Made by a program: the position numbers and the translations under genes. DNA of 38,219 nucleotides from a virus: positions 1 through 38,219 of the IMG/VR virus record IMGVR_UViG_3300004463_000540; one strand, 5' to 3'. The notes under the pieces were generated by a model. That model saw nothing but the letters and a program-made list of their open reading frames with translations. It did not search any database and was not told where the DNA came from. This document shows positions 1-38,219 of this stretch, one piece after another. The first letter of the stretch is position 1. Every line of letters starts with the position of its first letter.

Positions 1-52
1 TGAATAGAGCATCTTCATCAATATCAGCCTCTGCTTCCCCAGCTTTGTACTT
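1..52. repeat. Terminal direct repeat, left copy (assembly circularisation overlap)
   Basis: Bases 1-52 are identical to 38168-38219. The reading frame of the scaffold-like gene continues without a break when the copies are merged, so this is most simply an assembler overlap of a circular or circularly permuted genome. It is too short for a typical physical terminal repeat of a T7-like phage. The unique genome length is then 38,167 bp. Confidence 0.9.
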
Positions 53-361
53 AAGGGTCTTTTTAGGCTTTGCCGCTTCTTCCTTTTCAGGTTCTTCTTC
101 TTTGTCTTTTGAGCCTTTAGCTTCTTTGGCTTTCGGTTCAGCTTTTTTGCCCTTGTCGTCGTCACTTGATAAGTCCTTTGATTTGTCAGTCTTCTCATCA
201 GGCTTTACCTCTTTAGGTTTTGCAGAAGACTTAGCCTCACGATCAGCCTTAGTCTTTGCTTGAATGGCCCGATCTAGTTCTTCAAAGGTTTGAGGTCCAT
301 CACCTGCTGGTGTGGCAGTAGTGGTATCGCTAACAACTGGTGCATTTAATTCTTGAGACAT
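1..361 (-). CDS. Scaffold-like protein, N-terminal part (gene crosses the contig ends)
   Basis: The start codon is at 361-359, with a strong AAAGGAGGG site upstream. The first 120 codons are here; the frame continues exactly from base 1 into 38167 and downwards, giving one protein of about 399 aa. This part is Thr/Ala/Pro-rich at residues 1-25, then a long Lys/Glu/Asp-rich disordered stretch (about 35-105). Such a charged, flexible N-terminus followed by helices, encoded between portal and major capsid genes, is typical of capsid scaffolding proteins, which fill the procapsid and leave before or during packaging. The role is inferred from position and composition; no family motif was recognised. 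Confidence 0.75.
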   Translation of the reverse strand, partial: MSQELNAPVVSDTTTATPAGDGPQTFEELDRAIQAKTKADREAKSSAKPKEVKPDEKTDKSKDLSSDDDKGKKAEPKAKEAKGSKDKEEEPEKEEAAKPKKTLKYKAGEAEADIDEDALF

Positions 362-383
362 CCTTGTCCCTCCTTTTAATAAA

Positions 384-414
384 ACTGACCGATATGATAT
401 TCATACCGATCAGT
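384..414 (-). promoter_or_regulatory. Intercistronic hairpin between portal and scaffold genes
   Basis: 384-396 and 402-414 form a 13-bp stem (11 Watson-Crick pairs and 2 G-U on the minus-strand RNA) around a 5-nt loop. It lies 12 nt after the portal stop codon and is followed on the minus strand by a short T-containing stretch and then the scaffold ribosome-binding site. It could be a partial terminator or a processing or stability element that separates low portal from high scaffold/capsid expression. The short T run argues against a strong terminator. Confidence 0.6.
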
Positions 415-426
415 ATCTTTTTAATA

Positions 427-2550
427 TCAAACGATTGCTGGAGCTTCCTGATCTCCCATGGCACTAGCTTCGCCTTCAGCCATTGGATCTGTTTCCATGT
501 CTGCCACTTCACCTGGTGCAGGCATTGGAGCGCCTGGATCACCACCACCATTAATGCCTGGCATGATCTGAGGTAGAACCCCTGTCATCATTCCAGCAGC
601 CGCGGTGGCTTGAGCATCCACGTAGAAAATAGGGAAGTTTGGTAGAGTGATGAGTAACTGAGCGTATTGAGGAGACTTCTTAGCCTGCTCAATCATTAGA
701 TACTCAGTGCCTGCAATATGGGCTTTCATAAGCTCTTGTTTTTGAGGATCTGTCACAGTCTTAAATCCAATATCTTGAATCTTCATGGTGTGGATCTTCC
801 AGTGAGTCATGTGGTCTTCCCACTCAGCAGGCTCAATTTGAATACCTTCAGATAAGATCTGCTCTTGTTCATCTTCCGCAGCCCTTGCAGCAGAAGAGCC
901 GATGTCCATGAACTTCTCACCTTGGCCTAAGCCTAACATCTCTACGATTTGCTCTTGAGGGAACATAGTAGGGTAGCGCTCAGCCATATCTAGTACGAAC
1001 TGAGTTCTTACAGCGCGGGAATCTGGAAGAGCTGACTGATTTTGAATCATGATCGCAAAAGGCTTCTGCAAGCTTGCTGGATCATATCTCTTAGTCATCC
1101 AATTCGCATTAGGCCCTAAGATCTTCATGGTTCTTGGTTCACCAGCAATGTAGTACTGAGCAGCAGTTTGCAAAGTCAGATCATAGGTGTCTCTGATGGC
1201 ATTATTAAGCACCTGCACATCCGTAGACATACGACGAGACTCAGATTCAGAGACGTATTGCAAAGCCACGAAGGCAGTCACGCCCGTTGGTGGCTCACCT
1301 TGGACGACTGAATTAGACTTAGACATTTGGTAGTACTCTTCTTTAAGAGCTTTTCTAAACTCAAAGAGCTGAGGTGAGACCGGATTACCTTGAGCTAGGA
1401 TTGGATTCGTAGCTCCGTTTTTCACCTTCACAATGGTCATATCATTACCAAGATCTTGCTCATCGACTGAGCCTGCTTGGATGAACCACTTAGGATGAGA
1501 AGCCAGCATTTGCTGCTTCACGATCATATTCGTTAAGTTGTTATACTGAGAGGCCATGCTTTTGGTGAATTCCATTGAGGATTCACCATGTAATTCCTCA
1601 GGATTAGAGGCATCAATAAGCCTAACAAATGGCAATTTTTTATGTTTATACGGGTAAGTATCTGTTTTCTTTAGTATTCCTAATTGAGTAAAGCACGCTT
1701 CAAAGCCACCAGGTAAGTACTTGGTTGGACGATGATAAAAGCGCATCTTATAGGTCATGCCAGAGAGATATTCATCAGTGAGCTTCGCGGTATCGTAGTA
1801 CTCGACGTTATCAGTTTTGATGATGTCTTTCTTATCTGGGTACTCACGGTTGAGTCCTTCAGTGTAGTCATAATCAATAAAGAAAACATAATCCACTTTA
1901 GAGAAGTCACGTTGCTTTTGATAGAAGGTGTTAAACACAGATCTGTTTCTGATGTTAACGTCCCCTTGGTAGATAGGCATTTGATAATGATTCTCATCAT
2001 CACCTAATGAAGGAGCCTGTGGCTCACTTAACATATCCCCTGCATCAGGGTTCCAATAAGGCTCAATATAAGCTTCACCTGCTACTTTAGAGTCACGGCA
2101 TAAGACTAGGTACTTACGATCTAATTCTTCTTGGTAGTCGATGTGACTAAGGAATCGTTTAGCGATCTTAGCATCATTCTTATCGTTTTCTTCATCATGA
2201 GTGGGGATCACAGCAACTGATGGCTTAAACTCTAGGAGCCTTGCTACGCGTTCATCGATTACATCTCTGATTAGAGGGATGGTCATTTGAGGCATATAAC
2301 GCTTACGAGTCTCAGGCATATCCCTTGGGACGTAGACCTGCTGAAGGTACTGAATACCTTTATAACGAAGGTAGTTGTTTTTGATCTTCTCGAGGCGCTC
2401 ACGGTTATCTTGCTGCAAGAAAGCGAGTTCTTCTTTTAACCACGTGAAAAGCTCTGATTCATTGTTGTAATCAATGGCAAAGAAAGGCTTTTTATTAGTG
2501 TACGTTGAGGGATTATCAAGATCCGAGAACAGGATTGCGCCACCTGACAT
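427..2550 (-). CDS. Portal protein (podovirus type, 707 aa)
   Basis: This protein forms the dodecameric ring through which DNA is packaged and ejected and to which terminase and tail bind. The start has a strong site (GGAGGTAGTTA then ATG). The length (707 aa) suits large P22-like portals. The N-terminal half resembles portal wing and stem regions (for example IPLIRDVIDERVARLL near residue 100). The C-terminus is Gly/Pro/Met-rich and acidic. Large terminase is upstream and scaffold and capsid follow, the standard packaging/head order. The family call rests on length, composition and context rather than one diagnostic motif. Confidence 0.85.
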   Translation of the reverse strand: MSGGAILFSDLDNPSTYTNKKPFFAIDYNNESELFTWLKEELAFLQQDNRERLEKIKNNYLRYKGIQYLQQVYVPRDMPETRKRYMPQMTIPLIRDVIDERVARLLEFKPSVAVIPTHDEENDKNDAKIAKRFLSHIDYQEELDRKYLVLCRDSKVAGEAYIEPYWNPDAGDMLSEPQAPSLGDDENHYQMPIYQGDVNIRNRSVFNTFYQKQRDFSKVDYVFFIDYDYTEGLNREYPDKKDIIKTDNVEYYDTAKLTDEYLSGMTYKMRFYHRPTKYLPGGFEACFTQLGILKKTDTYPYKHKKLPFVRLIDASNPEELHGESSMEFTKSMASQYNNLTNMIVKQQMLASHPKWFIQAGSVDEQDLGNDMTIVKVKNGATNPILAQGNPVSPQLFEFRKALKEEYYQMSKSNSVVQGEPPTGVTAFVALQYVSESESRRMSTDVQVLNNAIRDTYDLTLQTAAQYYIAGEPRTMKILGPNANWMTKRYDPASLQKPFAIMIQNQSALPDSRAVRTQFVLDMAERYPTMFPQEQIVEMLGLGQGEKFMDIGSSAARAAEDEQEQILSEGIQIEPAEWEDHMTHWKIHTMKIQDIGFKTVTDPQKQELMKAHIAGTEYLMIEQAKKSPQYAQLLITLPNFPIFYVDAQATAAAGMMTGVLPQIMPGINGGGDPGAPMPAPGEVADMETDPMAEGEASAMGDQEAPAIV

Positions 2551-2601
2551 TAACTACCTCCATGTAGTTGAGCTAGCTCTCTTCCTGAGAGCCATTCTCA
2601 T

Positions 2602-2862
2602 TTAGGCTTTTTTATTATGCTGATTAAAGTAAGCTTCCTCACTTGGATCTAAGGCACGAGGACGATCAAACTCTCTAAACATTTCTGTGTATGGTTCTGA
2701 CTTAGATTTAACTTGAGGATTAAAGGCACCTTCTAGGCCAAGCTCTTGAGTGAGTGGAACCATTTGGATCTGGTGAGTAGAGAAGTGCTTAGCAAGTAAC
2801 CAGGTGAGAGATGATAAACTTACAAAAAGTGACATTGTTGATAGAATGATTGCTGCTTCCAA
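2602..2862 (-). CDS. Small membrane-anchored protein, unknown function
   Basis: This 86-aa protein starts with TTG at 2862, supported by an AAAGGAAGTAAA site overlapping the end of the upstream gene. Residues 3-26 are hydrophobic and predict a single membrane segment; the rest (about 30-86) is soluble and charged and ends KKA. It lies in the late cluster between terminase and portal. No family was recognised. Confidence 0.65.
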   Translation of the reverse strand: MEAAIILSTMSLFVSLSSLTWLLAKHFSTHQIQMVPLTQELGLEGAFNPQVKSKSEPYTEMFREFDRPRALDPSEEAYFNQHNKKA

Positions 2863-2863
2863 T

Positions 2864-3241
2864 TTACTTCCTTTGTTTAAATAGCTCTTCTAGTGAATGA
2901 ATCTCAGTGTCTTCTGTGACATCAGCCCCGCTCTCGTCATAAACGTGAACGGCTGGTTTAGGCATGGAATCTATCATGGCCGTGATCTCAGCATCACTCA
3001 CAGCGCCACCAGAGACTGCTTCTAGCTGTTTAAGGGCATCAGTTTCCATCATACGATTTAAGTAGATCTCTTGTAGATCACGGCTAATGCGTTGATCGCC
3101 CATGATCTCTAGGCCTGCCTCATTCATCACAGGCTTCTCAGCATGAAAACCAGGTGGTTGCCTGTTCTGGACTCTATCCTTCATGGGAGCCACATAACTA
3201 GGATCTAAGAGCTGCATCCTCTTCTTAAACTCGCTATCCAT
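2864..3241 (-). CDS. Hypothetical late protein (125 aa)
   Basis: ATG at 3241 is preceded by AAGGAGATTCGC, a good site. The protein is soluble and mostly helical. The first 45 residues are rich in basic and Pro residues, the C-terminal half is acidic (Asp/Glu clusters near 100-120), and it ends in KQRK. It lies between terminase large subunit and portal, and its stop almost touches the next start. A head or packaging accessory role is only a positional guess. Confidence 0.7.
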   Translation of the reverse strand: MDSEFKKRMQLLDPSYVAPMKDRVQNRQPPGFHAEKPVMNEAGLEIMGDQRISRDLQEIYLNRMMETDALKQLEAVSGGAVSDAEITAMIDSMPKPAVHVYDESGADVTEDTEIHSLEELFKQRK

Positions 3242-3350
3242 GCGAATCTCCTTGAGATGAAAGAGCCAAAGCCCCTAGAAATACGACTAACTAAGGGCTT
3301 GGCAAACGACAAGGACAATGACGAAAACCTGCCGTTTAATAAATAAATAA

Positions 3351-4724
3351 TCAATCAAGCTCTGTCATATTGCCACTAAAATCAAAGTCATCTGACATAC
3401 TGTAGGCACGCTTCTGTAAATCAGGATCAAGCTCAAGAGGTGGTTTATCCTCATCTAAGCGTAGTCCTAAACAACTAAGACCATACTGAAGGGCATTGAT
3501 GTTATGATCATCCTTCTTAGGGATCTTTCCTTTTTCATCTTTCTGATAGCCCTCAAGCTCACTAATTAAGTTAGGGCAGTCTGCACAGATAGTAAGAAGG
3601 CCTTTATTAAAGTGCTGTCTCACTAGGATGATATAGCCATCCACTCCAAAGTCAGACTTTGAGCTTGGCTCTAGCCACCAGGGACTGAATTCATGAATCT
3701 CATTTCTAAACCAAGCCGCTGCCTCATCGTAACCAAATCGAACACTTTTCACTAATTTCTGTAAAGGCTTTAGCTTTTCACTGACTTGAGCGTAGATCTC
3801 TCTAGCTGTCATGATGGATTGATCTTTCACGTAGAGTTCATCAAAGACGATGGTCTGCTTAGTCCACTCATTGAATAGAATAAAGACCACGCCAAAGACT
3901 GAGACTGAGGCTGGATCAAAAGCCACCATGATCTCCCACTTATTAAGATCCTTAGGGATGATCTCTTTAAAGTTAGGTCTTGGCATTTTAAAGAACTGAG
4001 GAAAGATAGAGCGTTTTGAACCCTTAACAAAGATAGCCATGTACTCTCTAAGCCATGTTTCTTCTTCGCCAATATCAATGAGTTCTTGGCGCTTGTCTTC
4101 TAGCCAAGTCTTAGAGTTGTAGTGGTTATCAAAGGAATTAGCTTGAGTCCAAAAGCCACGGGCTTTCTTTTTAAGAATCTCCATGATGTCTATGTAGTGA
4201 TTGTGAATCTCTGGAGGAGTTCCTAAGTAAAGAGCTGGAGCATCATACCTTGCGCGGTTGGGCTCCATAGCATCTAAGAAGGCTTTCTTAATATCTTTTA
4301 ATTCGTCGTATATAACTAAGCCCTTTGGTTTGATACCACGAAGAGCCTCAACGTTATCTGAGCCATCCACCTTAATAAAAGAACCGTTCGTAAAAGTGAT
4401 ACGCATTTCTGTGTTATTAACTGACTCTACCCAGTCACTAGGACCAAAGTTTTGAATACGCTGAGGAGCCCAGAGGATCTCTTTGGCCTGCTTTTGAAGT
4501 GGTTCAAAGATGTAGTTTTCACTACCCTCATTCTCCCTTGCATAGCGCCAAGAGCAGTAAGCAGCTAGATCAGTCTTACCTGAGCTACGGCCACACTGAG
4601 CCCCTAAGTCTTTCTTACCTAGATAGAATAGAGCGCGGCCAAGCGGTATTTGCCAATCAAGAGGCTGCCATCTCTCATTAAGCTCAGCTAGATCTTCAGC
4701 TAGGGAGATAAGTCCTTCACTCAT
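3351..4724 (-). CDS. terL: Terminase large subunit (packaging ATPase and nuclease)
   Basis: The protein drives DNA into the procapsid and cuts the concatemer. Visible motifs are a Walker A-type GRSSGKT at residues 45-51, a Walker B-type LVIYDE at 136-141, and a nuclease domain starting with VAFDPAS near residue 268, with further acidic residues at FGYDEAAAW and KDDHNINALQ near the C-terminus. Length (457 aa) is typical. ATG 4724 lacks a clear Shine-Dalgarno sequence; the frame is open upstream to a TGA, but no ATG/GTG/TTG start was seen there. Packaging-cluster genes are on both sides. Confidence 0.93.
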   Translation of the reverse strand: MSEGLISLAEDLAELNERWQPLDWQIPLGRALFYLGKKDLGAQCGRSSGKTDLAAYCSWRYARENEGSENYIFEPLQKQAKEILWAPQRIQNFGPSDWVESVNNTEMRITFTNGSFIKVDGSDNVEALRGIKPKGLVIYDELKDIKKAFLDAMEPNRARYDAPALYLGTPPEIHNHYIDIMEILKKKARGFWTQANSFDNHYNSKTWLEDKRQELIDIGEEETWLREYMAIFVKGSKRSIFPQFFKMPRPNFKEIIPKDLNKWEIMVAFDPASVSVFGVVFILFNEWTKQTIVFDELYVKDQSIMTAREIYAQVSEKLKPLQKLVKSVRFGYDEAAAWFRNEIHEFSPWWLEPSSKSDFGVDGYIILVRQHFNKGLLTICADCPNLISELEGYQKDEKGKIPKKDDHNINALQYGLSCLGLRLDEDKPPLELDPDLQKRAYSMSDDFDFSGNMTELD

Positions 4725-4807
4725 GTAATATTTACTGGAGGCTCTAGTAGGCCTTGCCAGTCCCAGTGATCAGGTCTAGAACCTGTCTCAACAACAAGGA
4801 GCAAATC

Positions 4808-4996
4808 ATGGAAAAGAAAATTCAAGTTCAAGTAAAGAGTGTTTACGGAACAGACAAAGCTTACCCAATTTGTGAGCAAGCTAAGATCTTTGCTGAAATG
4901 GTAGGTCAAACCACTCTCACTAGAAGTAATCTTCATTACATCAAGAAGCTTGGTTACACAGTTGAGGCTATTATCCCGACAAGTACTATTCTTTAA
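4808..4996 (+). CDS. Small conserved-looking phage protein on the opposite strand (62 aa)
   Basis: ATG 4808 follows AAGGAGCAAATC, a strong site. It is the only plus-strand gene found inside the late minus cluster, fitting the gap between terL and the 38-aa ORF. The pattern YGxxxxYPxCxxAxxFAxxxGxxTLT, followed by a short helix and IKKLGY, resembles a class of tiny phage proteins I remember from other genomes, all without known function. It needs its own promoter or read-through from outside. An ORF extends upstream to 4754, but the ribosome-binding site decides for 4808. Confidence 0.75.
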   Translation: MEKKIQVQVKSVYGTDKAYPICEQAKIFAEMVGQTTLTRSNLHYIKKLGYTVEAIIPTSTIL

Positions 4997-4999
4997 CAC

Positions 5000-5116
5000 T
5001 CAGTCCCCATTACCGTGGAATTGATATGTCTCAACGAACCACTCACGGCGAGCCTCTACCTCTCGCCACATTCGCCCATATTCACTAAGAGAACGCTCTA
5101 AGTTAAAAGTAGCCAT
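5000..5116 (-). CDS. Translationally coupled 38-aa ORF
   Basis: The start ATG overlaps the phosphatase stop as TAATG, and the stop at 5000-5002 lies 3 bp beyond the stop of the plus-strand gene ending at 4996. The peptide is charged and aromatic (Arg, Glu and Trp rich, for example EYGRMWREVEARREWF). The coupling and the exact fit into the gap support a real gene, although the short length leaves doubt. Function is unknown. Confidence 0.5.
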   Translation of the reverse strand: MATFNLERSLSEYGRMWREVEARREWFVETYQFHGNGD

Positions 5117-5562
5117 TACTCACCACGCTTCATCTCAAAGCGCTTTAAGAATGGAACCCACCAGAAGTAAGGCCACATATTAAAGCCCATCTTGCGCATT
5201 TCGCGGTATGCATCTTTAAAGCTCCAGCCTTCACGTCTCATTCTGATAATAGCTGAGACCATGCCAGTTCTATCCTCGCCCTTTAGGCAGTGGATGTAGA
5301 TCAGTCCTGGTGTTGGAATAGAGTAAAGCTCATAGAATAACTCATGCCATTGGTTCATAGTGATCGGGAAGACATCACTGAGCTTTAGACTAACTACTTC
5401 AATGCCAAACTTCGTAGCACTCTCAAACTCATACTGATCGTTATGAAGAAACTCATAAACACCAGTTTGTAGTGTAATTACCTTAGTGATTCCAGCAGCT
5501 TGAAGGTCTTTAAAGGACTTAGGTCTTGGGCCACGGTAGATCTTTCCTGAGACATGATACAT
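5116..5562 (-). CDS. Dual-specificity/tyrosine phosphatase-like protein
   Basis: It is predicted to hydrolyse phospho-tyrosine or phospho-serine/threonine esters via a cysteinyl-phosphate. The signature HCxxxxxR(T/S)G is intact as HCLKGEDRTGMV, residues 91-102: C92 nucleophile, R98 phosphate binding. D63 in KLSDVF is a candidate general acid. The N-terminal YRGPRP (9-14) fits the opening strand of cysteine phosphatases (plant/bacterial DSP type). Length, 148 aa, is a minimal catalytic domain. The site AAAGGAATAACC precedes ATG 5562, 2 bp after the upstream stop. Nucleotide or phosphoinositide substrates are possible alternatives. Confidence 0.88.
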   Translation of the reverse strand: MYHVSGKIYRGPRPKSFKDLQAAGITKVITLQTGVYEFLHNDQYEFESATKFGIEVVSLKLSDVFPITMNQWHELFYELYSIPTPGLIYIHCLKGEDRTGMVSAIIRMRREGWSFKDAYREMRKMGFNMWPYFWWVPFLKRFEMKRGE

Positions 5563-5564
5563 GG

Positions 5565-5993
5565 TTATTCCTTTTCTTTACCGCCAATAGGCAGCACTGG
5601 TTTTTGAATATTAGAAGTCATGGCCTCAACCACTCTTGGTGTTTCAATGGCCTTTGGATGAAAGGGATCACTTTGGATGATCCTCATCGCTTCTTCAGTG
5701 GTCATGGCAGGCTTATCACCATCACCACCGCCGATATCCTTAACTGCAATAGCGGAAAGCGTTGGATGTCTGAATCTAGCTAATTGGGAAGCCATTTGGC
5801 CTGCTACTGAGAGATAACCAGTTCCTGCATCAGACTTATCTGAATAGCCTCTAGCCTTCTCATAAGCGTCAATAGAGAGGTTATAAACCCTTAACATCAT
5901 CTCTATAGGGTTGATCTCTAAGCGTTCCATATCAGCTAAAGCAGTGAGTGTTCCTCGCTGTCTAGCTCCCAATGGTCTGCCTGGTTTACTCAT
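5565..5993 (-). CDS. Putative terminase small subunit
   Basis: A 142-aa basic-to-mixed protein with an N-terminal GRPLGARQRGT stretch (residues 5-15) and a central helical region. The segment QLARFRHPTLSAIAV near residues 90-104 resembles the RHPxLxA stretch of phage proteins often annotated as small terminase or DNA-recognition subunits. Its position, at the start of the late arm and three genes before terL, fits. The site AAAGGGCTGAAGA precedes ATG 5993. The C-terminus is disordered and charged (GGKEKE). No structured winged helix can be demonstrated by eye, so the function is tentative. Confidence 0.55.
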   Translation of the reverse strand: MSKPGRPLGARQRGTLTALADMERLEINPIEMMLRVYNLSIDAYEKARGYSDKSDAGTGYLSVAGQMASQLARFRHPTLSAIAVKDIGGGDGDKPAMTTEEAMRIIQSDPFHPKAIETPRVVEAMTSNIQKPVLPIGGKEKE

Positions 5994-6075
5994 TCTTCAG
6001 CCCTTTATGCTTGATTGTTTATACCTAAATGCGAATAATTCTCATCTTAATGTGAGGGATTCCTCATGTTTGAGG

Positions 6076-6459
6076 TTATCGCTTCTTCTTTTTAAAAAAA
6101 CCCGCTGCTTTATAGTCAGGTAGAGGATCTTCACCTTTGTTCTCAAGGGTTAGAGATGGCTCTATGACTGTGGTGTGTTCATTGACCATTATCCTGCCTT
6201 CGTAGCTAAATGTTCCACGTGGAACGATATCAGGCATCAGTTCATCAAAGTGAGCTATGAGGGTTTTAAGTGTTTTTGGAGTTTCATCACCAAAGGCTTC
6301 ATCAATGATCCTACGCTTTTTGTTCTCATACATAGTGTTGATGATTAGTTTTAGTTCATCCCTAGATAATAGAGATCCTGTCTTGTTCTTATAGGTCTCA
6401 TGAAAAGCTTCTAACTTCCCTTTGAGTTCCTCTAAGCCTTTATCGTTATAAAGAGCCAT
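6076..6459 (-). CDS. Hypothetical first gene of the late arm (127 aa)
   Basis: ATG 6459 is preceded by AAGGAAGAATT. The first 65 residues are helical and charged; the remainder is more strand-like, ending in a very basic FFKKKKR tail that could touch nucleic acid. It is the first minus-strand gene after the divergent intergenic region, so it may be expressed early in the late programme. No family was recognised. Confidence 0.7.
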   Translation of the reverse strand: MALYNDKGLEELKGKLEAFHETYKNKTGSLLSRDELKLIINTMYENKKRRIIDEAFGDETPKTLKTLIAHFDELMPDIVPRGTFSYEGRIMVNEHTTVIEPSLTLENKGEDPLPDYKAAGFFKKKKR

Positions 6460-6538
6460 AATTCTTCCTTGAATTTATTGTTTACTTACATACGATGATG
6501 AAAGTGAGAATCATTGTCAATAGCAAGGGGGGATATTG
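6460..6538. promoter_or_regulatory. Divergent promoter region between the two arms
   Basis: This is the only head-to-head intergenic region in the genome. On the plus strand TTGAAT (6469-6474) and TACGAT (6491-6496) are 16 bp apart and could form a sigma70-like promoter of moderate quality. On the minus strand a perfect TTGACA -35 hexamer lies near 6519-6514 but has no good -10 at normal spacing. Leftward late promoters may use another factor. Confidence 0.45.
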
Positions 6539-6904
6539 ATGGCAGGTGAAGGTACACCAAATGGGTTAAATCCTGATCATGACGGGATGTATGGGGTGAG
6601 TGCTGCTAATGCGAAGGACTTAGTCAGATCTAAGTACGGTGGTTACTGCATGGGTGAGACTTGCATTAGTGAGATGAAGAAGGTTCGAGGGGTGGGGAGT
6701 AATTATAAGTACATGGTCTATAACGAGGTGAGGGTTTTAAAGACTACGGATAAGTCTAGGACTCACTGTGTGGATTGTAAGCAAGCTCTTTACTGGGATG
6801 TGATCGGTGATGATCTCTCTGCTCAAAAGCCTACGAAGAGATTAAAGGGACCAAAGAGAAGTAGAAAGAGAAAGTCTCAAGCTAAAGGAAACAAGGATGT
6901 CTAA
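6539..6904 (+). CDS. Small putative zinc-binding protein with basic tail
   Basis: ATG 6539 follows AAGGGGGGATATTG; a TTG three bases earlier is less likely. The 121-aa protein has two cysteine pairs, CMGETC near residues 37-42 and CVDC near 77-80, that could bind one zinc ion. The last 30 residues are strongly basic (RLKGPKRSRKRKSQ), which suggests nucleic-acid binding. It is the first gene of the plus arm, a typical position for early host-takeover factors. Function is unknown. Confidence 0.7.
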   Translation: MAGEGTPNGLNPDHDGMYGVSAANAKDLVRSKYGGYCMGETCISEMKKVRGVGSNYKYMVYNEVRVLKTTDKSRTHCVDCKQALYWDVIGDDLSAQKPTKRLKGPKRSRKRKSQAKGNKDV

Positions 6905-7148
6905 GAGCGTACCAAAGAAATTAAAAGTGAAAGCTGAGAGTGTAGAAGAGTTCTTAGCTCGTGGTGGTGAAGTATCAAAGTGTGAGTATGTGAAGACAGA
7001 GACTGATGGGAATTCCCGGTATAAGGTCGAGGATCTTGATATGAAAATTGTGATGAACAAAGAGAGATCTTACCGCGCTCATTGCAACGATGTGGCAAAA
7101 GAAGCCATCATAAAACGTAAGTGGAAAAACAAATCTAATATTCGCTAG
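6897..7148 (+). CDS. Hypothetical basic protein (83 aa)
   Basis: It starts inside the end of the preceding gene (8-nt overlap), pointing to translational coupling. It is rich in Lys and Glu with a basic C-terminus (KRKWKNKSN). No membrane segment or metal motif is evident. It ends about 70 bp before the operator-containing promoter at 7217. Confidence 0.65.
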   Translation: MSKSVPKKLKVKAESVEEFLARGGEVSKCEYVKTETDGNSRYKVEDLDMKIVMNKERSYRAHCNDVAKEAIIKRKWKNKSNIR

Positions 7149-7216
7149 TTACACAAAGTTTTATTTAATGATGTGACGATGTTACGTCGTGATAATGACG
7201 ATTTAATAAAATATTA

Positions 7217-7245
7217 TTGAAACACAAAAGTTTGTGTTCTATATC
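7217..7245 (+). promoter_or_regulatory. Sigma70-like promoter with palindromic operator in the spacer
   Basis: TTGAAA (7217-7222) and TATATC (7240-7245) are separated by exactly 17 bp. The inverted repeat AACACAA-AAGT-TTGTGTT (7221-7238) fills the spacer, the classic place for a repressor operator. A related sequence, ACACAAAGTTT, occurs at 7151-7161 and may be a second weaker site. The HTH proteins encoded at 11436 and 12076 are candidate ligands. Confidence 0.6.
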
Positions 7246-7254
7246 TCGTCACGA

Positions 7255-7324
7255 ATTTGAGGCAGCAGTTCTTCAAGTACACTTTTCCTTTTCGCACAGG
7301 GGATGAGGGACTGCTGTCGCAAAT
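7255..7324 (+). promoter_or_regulatory. Long 5'-UTR stem-loop upstream of the gene at 7349
   Basis: ATTTG (7255-7259) pairs with CAAAT (7320-7324), and GGCAGCAGT (7261-7269) with ACTGCTGTC (7310-7318), with one internal A/G mismatch: about 14 pairs including one G-U. The roughly 40-nt loop is C/T-rich, then G-rich. If transcription starts 7-8 nt after the -10 element, the stem sits at the very 5' end of the mRNA and may protect or regulate it. Confidence 0.55.
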
Positions 7325-7348
7325 CCCCCTATGAAAGGAACAAGCAAA

Positions 7349-7735
7349 ATGCACAGAGACTTTATCACTGAAAAGATCTGCGTGATATGTGGCAAAGAGC
7401 ATGATGAGTCTATTTATAACACTCTCAGTGAAACTCTTAAAGACGTGCCATGGGCTTACGGCGCTGTTTATGGATTTGAAGCCACCACAGTTTGTAGTCA
7501 TGAGTGTTATGTAAACTGGAAGAAGGGCCGAGCCCTTATCACTTCAATCAACTTCATTAAAAATCTCTCGCTCACTTCTTTTGATGATATCCAAAAAGTT
7601 CTTCGTCTTCCTGAGGAAGGCGGCTATGCACAACAAAAGATCGATAAAAGAGTCACGGGCTTTCCTTGGCTCAATACTCTAGACGTTGAAAACATTAAAA
7701 AACTTGGCCAACTCTTAGGAAGACAAAACTTATGA
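7349..7735 (+). CDS. Small zinc-ribbon-like protein (128 aa)
   Basis: ATG 7349 is preferred to ATG 7331 because AAAGGAACAAGCAAA precedes it, a leader used by other genes of this phage. Residues 11-14 are CVIC and a second pair, CSHEC, is near residues 49-53, giving a likely zinc knuckle. The C-terminal half is helical and mixed. The promoter/operator at 7217 and the 5' stem-loop lie directly upstream, so it heads its own transcript. Function is unknown. Confidence 0.75.
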   Translation: MHRDFITEKICVICGKEHDESIYNTLSETLKDVPWAYGAVYGFEATTVCSHECYVNWKKGRALITSINFIKNLSLTSFDDIQKVLRLPEEGGYAQQKIDKRVTGFPWLNTLDVENIKKLGQLLGRQNL

Positions 7736-8181
7736 AAATGATCAAACCACCTAAAAAACTCTCTGCTCTTATTTGGCTAGCTCTTGGTGATCTAGTGAAG
7801 GTTGAGAAGGACAAACGATATCAAGTGAACATGACATCTTGGCATAAACCAGAGTTTGGTAGATGCAACGTGTGCTTTGCTGGCTCTGTGATGGCAAAGA
7901 CTTTAAAGACTGCTCATAAATTTGATGCTGATCTTAATTCTGTAGACTTCTCGTATGAATGGAAATTGGCTTTTCAGGCACTCGATGCTGTTAGACAGGG
8001 TGAAATTTATGATGCTCTAGATTGTCACTGTCATACAGATCTGTCTTTTAAATTTCTTAAATCTTTTTATGGTATGGAAAATGATTTTTGGGATGAGCAA
8101 ATTTCTTACTATAGTGATCCTAAGGAATTCAAAGAAGCCATGGCAGACATCGCAGTAATGCTAGAAAGCCATGGCCTATGA
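7732..8181 (+). CDS. Conserved-looking phage protein with CxVC and CHC motifs
   Basis: This gene overlaps the previous stop (ATGA). The 149-aa protein has RCNVCFAGSVMA near residues 44-55, a pattern I remember from several phage hypothetical proteins, and CHCHTD near 103-108; the Cys/His residues could bind a metal. The rest is helical with an acidic character. It is coupled at its end to two tiny membrane proteins. No activity can be assigned. Confidence 0.7.
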   Translation: MKMIKPPKKLSALIWLALGDLVKVEKDKRYQVNMTSWHKPEFGRCNVCFAGSVMAKTLKTAHKFDADLNSVDFSYEWKLAFQALDAVRQGEIYDALDCHCHTDLSFKFLKSFYGMENDFWDEQISYYSDPKEFKEAMADIAVMLESHGL

Positions 8182-8279
8182 TCTTGCAGTTTGAAATCCT
8201 TACAATTTTTTGTGTGAGTATGTTCGTCTTCACCATCCTTGGTCTAGTCATGCAGCTTATCAGTGAATTGGCAGATTAA
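8178..8279 (+). CDS. Tiny single-pass membrane protein (33 aa)
   Basis: ATG 8178 overlaps the previous stop (ATGA). Nearly the whole peptide, residues 5-28, is hydrophobic (ILTIFCVSMFVFTILGLVM) and would span the membrane once. The next small membrane ORF starts directly at its stop. Position in the plus arm argues against a classical lysis holin; host-membrane modulation is possible. The tight packing of stop and start codons supports translation. Confidence 0.55.
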   Translation: MILQFEILTIFCVSMFVFTILGLVMQLISELAD

Positions 8280-8414
8280 GTGAAAGAGGCATTATTCAAA
8301 CTGACAGACTTATTAACGCTTATGGCTATCAATGCCGCAGCGTCCATTGTTGTTGGTTTGATAGTGATAATCATTCTCATTTTTCTTGGCAACGCTTTAA
8401 AACGCTTATGGTAA
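8280..8414 (+). CDS. Tiny single-pass membrane protein (44 aa, GTG start)
   Basis: GTG at 8280 abuts the TAA of the preceding ORF (TAAGTG). Residues 14-37 form a strong hydrophobic segment (AINAAASIVVGLIVIIILIF), flanked by a charged N-terminus and a basic C-terminus (ALKRLW). It is probably coexpressed with the preceding membrane peptide; the two could form a complex. The 455-nt structured RNA region begins 45 bp downstream. Confidence 0.5.
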   Translation: MKEALFKLTDLLTLMAINAAASIVVGLIVIIILIFLGNALKRLW

Positions 8415-8459
8415 ATAATTCAAAGGGTGTGTGATTTATGTATTGAAATAGTGACGGAT

Positions 8460-8914
8460 TCGTAATGTCATCGGGGTGATAAAAGAAAGGCCCCGGATGC
8501 CAGGGCCTAAGCTTAGAAATGACTTGTGATAACTTCATTTCTAAGCGAGCCGCTCGGCAAAGGCAAGTCTTTTATCCACAAAGTTTATTTAGGACCGTGA
8601 AAAGTTGGGCTGTCCCCGACTGGCATGGCCCCAAGGTTAACTCCTACATGACTCAGCACCGAGGGATTAAGGGCTGAGCGGAAGGCCTAAATAAATTTTC
8701 GGACGATAGTAGACAGCGAAACTAAAAGTAGTAACTGGAAGCATTTAATAGCAAAAACCTGACCTGGGCTCTAGCCTGGTAGGCTTCGCTATATCAAAAA
8801 CCAGTTCAAACAAACATTTATTAACCAACAATTGCATGGCTTCGGCCCTGCCGCGCTCACGCTTGTCTGCTCCTGTCTGAGTACAGCCAGCGAGCCCGAG
8901 TGTAATGGATACGA
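8460..8914 (+). ncRNA. Large structured non-coding RNA candidate (~455 nt)
   Basis: The 8415-8946 interval has no plausible ORF but many perfect helices. Closing stems: 8460-8464/8910-8914 and 8471-8475/8895-8899. Next, 8476-8486/8568-8579 (11 bp, one bulge) encloses hairpins 8488-8493/8503-8508 (6 bp), 8511-8522/8535-8546 (12 bp) and a small GC hairpin at 8546-8558. A 14-bp helix, 8580-8593/8686-8699, encloses hairpins near 8604-8620 and 8652-8678. A pseudoknot (8715-8720/8785-8790 with 8733-8738/8801-8806) and a UUCG-capped hairpin (8834-8851) follow. No match to tmRNA, RNase P, or a riboswitch was recognised. The strand is assumed from neighbouring genes; the 5' and 3' ends are estimates. 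Confidence 0.75.
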
Positions 8915-8946
8915 TTTAAAATTAACTCTCTTAAAGGGGAATGTGA

Positions 8947-9306
8947 ATGGCTACGCTACAAGAACTTATTAGGGAACATGGTTTAGGTAAGTGGTTAGCT
9001 CCTGCTCATACTAAAGATCAAAGGAAGTTTAAGCCGATGTTTCTTAATGAAGATCAAGATCGATACATAGGTGAGAACTATAACGGAATTAGTGATTCTT
9101 ACAAAGTAGATGAACAGGCTCAGTTTGTTCTCTGGGAAGAGTCTAAGCCATCAAAGCAAGTAACATTCTTCGAGGTCGTCGTCGATGGAGTTGAGAATGG
9201 CTATCTCGATTGGTGGTCTCAAGCCCGCTTAGACAAACCTTGTATGCCTGCTGTTTATAAAACAGGTGCTTCTAAGGTTGTCGAAGTCCCCTGGGGCACG
9301 AAATAA
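8947..9306 (+). CDS. Hypothetical protein (119 aa) after the structured RNA
   Basis: ATG 8947 follows TTAAAGGGGAATGTGA, a strong site. The protein is soluble with several Trp residues (GYLDWWSQARL near 80-90), a strand-rich middle, and no cysteine cluster or membrane segment. It begins about 30 bp after the closing helix of the structured RNA, which could therefore also be its leader. No family was recognised. Confidence 0.7.
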   Translation: MATLQELIREHGLGKWLAPAHTKDQRKFKPMFLNEDQDRYIGENYNGISDSYKVDEQAQFVLWEESKPSKQVTFFEVVVDGVENGYLDWWSQARLDKPCMPAVYKTGASKVVEVPWGTK

Positions 9307-9396
9307 ACTTATGTGTAGCAGCAAATAAGAATTTATGTTGCAAGTCTGTGATTATTTCGTAACTTAGTAAAAATTACAAAAAGGAAACAAACCAAA

Positions 9397-9804
9397 GTGG
9401 ACCAGATACTTGTTAAAACACAAAGTAGGATCATGCACCTACAAGAAAGCATCAAACGAATCACTGATGATGTGAAGAACATCAAAGTAGTGGTGAGCCG
9501 TCTTTACACGACAGAGCATCTCTTTGGAAAGACTGATGCTGCTCGTGTAGCTTTAGAAGATTATAAAGATGGTGAAGAGATGGGCTTTGTTGGCTACTTC
9601 ACTCTGATTCAAGATGCTTACCTAGTAAATCAGATCACTCACTCCTTCACTACCATTGATGACATTGAAGAGAGTTACTTCATCGCTTTTGATCAAGGCA
9701 TCCTTATGCCATCACTAGAGAGACCAAAGCCTGGTATCGGCTACATCCTTTATGGTGTGAAACTAAATGGCATCATTGATTGCTTAGAAAGTAACAGAGG
9801 TTAG
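9397..9804 (+). CDS. Hypothetical protein (135 aa, GTG start)
   Basis: GTG 9397 follows AAAAAGGAAACAAACCAAA; no better start is present. The first 40 residues form a likely amphipathic helix or coiled coil (LQESIKRITDDVKNIKVVVS). The remainder is mixed alpha/beta. It is the first gene of a run leading to the repeat protein at 9807. A 90-bp AT-rich gap precedes it, in which no convincing promoter was seen. Confidence 0.7.
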   Translation: MDQILVKTQSRIMHLQESIKRITDDVKNIKVVVSRLYTTEHLFGKTDAARVALEDYKDGEEMGFVGYFTLIQDAYLVNQITHSFTTIDDIEESYFIAFDQGILMPSLERPKPGIGYILYGVKLNGIIDCLESNRG

Positions 9805-9806
9805 TT

Positions 9807-11147
9807 TTGGGTGATGATATGGACATTGAATTAAACAGCGTGCCTGGTGCGATTTTAAACGGTGGTGGTAGCGGTGGTGTTTACCCAGTTCCTATGGGTG
9901 GCATCCCTTATAATCCTAATACTCCGATTGATCGTGCTGTGATGTCTCAAAGACCTCTCGATACTGGTGATCGCTTTCAAGTGATTAGTAGAATCCCATC
10001 TCTGGAGGCTGCTCCTATTGGTGCGATCTACAGAGTGGATGGAAGAACGCCTCATGATCATACCTATGACTTTAGAGCTAGATCACCTGATCATCCTGGT
10101 GGTGGTAATGATGTCGCTTGGTGGTTTAAAGATGAAGATCAAGGTCGTTACTGGGTTCTTTTAGAAAGAGCAGAGAGAATTACACCAAATACTCCTCGTG
10201 CTCCAATGATAGCAGGGGATCAATTTAGACTTACTCGAAGTCTTATTTATATTGAATCTAGCATGGCAGGTATGATCTTTACGGTGGTGAGAGCTGGAAG
10301 AGACCGTGCTTTCCAAGCAAAGTGCCCTGATCTACCTAGACCAGGTGATGAACCTTGGTATTTTGATTATAGTGATGAGGATTTAAATTGGGTTCGTATA
10401 CCAAGACCTGAGGATACTGTAGCTGGATGGACTCCCCAAGTTGGTCAGGTGATTGAGATCTTAAGAGATAACCACTACAGCATCAGTTGTGTTCAAGGAG
10501 ATCTATTTGTCATCTCAAATGATAACGTAGAAAGCGGCATTAAATTTTATGCTAGATGTATTCAGGGTACAGAATCTGATCGTCCAGATTGGGATTTTAT
10601 CTTTAGAGTTGATGCTTTTAATGAAGGATATCGTCTTTACAGATCAGCTCCTTCTTTATCAATGGAACTAGCTGGTGAAGCTCCTATAGCTGTGCCACCT
10701 ACTGTAAGAGATCCTTTAAGACTGGGTATGATGGTTGAGATCACTATCGATGGTTATTATGCGATTCCTTGTAAATCTGGTGATAAGTTTATGATCACCT
10801 CTGTTTATGAAAAATCATTCTACGCTAAAACTACAATGTCATCAGCAGATATGTGGCAGTTTAAAGTTGAAGACGAGGGTAGAGGTTGGAAGAGAGTTGA
10901 AGAGACTCCATCACCATCTCTAGAACTTCCAATGAAGTCAGTGGCTGATATCCCTCGTGAAGTTCCTTACTACACTCGTCATGAGATGGCCTTCGAGCTT
11001 GCAAAAGCTTTAATGGGTAATGCTGATCTAGCTAAGATTCTTAATCATGCACACCAAGAAGATCCTGGTGACAAGATGAGTACGATCATTACTCGCGTTG
11101 CTGATAACACCGCTAAGAAGCTTCTAGAGACCTGGGAGAAGGACTAA
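9807..11147 (+). CDS. Four-repeat beta-rich protein (446 aa), unknown function
   Basis: Four degenerate repeats of about 65-75 aa occupy residues 50-370. Each combines a start such as GDRFQVIS, GDQFRLTR or GDKFMITS, a middle with F(R/Q/Y)A(R/K), and an end with W/F-x-F-D...GRxWxxxE. They may form small SH3-like or beta-barrel modules. The N-terminus is Gly/Pro-rich; the C-terminus (380-446) is helical. TTG 9807 (GAGGT six bases upstream) is used; ATG 9819 is an alternative. It is coupled to the next gene by TAATG. Confidence 0.75.
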   Translation: MGDDMDIELNSVPGAILNGGGSGGVYPVPMGGIPYNPNTPIDRAVMSQRPLDTGDRFQVISRIPSLEAAPIGAIYRVDGRTPHDHTYDFRARSPDHPGGGNDVAWWFKDEDQGRYWVLLERAERITPNTPRAPMIAGDQFRLTRSLIYIESSMAGMIFTVVRAGRDRAFQAKCPDLPRPGDEPWYFDYSDEDLNWVRIPRPEDTVAGWTPQVGQVIEILRDNHYSISCVQGDLFVISNDNVESGIKFYARCIQGTESDRPDWDFIFRVDAFNEGYRLYRSAPSLSMELAGEAPIAVPPTVRDPLRLGMMVEITIDGYYAIPCKSGDKFMITSVYEKSFYAKTTMSSADMWQFKVEDEGRGWKRVEETPSPSLELPMKSVADIPREVPYYTRHEMAFELAKALMGNADLAKILNHAHQEDPGDKMSTIITRVADNTAKKLLETWEKD

Positions 11148-11467
11148 TGACACCAACTATGGCTATCTTAGGTATCATCATGGCTGGCATCGTAGGCCTT
11201 CAGATTATGTACATGATGACTATCATCACCAGAAACTCAGTCATCTTAAACTCTCTTATGCACGGGGTTTATAGCACCATTAAAGATCCTGCTGATCGAA
11301 TGCAGTTTCTTGATCACATGATGATGACAACCATGGCTCGTGCTGAACAAGGTGAGATTGATCGTGGTGAGATGGATAAGATCATGAGGCACTTTAAAGA
11401 AGAGTTTCAAGAAGCTAGTGAGAACTGGAAGATAATTGAAGAGGGTGAAAACCTTGACCTTCTCTAA
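11147..11467 (+). CDS. Met-rich membrane-anchored protein (106 aa)
   Basis: The start ATG shares its A with the TAA of the preceding gene. Residues 4-28 are hydrophobic and Met-rich and should span the membrane; residues 40-106 are helical and charged, probably cytoplasmic. Coupling to the four-repeat protein suggests the two work together, perhaps at the inner membrane. No family was recognised. Confidence 0.7.
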   Translation: MTPTMAILGIIMAGIVGLQIMYMMTIITRNSVILNSLMHGVYSTIKDPADRMQFLDHMMMTTMARAEQGEIDRGEMDKIMRHFKEEFQEASENWKIIEEGENLDLL

Positions 11468-11708
11468 AGAACTAAGAAAACGAGTTACTGAAGACGGTAG
11501 AACCATCAGAGAGTTCTCTCACTCTAATGGACTCTCTGAGTTCACTGTCTCAGCCTACATGGATCAATCAAGGGTGACTATCCCAAGCGTTGATAACATG
11601 AAAAAGATCTCTAAAGGACTTAACTGGGATCTAGGGGACATGGTTCGTACCGCTGGTACTGACAGATATATTGAATTTTGTGAAAAACATGGCGTTAAGC
11701 CAATCTAA
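11436..11708 (+). CDS. HTH (Cro/C1-like) DNA-binding protein
   Basis: An 83-90 aa protein with a helix-turn-helix of Xre type in residues 20-65: TIREFSHSNGLSEFTVSAYM resembles helices 1-3, and VDNMKKISKGLNWDLGDMV the following helices. It would bind operator DNA as a dimer. The start is uncertain: TTG 11436 (GGAAG upstream), or TTG 11454 with AAGAGG upstream. It overlaps the previous gene by up to 32 nt. A candidate regulator of the palindromic operator at 7221-7238. Confidence 0.7.
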   Translation: MKRVKTLTFSKELRKRVTEDGRTIREFSHSNGLSEFTVSAYMDQSRVTIPSVDNMKKISKGLNWDLGDMVRTAGTDRYIEFCEKHGVKPI

Positions 11709-11720
11709 AGGAGAATACAA

Positions 11721-12083
11721 ATGGCAGAATACAGAACTAACCCAAACAGCCTAAAACAGCAGGCACTAGCTTTATTCCGTAAAGGAATGAGCCTTAATGA
11801 AGCAGTCAAAGAACTTCGTAAGATGGGACTAAGACCTAAGTACAACACTGTGGCGGCTTACCAGACGATTCATCGTAAAGAGCAAGCAGCTATCGAGATT
11901 CCTGTGACTCCTAAGTGGCCAACACTGGGCGGTTCACCTGATCAGGTAGTAGCGACTGGTCTTGCTGAAAGATCTTCTTACTCTGCTTTTGAGATCATTG
12001 AGAAGATCGCAGTTTGTCCAAAACTTTTACCAAGCCAAAAATCAGTGTTTCTGAAGTTCGCAGTTGAGGCATTTAATGGCTAA
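11721..12083 (+). CDS. Putative HTH protein (120 aa)
   Basis: ATG 11721 follows TAAAGGAGAATACAA. Residues 8-52 contain ALALFRKGMSLNEAVKELRK and then a basic helix with NTVAAYQTIHRKE, resembling the recognition region of resolvase- or sigma-type HTH domains that read short motifs. The C-terminal half is helical without known features. Flanked by two Xre-like genes, it lies in a regulatory cluster directly before the conjugation operon. Confidence 0.6.
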   Translation: MAEYRTNPNSLKQQALALFRKGMSLNEAVKELRKMGLRPKYNTVAAYQTIHRKEQAAIEIPVTPKWPTLGGSPDQVVATGLAERSSYSAFEIIEKIAVCPKLLPSQKSVFLKFAVEAFNG

Positions 12084-12324
12084 AAGAAAAAAGAGCTTTG
12101 GAGGTGTTTTAAGAGACCTCAGACTTAGCTCTGATCTTTTTCAGGAAGACATTGCAAATATTTGCGAGGTCACTCCTCAGTTTATTTCAAACTGGGAATG
12201 CGGAAGATCTTATCCACCACCAGAAAGATTACAGGCTGCCTGTGATGAATATGGATGGGACTATGAGGGACTTTCAAAGCTCATCGTAAAAGAGAAGCAC
12301 GACAAGTCTAAATTTGGTTACTAA
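12076..12324 (+). CDS. Xre-family HTH regulator (82 aa)
   Basis: ATG 12076 overlaps the previous gene by 8 nt, with GAGG upstream; the ORF is open further up but lacks a site. The Xre pattern is clear: LRDLRLSSDLFQEDIANICE then VTPQFISNWECGRSYPPPERL, matching helix 2, recognition helix 3 and the conserved W-E-xG-xxxP feature. The basic N-terminus (AKRKKS) may reach the minor groove. It is the last gene before the ubiquitin-like operon and a plausible repressor of it or of the 7217 promoter. Confidence 0.85.
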   Translation: MAKRKKSFGGVLRDLRLSSDLFQEDIANICEVTPQFISNWECGRSYPPPERLQAACDEYGWDYEGLSKLIVKEKHDKSKFGY

Positions 12325-12329
12325 AATTT

Positions 12330-12396
12330 GAGGGCTTAGGGTTCATTGAAGGAGTCTTAGGTTTGCTTGTTCCAGGCTCTGGAGCTTTAGGCCCTC
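12330..12396 (+). promoter_or_regulatory. Leader stem-loop upstream of the ubiquitin-like gene
   Basis: GAGGGC (12330-12335) pairs with GCCCTC (12391-12396) and an inner hairpin TCCAG-GCT-CTGGA spans 12371-12383. The gap 12325-12442 otherwise holds no standard gene. A short hydrophobic reading frame ending LGPLLLKNN is present but lacks a convincing start. No T run follows, so it is not a normal terminator. Confidence 0.45.
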
Positions 12397-12442
12397 TATT
12401 ACTAAAAAACAACTAACAGGCAAAAAACAAAGGAGAATGAAA

Positions 12443-12646
12443 ATGGCAAAGGAACTAACAGTTCAAGTATCTGGTGGTGAGCGCATGGGTGGAAAAACTG
12501 CTGAGACAGTAGCAGAGCTTAAGCGTGGTTTGGATGCTTCAGTAGCAAACTACCAAGCAACCGTAAATGGTGAACCAGTAGAGGACACTCATGTTCTTTC
12601 TGACTTCGCTTTCGTTGCTTTGACTGCAAAAGTTAAAGGCGCTTAA
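12443..12646 (+). CDS. Ubiquitin-like beta-grasp modifier (67 aa)
   Basis: ATG 12443 has AAGGAGAATGAAA upstream (an ATG six bases earlier is too close to the site). Residues 4-9 form a first strand, 20-32 a helix (ETVAELKRGLDAS), and 37-46 strand-turn YQATVNGEPV, with VxNGEPV as in MoaD/ThiS/ubiquitin-like folds. The last strand FVALTAKVKGA ends the protein. The C-terminus is Gly66-Ala67, not Gly-Gly, so either this end is used directly or the JAMM protein removes Ala67. E2-, JAMM- and E1-like genes follow in the same direction, which strengthens the assignment. MoaD-like sulfur transfer is an alternative, but no MoaE, thiamin or tungsten genes are nearby. Confidence 0.8.
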   Translation: MAKELTVQVSGGERMGGKTAETVAELKRGLDASVANYQATVNGEPVEDTHVLSDFAFVALTAKVKGA

Positions 12647-12696
12647 GCGTTGAATGGGTCACTCATAGAAATATGGGTGGCCTTCTTGAACGCTTA
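12644..12696 (+). promoter_or_regulatory. Strong hairpin between modifier and E2-like genes
   Basis: TAAGCGTT (12644-12651), beginning with the stop codon of the modifier gene, pairs perfectly with AACGCTTA (12689-12696). Inside it, 12657-12666 pairs along all 10 positions with 12673-12682 (two G-U) around a 6-nt loop. The E2 ribosome-binding site starts 2-3 nt after the stem. It probably stabilises the modifier mRNA or limits read-through, giving much more modifier than enzyme. Confidence 0.7.
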
Positions 12697-12710
12697 TAAA
12701 GGAGCAAGCA

Positions 12711-14288
12711 ATGAGTGAAACTAGAACTGAGGGATGGTCATTAGACTTCGTACAAGATCATCAATCAGGACATACAAGACAAGTCTCTGGTAACGATGGG
12801 AGATTACAAGGTGATATTGATGAAACTTTAGCTAGAACTATTACTGATAGTTTTAGAGACACTGCCATTGAATACATAGCACAACACGCTGGTGTTTTTA
12901 GAGTGCCGCTTAATGAAAATGCAATAGCCCAAGCGGTTTCGGTAGCTGAGCGCGCCTCACCACCACCATTAGAGAGAATGTCTGATTTATACTCAAGCTT
13001 TGTAGCACCATCCATTGCTGGTCTCAGTGAGACTGTGGCTCGTGATGAGCGTGGTAGGTTTGCACCTAGAAGCCGCACCACTGCTGAAGCTTCTACTACC
13101 TCTAGACCTACACCTGATAACTCTGATTTAAATCTCACTAATTCTTGTTTTAGAACTGATGAAGAATTTATTAAGTACGTGAACACCATGTGCTCAGTGT
13201 TTTACGTAAGCCCTAATCACAAGGAAGTCAGAATTCTTCTCTCAAACTCTAGTGAATACTATAATTATGATAAAGGAGCGGTCAATAGCTACCTTATTGG
13301 CATAGCTAGTGAAGTAGCTCCTAGTGAGCGTGGCTTAAGAGACAGCATGGTGGCTGAGCTTGTTCGTATGAAAAGAAGAATCAACTCTAATGCAGATCTA
13401 GAGTCTTCTTATCAAAGAAACATACTCTCAGCAAAAAGCTATCTTACTGATCATAGAAGATCTATCTCAAATGCTAATCACGACTACTTAGCTTTGATCA
13501 GAGCTAAATCTAGATCCCTTGATTATGTGGCGATTGTAAAAGAGATCTTAAAAGACGAGTTCTACTCTCTACAAACCGTTGATGACACGAAAGTCTTTTT
13601 TATCACAAAACCTGTGACCATCTCTCACATCATTAGATCATCAAAAGTGGATCAGACTTGTTACATGGGTAAGTATAGAATCATGCTTGATTTTGATTCT
13701 TGTATTATCACGGTCCAGCAGTGGGAAGATAACATCATAGTCTCTGGTTGTCCTCATCCTAACGTGAATGAGAGTGGTGGCATATGCTGGGGCAATGGCA
13801 GTGTAGCAGCAGAGCAAATGAGCCAAGGGATCTTTAAACCAGCCTTTGAAGCTCTAAGATCAATTCTTACATCTTATGGCACACCTCCTTACGTTCCACT
13901 AGAGAGCTTTATCTCAGCAAGAAAGAGATTAGATATCTTTGTGAATACCACTCATAGAAAAGTGGGGAGACTTAAAGTTCAAGGTGATATTTTTTCTTTA
14001 AAATTCAACCTTAATGGTTTGACCATTCACGATAGCAGAAGCCTTGAAGTTGATCTCTTTCAAGAATTTAAAATCACTGATGATGGTATAATCTTCTCTC
14101 ATCTTGATGCTGATAAGTTCTTAATCGCTGACAATAACGCCACGTTCGTTAATGTGGATGACTTCTTTAAGGATCTAAATCTCACTCTGACAAGATCAGA
14201 GATGGTTGATCACGATCACTACTTAAACACCGTTGAGCATGATGAAGATGATGATGGTGATCATGGTGATGATTCAGATGTCTTCTGA
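12711..14288 (+). CDS. E2-like (UBC-type) conjugating enzyme fused to extra domains (525 aa)
   Basis: Proposed to carry the modifier as a thioester. The hallmark is HPN at residues 349-351 followed by GGIC, with C359 as candidate catalytic cysteine. A strand-rich region upstream (about 290-345, VFFITKPV..YRIMLDFDSCIITV) and PPYVPLESF after it (about 389-397) match the UBC core of bacterial E2-like proteins. The core lies in about 250-400. N-terminal ~230 residues are polar and contain ARDERGRFAPRS; 405-500 is a further beta-rich region; the tail is very acidic (EDDDGDHGDDSD). A normal E2 is about 150 aa, so this is far longer. AAAGGAGCAAGCA precedes ATG 12711. Confidence 0.82.
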   Translation: MSETRTEGWSLDFVQDHQSGHTRQVSGNDGRLQGDIDETLARTITDSFRDTAIEYIAQHAGVFRVPLNENAIAQAVSVAERASPPPLERMSDLYSSFVAPSIAGLSETVARDERGRFAPRSRTTAEASTTSRPTPDNSDLNLTNSCFRTDEEFIKYVNTMCSVFYVSPNHKEVRILLSNSSEYYNYDKGAVNSYLIGIASEVAPSERGLRDSMVAELVRMKRRINSNADLESSYQRNILSAKSYLTDHRRSISNANHDYLALIRAKSRSLDYVAIVKEILKDEFYSLQTVDDTKVFFITKPVTISHIIRSSKVDQTCYMGKYRIMLDFDSCIITVQQWEDNIIVSGCPHPNVNESGGICWGNGSVAAEQMSQGIFKPAFEALRSILTSYGTPPYVPLESFISARKRLDIFVNTTHRKVGRLKVQGDIFSLKFNLNGLTIHDSRSLEVDLFQEFKITDDGIIFSHLDADKFLIADNNATFVNVDDFFKDLNLTLTRSEMVDHDHYLNTVEHDEDDDGDHGDDSDVF

Positions 14289-14369
14289 AGAGGAGCCATC
14301 ACTTTTGACAACTTAGCCACTAGAATTTTGTGGGATACCGTAACAACTTAAAAGGAACAAGCAAGCAAA

Positions 14370-15380
14370 ATGGAACAACTTAAACCCACCGTTTACATCA
14401 CGCGATTAGCGCACACTAAGATCATGCACTGGATAAATATGACAAACCTCGAAGTCTCAGGCTTTGGGAAGTGTGAGTTTCACAGAGATGAAAAGAACAA
14501 ACCTTTTTTCATCGTCAGTGACGTGATCTTATTAAAACAAGAAGTGGGCGCTGCTCACACCGACATTGATCCAGCCTCATTAGGCAAAGCTCTCTTTGAG
14601 ACTAAGGACATTCCAGGAGATCTAAACTTCTGGTGGCACTCTCATGTTAATATGAATGTGTTCTGGTCAACTGTGGATAAAGACACCATCAATGAGCTAG
14701 GAGCACAAGGCTACTGCTTAGCTAGCGTCTTTAATAAAAAAGAAGAGGTTAGAACAGCTCTTAGTTTTAAAAATGATTCTAAATTTGGATCATCTCTTAG
14801 TTTTGAAGATGACCTTACTATGATCATCTATGACCCAGAGCTAGAACTACAGCGTGCGGCGTGGGATAAAGAATTTAAAGAAAAGGTGGCTGAAGAAAAA
14901 GTGATCTTTCTACCAGGCGCTCAAGGTGGTGGTTTTAGTTCAGGCTTTGATAACTCTCCAAAGCGTTGCTTAAAGATCATGCGAAGAGCGATGAATTCTT
15001 ATATGGCTCCTTTCACTGAGAATGAGGTCATTAAGATTAATAATCTCATTGAGACTTACACTAAAAACAGAACTGATCTTAAGCCCAATATCTTAGAGCT
15101 ATCAGCAATCCTAGGGCTTTACCCTTACGAGGTAGAAAAAGCCTACCCACTTCTAAATGCTTTTGAGCTAAAAAGAACTGAAGACATCATTGATCTCTTT
15201 TTAGAGACCTCTGTGGGTTTTGGTGAAGTCATTGATGCCACTAAGCCTAGGATCTCTGAAGCTGATATTGAAGCTGCTAGTATGCCTGATGAAGACGATG
15301 ATGATCCTTACTACTCAGATCCTGATGCGGCTGAGATGCAAAGACTTATGGAGCAATATAATAGAGGAGAGATTCAATAA
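14370..15380 (+). CDS. JAMM/MPN+ metalloprotease (deubiquitinase-like, 336 aa)
   Basis: A zinc isopeptidase or processing protease for the modifier. The full JAMM motif is present: E28 in LEVSGFG, then HSHVNMNVFWSTVD at residues 90-103 (H90, H92, S100, D103), i.e. HxHx7Sx2D. The catalytic domain covers about 5-160. Residues 195-275 are helical and Lys-rich, and the C-terminus is acidic (PDEDDDDPYYSDPD). The family often has only 120-200 aa, so the second half is extra. The leader AAAAGGAACAAGCAAGCAAA puts the site ~13 nt from ATG 14370, longer than usual, so translation may be weak. Coupled to the E1 gene by TAATG. Confidence 0.92.
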   Translation: MEQLKPTVYITRLAHTKIMHWINMTNLEVSGFGKCEFHRDEKNKPFFIVSDVILLKQEVGAAHTDIDPASLGKALFETKDIPGDLNFWWHSHVNMNVFWSTVDKDTINELGAQGYCLASVFNKKEEVRTALSFKNDSKFGSSLSFEDDLTMIIYDPELELQRAAWDKEFKEKVAEEKVIFLPGAQGGGFSSGFDNSPKRCLKIMRRAMNSYMAPFTENEVIKINNLIETYTKNRTDLKPNILELSAILGLYPYEVEKAYPLLNAFELKRTEDIIDLFLETSVGFGEVIDATKPRISEADIEAASMPDEDDDDPYYSDPDAAEMQRLMEQYNRGEIQ

Positions 15381-16069
15381 TGGACATCTTTACACAGTAC
15401 GCTCATTTAACCCGTCAATTAGAAGTGATCCCTGTGACCACTCTATCCACTGAGATTCATATCATCGGTGTGGGGGCTATTGGCTCTCTTGTGAGCTTAA
15501 ACTTAGCTAAGATGGGCTTTACAAAGCAAGTGGTCTATGACCCTGACGTGGTCTCTGTAGAAAACCTCTCTTGTCAGTTCTACCGTAAATCAGACATCGG
15601 AAAACCTAAGGTAGAAGCCCTTGATGATCTTATCTTTGACTTCACAGGTGAAGCCTTATGGAGCACCATTCACTCATACTGGGATGATCCCGAGGAGTGT
15701 AACACCGCTAAGATTGTGATCTGCTGCGTGGATGATATGACAGCAAGAGCTAAAATCTTTGATGAGATGAAAAACCTTTTAAATGTGGATTATTTCATCG
15801 ATGCTAGAATGAGCCTAGAAGATGCCGCTATGTACGTGATGAACCCTCATGATCCCCAAGATCAGGAGAGTTATAAGAAGACTCTTTTTTCAAACGAAGA
15901 AGGAGTGCAGGAACGTTGCACTGCTAAGAGCACGATCTACACAGCCACCATGCTTGCGGGGCTAGTGGCAAAGGCTGTAAAGAACTTGATTTGCCGTGAG
16001 GATTATCCAAGAGTGTCTTTATGGAGCATTAAGAATAACGACATCAATAGCTATAAAAAGGAGATTTAA
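15380..16069 (+). CDS. E1-like ThiF/MoeB adenylyltransferase (229 aa)
   Basis: Predicted to adenylate the modifier C-terminus with ATP and pass it on as a thioester. GVGAIG (30-35) is the nucleotide-binding Gly loop; VYDPDVVSVENLSCQF (52-67) corresponds to the DxDxVxxxNLxRQ segment, with Cys in place of the usual Arg; GKPKVEAL (74-81) supplies the ATP-contacting Lys; CCVDDMTAR (115-123) matches the conserved Asp loop. C179 in ERCTAKST is the best catalytic cysteine candidate. No CxxC zinc pairs are present; the protein is a minimal E1. The start overlaps the JAMM stop (TAATG); the end is coupled to the next gene. Confidence 0.9.
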   Translation: MDIFTQYAHLTRQLEVIPVTTLSTEIHIIGVGAIGSLVSLNLAKMGFTKQVVYDPDVVSVENLSCQFYRKSDIGKPKVEALDDLIFDFTGEALWSTIHSYWDDPEECNTAKIVICCVDDMTARAKIFDEMKNLLNVDYFIDARMSLEDAAMYVMNPHDPQDQESYKKTLFSNEEGVQERCTAKSTIYTATMLAGLVAKAVKNLICREDYPRVSLWSIKNNDINSYKKEI

Positions 16070-16269
16070 TGGCTAAAAAAAATATGAATACTCTTAGCAT
16101 GAAGGTATCTGCGAGTGAAGGCCTTACAGAAGAGGTTAACATCGCAAACATCAAAGAAGTTCTAAAGTACGTATCCCTCATGGTTTATGAAGATGAAGAG
16201 TACATCAGTATTCTTTTTAATAACGGTGAGAAAATTTATAAGAAAAGACAAAAAGAATTTAGTAAGTAG
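16069..16269 (+). CDS. Small protein coupled to the E1-like gene (66 aa)
   Basis: ATG 16069 shares its A with the E1 stop (TAATG), with AAAGGAGATT before it. The protein has strands (TLSMKVSAS) at residues 8-16, a helix (NIKEVLKYVSLMV) and a basic C-terminus (KIYKKRQKEFSK). Tight coupling makes it a likely part of the conjugation system, for instance a substrate adaptor or regulator. No family was recognised. Confidence 0.65.
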   Translation: MAKKNMNTLSMKVSASEGLTEEVNIANIKEVLKYVSLMVYEDEEYISILFNNGEKIYKKRQKEFSK

Positions 16270-16275
16270 TTTTAT

Positions 16276-16510
16276 CCCAGTGGTGCATGGTGTGTAGCAT
16301 GCACGACTAGCGTGTAAGGGCGGCACTATAATCCACTGGGGCTTTCAATTATGGGACTGATCCGGTTTAAATCGTGGACTAGAGGGAATGGATAGGCCCT
16401 TCATTAAAAGCTAGACCATGAACCATGATTGAAACTTTGAGCTAAGCGGCTCGTTTGTACACGATAGAATTACTAGGGTGACAGACATTTAATGGGCCGC
16501 TTATTTGAGA
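16276..16510 (+). ncRNA. Structured RNA or long leader (~235 nt) after the conjugation operon
   Basis: The gap 16270-16517 has no gene. CCCAGTGG (16276-16283) pairs perfectly with CCACTGGG (16333-16340), enclosing GTGCATG/CATGCAC (16283-16289/16298-16304). CGTGGaCTAG (16373-16382) pairs with CTAGaCCATG (16411-16420), enclosing AGGG/CCCT (16383-16386/16397-16400). TAAGCGGC (16443-16450) pairs perfectly with GCCGCTTA (16496-16503), just 3 nt before the GAGAGG site of the next gene. An alternative hairpin GAGC/GCTC (16439-16442/16449-16452) excludes that last stem, hinting at a switch. No known riboswitch was recognised. Confidence 0.6.
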
Positions 16511-16517
16511 GGTGAAA

Positions 16518-16757
16518 ATGAAATGGTTAGCGCAAGTAAAAGGTGATCCTAATGGTTCTGCATGGGAGATCAGTGTCGTGAGATCTGATAACAAACATGG
16601 GCAAGTATCATGGGGATGGTTTGATGAAAGAAAGCTCCTCGTATCTCATAACGGAGGTCCTTGTAATGATCCTATGGCTCTAGGTCTTGGTGATAAGATG
16701 GTTCAAATAGCTCATGACCTAGCAGCAGAGTTAAACGCAAAGGAAGCTTTAAAATGA
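16518..16757 (+). CDS. Hypothetical protein downstream of the structured leader (79 aa)
   Basis: ATG 16518 has GAGAGGTGAAA upstream; GTG 16512 lies on the site itself and is rejected. It is strand-rich at the N-terminus (WLAQVKGDPNGSAWEISVV) with HNGGPC in the middle and a helical C-terminus. It overlaps the next gene by ATGA. No family was recognised; a small regulatory or inhibitor protein is possible. Confidence 0.7.
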   Translation: MKWLAQVKGDPNGSAWEISVVRSDNKHGQVSWGWFDERKLLVSHNGGPCNDPMALGLGDKMVQIAHDLAAELNAKEALK

Positions 16758-16918
16758 GCGTTTGGATTGCGATGATAATTGTTACCGTTAGTCATGGCGC
16801 TGCTACATTTCAGGTTGAAACTAAGTCAGCAGCTCAGTGCCAGGAAGTGGTGGCTAACGTGAAAAAGAATATGAATTACTATTTTGCAACGGCTCTTTGC
16901 CAAGAGGTGAAACGATGA
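16754..16918 (+). CDS. Small exported protein with two cysteines (54 aa)
   Basis: ATG 16754 overlaps the upstream stop (ATGA), and its own stop overlaps the next start. Residues 1-15 (SVWIAMIIVTVSHGA) look like a short signal peptide with cleavage near HGAA. The mature part has Cys28 and Cys48, which could form a disulfide in the periplasm. Function is unknown. Confidence 0.6.
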   Translation: MSVWIAMIIVTVSHGAATFQVETKSAAQCQEVVANVKKNMNYYFATALCQEVKR

Positions 16919-17319
16919 AACTAATAATGATTTTAAGTGTGTTGATGCTGAGTGCTTGCTTTGATGACACTGCCTCCATTGAGGAGAATGTGAAGTATCT
17001 CGTTGAAAAAGAAATGGTCAGTATGTACCAGAACGTAGCTTCTTGTCAGGAGCTTGGTAAGTGCATGGGCTACAATGATGCTAAGATAGAAAATGACACC
17101 ATCACGATAGAGCCTGCTAGTTTTGGTGGTGAGCACTATGGTCCTAGGTATAAATACACAGTATCAAGCTCAAACTACTACTGCTCATTTACCAAGGTTG
17201 TTGACTCTGGTGTTGGTATAAAATTTAAAACTTATATTGAGAGAATCAGCCTTAGAGAAATTGGTCCGATGCTAAAGGGCTGTCAGGCTAAGAAGTGCCC
17301 TGAGAAGGAATGCAAGTGA
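16915..17319 (+). CDS. Predicted lipoprotein (134 aa)
   Basis: ATG 16915 (AAGAGGTGAAACG before it; ATGA overlap) begins a lipoprotein signal, MKLIMILSVLMLSACF, with lipobox LSAC and lipidated C16. Five or more cysteines follow, including KKCPEKEC at the end, consistent with disulfides in the periplasm. Phage lipoproteins of this kind often act in superinfection exclusion or as spanins; the coexpressed exported protein before it fits an envelope role. Confidence 0.75.
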   Translation: MKLIMILSVLMLSACFDDTASIEENVKYLVEKEMVSMYQNVASCQELGKCMGYNDAKIENDTITIEPASFGGEHYGPRYKYTVSSSNYYCSFTKVVDSGVGIKFKTYIERISLREIGPMLKGCQAKKCPEKECK

Positions 17320-17564
17320 GTAATCCGAGAGTGTGGAAACTGGTAGATGGTGGTGGTTTTTTCTATATTGAAGGACCGCGGCCAAATTCTGAAATTATGG
17401 ACGATGTTCACGTCATCGAGAAGAGTGCCTACACGAAGGCTATTGAGGCTTTAAAACAAATAGGACGTTGTAGTCATAGAGTTGAAAGAACCGCGACTGG
17501 CCCACACATTATTCACAATGATGATTGTCTTAAGTGCAAAACCCTCAAGGAGTTGGGCGAATGA
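17316..17564 (+). CDS. Small protein with EKSAYxKAIEAL motif, copy 1 (82 aa)
   Basis: GTG 17316 is preferred (GAAGGA six bases before; GTGA overlap) to ATG 17310. The N-terminal part has W and F residues followed by VIEKSAYTKAIEALKQI near 33-49 and a C-terminal cysteine pair CLKC. This arrangement recurs in the next gene, so the two are tandem paralogues. No function known; the cysteines may bind zinc. Confidence 0.7.
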   Translation: MSNPRVWKLVDGGGFFYIEGPRPNSEIMDDVHVIEKSAYTKAIEALKQIGRCSHRVERTATGPHIIHNDDCLKCKTLKELGE

Positions 17565-17854
17565 GTGAAGTTAAAAAGCCGAGAGAGTTTTGGATATTTA
17601 CTATAGCAGGAAAAGGACAAGTTGTTTGTGATGCTGAAAAGTTAGCGGACGATTTGTTTAAGTATGTGAGCCCCAATGAAGGACCGGAAAAAATCCCCGT
17701 CATCGAGAAGTCTGCTTACGACAAGGCTATTGAGGCTTTGAAGGAAATGGATTGCTACTACTATTACGCGCATCCTCATGATGACGATAGAACTCACACA
17801 GTTGAGCGATGTCCTAAATGTAGAACTTTGAAAGAGCTTGGTGCCTATGAGTGA
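17561..17854 (+). CDS. Small protein with EKSAYxKAIEAL motif, copy 2 (97 aa)
   Basis: ATG 17561 overlaps the previous stop (ATGA). It shares VIEKSAYDKAIEALKEM and the end CPKCRTLKELG with the preceding gene, whereas the N-termini differ (FWIFTIAGKGQVVCDAEKL). It ends overlapping the next gene by 8 nt. A recent duplication followed by divergence is likely. Confidence 0.7.
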   Translation: MSEVKKPREFWIFTIAGKGQVVCDAEKLADDLFKYVSPNEGPEKIPVIEKSAYDKAIEALKEMDCYYYYAHPHDDDRTHTVERCPKCRTLKELGAYE

Positions 17855-18371
17855 ATGTCCTAAGTGTCATTGGTCTGACAGAGATTGTAAATGTTCAATA
17901 GCTGCTGGGCTTTCTACAGGCAATGCATTCCACAGGTTTTTAGAATTAGATGGCAAACGCGCTAGAAATCTATCCGAAGAGCCTACTATAGTTGTCAATA
18001 AAGCTGATTATGAATTCCTCCTCGCCGAAAACGCAGAGCTAAAGAAAGAGCGGGATAGAATACAGAATGCTTTAGAGATTCAGAACGTAAACATGGTTAA
18101 AGCTGCTGAAAACTATGACCGCATTAATGGCATTAGAAATGATCTTCAGTCTAAACTCACTCTCGCGGTTCAGGCATTGGAGTTTTATGGGAGAACTAAA
18201 GGTGATGATTTTGAACCTATTGCGTTTACTCTACATGATGATTTAAATGATCCAGAGATAGGTCAATTTGTTTCATGTGAAGATTTTGAATACATTGATG
18301 AAGAGTTTGCAATTGTTCACGGTAAGCGTGCCAGAACTGCACTACTTCAAATCAAATGGGGCGGGAAGTGA
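17847..18371 (+). CDS. Coiled-coil protein with N-terminal Cys cluster (174 aa)
   Basis: ATG 17847 overlaps the previous stop by 8 nt. Residues 4-18 (CPKCHWSDRDCKC) form a small zinc-binding candidate; it recalls the C-terminal cysteine pairs of the two preceding genes. Residues 55-105 are a predicted coiled coil (LLAENAELKKERDRIQNAL), and the C-terminal third is acidic and mixed. It belongs to the same tightly overlapping operon. No function recognised. Confidence 0.7.
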   Translation: MSECPKCHWSDRDCKCSIAAGLSTGNAFHRFLELDGKRARNLSEEPTIVVNKADYEFLLAENAELKKERDRIQNALEIQNVNMVKAAENYDRINGIRNDLQSKLTLAVQALEFYGRTKGDDFEPIAFTLHDDLNDPEIGQFVSCEDFEYIDEEFAIVHGKRARTALLQIKWGGK

Positions 18372-18514
18372 ACGAATTTAAATGTGAAATGTGTCCAGAA
18401 GAAGATTCTATTTTAACTGTCACTATAGTGAATGGCGTGGTCATAAAAGTTTGCGATGGGTGTTTAGAAGGATTGATTGATAATTGCTGTGAAGAAGATG
18501 ATGATGAAAACTAA
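18368..18514 (+). CDS. Zinc-ribbon-like microprotein (48 aa)
   Basis: GTG 18368 overlaps the upstream stop (GTGA). KCEMC at residues 5-9 and VCDGC at 28-32 make a four-cysteine zinc ribbon (CxxC-x19-CxxC), followed by NCC and an acidic tail (EEDDDEN). It is too short to be found by length filters but its metal motif and overlaps on both sides support it. Confidence 0.65.
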   Translation: MNEFKCEMCPEEDSILTVTIVNGVVIKVCDGCLEGLIDNCCEEDDDEN

Positions 18515-18713
18515 AATCATCTTAATGCTCCTTCTCACTTCCTGCGCTCACCAGCCAACCTGGGAGAGTGCTTCTGATTACTGCTATAAAGAGTACGGAA
18601 TAAACGCAGACAAACTCATGAATGCAGGTGCAGGTGATAGCTTTGCTCATACCTATGAAGCAGGCGCTTATGGTGGCTGTATCTTTGGGATTATGGAATT
18701 TTGGAATGACTAA
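18504..18713 (+). CDS. Small predicted lipoprotein (69 aa)
   Basis: Of the three consecutive ATGs (18498, 18501, 18504), the last has GAAGAAG at good distance. MKTKIILMLLLTSC is a lipoprotein signal with lipobox LTSC. The mature part has two further cysteines (DYCYKEYG and GGCIFG), probably a disulfide, and is Gly/Ala-rich. It overlaps both neighbours; the second lipoprotein of this operon. Confidence 0.72.
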   Translation: MKTKIILMLLLTSCAHQPTWESASDYCYKEYGINADKLMNAGAGDSFAHTYEAGAYGGCIFGIMEFWND

Positions 18714-18975
18714 AGAACAACTAGCACAAGAACATTTCAAAAAGGTTCATACTCATTTGTGTGCTGATGAAAAAGAGCTGGAGTATTGGTTTAAACCAGG
18801 AAACTCAAAGACGATTGATGGTTTTATCGCTGGCTTTGAGGTTTTTGAAGAGCGTCTTAAGATAGCCATGGAGTTCATCGACAAAGTAGCAGGTCCCATT
18901 GGAAGCGGTTGTGAGATCGGAAGTCTTCAGCACATGGCTCAAGTTGTAAGAGAACAAATCAAAGGAAAGATATGA
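18706..18975 (+). CDS. Hypothetical helical protein (89 aa)
   Basis: ATG 18706 overlaps the lipoprotein stop; a longer frame starting at 18622 has no site. It is mostly helical with aromatic residues (ELEYWFKPGN, FIAGFEVFEERLKIAMEF). The next gene starts 4 nt before its end. No family recognised. Confidence 0.65.
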   Translation: MTKEQLAQEHFKKVHTHLCADEKELEYWFKPGNSKTIDGFIAGFEVFEERLKIAMEFIDKVAGPIGSGCEIGSLQHMAQVVREQIKGKI

Positions 18976-19187
18976 ATGCAGGCCTACTCAATATCATCCA
19001 AAAACAAAATGAAGAGATTGAAGATCTTAAGTTAAAACTTGAGTTCAAAGAAGAGCTTGTTAAATTAGCAAGACTTGAAAGAGATGAAGCGATGAAAAGA
19101 AGTAAGTCATCAAATGGTTTTGCAGAGCGATTTGAAGATTTTTATAAAGAATTTGGAAAAGAGTTCTTCGAAAAGGAGAAAAAATGA
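18972..19187 (+). CDS. Small coiled-coil protein (71 aa)
   Basis: ATG 18972 overlaps the previous stop (ATGA), with AAAGGAAAGAT before it. Residues 8-45 are a coiled coil (QNEEIEDLKLKLEFKEELVK), and the C-terminus is Phe/Glu/Lys-rich. It is coupled to the Gp157-like gene next in the operon, so it may belong to the recombination module. Function unknown. Confidence 0.65.
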   Translation: MNAGLLNIIQKQNEEIEDLKLKLEFKEELVKLARLERDEAMKRSKSSNGFAERFEDFYKEFGKEFFEKEKK

Positions 19188-19693
19188 ACCTACTACAAAT
19201 GGTTGATGAGCATAACACCATCATCAGATCACTCATTGAAAACGGCGGGGTTATCTCTCCAGAGATGGAGGAGAAGCTCTCAACACTCGATGTCTCTCTT
19301 CCAGATAAGATTGATTCTTATTATCACATCCTTGGAAAGCTCGCTTTAGAGCATGAGTACTGGAAAGAAAAAGCCGATGCTCTTTATGCTGTGGCTAAGG
19401 GCTGCATCACGGCTCAGACTTTTATCAAAGAGAGATTAAAGTTTGCAGCAAGTTCCCTTAGTGTTGACGAACTAAAAGGGGTTGATTATCGTTTTAAAAT
19501 CCAAAACGGTAAAAAGGTTTTAAAAGTAGATCGTGAGAAACTCCCAGAGAGTTATTATGAAGAGATCACTCATAAAGAAAAGGTTTTAAAAGAGCTTTTG
19601 ATTTATGAAGAGATCAATGCTGGAAAGACCATTGAAGGAGCAGAGCTTGTCACCACTAGAATCATCAAGTCCTATGTCAATAAACGCGCCTAA
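19184..19693 (+). CDS. Gp157-like protein of recombination modules (169 aa)
   Basis: ATG 19184 follows AAAAGGAGAAAAA and overlaps the previous stop. An N-terminal helical half (IISPEMEEKLSTLDVS like the start of Siphovirus Gp157) is followed by helix KADALYAVAKGC and a C-terminal module VDREKLPESYYEE..., as in the family end segment D/E-xx-x-LPxEYx. Gp157-family genes commonly lie beside single-strand annealing proteins, as here. The biochemical role of the family is not firmly known. Confidence 0.75.
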   Translation: MNLLQMVDEHNTIIRSLIENGGVISPEMEEKLSTLDVSLPDKIDSYYHILGKLALEHEYWKEKADALYAVAKGCITAQTFIKERLKFAASSLSVDELKGVDYRFKIQNGKKVLKVDREKLPESYYEEITHKEKVLKELLIYEEINAGKTIEGAELVTTRIIKSYVNKRA

Positions 19694-20306
19694 GATTTAT
19701 CAGGCTATCTCTGCTATCATGGGAGAAATTGGAGTGGTGGGTAAGACCACTAGAGCCCAAGGTCTTCCTTATAGCTTTAGATCTGCTGATGACATCATTA
19801 ACGTGATCTCTCCCTTGTTGGTGAAGTACAAGGTCTGCATTTTTCCTCGAGAGGTTGAATCAATCTCAGAGATGTTTCATAACTCAGCAGGAAAGCAAAT
19901 CACCAGAGTCTCTAAAAAGATGGAATATAAGTTTGTAAGCACTGAGGATGGCTCAAGTGAAACGGTTTGTATGGGCGGTGAAGGGCTTGATTTTAGCGAT
20001 AAGGCCTCTAGTAAGGCTCAGACCATGGCTTTTAAGTACATGTTTGCTGAGACCTTTGCGATTGCCACTGAAGATCCTGATCCAGATTCTGAGCGTCCAG
20101 AGGTTGGTGAGATTAACCCTGGTGAGCACATCATCAATTTTGGTAAGTCTCTAAAGAATAAGAAAATCAAAGACGTTCCAATTCAAGACCTTGATTCTTA
20201 TGCTGACTGGTTAGAATCTAGTGCTAATAAAAAAGGTGAGAAGGTGAGTGGTGACGCTAAGACCTTCATCGATATGGTAGCGTTATTTAAAAAGGAGAAG
20301 GCATAA
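19674..20306 (+). CDS. ERF-like single-strand annealing protein (210 aa)
   Basis: Promotes annealing of complementary DNA strands in phage recombination and circularisation. Residues 5-30 (IYQAISAIMGEIGVVGKTTR) and GLPYSFRSADDIINVISPLL match the ERF N-terminal pattern, and KASSKAQTMAFKYMFAETFAI the core with its hydrophobic FKYMFxETF stretch. The C-terminal INFGKSLKNKKIKDVP...YADWL resembles the small PFGKYKGKxLxDVPxxYLxWL domain of ExoX-like/DUF3820 proteins. ATG 19674 (20-nt overlap) is preferred to 19605, which would overlap the previous gene by 89 nt. Confidence 0.82.
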   Translation: MSINAPKIYQAISAIMGEIGVVGKTTRAQGLPYSFRSADDIINVISPLLVKYKVCIFPREVESISEMFHNSAGKQITRVSKKMEYKFVSTEDGSSETVCMGGEGLDFSDKASSKAQTMAFKYMFAETFAIATEDPDPDSERPEVGEINPGEHIINFGKSLKNKKIKDVPIQDLDSYADWLESSANKKGEKVSGDAKTFIDMVALFKKEKA

Positions 20307-20533
20307 TGTGGTTAAAATATGATCTTTATGACAACGCTGGAGTAAAAGATGGTCCATATAAAATGGTCATGGAAAGCGCTGAGATTTTTGAATCAAACAT
20401 CGCTTTTCGCCACAAGGTCTTAGTAGACGTTGGCACCACTGTTACTTTAGATGGTTTAAAGCAAGTTGAGATGAGCGTTTTAAATCTTGTGAACGGCTCA
20501 CAGCTTCTTGGTCTTTATAAAGGTTCAAACTAA
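20306..20533 (+). CDS. Hypothetical protein (75 aa) in the recombination operon
   Basis: ATG 20306 shares its A with the ERF stop; AAAAAGGAGAAGGCATA precedes it. The small protein is beta-rich (MWLKYDLYDNAG, HKVLVDVGTTVTLDGL) with no Cys. The next gene starts in its stop codon (TAATG). Its function is unknown; the coupling suggests an accessory to recombination. Confidence 0.65.
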   Translation: MWLKYDLYDNAGVKDGPYKMVMESAEIFESNIAFRHKVLVDVGTTVTLDGLKQVEMSVLNLVNGSQLLGLYKGSN

Positions 20534-20823
20534 TGCTAACGGCTTATCCTCAACTACTCCTAAGAATCGTGATCACAGGTAATGATGGTAAGGTTCACAC
20601 GAACAACACCTACAATCTAGGTTCTACTCAGTGGAAACTTAACATCGACCGCCTAGCGAAGATCATTCCTGCTATGACAAATGAAGTGAAGATTAAGCTT
20701 AAGAAAGATGGCATTGTAGCCATTGAAACTGATGATGGTATCGTGGAGCTTATTGTCCAGGAGCAAATACCTTCCGGCCATCAATCGTCACCTTCTTCGG
20801 AAGTTGAGATAGTAAGAACTTAG
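20533..20823 (+). CDS. Last gene of the plus arm (96 aa)
   Basis: ATG 20533 is coupled by TAATG to the previous gene. The protein is strand-rich (LLLRIVITGNDGKVH, GIVAIETDDGIVELIVQE) with a Ser/Glu-rich end. Its last 74 bp overlap the 3' end of the convergent VRR-NUC gene. No terminator can lie between the two genes. Function unknown. Confidence 0.65.
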   Translation: MLTAYPQLLLRIVITGNDGKVHTNNTYNLGSTQWKLNIDRLAKIIPAMTNEVKIKLKKDGIVAIETDDGIVELIVQEQIPSGHQSSPSSEVEIVRT

Positions 20824-21196
20824 AGGCATCTTTTGGACACTTACTGCGAAGATTTTTATATTGATCCCACAGCGCTTGTAGAAGTTCTTCAGAATCTATT
20901 ACCGCTGCAAAAGCATACTGATCTATCATTCGACGTAAAAACAGGAATTGCTCAAGCGATACTCCTTCGAGTTTTCCAGGAGCCTTTAATTCTATCGCTA
21001 CAAGAAGGCCATCAGATGAAGATCCAAGTAGATCCGGATGACCCACAACTAATCCATCTTTCCGTTTATACTTCCCACGGGCAGCAGAGTACTCCCCCTT
21101 AGAATCATAGATGTTAACCCAGATTTTATTCCGGGTTAACCACCAGTGAATGGCTTGTTCTACTTTTTTCTCAGGCTTGATGGTTTTGAAGTGCAT
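20750..21196 (-). CDS. VRR-NUC family nuclease (148 aa)
   Basis: A PD-(D/E)xK-type nuclease of the VRR-NUC group, probably cutting structured or branched DNA. Candidates are E13 (EQAIHWWL), D55 in GHPDLLG, and E69-x-K71 in VAIELKAPG, with Q87 in LEQFLFL after it. The phage VRR-NUC size is usually 90-150 aa. It is the last gene of the late arm. Its start is 26 nt inside the end of the endolysin gene. Together with the ERF-like protein on the other strand it may process recombination intermediates. Confidence 0.9.
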   Translation of the reverse strand: MHFKTIKPEKKVEQAIHWWLTRNKIWVNIYDSKGEYSAARGKYKRKDGLVVGHPDLLGSSSDGLLVAIELKAPGKLEGVSLEQFLFLRRMIDQYAFAAVIDSEELLQALWDQYKNLRSKCPKDASKFLLSQLPKKVTIDGRKVFAPGQ

Positions 21197-21698
21197 CGAA
21201 GATCATCGCCACAATGTCAATGTGACCGCGCATACGGCGAGAAGGGTTGCCAGCACTATAGCGGTATTTAGTGTACACTCCATCTCCTTCTGAAGACCCA
21301 GCGCTGTTAGTATTTCCTTCGATAGATCGGAAGACTCCAGCAACTGATCCTGTTCGGATAATCCCGGTATGTCCTTTGTGGGACTCGGTTCTAGATTGCT
21401 GGATGAAGCAGCCACCAATGACTGGGGCTGAACTTTGGTACTTCGCTGGAGTATGGATATAAACTTGCTGACAATTTTCACTCTTAAAGAGTACTGACTC
21501 AATCCCGTATTGATTGCAAACTCTTTTTGTCACCCATTGTACAAAAGCCATGCACCAGGCTTCTTGCTTAGCCTTACCATCAACAACCTTTTGATATTCC
21601 TCAACTTCTTTGCCTTTATTAAAGCCATGTTCCCTAACACCAACTTGTGAGAGGGCTACTGCAATCATTGCGTTTTGGATCTCTGCCTTAGTGACCAT
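21171..21698 (-). CDS. CHAP-type peptidoglycan hydrolase (endolysin, 175 aa)
   Basis: Cleaves peptide bonds in peptidoglycan for lysis. The catalytic Cys is C49 in EAWCMAFVQW; the His is H109 in KGHTGII, and EGNTN (126-130) supplies the third residue: standard CHAP/NlpC order. ATG 21698 (CAAGGATGATT before it) is preferred to ATG 21704. No signal peptide, so it needs holin-type help. The single-domain, Gram-negative style endolysin has no cell-wall-binding repeat. It is preceded by ejection-protein genes rather than the membrane proteins; a virion-associated role is possible. Confidence 0.88.
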   Translation of the reverse strand: MVTKAEIQNAMIAVALSQVGVREHGFNKGKEVEEYQKVVDGKAKQEAWCMAFVQWVTKRVCNQYGIESVLFKSENCQQVYIHTPAKYQSSAPVIGGCFIQQSRTESHKGHTGIIRTGSVAGVFRSIEGNTNSAGSSEGDGVYTKYRYSAGNPSRRMRGHIDIVAMIFDALQNHQA

Positions 21699-21721
21699 AA
21701 TCATCCTTGATTTTTGGCTAC

Positions 21722-23311
21722 TTACTGCCCGATGTAGATACGACCGTGCTTTCTAAGTAGAATTAATTGTTTAGCTTTTTGAGATGGTGTGAGTTTGCTA
21801 TCTTTTTGGATCATCCCATCGATGGCTTGAGCATCTTGAGGGCTTTGTAGAAGTTGTGTATCAGCCGCTCTAAACCCCTCAATTCTTGGATCTTCTGTTC
21901 GAAGTGATTGAAGGATCGCTTGTGGCGCTTTTCTCATCATTTGGCCTGTTCCCATTGGTAACATTCTTGAAAGACCTCTAGACGCATTGATTGTGCCTTT
22001 AATGGCAAGCGGTGATCCTAAAGCACCCATAGCTAATCCAGCCATGGCATTGCCGTAGTTACCCTCTGAGGCCTCATTAAGAGCATAAGAACCACCAGTG
22101 ATCATAGGGACCAATGAAGCCCCTGTTTTCTCTCGTGGTAAGATTCCAGCGTTATTAAAATAAGAAGCCGCCGCTAAGTTCTCAGCCTCAGGTAGAAAAT
22201 CCTCACCAACTGCTTCACCGACTCTTTTAAGTTGGCTTCTACCTAATTGGTTTTCACCAGAGCCAGCCGTCATAAGCGCACCAAATGGTTTATCTGGAGC
22301 AATGAGATTTTTATTAATATTTTTATCAAGTCTACGAATCTTACCAATTTCAGCATTTGCAGCAGAGATCTCTGGAGCCACACCCTTCAAAGACTGTCTT
22401 GCACGAGAGGCAGCTCTTTCCATGCTGATATCTACAAAGTCTTTTTTCTTAAAGGCTTGTCCAGGTTGAAGGTACTCAGCTTGAGACTGAAGAAACTTTT
22501 GAACATCATAAGCATCATCAGCACTCATATAAAGCGCATTACCGCTTGCTTGGCCCATATCGATAATTTTATTAAGAGCCTCTTGCATACGAGCAATTTC
22601 TTTTTCATGAAGATCAGGCTTTAGCTTTTTGATATTATCTTGCAAAACTGTAGCAGCAGAAGACATATCAACCATTTTTTGGCCGTCTTTTGCTAGAGAT
22701 CCTGAGATTCTAGCGTTCTGAGCGGTTTTAAATGAGGCGGTTTTATCTTGGATGTTAGTTCTAATCGCATCAGCACCTTGTAAAAGGTCATCGTGAGTAG
22801 AAGAAGCAAGTTTTTTAACCTGTGGCGCTCTTTCAGCGTAAACTTCTAAAACTCTCTCAGGAATTTTAGACATAGAAGAGGCAAGTTTTTTTGCACCCTT
22901 TTTAATGCCACTACCAATAACTGGCAGCATTTGCCCAGCGCTCTCACCAGCAACGGTAGCAACTCCCTCCAATACAGGATCGCGATAAATCTCTTCTCGT
23001 GATTTTTGATCTTCTAATAAAAGAGCCTCTAGAGCATTCTCAGCACTCTTACCAAGAGCACCACCAAGGCCAGCCCCAGCCATACCACCATAAATAGCAC
23101 CTGCTGAAGTTCCTGCCACTGGCACTAAGCTACCAGCGGTTGCGCCTAAACCAGTGCCCATTGCGCCACCGATCATAGCACCAGTTAAAGGCAGAGCCTC
23201 AATCATACCTCTTAGAGACCCCTCTGAAGTAAACATAGGTGTTTTATCTTCGTGAGCTTCGGTATCTCTCCATGAGGAAGTATCTTCCTTAAGGGTATCT
23301 CTCCATCCCAT
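21722..23311 (-). CDS. Ejection (internal virion) protein with Gly/Ala-rich membrane segments
   Basis: 529 aa; ATG 23311 overlaps the upstream stop as TAATG, with GGGG before it. Residues 35-95 have several Gly/Ala-rich hydrophobic stretches (MIGGAMGTGLGATAGSLV), and another lies near 125-145; the rest is helical. Such proteins in podoviruses leave the head with DNA and form a channel across the envelope. The gene follows adaptor, nozzle and two helical proteins, the usual place for ejection proteins. The role is inferred from architecture; no sequence motif defines it. Confidence 0.65.
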   Translation of the reverse strand: MGWRDTLKEDTSSWRDTEAHEDKTPMFTSEGSLRGMIEALPLTGAMIGGAMGTGLGATAGSLVPVAGTSAGAIYGGMAGAGLGGALGKSAENALEALLLEDQKSREEIYRDPVLEGVATVAGESAGQMLPVIGSGIKKGAKKLASSMSKIPERVLEVYAERAPQVKKLASSTHDDLLQGADAIRTNIQDKTASFKTAQNARISGSLAKDGQKMVDMSSAATVLQDNIKKLKPDLHEKEIARMQEALNKIIDMGQASGNALYMSADDAYDVQKFLQSQAEYLQPGQAFKKKDFVDISMERAASRARQSLKGVAPEISAANAEIGKIRRLDKNINKNLIAPDKPFGALMTAGSGENQLGRSQLKRVGEAVGEDFLPEAENLAAASYFNNAGILPREKTGASLVPMITGGSYALNEASEGNYGNAMAGLAMGALGSPLAIKGTINASRGLSRMLPMGTGQMMRKAPQAILQSLRTEDPRIEGFRAADTQLLQSPQDAQAIDGMIQKDSKLTPSQKAKQLILLRKHGRIYIGQ

Positions 23312-24948
23312 TAGTTCCACCCCTCAGATTGAGCCTCTTTAAGTTCCTTATCGTTTTTAACAGTTACAACTTTTCCACTTTTACGAAGTTGTCTCGGGAA
23401 TCCTTGAGGTTGTTTGTTAAGACCTTGTGTGATTCCTGGACCAACTTGTTTTGATCCATATTTTGAAGTGTCATAGCCAGACGATTTATAAGAAGCCAAA
23501 TCAGCTTGATATTTTTGTTGCAGCATTCGCTCTAGAATTGCAATTTTGTTTTGCACAATCTCTGGCTTATCACCAGTTTCAGGAAGCATTTTGCGATACC
23601 GCTTAATATCTCCCTCAGCAAGTTTACCGCCCTCTAGATATCTTCCAATAATCTGAGCCTTAGTCATGAGGTCAGCATCGATAGAGCCAGCTTTAGTAGC
23701 TAGATCACCAATACCAGTGGCAATGGCTGCTTTATTTAAGATGTTTTGACCTTTACCAAAAATCTCAGGGTTATTTTCTACAGCAGCTCTCACATCAGCT
23801 AAGCCAGATAGAGCAGTATCGGCGCTTGCGATATTCTCAGCAGCGCCGATAGAAAGACGCTTACCACCACCATGACCACTGCCTTTTTTAATAGAGGCCG
23901 CATCCACTTTTGCTTTTGCAGCTTCTTTTGCTCTTTTTTCAGCAGAAGAGTTGGCTTCTTGTTGTCTCTTAAGAGCAGCTTCATTGGTCATGTCAACACG
24001 AGTAAGCCCCGCGCCTGCCATCATCTCAGCAATCTCTCTTTGATTCTGGAAGCCTTTTAATTGCATCATATTATCATAGTAATCTTTTTGGCTGATGCGT
24101 TCGTTTTGATAGTCCTCTTTGAGTAACTCCATACGATCATTAATGAGAGAATCGAGACGTTTTGACTCTTCACTAGATAACCCAGAGAGAATCTTAGAAG
24201 CTTCTCCCATGCGTTTACCTTCTTGATCTTGCTGCTTATTAAAAGATTCTTGCTCTGAGTCCATCAGAAGCTTTAAAGCCACTTGACGTTTAGAGCCTTC
24301 ATTTTGCTTAGTCTTATAAGCCTCAAGTTGTTCTTTTCTATCTTGAGAACGTAAGTCATAAGCTCCTTTTTGTGCAGGAGCAGCAGCAGCCATTCCATCA
24401 ACTCCAGTGAGCATTCCTAAAGCACCAGGCCCAAGGGCATAGATAGCTTTAGTGAGCATATCTTCTTCTGGAGCTTTATAAGTCTCAGTCTTTGCTTCAT
24501 TGGCAATTTTCTTAGCCATATCTTCATACTGAGATTTAAACGCTGGTACTGGTTTTAAATACTGATCAGCAATGGCTTCTAGCTTATCAGTGTGTTTTCC
24601 ATACCTAGCGCGTTCATCGGTGATTTTATCAGCAGTATAATTCACATCATCGAGGATCTTATTACCTAGAAGATTCACAGATTCTCTCTGGCCTTCTAGT
24701 TCAGGAGGATTTTGATCAGCATCTTGGATGTACTGTCTTGGATCTATTGTGCTTCCAACAATTTTAATAGGCTCTTGACGCTGGATCACCGTGCCACCAG
24801 GGCCGATGTAAGAATTCGCTGGAAGAGCAGGCTTTTCAGGAAGTGGCTGAGCCGCTGCTTGAGCAATCGCCTCTTTTTTAATTGCTGAGAGATCAATCTC
24901 AGGCATTTTTCTATTAAGTAGTTCTTCTAAGTAATCGATCTCTGCCAT
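23311..24948 (-). CDS. Large helical ejection-type virion protein (545 aa)
   Basis: ATG 24948 follows GGAGTTTAACG and leaves a 2-bp gap after the upstream stop. It is nearly all helical and charged, with a short hydrophobic segment near 180-195 (AIYALGPGALGMLTGV), and GSGHGGGKR at about 355-365. The size and helical composition fit the internal proteins of podovirus heads. It lies between a 296-aa helical protein and the Gly/Ala-rich protein, a trio matching P22 gp7/gp20/gp16 or T7 gp14/15/16 in number and place. Confidence 0.6.
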   Translation of the reverse strand: MAEIDYLEELLNRKMPEIDLSAIKKEAIAQAAAQPLPEKPALPANSYIGPGGTVIQRQEPIKIVGSTIDPRQYIQDADQNPPELEGQRESVNLLGNKILDDVNYTADKITDERARYGKHTDKLEAIADQYLKPVPAFKSQYEDMAKKIANEAKTETYKAPEEDMLTKAIYALGPGALGMLTGVDGMAAAAPAQKGAYDLRSQDRKEQLEAYKTKQNEGSKRQVALKLLMDSEQESFNKQQDQEGKRMGEASKILSGLSSEESKRLDSLINDRMELLKEDYQNERISQKDYYDNMMQLKGFQNQREIAEMMAGAGLTRVDMTNEAALKRQQEANSSAEKRAKEAAKAKVDAASIKKGSGHGGGKRLSIGAAENIASADTALSGLADVRAAVENNPEIFGKGQNILNKAAIATGIGDLATKAGSIDADLMTKAQIIGRYLEGGKLAEGDIKRYRKMLPETGDKPEIVQNKIAILERMLQQKYQADLASYKSSGYDTSKYGSKQVGPGITQGLNKQPQGFPRQLRKSGKVVTVKNDKELKEAQSEGWN

Positions 24949-24950
24949 CG

Positions 24951-25841
24951 TTAAACTCCAAAACAAGCCGCTAGGCTAATTGTGACGGTTTTATAGTGGT
25001 CATAGGCAAAATTAGTGTCACCAGCTTTCACCATTGCAATCACCGCATCTAAAGAGGGCTTTAGTTTTAGCCAGTCATAGTTCTTAGCGTTCATATTAGC
25101 GATGAGCTTATGGGCTTGTTCAAAATAAATTCTGGCATTAATTGGATCATTTTCTAGGGCATGATTTCTAAGCTTATTTAAAGCCTTCATCTCACCAAAG
25201 TTCCAAGGAGCATGTTTATGCACCTCTGAGCAAATCCAAGATGGACCACCACCAGAGTTTTTATTAGCGTTAGCAGCAGCGGTATTACCACGCTCAGTGA
25301 CTCCCGTTTGCTGCTCATTAATAGCTGAGCCAAGAGCACCGTATTTTTGTCTAAAGATAAAATCTTGTAAGCCTTGGTTGCCAGTACGTTTTAAGTTGGC
25401 ATCATCTAAGAGCATTTTTCTCTCGTTATCAGCATTTGCAGATACAAAACCCTTATCAGCTTCTCCTTGCATGGCAGCAGCACGAGCGCCACCGATACCA
25501 GCACGACCCACACGACTTTGTAGGCTTTTAAGTGATTTAGATCTCTCACCTTGGATGGATTCACGAGCTGAGGCTTGTCTAGCGCCTAATTCTGCACCCG
25601 AGTAACCTTTAGCGAGTTCTTCTTGGTTCTCTCTGAGTTTAATCATGTCAGGATCGTTATAAAAGATCTCCTGTCCACGTTTCATGCCTTTAGCATAATC
25701 CTGATCTGATGCTGTGGGCTGAGCCTTAGCCGCCGCTGCATCTTCTGGAGATTCAAACCAAGCGCCTTGGTGAGAGCCATTAATCACAGCCCCTACTGGG
25801 ATCGGGTTCCCGTTGATGTCATATTTGTACGCTGTAGCCAC
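24951..25841 (-). CDS. Helical virion protein, putative ejection protein (296 aa)
   Basis: Residues 60-190 are Ala-, Gln- and Arg-rich helices (GARAAAMQGEADKGFVSAN). A separate C-terminal domain (about 205-296) starts WICSEVHKHAPWNFGEM and continues with ALNKLRNHAL, a segment I remember from other phage internal proteins. ATG 25841 follows GGAGGTCTCTAGT. It is the first of three putative ejection proteins. Function is inferred only by position. Confidence 0.6.
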   Translation of the reverse strand: MATAYKYDINGNPIPVGAVINGSHQGAWFESPEDAAAAKAQPTASDQDYAKGMKRGQEIFYNDPDMIKLRENQEELAKGYSGAELGARQASARESIQGERSKSLKSLQSRVGRAGIGGARAAAMQGEADKGFVSANADNERKMLLDDANLKRTGNQGLQDFIFRQKYGALGSAINEQQTGVTERGNTAAANANKNSGGGPSWICSEVHKHAPWNFGEMKALNKLRNHALENDPINARIYFEQAHKLIANMNAKNYDWLKLKPSLDAVIAMVKAGDTNFAYDHYKTVTISLAACFGV

Positions 25842-25856
25842 TAGAGACCTCCATGT

Positions 25857-26477
25857 CTAAAGTTCTTCAATAGTAAAGTTATACAGAGCGATATTGCATG
25901 TGAACGCTCCAGAGTTTGGCCGATGCTGCACAATAAAAGTGTTTTCAACACCAGGAACAACATCAATCTCCCCCATTAAAACAGGAGAGTGGTAAAAACC
26001 AATAGGGCTAGAAGTGTAAGGGATATTCAAAAACCTCCCCTGATAAACAACCTCGCTCGTGGTTGAGTTCACTATTTTAATATAATGCCCATCAACACTG
26101 CCCGCTGTAGAGGGAAAATGCTGCAAAGAAGGATAAACGGTATTTGGCGGCGTGGAGGTGGCCGGGCTTAAAATTGCTCTGATTCTAGTTTTTGTACTAG
26201 TAAAAGCAATTGTAGCCGCCGTGGTAAAAGATGCAGGATTTGATGCTGAAGATAAAGCAATAGCCACCGTGGTTCTTTGTATAGTTCCAGCCTCTGTTAC
26301 CTCGTTTTGCAAGTTCTCTATAGTTTCCGTGAGTCTTGCCTCAGCTTCACCAGCATCTTGAATAAAAAGATCAAGTGCCTTCCAGTTTTGCCTAAGCTCA
26401 TTGACGAGGTAATCTTGGATGTCCATCCCTCTTCTAAATTCACGTAAAATTGCGAGTGTTTTAAGTTTTAAACTCAC
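25857..26477 (-). CDS. Tail-associated structural protein (206 aa)
   Basis: GTG 26477 overlaps the nozzle stop (GTGA). The N-terminal 70 residues are helical, with coiled-coil character (AEARLTETIENLQNEVTEA), and the C-terminal 130 are beta-rich, ending with hydrophobic strands. A trimeric, coiled-coil plus beta-head shape would fit a tail appendage or needle-like piece. No family was recognised. Confidence 0.55.
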   Translation of the reverse strand: MSLKLKTLAILREFRRGMDIQDYLVNELRQNWKALDLFIQDAGEAEARLTETIENLQNEVTEAGTIQRTTVAIALSSASNPASFTTAATIAFTSTKTRIRAILSPATSTPPNTVYPSLQHFPSTAGSVDGHYIKIVNSTTSEVVYQGRFLNIPYTSSPIGFYHSPVLMGEIDVVPGVENTFIVQHRPNSGAFTCNIALYNFTIEEL

Positions 26478-29320
26478 TTTTTTGGTTCTCCTGGATCAAA
26501 ATCAGCCGCATAGACGATCTCAAAGCCATCCATCTTCACCAGTTCATTAATGGTGTTATGATAGAGCCCAATTGAAACGGCTGAGAGCTTAGTCACGTTT
26601 AAGTTTCCAGCGTGCTTCACTCCTACCGTTGCATCAGTGGCCTCAGGGATTACGATGTCATAAGAGCTTTGTAAGGTATCAATATAATTATAGTATTGAT
26701 CCATCCGAATGGTGAATCCTCCTTGAACGGAGTTCACCCAGAAGTTCACAAAGTCTTTATCAATCGTAGGAATTCCGTAATTAAGCCAAGCTGACTTAAT
26801 ATTTAACTCAATGGCTTGATCGTTATCAGCCATGTCATACTTGGTACCAGTACGTTTTTGCTTCCAGAGCATCGTAAAATCATCTCTGTTTTCACTAAAG
26901 ATCAGCTCATCTCTAGAAGTAGAAAGTAGACCTGCATTTGGATATATGTCCTGCCACTGATACCAGCAAGATCTCTTAACCCCTTGGTTTTCAGAATAGT
27001 CATAAACGAAGGCTAAAGAGTACTCGGTAGGAATCGGATTTGCTCCGCTCTCACCATCTTCAATCCAGCCAGCAGGAATAAAGCAAATATAGTGATTATC
27101 TAATCTAAAGTTTGTGCTCTTAGCGCGTGAAGGAAGAAGTCTTTGATTTCTAGGGACTTGTAAGTTCTTTCTAAAATCATCTTGGATCAACGCGCCCAAG
27201 TACTCTGGCAAGCGTCCAGCAACGCAAGACCAAAAGCCACCAACCACATCACACCATACCAATGAACCAGAGACATCTTGGATAGAGTTAAACGAAGAGC
27301 ACCCAGCATCGGTCTCAAGAATCTCTTTAGTAATGTCGTTTGTCGCCACAGTCCCAGTAAGAAGTCCAACGGTTCTATCCTTCATTACAAACAACGCGCT
27401 CTTATTCTCAGCAAAACCCCTTACTTGATCTTGGTACAGTCCTTGGAAGTCTTCTTCATTAGCCCCAGATCTTGTAAAGCCCTCTGGATTTATAGCATCA
27501 CACCAATAGACACTTTGAAAATCACAAAGGCTTGCCTCAGTATAAGTTCCTTCTAAATCAGGACCATAAGCTCCAAAAGCGCCCACGGCGTATTTCTGAT
27601 ATGAAGTAGGGTAGTTGTCATCTTTGATTGATGGATCATAAGGACGGCCACCCTGAACAAGCTGCTGCTGCCAAGTTGAAATGTATCTACAAGCCCTTGG
27701 AATCTCACCACCTAAGGTGTCATCCACGCTCACTGCTGTAATAGAACTATCATCATCAATGAAAGTGTTTGAAACAGTGTCATCATAAGAAACAGGTAAG
27801 ATCCAAGCTAGTAACCAGTCTGAAGTTGTGAGCTGTCTACGATAAACTTCAATGCTAGCGCCAATCACGGTTTGATTATAAATATTAATCGCATCCACGT
27901 TGGCTGAGAGCTTTCCGTCCCATTGATCTTCAGCAAAATAAGCATTAATGATCATGCCATCTTTTACTTTCGAGGTTCTCACCACAGTCCCTGGTGATGG
28001 TACATCAATCACTTCGTAGTGAAGAGCAGTGTTAATCGTGATCGTATCGTAAGAACCATTTGAGGTATCAATCGAATTAATTTTAGAATACCAAAACACT
28101 GGCTGTTGATAAGAGATCCTTTTCCAAGAATCAGACGGTGTGGCTGTGTAGTACTGAAAACGCATCGTCATTCCAACTAAGAGATTATGACCTTTTTCAA
28201 CCTGAATCGTGGTGGCATTGTCAGTTGAATCAGCATACACAGTGGCTGAGTAAATCGGGTAATTTGGATCATACTTGATTGATCCTAGAGTCAAAAGCAT
28301 CGAGTTATTAGAGATGGTCTGTAAAATCGCTGCTTCTTCATTCCAAGCACCGTAAATTAAAGATCCAGAAGCATCTCGGTGAACCAATCTAAAATTATAA
28401 TAGTAATTCCCGGTAGCAAGTGTGTTACCAGAGCCAACAGTGTTATTTGCAGCCGCATAGCCAGAGTTATTTGTCCCGCCACTAATCGAAGGAACCCCAC
28501 TCGTTGCCGATTGATGTCCCATGATCTTTGGAAGGCCAGCATAGTAAGCCGTGAAGCCATCGTATTTTACAAGCCAACCACCACAAGCGATGTAGATGGA
28601 ATTATTAAGATTTGCAAAAGTAGCACCTTCAAAATCAGATAACCCTGTGATGTCATCATCAAGTACTTCTGGAAACAAAGGATCATCACCAGGACTTGGA
28701 ATAATCTCTGAGTACCACACGTCATTGTACTCAGTATCAGATCCAGTGGTGTTAAACTCCTCCATGACTGTGGTCTGTAAAAGGTAAGCAGGCTCATCAG
28801 AGGTTGTGGCGTTTCCTTCTTCATCAACGATACTAGCCGAAAATCCTGTGATCGTGGCTGCTGTGATGTCTGCTACCAAGTCATCTAAAGTATAAGTAGT
28901 ATCAAAGCTCACGGTGAAAATCTCAGTAGTTTGATCATCTTCTAGAAGATTAAAGGTCCACTCAGGAGTGCCATCAGTGAGATAGATATTATAGAACTGC
29001 ACTAAGCCAGAAGATCTGACCATCTTTAGGCGCTTAATTCTTCTTTTATATAAAAAACCATCAGCTCCAACGCCGATGACTTCAGTTTTTGATTCACCAG
29101 TGTTGATGTCTCGGTACTTGTACTCGCCAAGGCCAAATTCAAAGCCAGTGAGTTCTTTTGATTTATGCTGAAAACCGTACCGTTGAGCGTACTGATCATC
29201 ATAGTTATAGCGCCAGTTCTTAGAACCACGGCGTTGTGTTTTCGGATTCATTTTTAGGAGATTAGTGCTCGTATCAAGACCACCAAAATCATTGTAATGC
29301 TTATCGGTACGTTGAGGCAC
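26474..29320 (-). CDS. Nozzle-like / tail tube B-type protein (948 aa)
   Basis: The largest gene. The N-terminus (FGGLDTSTNLLKMNPKTQ...) has the G-G-L-x-T...P-x-x-x-x-x-x-x-N-W pattern seen in podovirus tail nozzle or T7 gp12-type proteins. The rest is almost all beta, with Tyr, Asp and Ser, as in multi-sheet propeller/nozzle subunits. A size of 948 aa is somewhat over T7 gp12 (about 800). The adaptor gene lies directly upstream. It would form the distal tail tube through which DNA leaves. Confidence 0.72.
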   Translation of the reverse strand: MPQRTDKHYNDFGGLDTSTNLLKMNPKTQRRGSKNWRYNYDDQYAQRYGFQHKSKELTGFEFGLGEYKYRDINTGESKTEVIGVGADGFLYKRRIKRLKMVRSSGLVQFYNIYLTDGTPEWTFNLLEDDQTTEIFTVSFDTTYTLDDLVADITAATITGFSASIVDEEGNATTSDEPAYLLQTTVMEEFNTTGSDTEYNDVWYSEIIPSPGDDPLFPEVLDDDITGLSDFEGATFANLNNSIYIACGGWLVKYDGFTAYYAGLPKIMGHQSATSGVPSISGGTNNSGYAAANNTVGSGNTLATGNYYYNFRLVHRDASGSLIYGAWNEEAAILQTISNNSMLLTLGSIKYDPNYPIYSATVYADSTDNATTIQVEKGHNLLVGMTMRFQYYTATPSDSWKRISYQQPVFWYSKINSIDTSNGSYDTITINTALHYEVIDVPSPGTVVRTSKVKDGMIINAYFAEDQWDGKLSANVDAINIYNQTVIGASIEVYRRQLTTSDWLLAWILPVSYDDTVSNTFIDDDSSITAVSVDDTLGGEIPRACRYISTWQQQLVQGGRPYDPSIKDDNYPTSYQKYAVGAFGAYGPDLEGTYTEASLCDFQSVYWCDAINPEGFTRSGANEEDFQGLYQDQVRGFAENKSALFVMKDRTVGLLTGTVATNDITKEILETDAGCSSFNSIQDVSGSLVWCDVVGGFWSCVAGRLPEYLGALIQDDFRKNLQVPRNQRLLPSRAKSTNFRLDNHYICFIPAGWIEDGESGANPIPTEYSLAFVYDYSENQGVKRSCWYQWQDIYPNAGLLSTSRDELIFSENRDDFTMLWKQKRTGTKYDMADNDQAIELNIKSAWLNYGIPTIDKDFVNFWVNSVQGGFTIRMDQYYNYIDTLQSSYDIVIPEATDATVGVKHAGNLNVTKLSAVSIGLYHNTINELVKMDGFEIVYAADFDPGEPKK

Positions 29321-29331
29321 TTAACACCCCT

Positions 29332-30243
29332 TTAAATAAATAGGTAGTCGCAGTTAATGATCGGGATTTGAACAACATCATTGGTGTTTTGCCCGAAAGA
29401 AGTAATAATCTGATTTGCGATTGAAACTAAATTGTCTCTAGCTTCTTGGTTCCACTTTGAGCTATCACCATATTTACACTCATACTCAACGTGCTTTTTT
29501 AAGAAGTCTTCAGCCGTTGTTGGGTACTCAGGAAGATTGGTAGAGTCATAGCCAGAGCAGACATAGTCACCCACAGCGATTGTGTCACCATCATCTAAAG
29601 TGAAAGGTGAGAGAGTGAAAACACCAGTGGTAGAATTCACAGTGTCAAAGATGATGTGCTTTGCTTTTTGAACACCAAACTTATCAACCACTGAAATAAA
29701 ATTATCACGATTTAAATAAGCGTAATCAAAAGAAGCTTCAGCCGCGTTAATCGTGAGAGCTGTGAGCACTCCGTTTGTAACAGTGACAGCAGAGATTTTA
29801 CCAGAGCGTTTTTCAAGTCTGGATGGTTGCTTAATGTAATTTAATCTGAGAGTTCCAGAGTTTAGAGATGGTGCGAGTAAGAAGCCATCGTTTCTAGGAA
29901 TATAACCATAAGGATAACCCACAGTAGTGTTAAAGCGATCTTTAGTATCTCCACGGTACAGCGTAATATAATCTCTACCATTTTGTGACCACTCCATGGT
30001 GTCGATATTGAAAATGAAGATGTCTTTTGGCCAGTCATACTGCTCCTGACCACTCACCACTGTCATCAGAGTCTGTTTTAAAAAGAACTTTGATTTAGAG
30101 TTTGTGACTTCACGGTTAAGTGATTCACTAGCGTGATTGAAATACTCAACAAAGAGCTTCTGAGAAATACCAGAAGTTTCACTATAGCGCGTGTTCTGCG
30201 TTAGCTCCCTTGCAGTATCAATTAAAAGCTCTAAGCGTCTCAT
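29332..30243 (-). CDS. Head-tail adaptor protein (303 aa)
   Basis: ATG 30243 with the opening MRRLELLIDTARELTQNTRY, then FVEYFNHASESLNREV near 30-45: helical adaptor N-terminus; the middle (150-240) is beta-rich and the last 50 are helical again. In podoviruses the adaptor (P22 gp4- or T7 gp11-type) joins portal and nozzle, and the gene is immediately before the nozzle gene. Length is intermediate between gp4 (166 aa) and larger relatives. Assignment by shape and place. Confidence 0.65.
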   Translation of the reverse strand: MRRLELLIDTARELTQNTRYSETSGISQKLFVEYFNHASESLNREVTNSKSKFFLKQTLMTVVSGQEQYDWPKDIFIFNIDTMEWSQNGRDYITLYRGDTKDRFNTTVGYPYGYIPRNDGFLLAPSLNSGTLRLNYIKQPSRLEKRSGKISAVTVTNGVLTALTINAAEASFDYAYLNRDNFISVVDKFGVQKAKHIIFDTVNSTTGVFTLSPFTLDDGDTIAVGDYVCSGYDSTNLPEYPTTAEDFLKKHVEYECKYGDSSKWNQEARDNLVSIANQIITSFGQNTNDVVQIPIINCDYLFI

Positions 30244-30471
30244 CTATTGGCCTTTTTTCATCGCTGCCATAATGACAGCCTTTTTTTGTTTTTTAGAATC
30301 AAAGTCATCTTCTTCGCCACCAGTATCAGAGTTACCAAGTGAAGAAGACGAACCATCTTCGTTAGGCATTGGGCTCATACGAGTTTCTAGTTCTTGAGTT
30401 GGCATAGAGCCACCACCAGCTTTTTCAAGCATGGCCATAGCTTTCTTCATCATATCGAGTGCTTCTTTCAT
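30244..30471 (-). CDS. Hypothetical Met/Lys-rich protein (75 aa)
   Basis: ATG 30471 with GAGGGAGAAG upstream; the stop touches the adaptor start. N-terminal helix (MKKAMAMLEKAGGG), a disordered Ser/Gly/Asp-rich centre, and a basic end (KKQKKAVIMAAMKKGQ). It may be a small chaperone or virion component. No family. Confidence 0.6.
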   Translation of the reverse strand: MKEALDMMKKAMAMLEKAGGGSMPTQELETRMSPMPNEDGSSSSLGNSDTGGEEDDFDSKKQKKAVIMAAMKKGQ

Positions 30472-30482
30472 GTCTTCTCCCT

Positions 30483-30839
30483 CTATCTTAAAGCGCCACG
30501 ATAGGCCGCTAGAAGTTCACTTAAATTGTTAGATTGATTTTTGGTATGCTCTTGAGCGATGTTCACAGCGTTTTGTTGACGTTGTCTCTCAGCTTGCGCT
30601 CTTTGATTTAAGTACTGAGATAAGAACTGACCACCCACAGCCACACCAGCACCCACAGGGCCACCAGCAGCAGCGCCTGTAGCACCAGCCACACCAAGTG
30701 AAGTCATGTCCATGCCTTCTGGTTTTGCAGCCCCATAAGGAGTAGATGATTCTGACTGAGCCATTTTAGCAAAGATCTCTTCGTCTTCTGGAGAGAAGTT
30801 TGAACCAGCTCCATCATATTTATAATTCATGTATCCCAT
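30483..30839 (-). CDS. Gly/Ala-rich virion-like protein (118 aa)
   Basis: ATG 30839 overlaps the upstream stop (TAATG), with AAGGAGCAC before it. The hydrophobic Gly/Ala stretch (VAGATGAAAGGPVGAGVAVGG, near residues 48-68) may enter membranes, followed by a helix (LNQRAQAERQRQQNAVN). It resembles small ejection proteins such as P22 gp7-like or T7 gp14-like in composition. Function uncertain. Confidence 0.55.
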   Translation of the reverse strand: MGYMNYKYDGAGSNFSPEDEEIFAKMAQSESSTPYGAAKPEGMDMTSLGVAGATGAAAGGPVGAGVAVGGQFLSQYLNQRAQAERQRQQNAVNIAQEHTKNQSNNLSELLAAYRGALR

Positions 30840-31156
30840 TAGACGTGCTCCTTGCCTCTGATCACCACTGTATAAGTGACGGTGCCAGAAGTGATGGCCC
30901 AAATTAAACGAACGCGAGACGCAACCACAGCGGTGATTGTAGTCATGAGGGTTGTCGCAGTTGTAAAAGAGCCAGTAGCAGAAGAGATATCAATCCAACC
31001 AACTCCGTTATTAGATTTTTGAATTTTATATGAACCACCCACTGCTGTTCCAACTGTCGTTACTTGAAACTCAGCCGCTGTGAGATTGGTCATGTCAAAC
31101 TCAACAATGCCATTAGTTACTACGGTGCCAGTTTTTGTATCAGAATAAGTTTGCAT
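30839..31156 (-). CDS. Small beta-sandwich structural protein (105 aa)
   Basis: ATG 31156 overlaps the lipoprotein stop (TAATG), with AAAGAGGTGCC as site; a GTG nine bases earlier is less likely. It is almost wholly strand-forming, Thr/Val-rich (FTTATTLMTTITAVVASRVR), like immunoglobulin-type phage surface modules. It may decorate the virion. No further identification. Confidence 0.55.
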   Translation of the reverse strand: MQTYSDTKTGTVVTNGIVEFDMTNLTAAEFQVTTVGTAVGGSYKIQKSNNGVGWIDISSATGSFTTATTLMTTITAVVASRVRLIWAITSGTVTYTVVIRGKEHV

Positions 31157-31470
31157 TAGTGGCACCTCTTTTTAGCAATGCGCTCGACTTCTTTTCTGTA
31201 AGCCTCAGCATTGTTATAGGAATCAAGATCAGTGGATAAAACCACGACCTCTTTTGCTTGCTCTACTGAGAGATCATAAGAATCACCAGTGACGGTGTTT
31301 CTCATGTGGAACTTTGAAACGTAGAGATTCCCGTTTGCATCTTGTGCATATACAGGACCACCTTCGTTAAGGCTTGGAGCCTTAGGAAGTCCTTGCTGAT
31401 CCCACCACCCGCTACAACTAGCGAGGACGAGAGAAGAACTTATCAAGAGCAGCTTTTTGAGCTTCTTCAT
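31156..31470 (-). CDS. Lipoprotein, putative outer spanin (104 aa)
   Basis: MKKLKKLLLISSSLVLASC is a clear lipoprotein signal with lipobox LASC (C19). The mature protein is polar, with a C-terminal helix. It starts 53 nt inside the 3' end of the upstream gene, which has an N-terminal membrane segment and a charged helix: the overlapping architecture of i-/o-spanin pairs that fuse inner and outer membranes during lysis. Mature o-spanins are often shorter and Pro-rich, so the assignment is probable, not sure. Confidence 0.65.
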   Translation of the reverse strand: MKKLKKLLLISSSLVLASCSGWWDQQGLPKAPSLNEGGPVYAQDANGNLYVSKFHMRNTVTGDSYDLSVEQAKEVVVLSTDLDSYNNAEAYRKEVERIAKKRCH

Positions 31471-31654
31471 CGAGTCCAGCCTTTCCTAAATCTTCTTTGA
31501 GTTTTTCTGAGGCCTTAGCCTGCTCTTCTTTAACGACTTTCTTTGCATTTCTCTCAGCAAAGTAATCCTTCACAAGGCCAAGGATTTTATCCAAGCCAAA
31601 TGAAAGAAGCATATTGATGAGAGGTGATAAAAATCTTAATAACCAAGCAGGCAT
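31418..31654 (-). CDS. Membrane-anchored helical protein, putative inner spanin (78 aa)
   Basis: ATG 31654 with AAGGAGTAATCCC upstream. Residues 3-28 are hydrophobic (WLLRFLSPLINMLLSFGLDKILGLV), and 32-70 form a charged helix (ERNAKKVVKEEQAKASEKL). The C-terminal 53 nt are shared with the lipoprotein gene in another frame. This type II membrane plus coiled-coil design fits i-spanins. The periplasmic part is shorter than in lambda Rz. Confidence 0.6.
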   Translation of the reverse strand: MPAWLLRFLSPLINMLLSFGLDKILGLVKDYFAERNAKKVVKEEQAKASEKLKEDLGKAGLDEEAQKAALDKFFSRPR

Positions 31655-31669
31655 GGGATTACTCCTTAA

Positions 31670-31900
31670 TTAGGCTTTAGCGATCATCTCAAGCAATGAA
31701 GCTTTGATGATCGGCGCTACGTTTACTTTTACTAGGTCTAGGATGATGTCATCCATTTGGCCTGGAATAGCTTCTTTAAGTTTTGCTACTGCTAGCTCAA
31801 CTGCTGGATCGTAAGCTAGTTCGATTTGATTAACCGCTGCTGACTTACCGTCTTTTACTGCTTGAGCTTTCATTGCTTCAACAAGTTCTAATGCTTCCAT
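31670..31900 (-). CDS. Hypothetical helical protein (76 aa)
   Basis: ATG 31900 has the strong site GGAGGATAAA; an ATG upstream at 31942 lacks one. All helix, with alternating hydrophobic residues (ALELVEAMKAQAV, DDIILDLVKVNVAPIIKASLL). It sits between the spanin-like pair and a small membrane-helix protein, so a lysis role is possible. No family. Confidence 0.6.
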   Translation of the reverse strand: MEALELVEAMKAQAVKDGKSAAVNQIELAYDPAVELAVAKLKEAIPGQMDDIILDLVKVNVAPIIKASLLEMIAKA

Positions 31901-31938
31901 TTTATCCTCCGTGATATTGTGTGTATTTTCGCCCTCAA

Positions 31939-32172
31939 TCATTGAGAGCTTTTGATTCCTAATTTTGTCTCAATCCTTGCTAGGCTATCGATAGTTTTCT
32001 TTTGGTAGTCGTTAAAATCGTCTCTGATCTTGTCCCTTTCAACCTTAGCCACCTCAATCTCTTTGGCGTTAGCTCTGGTATCAAACCAGACTGAAGAGAT
32101 GGCTAAAGTGGCTGAAATGATAGAGATCACAAGAGAGATCGGGATGAGAGTGTCTTTGGTGATCTTGTTCAT
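31939..32172 (-). CDS. Membrane-anchored coiled-coil protein, holin-like candidate (77 aa)
   Basis: ATG 32172 overlaps the stop of the 27-aa membrane peptide. Residues 7-28 are a membrane helix (LIPISLVISIISATLAISSVW) and 35-70 a charged coiled coil (EIEVAKVERDKIRDDFNDYQ). XhlA-type holin accessories and i-spanins look alike. It lies next to a tiny membrane peptide and the spanin-like pair, a lysis cassette arrangement. Longer ORF from 32277 has no ribosome-binding site. Confidence 0.6.
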   Translation of the reverse strand: MNKITKDTLIPISLVISIISATLAISSVWFDTRANAKEIEVAKVERDKIRDDFNDYQKKTIDSLARIETKLGIKSSQ

Positions 32173-32252
32173 TCTAAAAAGCCTTTCAGTATTAAGATCG
32201 TCCCCAAAGTCACCACTCCTATGATGAGAGCTTGGAGCGCGATCATTTTCAT
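32169..32252 (-). CDS. Tiny membrane peptide (27 aa)
   Basis: ATG 32252 follows AGAGGATTTT nine bases after the fibre gene stop, and its TGA overlaps the next ATG (ATGA). Residues 3-24 are hydrophobic (IALQALIIGVVTLGTILIL), flanked by a Lys at each side. It could be a pinholin-size component of the lysis cassette. Only context and the site support it. Confidence 0.5.
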   Translation of the reverse strand: MKMIALQALIIGVVTLGTILILKGFLE

Positions 32253-32260
32253 AAAATCCT

Positions 32261-33418
32261 CTACTGAAAATGAGCAATGACAGTCACGATACCCCGCCCG
32301 CCATTTCCACCATTTCCAGTTGCTGAACTTCCGGCACCGTTTGCGCCGACTACAAGCGAATAGCTAGCACTAAGCGGGGAAGGCACTATGATAATGCTAT
32401 ATCCTCCAGCAGACCCTCCTTCACCACCGACCGCACTCGCAGTTCCACCACCACCGCCACCACCTGCGCCAGTGTTAACGGCTGCTGCAGTTCCAGCGCC
32501 ATCATTGGCAGAACCACCTACGCCTGCGCCACCAAGCGCATTCGCGCCGCCAGTTCCACCAGTAGAAGAAACGATTTGCTGTGTTGGCGCACCACTGCCG
32601 CCGACAATCTTAAGAACTGTTCTAGCTGGTGCGGTAACAGTACAAGTTCCCCCAGTAGAAATACCATTTCCACCACCTGTGCAGCTAACGAGCGTACTTC
32701 CAAAACTCGAAGTTCCCCCAGAACTTGATCCAGTGGTGTTTCCATTTTTTGCAAGACCACCACCGCCACCACCAGAAGTTATAACCTCTAACCATGATGG
32801 AGCTAAGAATGAAGAAAATGTTAACGTTGAATCGCCTGTACCAGACGCCTTAGTGAGAGTTCCGGAAGCCGCAGGAGCCCCAGATCCAGACATTACAATT
32901 TGAGTTCCGCTTGAAACAGTATTTATAACAGTGAAAGTTACAGAGTTATTTGTGTAAGTAGCCGCTGCTGTAGCAGAGCCAGAAGTAATTATGAAAGTAT
33001 AGTGCAGGTTATAAGTAGCTGCGCCTGCTGCGGTGAATGCTTCCGGACTTGCTGGAGCATATACAGGAGGAGGAGCACTCGCCCAGATCGGCGCACTAGC
33101 TCCTTGAGAAGTAAAAACGTAACCAGAAGTTCCGGCTCCAATATTTACAATCTTTGAGCCATCAGTATAAAGAGCACCACCAGCGGTAACAGCCAATGAG
33201 CCGTTATTCGTTCCACCACCCGCAATCCCATTTACACCTAAAGAGACTGTGGTCCCCGTGTGAGTTCCTGTGAAATTAGGGAATTGATATTTAAAAGTTA
33301 CGAGATCAGTAGAATCACCAGAAACTTTTGACGTCGTCGGAGGAAGTCCTGCATAAGAACAACTCGGCGGAAAGCCATGAATAAAGGCTGTGAGTAGTAA
33401 AATTTTAAAGCGTTTCAT
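32261..33418 (-). CDS. Gly-rich tail fibre/adhesin with a signal peptide-like start (385 aa)
   Basis: ATG 33418 with AAAGGGGATATA upstream; the longer frame from 33574 overlaps the previous gene and has no site. The start MKRFKILLLTAFIHG resembles a Sec signal, unusual for a virion protein. Residues 25-150 are beta-rich, Thr/Gly-rich; 230-385 contain long glycine runs (SGGGGGG, GAGGGGGGG) ending ASYSLVVGANG...GGRGIVTVIAHF, as in polyglycine-rich phage adhesin tips. It probably recognises the host surface. Confidence 0.7.
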   Translation of the reverse strand: MKRFKILLLTAFIHGFPPSCSYAGLPPTTSKVSGDSTDLVTFKYQFPNFTGTHTGTTVSLGVNGIAGGGTNNGSLAVTAGGALYTDGSKIVNIGAGTSGYVFTSQGASAPIWASAPPPVYAPASPEAFTAAGAATYNLHYTFIITSGSATAAATYTNNSVTFTVINTVSSGTQIVMSGSGAPAASGTLTKASGTGDSTLTFSSFLAPSWLEVITSGGGGGGLAKNGNTTGSSSGGTSSFGSTLVSCTGGGNGISTGGTCTVTAPARTVLKIVGGSGAPTQQIVSSTGGTGGANALGGAGVGGSANDGAGTAAAVNTGAGGGGGGGTASAVGGEGGSAGGYSIIIVPSPLSASYSLVVGANGAGSSATGNGGNGGRGIVTVIAHFQ

Positions 33419-33428
33419 TATATCCCCT

Positions 33429-34787
33429 TTAAGCTGACAAGATCCATTGGATCGAAAACACATTAGTTCCTGAAGCAGTGGCGCAAACTGAAATAGTGGC
33501 AGCACATGGCACGTAGCCTGTGTCACGACCGGGCTCAGTGAGCATTCCAACGGTTGTTGAAGCTGTGCCACCAATGCACCAACGAATATTATCGGTATTG
33601 CTAGAAGCTGCTTCTAAGATGAAGCCCACAGCATTTGCTGGAGCTGATGCGCTAGACGCTGTCGTGGCTGTGAGTGAAGTGTTCACGATAGAGCCATTGG
33701 CATTGACTGGAGCTTTAGGTACATAGTCCGAAGCTACAACCACAGCTAAGCTATTCGCCGCTGTTTTCTGCCCTAGAGAAGTAGGTAGTAAAGCAATGAG
33801 CGAAGTGATTCTTTGAGCGATACGCTGCAATCTTCCGTTTAAACCAGAAGACGCTGTATCACTTGCAGGAGCTGTTTCAGTCACAGCGCCTAATAGAACA
33901 CCATTAGCAGCTTGAGTGGCCTCTAGAGCTAAGGCTGAAGTATTTAAATTAGTCCCAGCATTGGCTGTCACAGTTCCAGAAACAGGCACTGGAGTAGCTC
34001 TTAACTGAGTGTCAGTAAGTGGTCCTGAGACTGGTACAGGAGATGCTCTTAGTTCAGCATCAGTTAGCCCTGGATTAGAAACAGCCACAGTCCCAGATAC
34101 TGGAACAGGAGTAGCTCTAAGCTCAGCATCTGTTAAAGGGCCTACAACTGGGACTGAACCACCGACTAAAGCAGGTGTTTTACCATCAATACTTGTTAGT
34201 GAAGCGTTTCCAGTGGTTTGAAGCGCAGCCGTTGCAGGTGTGACCTCTGTTCCATTAGGGTTTAATAAAATAGTAGGAAGCGGCTCACTATTAGCAGGCA
34301 CCGCTGTATCTTGAGAGACAGTGGTAGCAACCCCATCTTTTTCAAAAGCAATTGGTGAAGGTGCAAGCACCACAAACTGAGTGCCATCTTCATCAGTTCT
34401 TTGTGTGACTGAACGTAGAACGTAGAAGTCATCACCAGAAGCTGGAGGATCAGGTAAACGAGCTGATAAGTAAAAGCCATCTCCATCAGGAGCTATTTGG
34501 CAAATTGGTAGCTCTATAAATTGAGCATCACCATCTTCAGCTCTAAAGATATCCCCGATTTTAGCAACCGTAGAGATATCATGAATGTAAGTTGGTCCAG
34601 ATGATGGATTGCCAGTATTGGCACCACAAGTTCTAGGAACAGTGTCTGAGTCTACCCGGAATGCAAAACGAGGTGCATCTAGTGCATTTCTGAATTCATC
34701 GGTAGGAATGACAGTGACGTAGTTATTATTAAGGCCAGTTGATTGAACAATCTTTTGATTTGAAGGGAATCCCTTAGGAGAAGACAT
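33429..34787 (-). CDS. Fibre-like structural protein with LTDAELRATPVPVSG repeats (452 aa)
   Basis: ATG 34787 has GGAGGATTA upstream. Three near-identical repeats of about 15-24 aa (consensus PLTDAELRATPVPVSGTV) lie near residues 220-275; the same short motif occurs in many phage structural proteins. The N-terminal ~200 residues are beta-rich; the C-terminal part (about 345-452) is a second Ser/Ala/Thr-rich beta domain. It precedes the Gly-rich adhesin and may be its shaft or attachment protein. Confidence 0.65.
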   Translation of the reverse strand: MSSPKGFPSNQKIVQSTGLNNNYVTVIPTDEFRNALDAPRFAFRVDSDTVPRTCGANTGNPSSGPTYIHDISTVAKIGDIFRAEDGDAQFIELPICQIAPDGDGFYLSARLPDPPASGDDFYVLRSVTQRTDEDGTQFVVLAPSPIAFEKDGVATTVSQDTAVPANSEPLPTILLNPNGTEVTPATAALQTTGNASLTSIDGKTPALVGGSVPVVGPLTDAELRATPVPVSGTVAVSNPGLTDAELRASPVPVSGPLTDTQLRATPVPVSGTVTANAGTNLNTSALALEATQAANGVLLGAVTETAPASDTASSGLNGRLQRIAQRITSLIALLPTSLGQKTAANSLAVVVASDYVPKAPVNANGSIVNTSLTATTASSASAPANAVGFILEAASSNTDNIRWCIGGTASTTVGMLTEPGRDTGYVPCAATISVCATASGTNVFSIQWILSA

Positions 34788-34845
34788 TAATCCTCCGGCC
34801 ATCCATGGCCATCTTAGTGATTAAAAGATCTCCCCAGTTCTTCAT
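34774..34845 (-). CDS. Possible 23-aa leader ORF
   Basis: An ATG at 34845 (GGGGATTC about nine bases before it) reads to a TAA at 34776-34774, overlapping the start of the fibre-like gene by 14 nt. Its end crosses the GGAGG site of that gene, an arrangement for translational coupling. The peptide is basic and hydrophobic. Length and a weak site leave it doubtful. Confidence 0.28.
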   Translation of the reverse strand: MKNWGDLLITKMAMDGRRINVFS

Positions 34846-34911
34846 CCATGAATCCCCGAGGAGCCTATAAATTGATTAAACGCAGTCAAACAACCTTGTG
34901 TCGATTAAGAC

Positions 34912-35655
34912 TTAAGGATGAATGATGGCATCTTTTGCATCGCTTCCAAGGACCATAAGACTAAAGTCCCCATTAGCGGTTGCACCACCTACGATATTTT
35001 GCACTTCGATGGTCACTGATCCAACGGCTGAAGCTGAGATTCTGGCAAAACGGTTATCCGTTTTACAAGTCACAACTGCCTCAGGAGCACGAAGATAAGC
35101 GTTATCAAAAGTAACAACGTAAACACCAGTAACAGCTTGAGTGATGGTTGCATCATACATACCGTTTCCAGCACTTACGGCTAGACCTTGAGTGCCTACT
35201 GCTGCTGTGATTGAACCAGCTCCAGAACCATCAGCATTTTTGACGACTGCATCACTGCAAGCGCCTACAACACCTTGGGTTACTAGACATGTTCCATTCG
35301 CCGCCGCATCACTAAAAGTAACATCATCAATCACACCAGAAACAGCTAGCTCATAAGCCGCCGCTACTAGAATAGCGGTGTCACCTGTGACGGTAACAAT
35401 AGGTACTTTATGAGTAGCACCAGTGTAGAGAACCGATGTTGGCTCAGTGCCATCAGCATCAATGTCAATGTAAGCCGCAATGGACTCGCCTGCTTGATTG
35501 TAAACGACCACAAAATCAGCTTGAGTAGCAGCAGCCACCGCTGGGAATGTGAGTGTTTCAATTTGAGCAGCACCAGAGGTGATACCGAAATACATCATAC
35601 GTGGACGATATTGTGGGTTAGAAATAGGAGAGACTTTAACTGAAGCATCAGCCAT
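34912..35655 (-). CDS. Decoration-type structural protein with shared C-terminal domain (247 aa)
   Basis: ATG 35655 follows GGGGGATCTT. Residues 1-110 form an Ala/Thr/Val-rich beta domain; the C-terminal ~70 residues (YVVTFDNAYLRAPEAVVT...GDFSLMVLGSD) are clearly related to the end of the next-upstream protein. Encoded two genes after the major capsid protein, it probably binds the capsid surface. A further 124-bp gap downstream holds only a possible leader ORF and a small hairpin. Confidence 0.65.
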   Translation of the reverse strand: MADASVKVSPISNPQYRPRMMYFGITSGAAQIETLTFPAVAAATQADFVVVYNQAGESIAAYIDIDADGTEPTSVLYTGATHKVPIVTVTGDTAILVAAAYELAVSGVIDDVTFSDAAANGTCLVTQGVVGACSDAVVKNADGSGAGSITAAVGTQGLAVSAGNGMYDATITQAVTGVYVVTFDNAYLRAPEAVVTCKTDNRFARISASAVGSVTIEVQNIVGGATANGDFSLMVLGSDAKDAIIHP

Positions 35656-35664
35656 AAGATCCCC

Positions 35665-35994
35665 CTATACCTGGTCCGCAGTATCGCTACCTAGGATGAT
35701 CACGTGAAAATCAGCATCAGTCGCAGCTCCAGACAAATTCTCAGTAAGAATCTGAACAGAACCAACGGCATTAGTGCCAATTTTGCAGTAAATGTTATCT
35801 GTAATAGCGGTTGCTACCACTTCAGGCGCTCTTAAAAAGGGCAGTCTGTAAGTAAGTGTGTAATCACCAGTACCATTATCAGTGAGAGTCATATTTAAAG
35901 AGCAGGTGCCAGACAATGAAGCTGTGCCTGTTCCATCAACTTTGACGCTCATGATTCGCATTGCACGCTGTGGGCATGAAACGACTTTATACAT
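35665..35994 (-). CDS. Small decoration-type protein, paralogue of the downstream protein's C-terminus (109 aa)
   Basis: ATG 35994 has GGAGGCTCT upstream; the longer frame from 36039 would start inside the terminator. The last ~60 residues (YTLTYRLPFLRAPEVVAT ... ADFHVIILGSD) match the 247-aa protein's C-terminus at most positions, and NAVGSV/SAVGSV is shared. It lies directly after the capsid gene and a terminator-like stem. Likely a head decoration or cement protein. Confidence 0.68.
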   Translation of the reverse strand: MYKVVSCPQRAMRIMSVKVDGTGTASLSGTCSLNMTLTDNGTGDYTLTYRLPFLRAPEVVATAITDNIYCKIGTNAVGSVQILTENLSGAATDADFHVIILGSDTADQV

Positions 35995-36003
35995 AGAGCC
36001 TCC

Positions 36004-36050
36004 AAAAAAAGGGCCATCAGTGCAAAAGGAAGAAAACACCGACAGCCCTT
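36004..36050 (-). terminator. Rho-independent-type terminator after the major capsid gene
   Basis: On the minus strand AAGGGC (36050-36045) pairs with GCCCTT (36014-36009), with an inner CGGTG/CACTG stem (one G-U), followed at once by a run of T (36010-36004). The next gene's GGAGG begins directly after the T run, so partial read-through would set the ratio of capsid to decoration proteins. Confidence 0.75.
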
Positions 36051-36062
36051 AGAATTTATTGA

Positions 36063-37283
36063 TTAGATAGCCAACCCAGTCACAACACCTTGGAATGAAG
36101 GGATGATGTAATTTTGGTAGTAGCCACCGTAACGTGCTTCATAAGCATCGTCAGACGCTTTACGAAGGAACACAGTGCCATCATCATCAAACCAACCGAA
36201 GTCTGGTCTGTGGTATGACCACATGAAGTCTGTATTGATCGCATACATACGGTCATCAGCACACATACGATCTGGGATGATTGCGATCTCACCACCATCG
36301 GACATGTAGCTAAGAGCTTTCCAGCCAACAACACCCTTAAGGTTCTCAGCACGCGGCTCGATATTGTAATACTTCTTATCTTCTAGGAAGTTAGAGATCT
36401 TACGATATTGAGTGTAGCTAGTGACGATCTTCTTAGGAGTCTTGCCACATTTTTGCTGAATCTTGATGATTAGCTCATTCATGATGTCCTCAGAGATACC
36501 AGCAGAAGCTGCGGCAATCTGAGTAGCTTTCCATCTACGAGCTACGTTCACACCGTAAAGTGTTCCAGAAGTCGCATCACAAACACCCATCAAACCCAAA
36601 GGATCGTTATCCTTAGAATTTTGCATATAGATGACTTTAGAAGTACCAGCACCACCAGTAGTGAAGTCAGTAGTTCCAGAGATCTTCTCGAAAACAACTG
36701 TGCGAGTAGCAGGATCAACCGAAATAACTTCGAGAACGTCTGCTGCTGTGCCTACGTTAACGTAGTCATTTTCTTCCCAGTAACCTTCTACCCAGCTAGC
36801 CGCTGTGAATACAGCAGATGCTGTGTCACCAGGTTGGAAAGTAGTACCAGTCACGTCAACAAAGTCAGCCGCAGTAGTGGTACCAAGAGCACCAGTACCA
36901 TCAGCAAAGATGATGCGAGAAGCATTGCGATTGTAAGCTTCTACAGTTTTCTCAGGAACCCATTTCATCGCCTGAACAAAAGCACCTTCATCATTCGCAG
37001 AAGCTTTGATAGCCTCACGTTGAATCTCAGTCGTTGCGTATACTTTCTTAGCTGTCAAAGTTGCCTTTACAGCAGAAGCAGGGTTAGCAGTTGGAAGTGA
37101 GCCAGAACCAACACCACCAGAGAAGAACGTAGGTACTGCTACCTTCATGTCTTCACCAACAAAGTTGTATTCTTTGCGGATTGTTCCAAGTACTGGGTTA
37201 TATGAGTTGTAAGCGTTCTCTGAAAGCTTACCGAACTTTGTTTTAAACAGCGCACTCGACGCTGCTAAGCTAAATTGTGACAT
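36063..37283 (-). CDS. Major capsid protein (406 aa)
   Basis: Builds the icosahedral shell. The gene lies between scaffold and decoration genes, has a strong site (GGAGGATTTAAAGA), and is followed by a strong terminator, as expected for the most abundant virion protein. Features: helical N-arm (FSLAASSALFKTKFGKLSENAYN), a basic-acid E-loop-like region around TLTAKKVYATTEIQREAIKAS (90-110), and a C-terminal half with several Tyr/Trp strands (FMWSYHRPDFGWF). Size and place fit HK97-fold capsid proteins of P22-like type; an exact family was not determined. Confidence 0.85.
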   Translation of the reverse strand: MSQFSLAASSALFKTKFGKLSENAYNSYNPVLGTIRKEYNFVGEDMKVAVPTFFSGGVGSGSLPTANPASAVKATLTAKKVYATTEIQREAIKASANDEGAFVQAMKWVPEKTVEAYNRNASRIIFADGTGALGTTTAADFVDVTGTTFQPGDTASAVFTAASWVEGYWEENDYVNVGTAADVLEVISVDPATRTVVFEKISGTTDFTTGGAGTSKVIYMQNSKDNDPLGLMGVCDATSGTLYGVNVARRWKATQIAAASAGISEDIMNELIIKIQQKCGKTPKKIVTSYTQYRKISNFLEDKKYYNIEPRAENLKGVVGWKALSYMSDGGEIAIIPDRMCADDRMYAINTDFMWSYHRPDFGWFDDDGTVFLRKASDDAYEARYGGYYQNYIIPSFQGVVTGLAI

Positions 37284-37286
37284 TCT

Positions 37287-37306
37287 TTAAATCCTCCATG
37301 ATTTAA
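37287..37306 (-). promoter_or_regulatory. Hairpin presenting the capsid gene ribosome-binding site
   Basis: TTAAATC/GATTTAA (37306-37300 with 37293-37287 on the minus strand) is a perfect 7-bp stem with a 6-nt loop, ATGGAG. The GGAGG of the capsid gene lies in the loop and first stem base, three bases plus stem away from ATG 37283. An AT-only stem opens easily, so it may act as a mild or temperature-sensitive modulator. Confidence 0.45.
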
Positions 37307-37328
37307 GTATGTGTTTTTCTTTATTTAT

Positions 37329-38219
37329 TTATAGATCACCGAAAAAAAGTGGCTCTTTTGAGTTACGATTAGGAAGATCCTTCTTCCCAGTCTTAAACTC
37401 TGTGTCCTGTTTTACTTTTTCTTGGATTTTGTTTTGTGTCTTCTTTGCTCCGTAAAGCTCAGAGATCATATCTGAGATATCTTCCTTAGTAAGACCTTGA
37501 GCATGGCTCATATCTACTAAGCGACCGATGATCGCAGCTCTTTTATCAGCAGGAACTTGAGTAGTGCTCATTGCTTCTTCAGCATGATTCCACAACTGTT
37601 CTTTTTGATAAAACTCTAATACTTTTTTGGGAGTGATTTGATCTCTGGATTTGATTCCATCTACTTCGAGTTTACCTTCATCAGCAGCTTCTGCTAGGGC
37701 TCCGTAGGTGTTCCAAAAATCTTCATCTTTGACACTGTGACTTGCTAATAAGCCTGTGATCTCTTTTAAGGTTTTCTCCTGAGAGGCCTTAGTTTCAATC
37801 TCGGTCTTATAAGTTTCACTCTGAGTTTTGAGGTACTTATTCTCCTCTTCGAGAAGATAAGACTTCTTATCCTCCTCACTCATTGAATACCATTTTTCTA
37901 GAAGCTCCATGTTATCGTCAAGATAAAACTTCTTGAACTGGACGGGATTTACTCCAGCCACTTCAGCCATCTTCCAAAGACGTTGGTTAGGATCTTTCTC
38001 TTCAAAGGCAGCTTTGATTTTAGCTTGGACTGAGTTGTACTTACCTTCAAAGTCCTTTGATTTACGATCCACTTCTTGGAACTTTTTATCCCACGCTACT
38101 TTGCCAGAATAGTTATTGATGATCTCTCTTGCGGTTACTTGTTCTGGTTTGCCATTAATAGTAACTGTGAATAGAGCATCTTCATCAATATCAGCCTCTG
38201 CTTCCCCAGCTTTGTACTT
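37329..38219 (-). CDS. Scaffold-like protein, C-terminal part (gene crosses the contig ends)
   Basis: Continues the frame from 1-361; after removing the 52-bp duplicate the whole protein is about 399 aa. This part, 279 codons up to base 38167, has a short beta segment (FTVTINGKPEQVTAREI) right at the join, then helical, charged sequence with coiled-coil character (EEENKYLKTQSETYKTEIETK) and a basic end (KTGKKDLPNRNSKE). The C-terminal basic helix is where scaffolds such as that of P22 contact the capsid. A start at 38072 would give only the C-terminal 247 aa and lacks support. Confidence 0.75.
   Translation of the reverse strand, partial: KYKAGEAEADIDEDALFTVTINGKPEQVTAREIINNYSGKVAWDKKFQEVDRKSKDFEGKYNSVQAKIKAAFEEKDPNQRLWKMAEVAGVNPVQFKKFYLDDNMELLEKWYSMSEEDKKSYLLEEENKYLKTQSETYKTEIETKASQEKTLKEITGLLASHSVKDEDFWNTYGALAEAADEGKLEVDGIKSRDQITPKKVLEFYQKEQLWNHAEEAMSTTQVPADKRAAIIGRLVDMSHAQGLTKEDISDMISELYGAKKTQNKIQEKVKQDTEFKTGKKDLPNRNSKEPLFFGDL
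38168..38219. repeat. Terminal direct repeat, right copy
   Basis: Identical to bases 1-52. See the left copy; it should be removed once when the genome is circularised. Confidence 0.9.

Follow-up and report, generated by a model that had tools for sequence, protein, structure and literature searches.

The window analysed here comprises all 38,219 bases of IMG/VR virus record IMGVR_UViG_3300004463_000540, which is classed as linear. It carries an exact 52-bp terminal repeat (positions 1-52 and 38168-38219), and its ends, when joined, meet inside a gene, with an order as in the relative L119. Based on the repeat and the L119-like joined ends, the window probably represents an entire phage genome in closed form, about 38.17 kb long. 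Its portal, terminase and capsid genes, all encoded on the minus strand, identify the owner as a tailed phage. Neither the tRNA search nor the Rfam search of the window gave a match.

Directly downstream of a helix-turn-helix gene, which is possibly their control gene, the plus strand carries four consecutive genes for a ubiquitin-like (Ubl) modifier, an E2-like conjugating enzyme, a JAMM/MPN metalloprotease and an E1/ThiF-type activating enzyme (Table 1). The initial annotation had assigned the respective hallmark motifs to these genes, and all of them are found at the positions it gave. That is, the 67-aa modifier, described as ending in GA, closes with Gly66-Ala67-stop, the HPN...GGIC motif with C359 of the E2 is present as H349-P-N...C359, and the JAMM motif is indeed full (E28, H90, H92, S100, D103). 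The TAATG overlaps it had listed exist both at the JAMM/E1 and at the E1/66-aa gene junction. Only the cysteine of the E1 has to be corrected, since the invariant residue is C180 rather than C179. For the modifier, an alternative in-frame ATG at 12437 would give a protein of 69 aa. A search for relatives of the 66-aa protein found none. The Gp157/ERF recombination genes lie downstream of the cassette on the same strand and in the same genome arm, and the structural genes are located in the opposite arm. On the minus strand, a weak dual-specificity phosphatase match (window 5116-5562) marks a possible second protein-modifying enzyme.

Table 1. Features of the window and inserts in the JAMM genes of related loci (inserts are given in the coordinates of the respective locus).
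Feature	Position	Strand	Remarks
Helix-turn-helix regulator, directly 5' of cassette	12064..12324	+	Pfam HTH_31 1.1e-7
Ubl modifier, 67 aa	12443..12646	+	ends Gly66-Ala67-stop (...AKVKGA*); Gly66 codon 12638-12640
E2-like conjugating enzyme, 525 aa	12711..14288	+	H349-P-N...C359; acidic C-terminal tail; no assignment for the N-terminal ~250 residues
UBC-type domain of E2	13515..13958	+	HPN 13755-13763; putative catalytic Cys359 codon 13785-13787
JAMM/MPN metalloprotease, 336 aa	14370..15380	+	HSHx7SxxD 14637-14678; Glu28
E1/ThiF-type activating enzyme, 229 aa	15380..16069	+	GVGAIG; invariant Cys180 codon 15917-15919
66-aa protein, translationally coupled to E1 by TAATG	16069..16269	+	
Gp157 and ERF recombinase	19184..20306	+	Pfam 7.6e-15 and 4.4e-17
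JAMM-gene insert, L029	5544-6593		
JAMM-gene insert, L030	6100-6392		
JAMM-gene insert, L079	5481-6665		
JAMM-gene insert, L033	5460-6640		
JAMM-gene insert, L042	5920-7022		

A single-sequence scan with the window E1 returned no viral relatives, and tblastn of the JAMM protein against phages gave no match; viral E1 relatives were found by the E1 profile alone. The respective scan of IMG/VR provided 108 relatives, from which the best 80 were kept. Together with 8 annotated phage loci and the window, this results in 89 E1 loci, a few of which are near-duplicates. The initial annotation had proposed to look for the same cassette in related phages, and the complete Ubl-E2-JAMM-E1 order is found in 75/89 loci. 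In another 5/89, the order is the same and the JAMM gene is interrupted by an insert; among the loci with neither arrangement, 5 have their E1 near the end of a contig. Among the named carriers are the cultured crAss-like phages crAss001 and DAC15, furthermore DAC17, the PhiCrAssBcn series, Flavobacterium Fpv phages and Xanthomonas jumbo phages. A conserved protein of about 250 aa follows the E1 in crAss-type cassettes (L003 5642-6316 and 44 similar loci); no family was matched in a Pfam scan of this gene, and its product is a candidate fifth component.

Relatives are also found in bacterial MAGs, i.e., the system is not exclusively viral. Among them, a 1.16-Mb contig of Candidatus Saccharibacteria seemingly contains a full set of Ubl, JAMM, E1 and putative E2 (L115 5094-8675). 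Two Methylomirabilota MAG contigs (L110, 8668-8901; L111, 1658-1891) encode an E2-E1 pair without JAMM, and the accompanying modifier ends in IRGG, a terminus reminiscent of ubiquitin.

At the level of sequence, the relationships of the JAMM and E1 proteins are statistically strong. The JAMM family profile matches Rpn11/PSMD14 (1.3e-14) as well as JAMM1, CSN5, AMSH and BubCD. E28, H90, H92, S100 and D103 are invariant in the JAMM alignment, such that the window protein has the Glu plus HxHx7SxxD that mark JAMM/MPN+ metalloproteases. The inserts of the five split JAMM genes are located at the HSH...SxxD active-site codons, as expected of a constrained gene, and at least three of them (L029, L030, L079) are group I introns according to Rfam. 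For the E1, Pfam reports ThiF for the window protein (E=9.8e-23), and the profile matches Uba1 (1e-22), ThiF (3e-20) and BubCD. It thus has an adenylation domain with a conserved cysteine, since Cys180 is invariant in both E1 alignments.

The fold of the E2 is the least secure link, because its matches are consistent but individually weak. A Pfam scan of the window E2 gave no match. When searching the PDB by sequence, 59/60 best matches are E2 enzymes, each with a weak E-value between 0.04 and 0.3, and the catalytic cysteine is in register in the one alignment displayed. An AlphaFold2 model of 13380-13973 (pLDDT 82) shows a UBC-like order of secondary structure; its Foldseek comparison lists E2s for all 19/19 best matches, none of which is significant alone (E>=0.05, TM<=0.53). 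H349, P350, C359 and G361 are invariant across 13 E2 relatives, and H349, C359 and G361 remain so in an alignment of 38 E2s that includes the crAss-type proteins. The relatives differ in their C-terminal part. Cys-rich tails that are RING- or zinc-ribbon-like are found in L010, L011, L012, L023, L027, L043, L056 and L006, and at least four CxxC motifs are present in seven E2s, none of which is of the crAss type. The Cys-rich tails are possibly built-in ligases. The window E2 is without a Cys-rich tail.

The modifier had been described as a beta-grasp protein, and structure prediction supports this. Its AlphaFold2 model (pLDDT 85.7) has the beta-grasp order of elements, and Foldseek relates it to MTH1743 (3.8e-4), MoaD/ThiS-like proteins, ISG15 and archaeal ubiquitin. 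The profile agrees, with SAMP2 in complex with JAMM1 as best PDB match (6.7e-4) followed by MoaD, and the window modifier is also matched by the HMM of the crAss-type Ubl proteins (7e-4). The C-terminal glycine typical of such modifiers is present as Gly66, with one residue beyond it.

Taken together, the four genes very likely form a complete phage-encoded cascade of ubiquitin-like conjugation and deconjugation. The proposal of the initial annotation, a phage-encoded ubiquitin-like pathway, best accounts for the four proteins and for their relatives. Given the conserved catalytic residues, which are present for all four steps, and the association of the genes, we infer the following chemistry. 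The JAMM protease would cut off Ala67 to expose Gly66 of the modifier. The E1 would then use ATP to adenylate Gly66 and subsequently hold the modifier on Cys180 as a thioester, from where it would be handed to Cys359 of the E2. The E2 would join the modifier to target proteins, and the JAMM protease could also detach it from them again.

The termini of the modifiers allow for an evaluation of the proposed maturation step. In JAMM-containing cassettes, the modifier shows a K-x-(S/K)-G-type site, after which come either one to five further residues or a long extension, and only 5/80 of these modifiers end in G. In the JAMM-less cassettes L006, L028, L105 and L110/L111, on the other hand, the neighbouring Ubl ends exactly in -GG, a terminus that is found for only 0.36% of ORFs. 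A final G is thus seen in 4/4 JAMM-less lineages vs. 5/80 JAMM-containing cassettes (Fisher 6.5e-5, with partly related rows). This covariation of JAMM absence and -GG ending over four lineages is what maturation by JAMM predicts and thus supports the mechanism. L049 breaks the rule, i.e., it has a JAMM gene and yet its putative Ubl ends in -GG, such that JAMM may also serve for removal only. In L107, the modifier relative (3618-3938) ends in KTKNA without the conserved glycine, and the other cassette genes are present.

We also compared the cassette with known ubiquitin-like systems. The initial annotation had equated its gene order with that of the bacterial Bil operon (modifier, E2, protease, E1); the orders are equal indeed, and that of plasmid PRTRC is likewise the same. 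Beside the order, BilABCD shares the maturation of the modifier by the JAMM protease, which is predicted here. In contrast, BilA has two Ubl domains, BilB is an E2 with a CEHH motif, and BilD has an inactive adenylation domain besides the active one, plus a Cys domain (PMC11354881). The phage modifier is a single Ubl domain of 67 aa, its E2 has the HPN upstream of Cys359 and lacks the CEHH spacing in the residues after it, and the E1 is a single adenylation domain of 229 aa without the inactive adenylation and Cys domains. Furthermore, Bil is a bacterial operon while the cassette is owned by a phage. Membership in Bil is therefore rejected based on the single Ubl, the HPN-type E2 and the minimal E1; by analogy, the cassette would work like Bil, but it is not Bil.

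The PRTRC system, a ParB-related and ThiF-related cassette, is operon type 6d of Iyer et al. 2006 (PMC1779556). It resembles the phage cassette in the relative order Ubl-E2-JAB-E1, in its standalone minimal E1 and in its mobile-element setting. The PRTRC E2, however, is without the upstream histidine and uses a conserved downstream His instead (PMC1779556), whereas the phage E2s have an upstream HPN/HPH with invariant H349. PRTRC also carries ParB, protein E and the helical protein F, while there is no further gene between the phage Ubl and E1; the genes directly upstream of the window cassette encode HTH proteins or are unassigned, and ParB, E and F are missing. The window E2 reaches only E-values of 0.04-0.15 against PRTRC_B, i.e., far below the cut-off. 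When comparing profiles, the phage Ubl shows no similarity to PRTRC_C, the phage JAMM aligns with PRTRC_A at most at the active-site motif, and the phage E2 aligns with PRTRC_B only at the Cys-Gly motif. The E1 tree places the PRTRC proteins in a clade (100/99) on a long branch; its separation from most of the phage E1s is modestly supported (84/68), and the branches are long. As none of the defining features except the gene order is shared, we also rejected membership in PRTRC.

Bacterial Bub, as represented by the Citrobacter BubCD structures, is matched by the JAMM and E1 profiles, but there JAMM and E1 are fused while they are separate genes here. Type II CBASS with Cap2/Cap3 has E1, E2 and JAB-type activities as well. 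In this system, Cap2 combines E2 and E1 in one fusion and is tied to a CD-NTase, in contrast to the separate E1 and E2 genes of the phage. Among solved structures, the archaeal SAMP2 is the modifier closest to that of the phage, and its partner JAMM1 is a protease related to the phage JAMM; unlike the phage cassette, this pathway is chromosomal, and it is not known to include an E2. Finally, the lambda tail proteins I and K are phage proteins with Ubl and JAB domains from a tail-assembly operon with NlpC/P60 (PMC1779556). There is no E1 or E2 in the lambda case. A lambda-type tail Ubl/JAB identity was rejected. A phage-encoded cascade was not found in the openly licensed literature that we searched. 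A jumbo-phage survey that shares authors with the 2006 bacterial ubiquitin paper refers to ubiquitin only with regard to eukaryotic viruses and in the title of a reference.

With regard to the role of the cascade, the gene neighbourhood is informative. Outside the crAss group, neighbouring genes encode DnaB, Toprim, gyrase/topoisomerase, PolIII, SSB and ERF, while primase, uracil-DNA glycosylase and exonuclease are found next to crAss cassettes. Such replication and recombination neighbours make targets within the infected cell slightly more plausible than a modification of the tail, and this gene context suggests that the cassette acts during replication. Among the matches listed, the E1 carriers overlap to a large extent with the records whose primase is close to the one of cr111_1, and distant crAss families were not seen among the E1 matches listed. 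Going by these listings, the cassette seems to belong to the core genes of one crAss family. For the lineage of the window, five long relatives that share TerL and capsid are without E1 and JAMM (the E1 search had positive controls), which renders the cassette accessory there. In pairs of related cassettes, dN/dS is mostly <1 for all four genes, i.e., they are mostly under purifying selection, and the E2 is the fastest-changing of the four in nearly all pairs compared. We tentatively propose that the cascade works inside the infected cell while replication is under way, with host or phage proteins as its targets.

A somewhat doubtful alternative is host takeover or counter-defence, where the same chemistry would serve to inactivate or redirect host proteins by tagging them, comparable to the use of ADP-ribosylation by other phages. 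A fast-changing E2 is what one would expect of an enzyme confronted with varying host targets, the cassette is missing from the five long fragments with the window's TerL and capsid genes, and the RING-like E2 tails of some relatives could bind varied targets. This reading has to be set against the crAss-like cassette, which is fixed beside replication genes across many genera, unlike typical accessory counter-defence. Unlikely, in our assessment, is that the phage modifies its own virion or replication proteins for assembly or timing. The associated DnaB, Toprim, topoisomerase, PolIII, SSB, ERF and primase genes agree with it, as does the plasmid PRTRC with its identical gene order, which accompanies ParB, but the cassette is placed in the arm opposite to the structural genes. 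We consider it quite improbable that the cassette excludes competing phages, i.e., that it is a Bil-like weapon tagging incoming or assembling rival virions: although gene order and types of steps are those of Bil and the cassette is accessory in the window's lineage, no tested protein feature makes it a Bil member, it is replication-linked and apparently core in crAss-like phages, and no other defence genes were noticed next to it in the window. A sulfur-carrier or cofactor pathway (ThiS/ThiF-like), as implied by the E1's place within the ThiF superfamily and by the 'thiamine biosynthesis' annotation of the E1 of crAss001 and Fpv phages, is highly improbable and this annotation is rejected, since complete cassettes always include E2-like and JAMM proteins, ThiF/MoeB equivalog scores are far below the cut-offs, and no thiamine or molybdopterin genes were seen nearby.

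Bacterial ubiquitin-like operons are known as anti-phage defences. Complete phage-encoded cascades beside replication genes would reverse this picture, and the same formerly unrecognised cassette is widespread in phages, including the abundant crAss-like phages of the human gut. Bacterial viruses thus probably operate a type of signalling that used to be regarded as characteristic of eukaryotes. On balance, we lean towards the view that phages of many lineages, among them the Steigviridae, a cultured crAss-like family, regularly use Ubl signalling of their own during infection; in several lineages, the E2 has a fused RING-like zinc module as a possible built-in ligase. In that case, the system would be viral, with an offensive or regulatory purpose, and not a bacterial defence. 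The reading also offers a function for genes of the abundant human gut viruses that are currently labelled as thiamine biosynthesis or hypothetical, and research into how eukaryotic ubiquitination arose gains many prokaryotic E2s of the HPN type. Since the cassette is present in cultivated phages (crAss001, DAC15, Fpv), the role of bacterial-type ubiquitin systems is directly testable.
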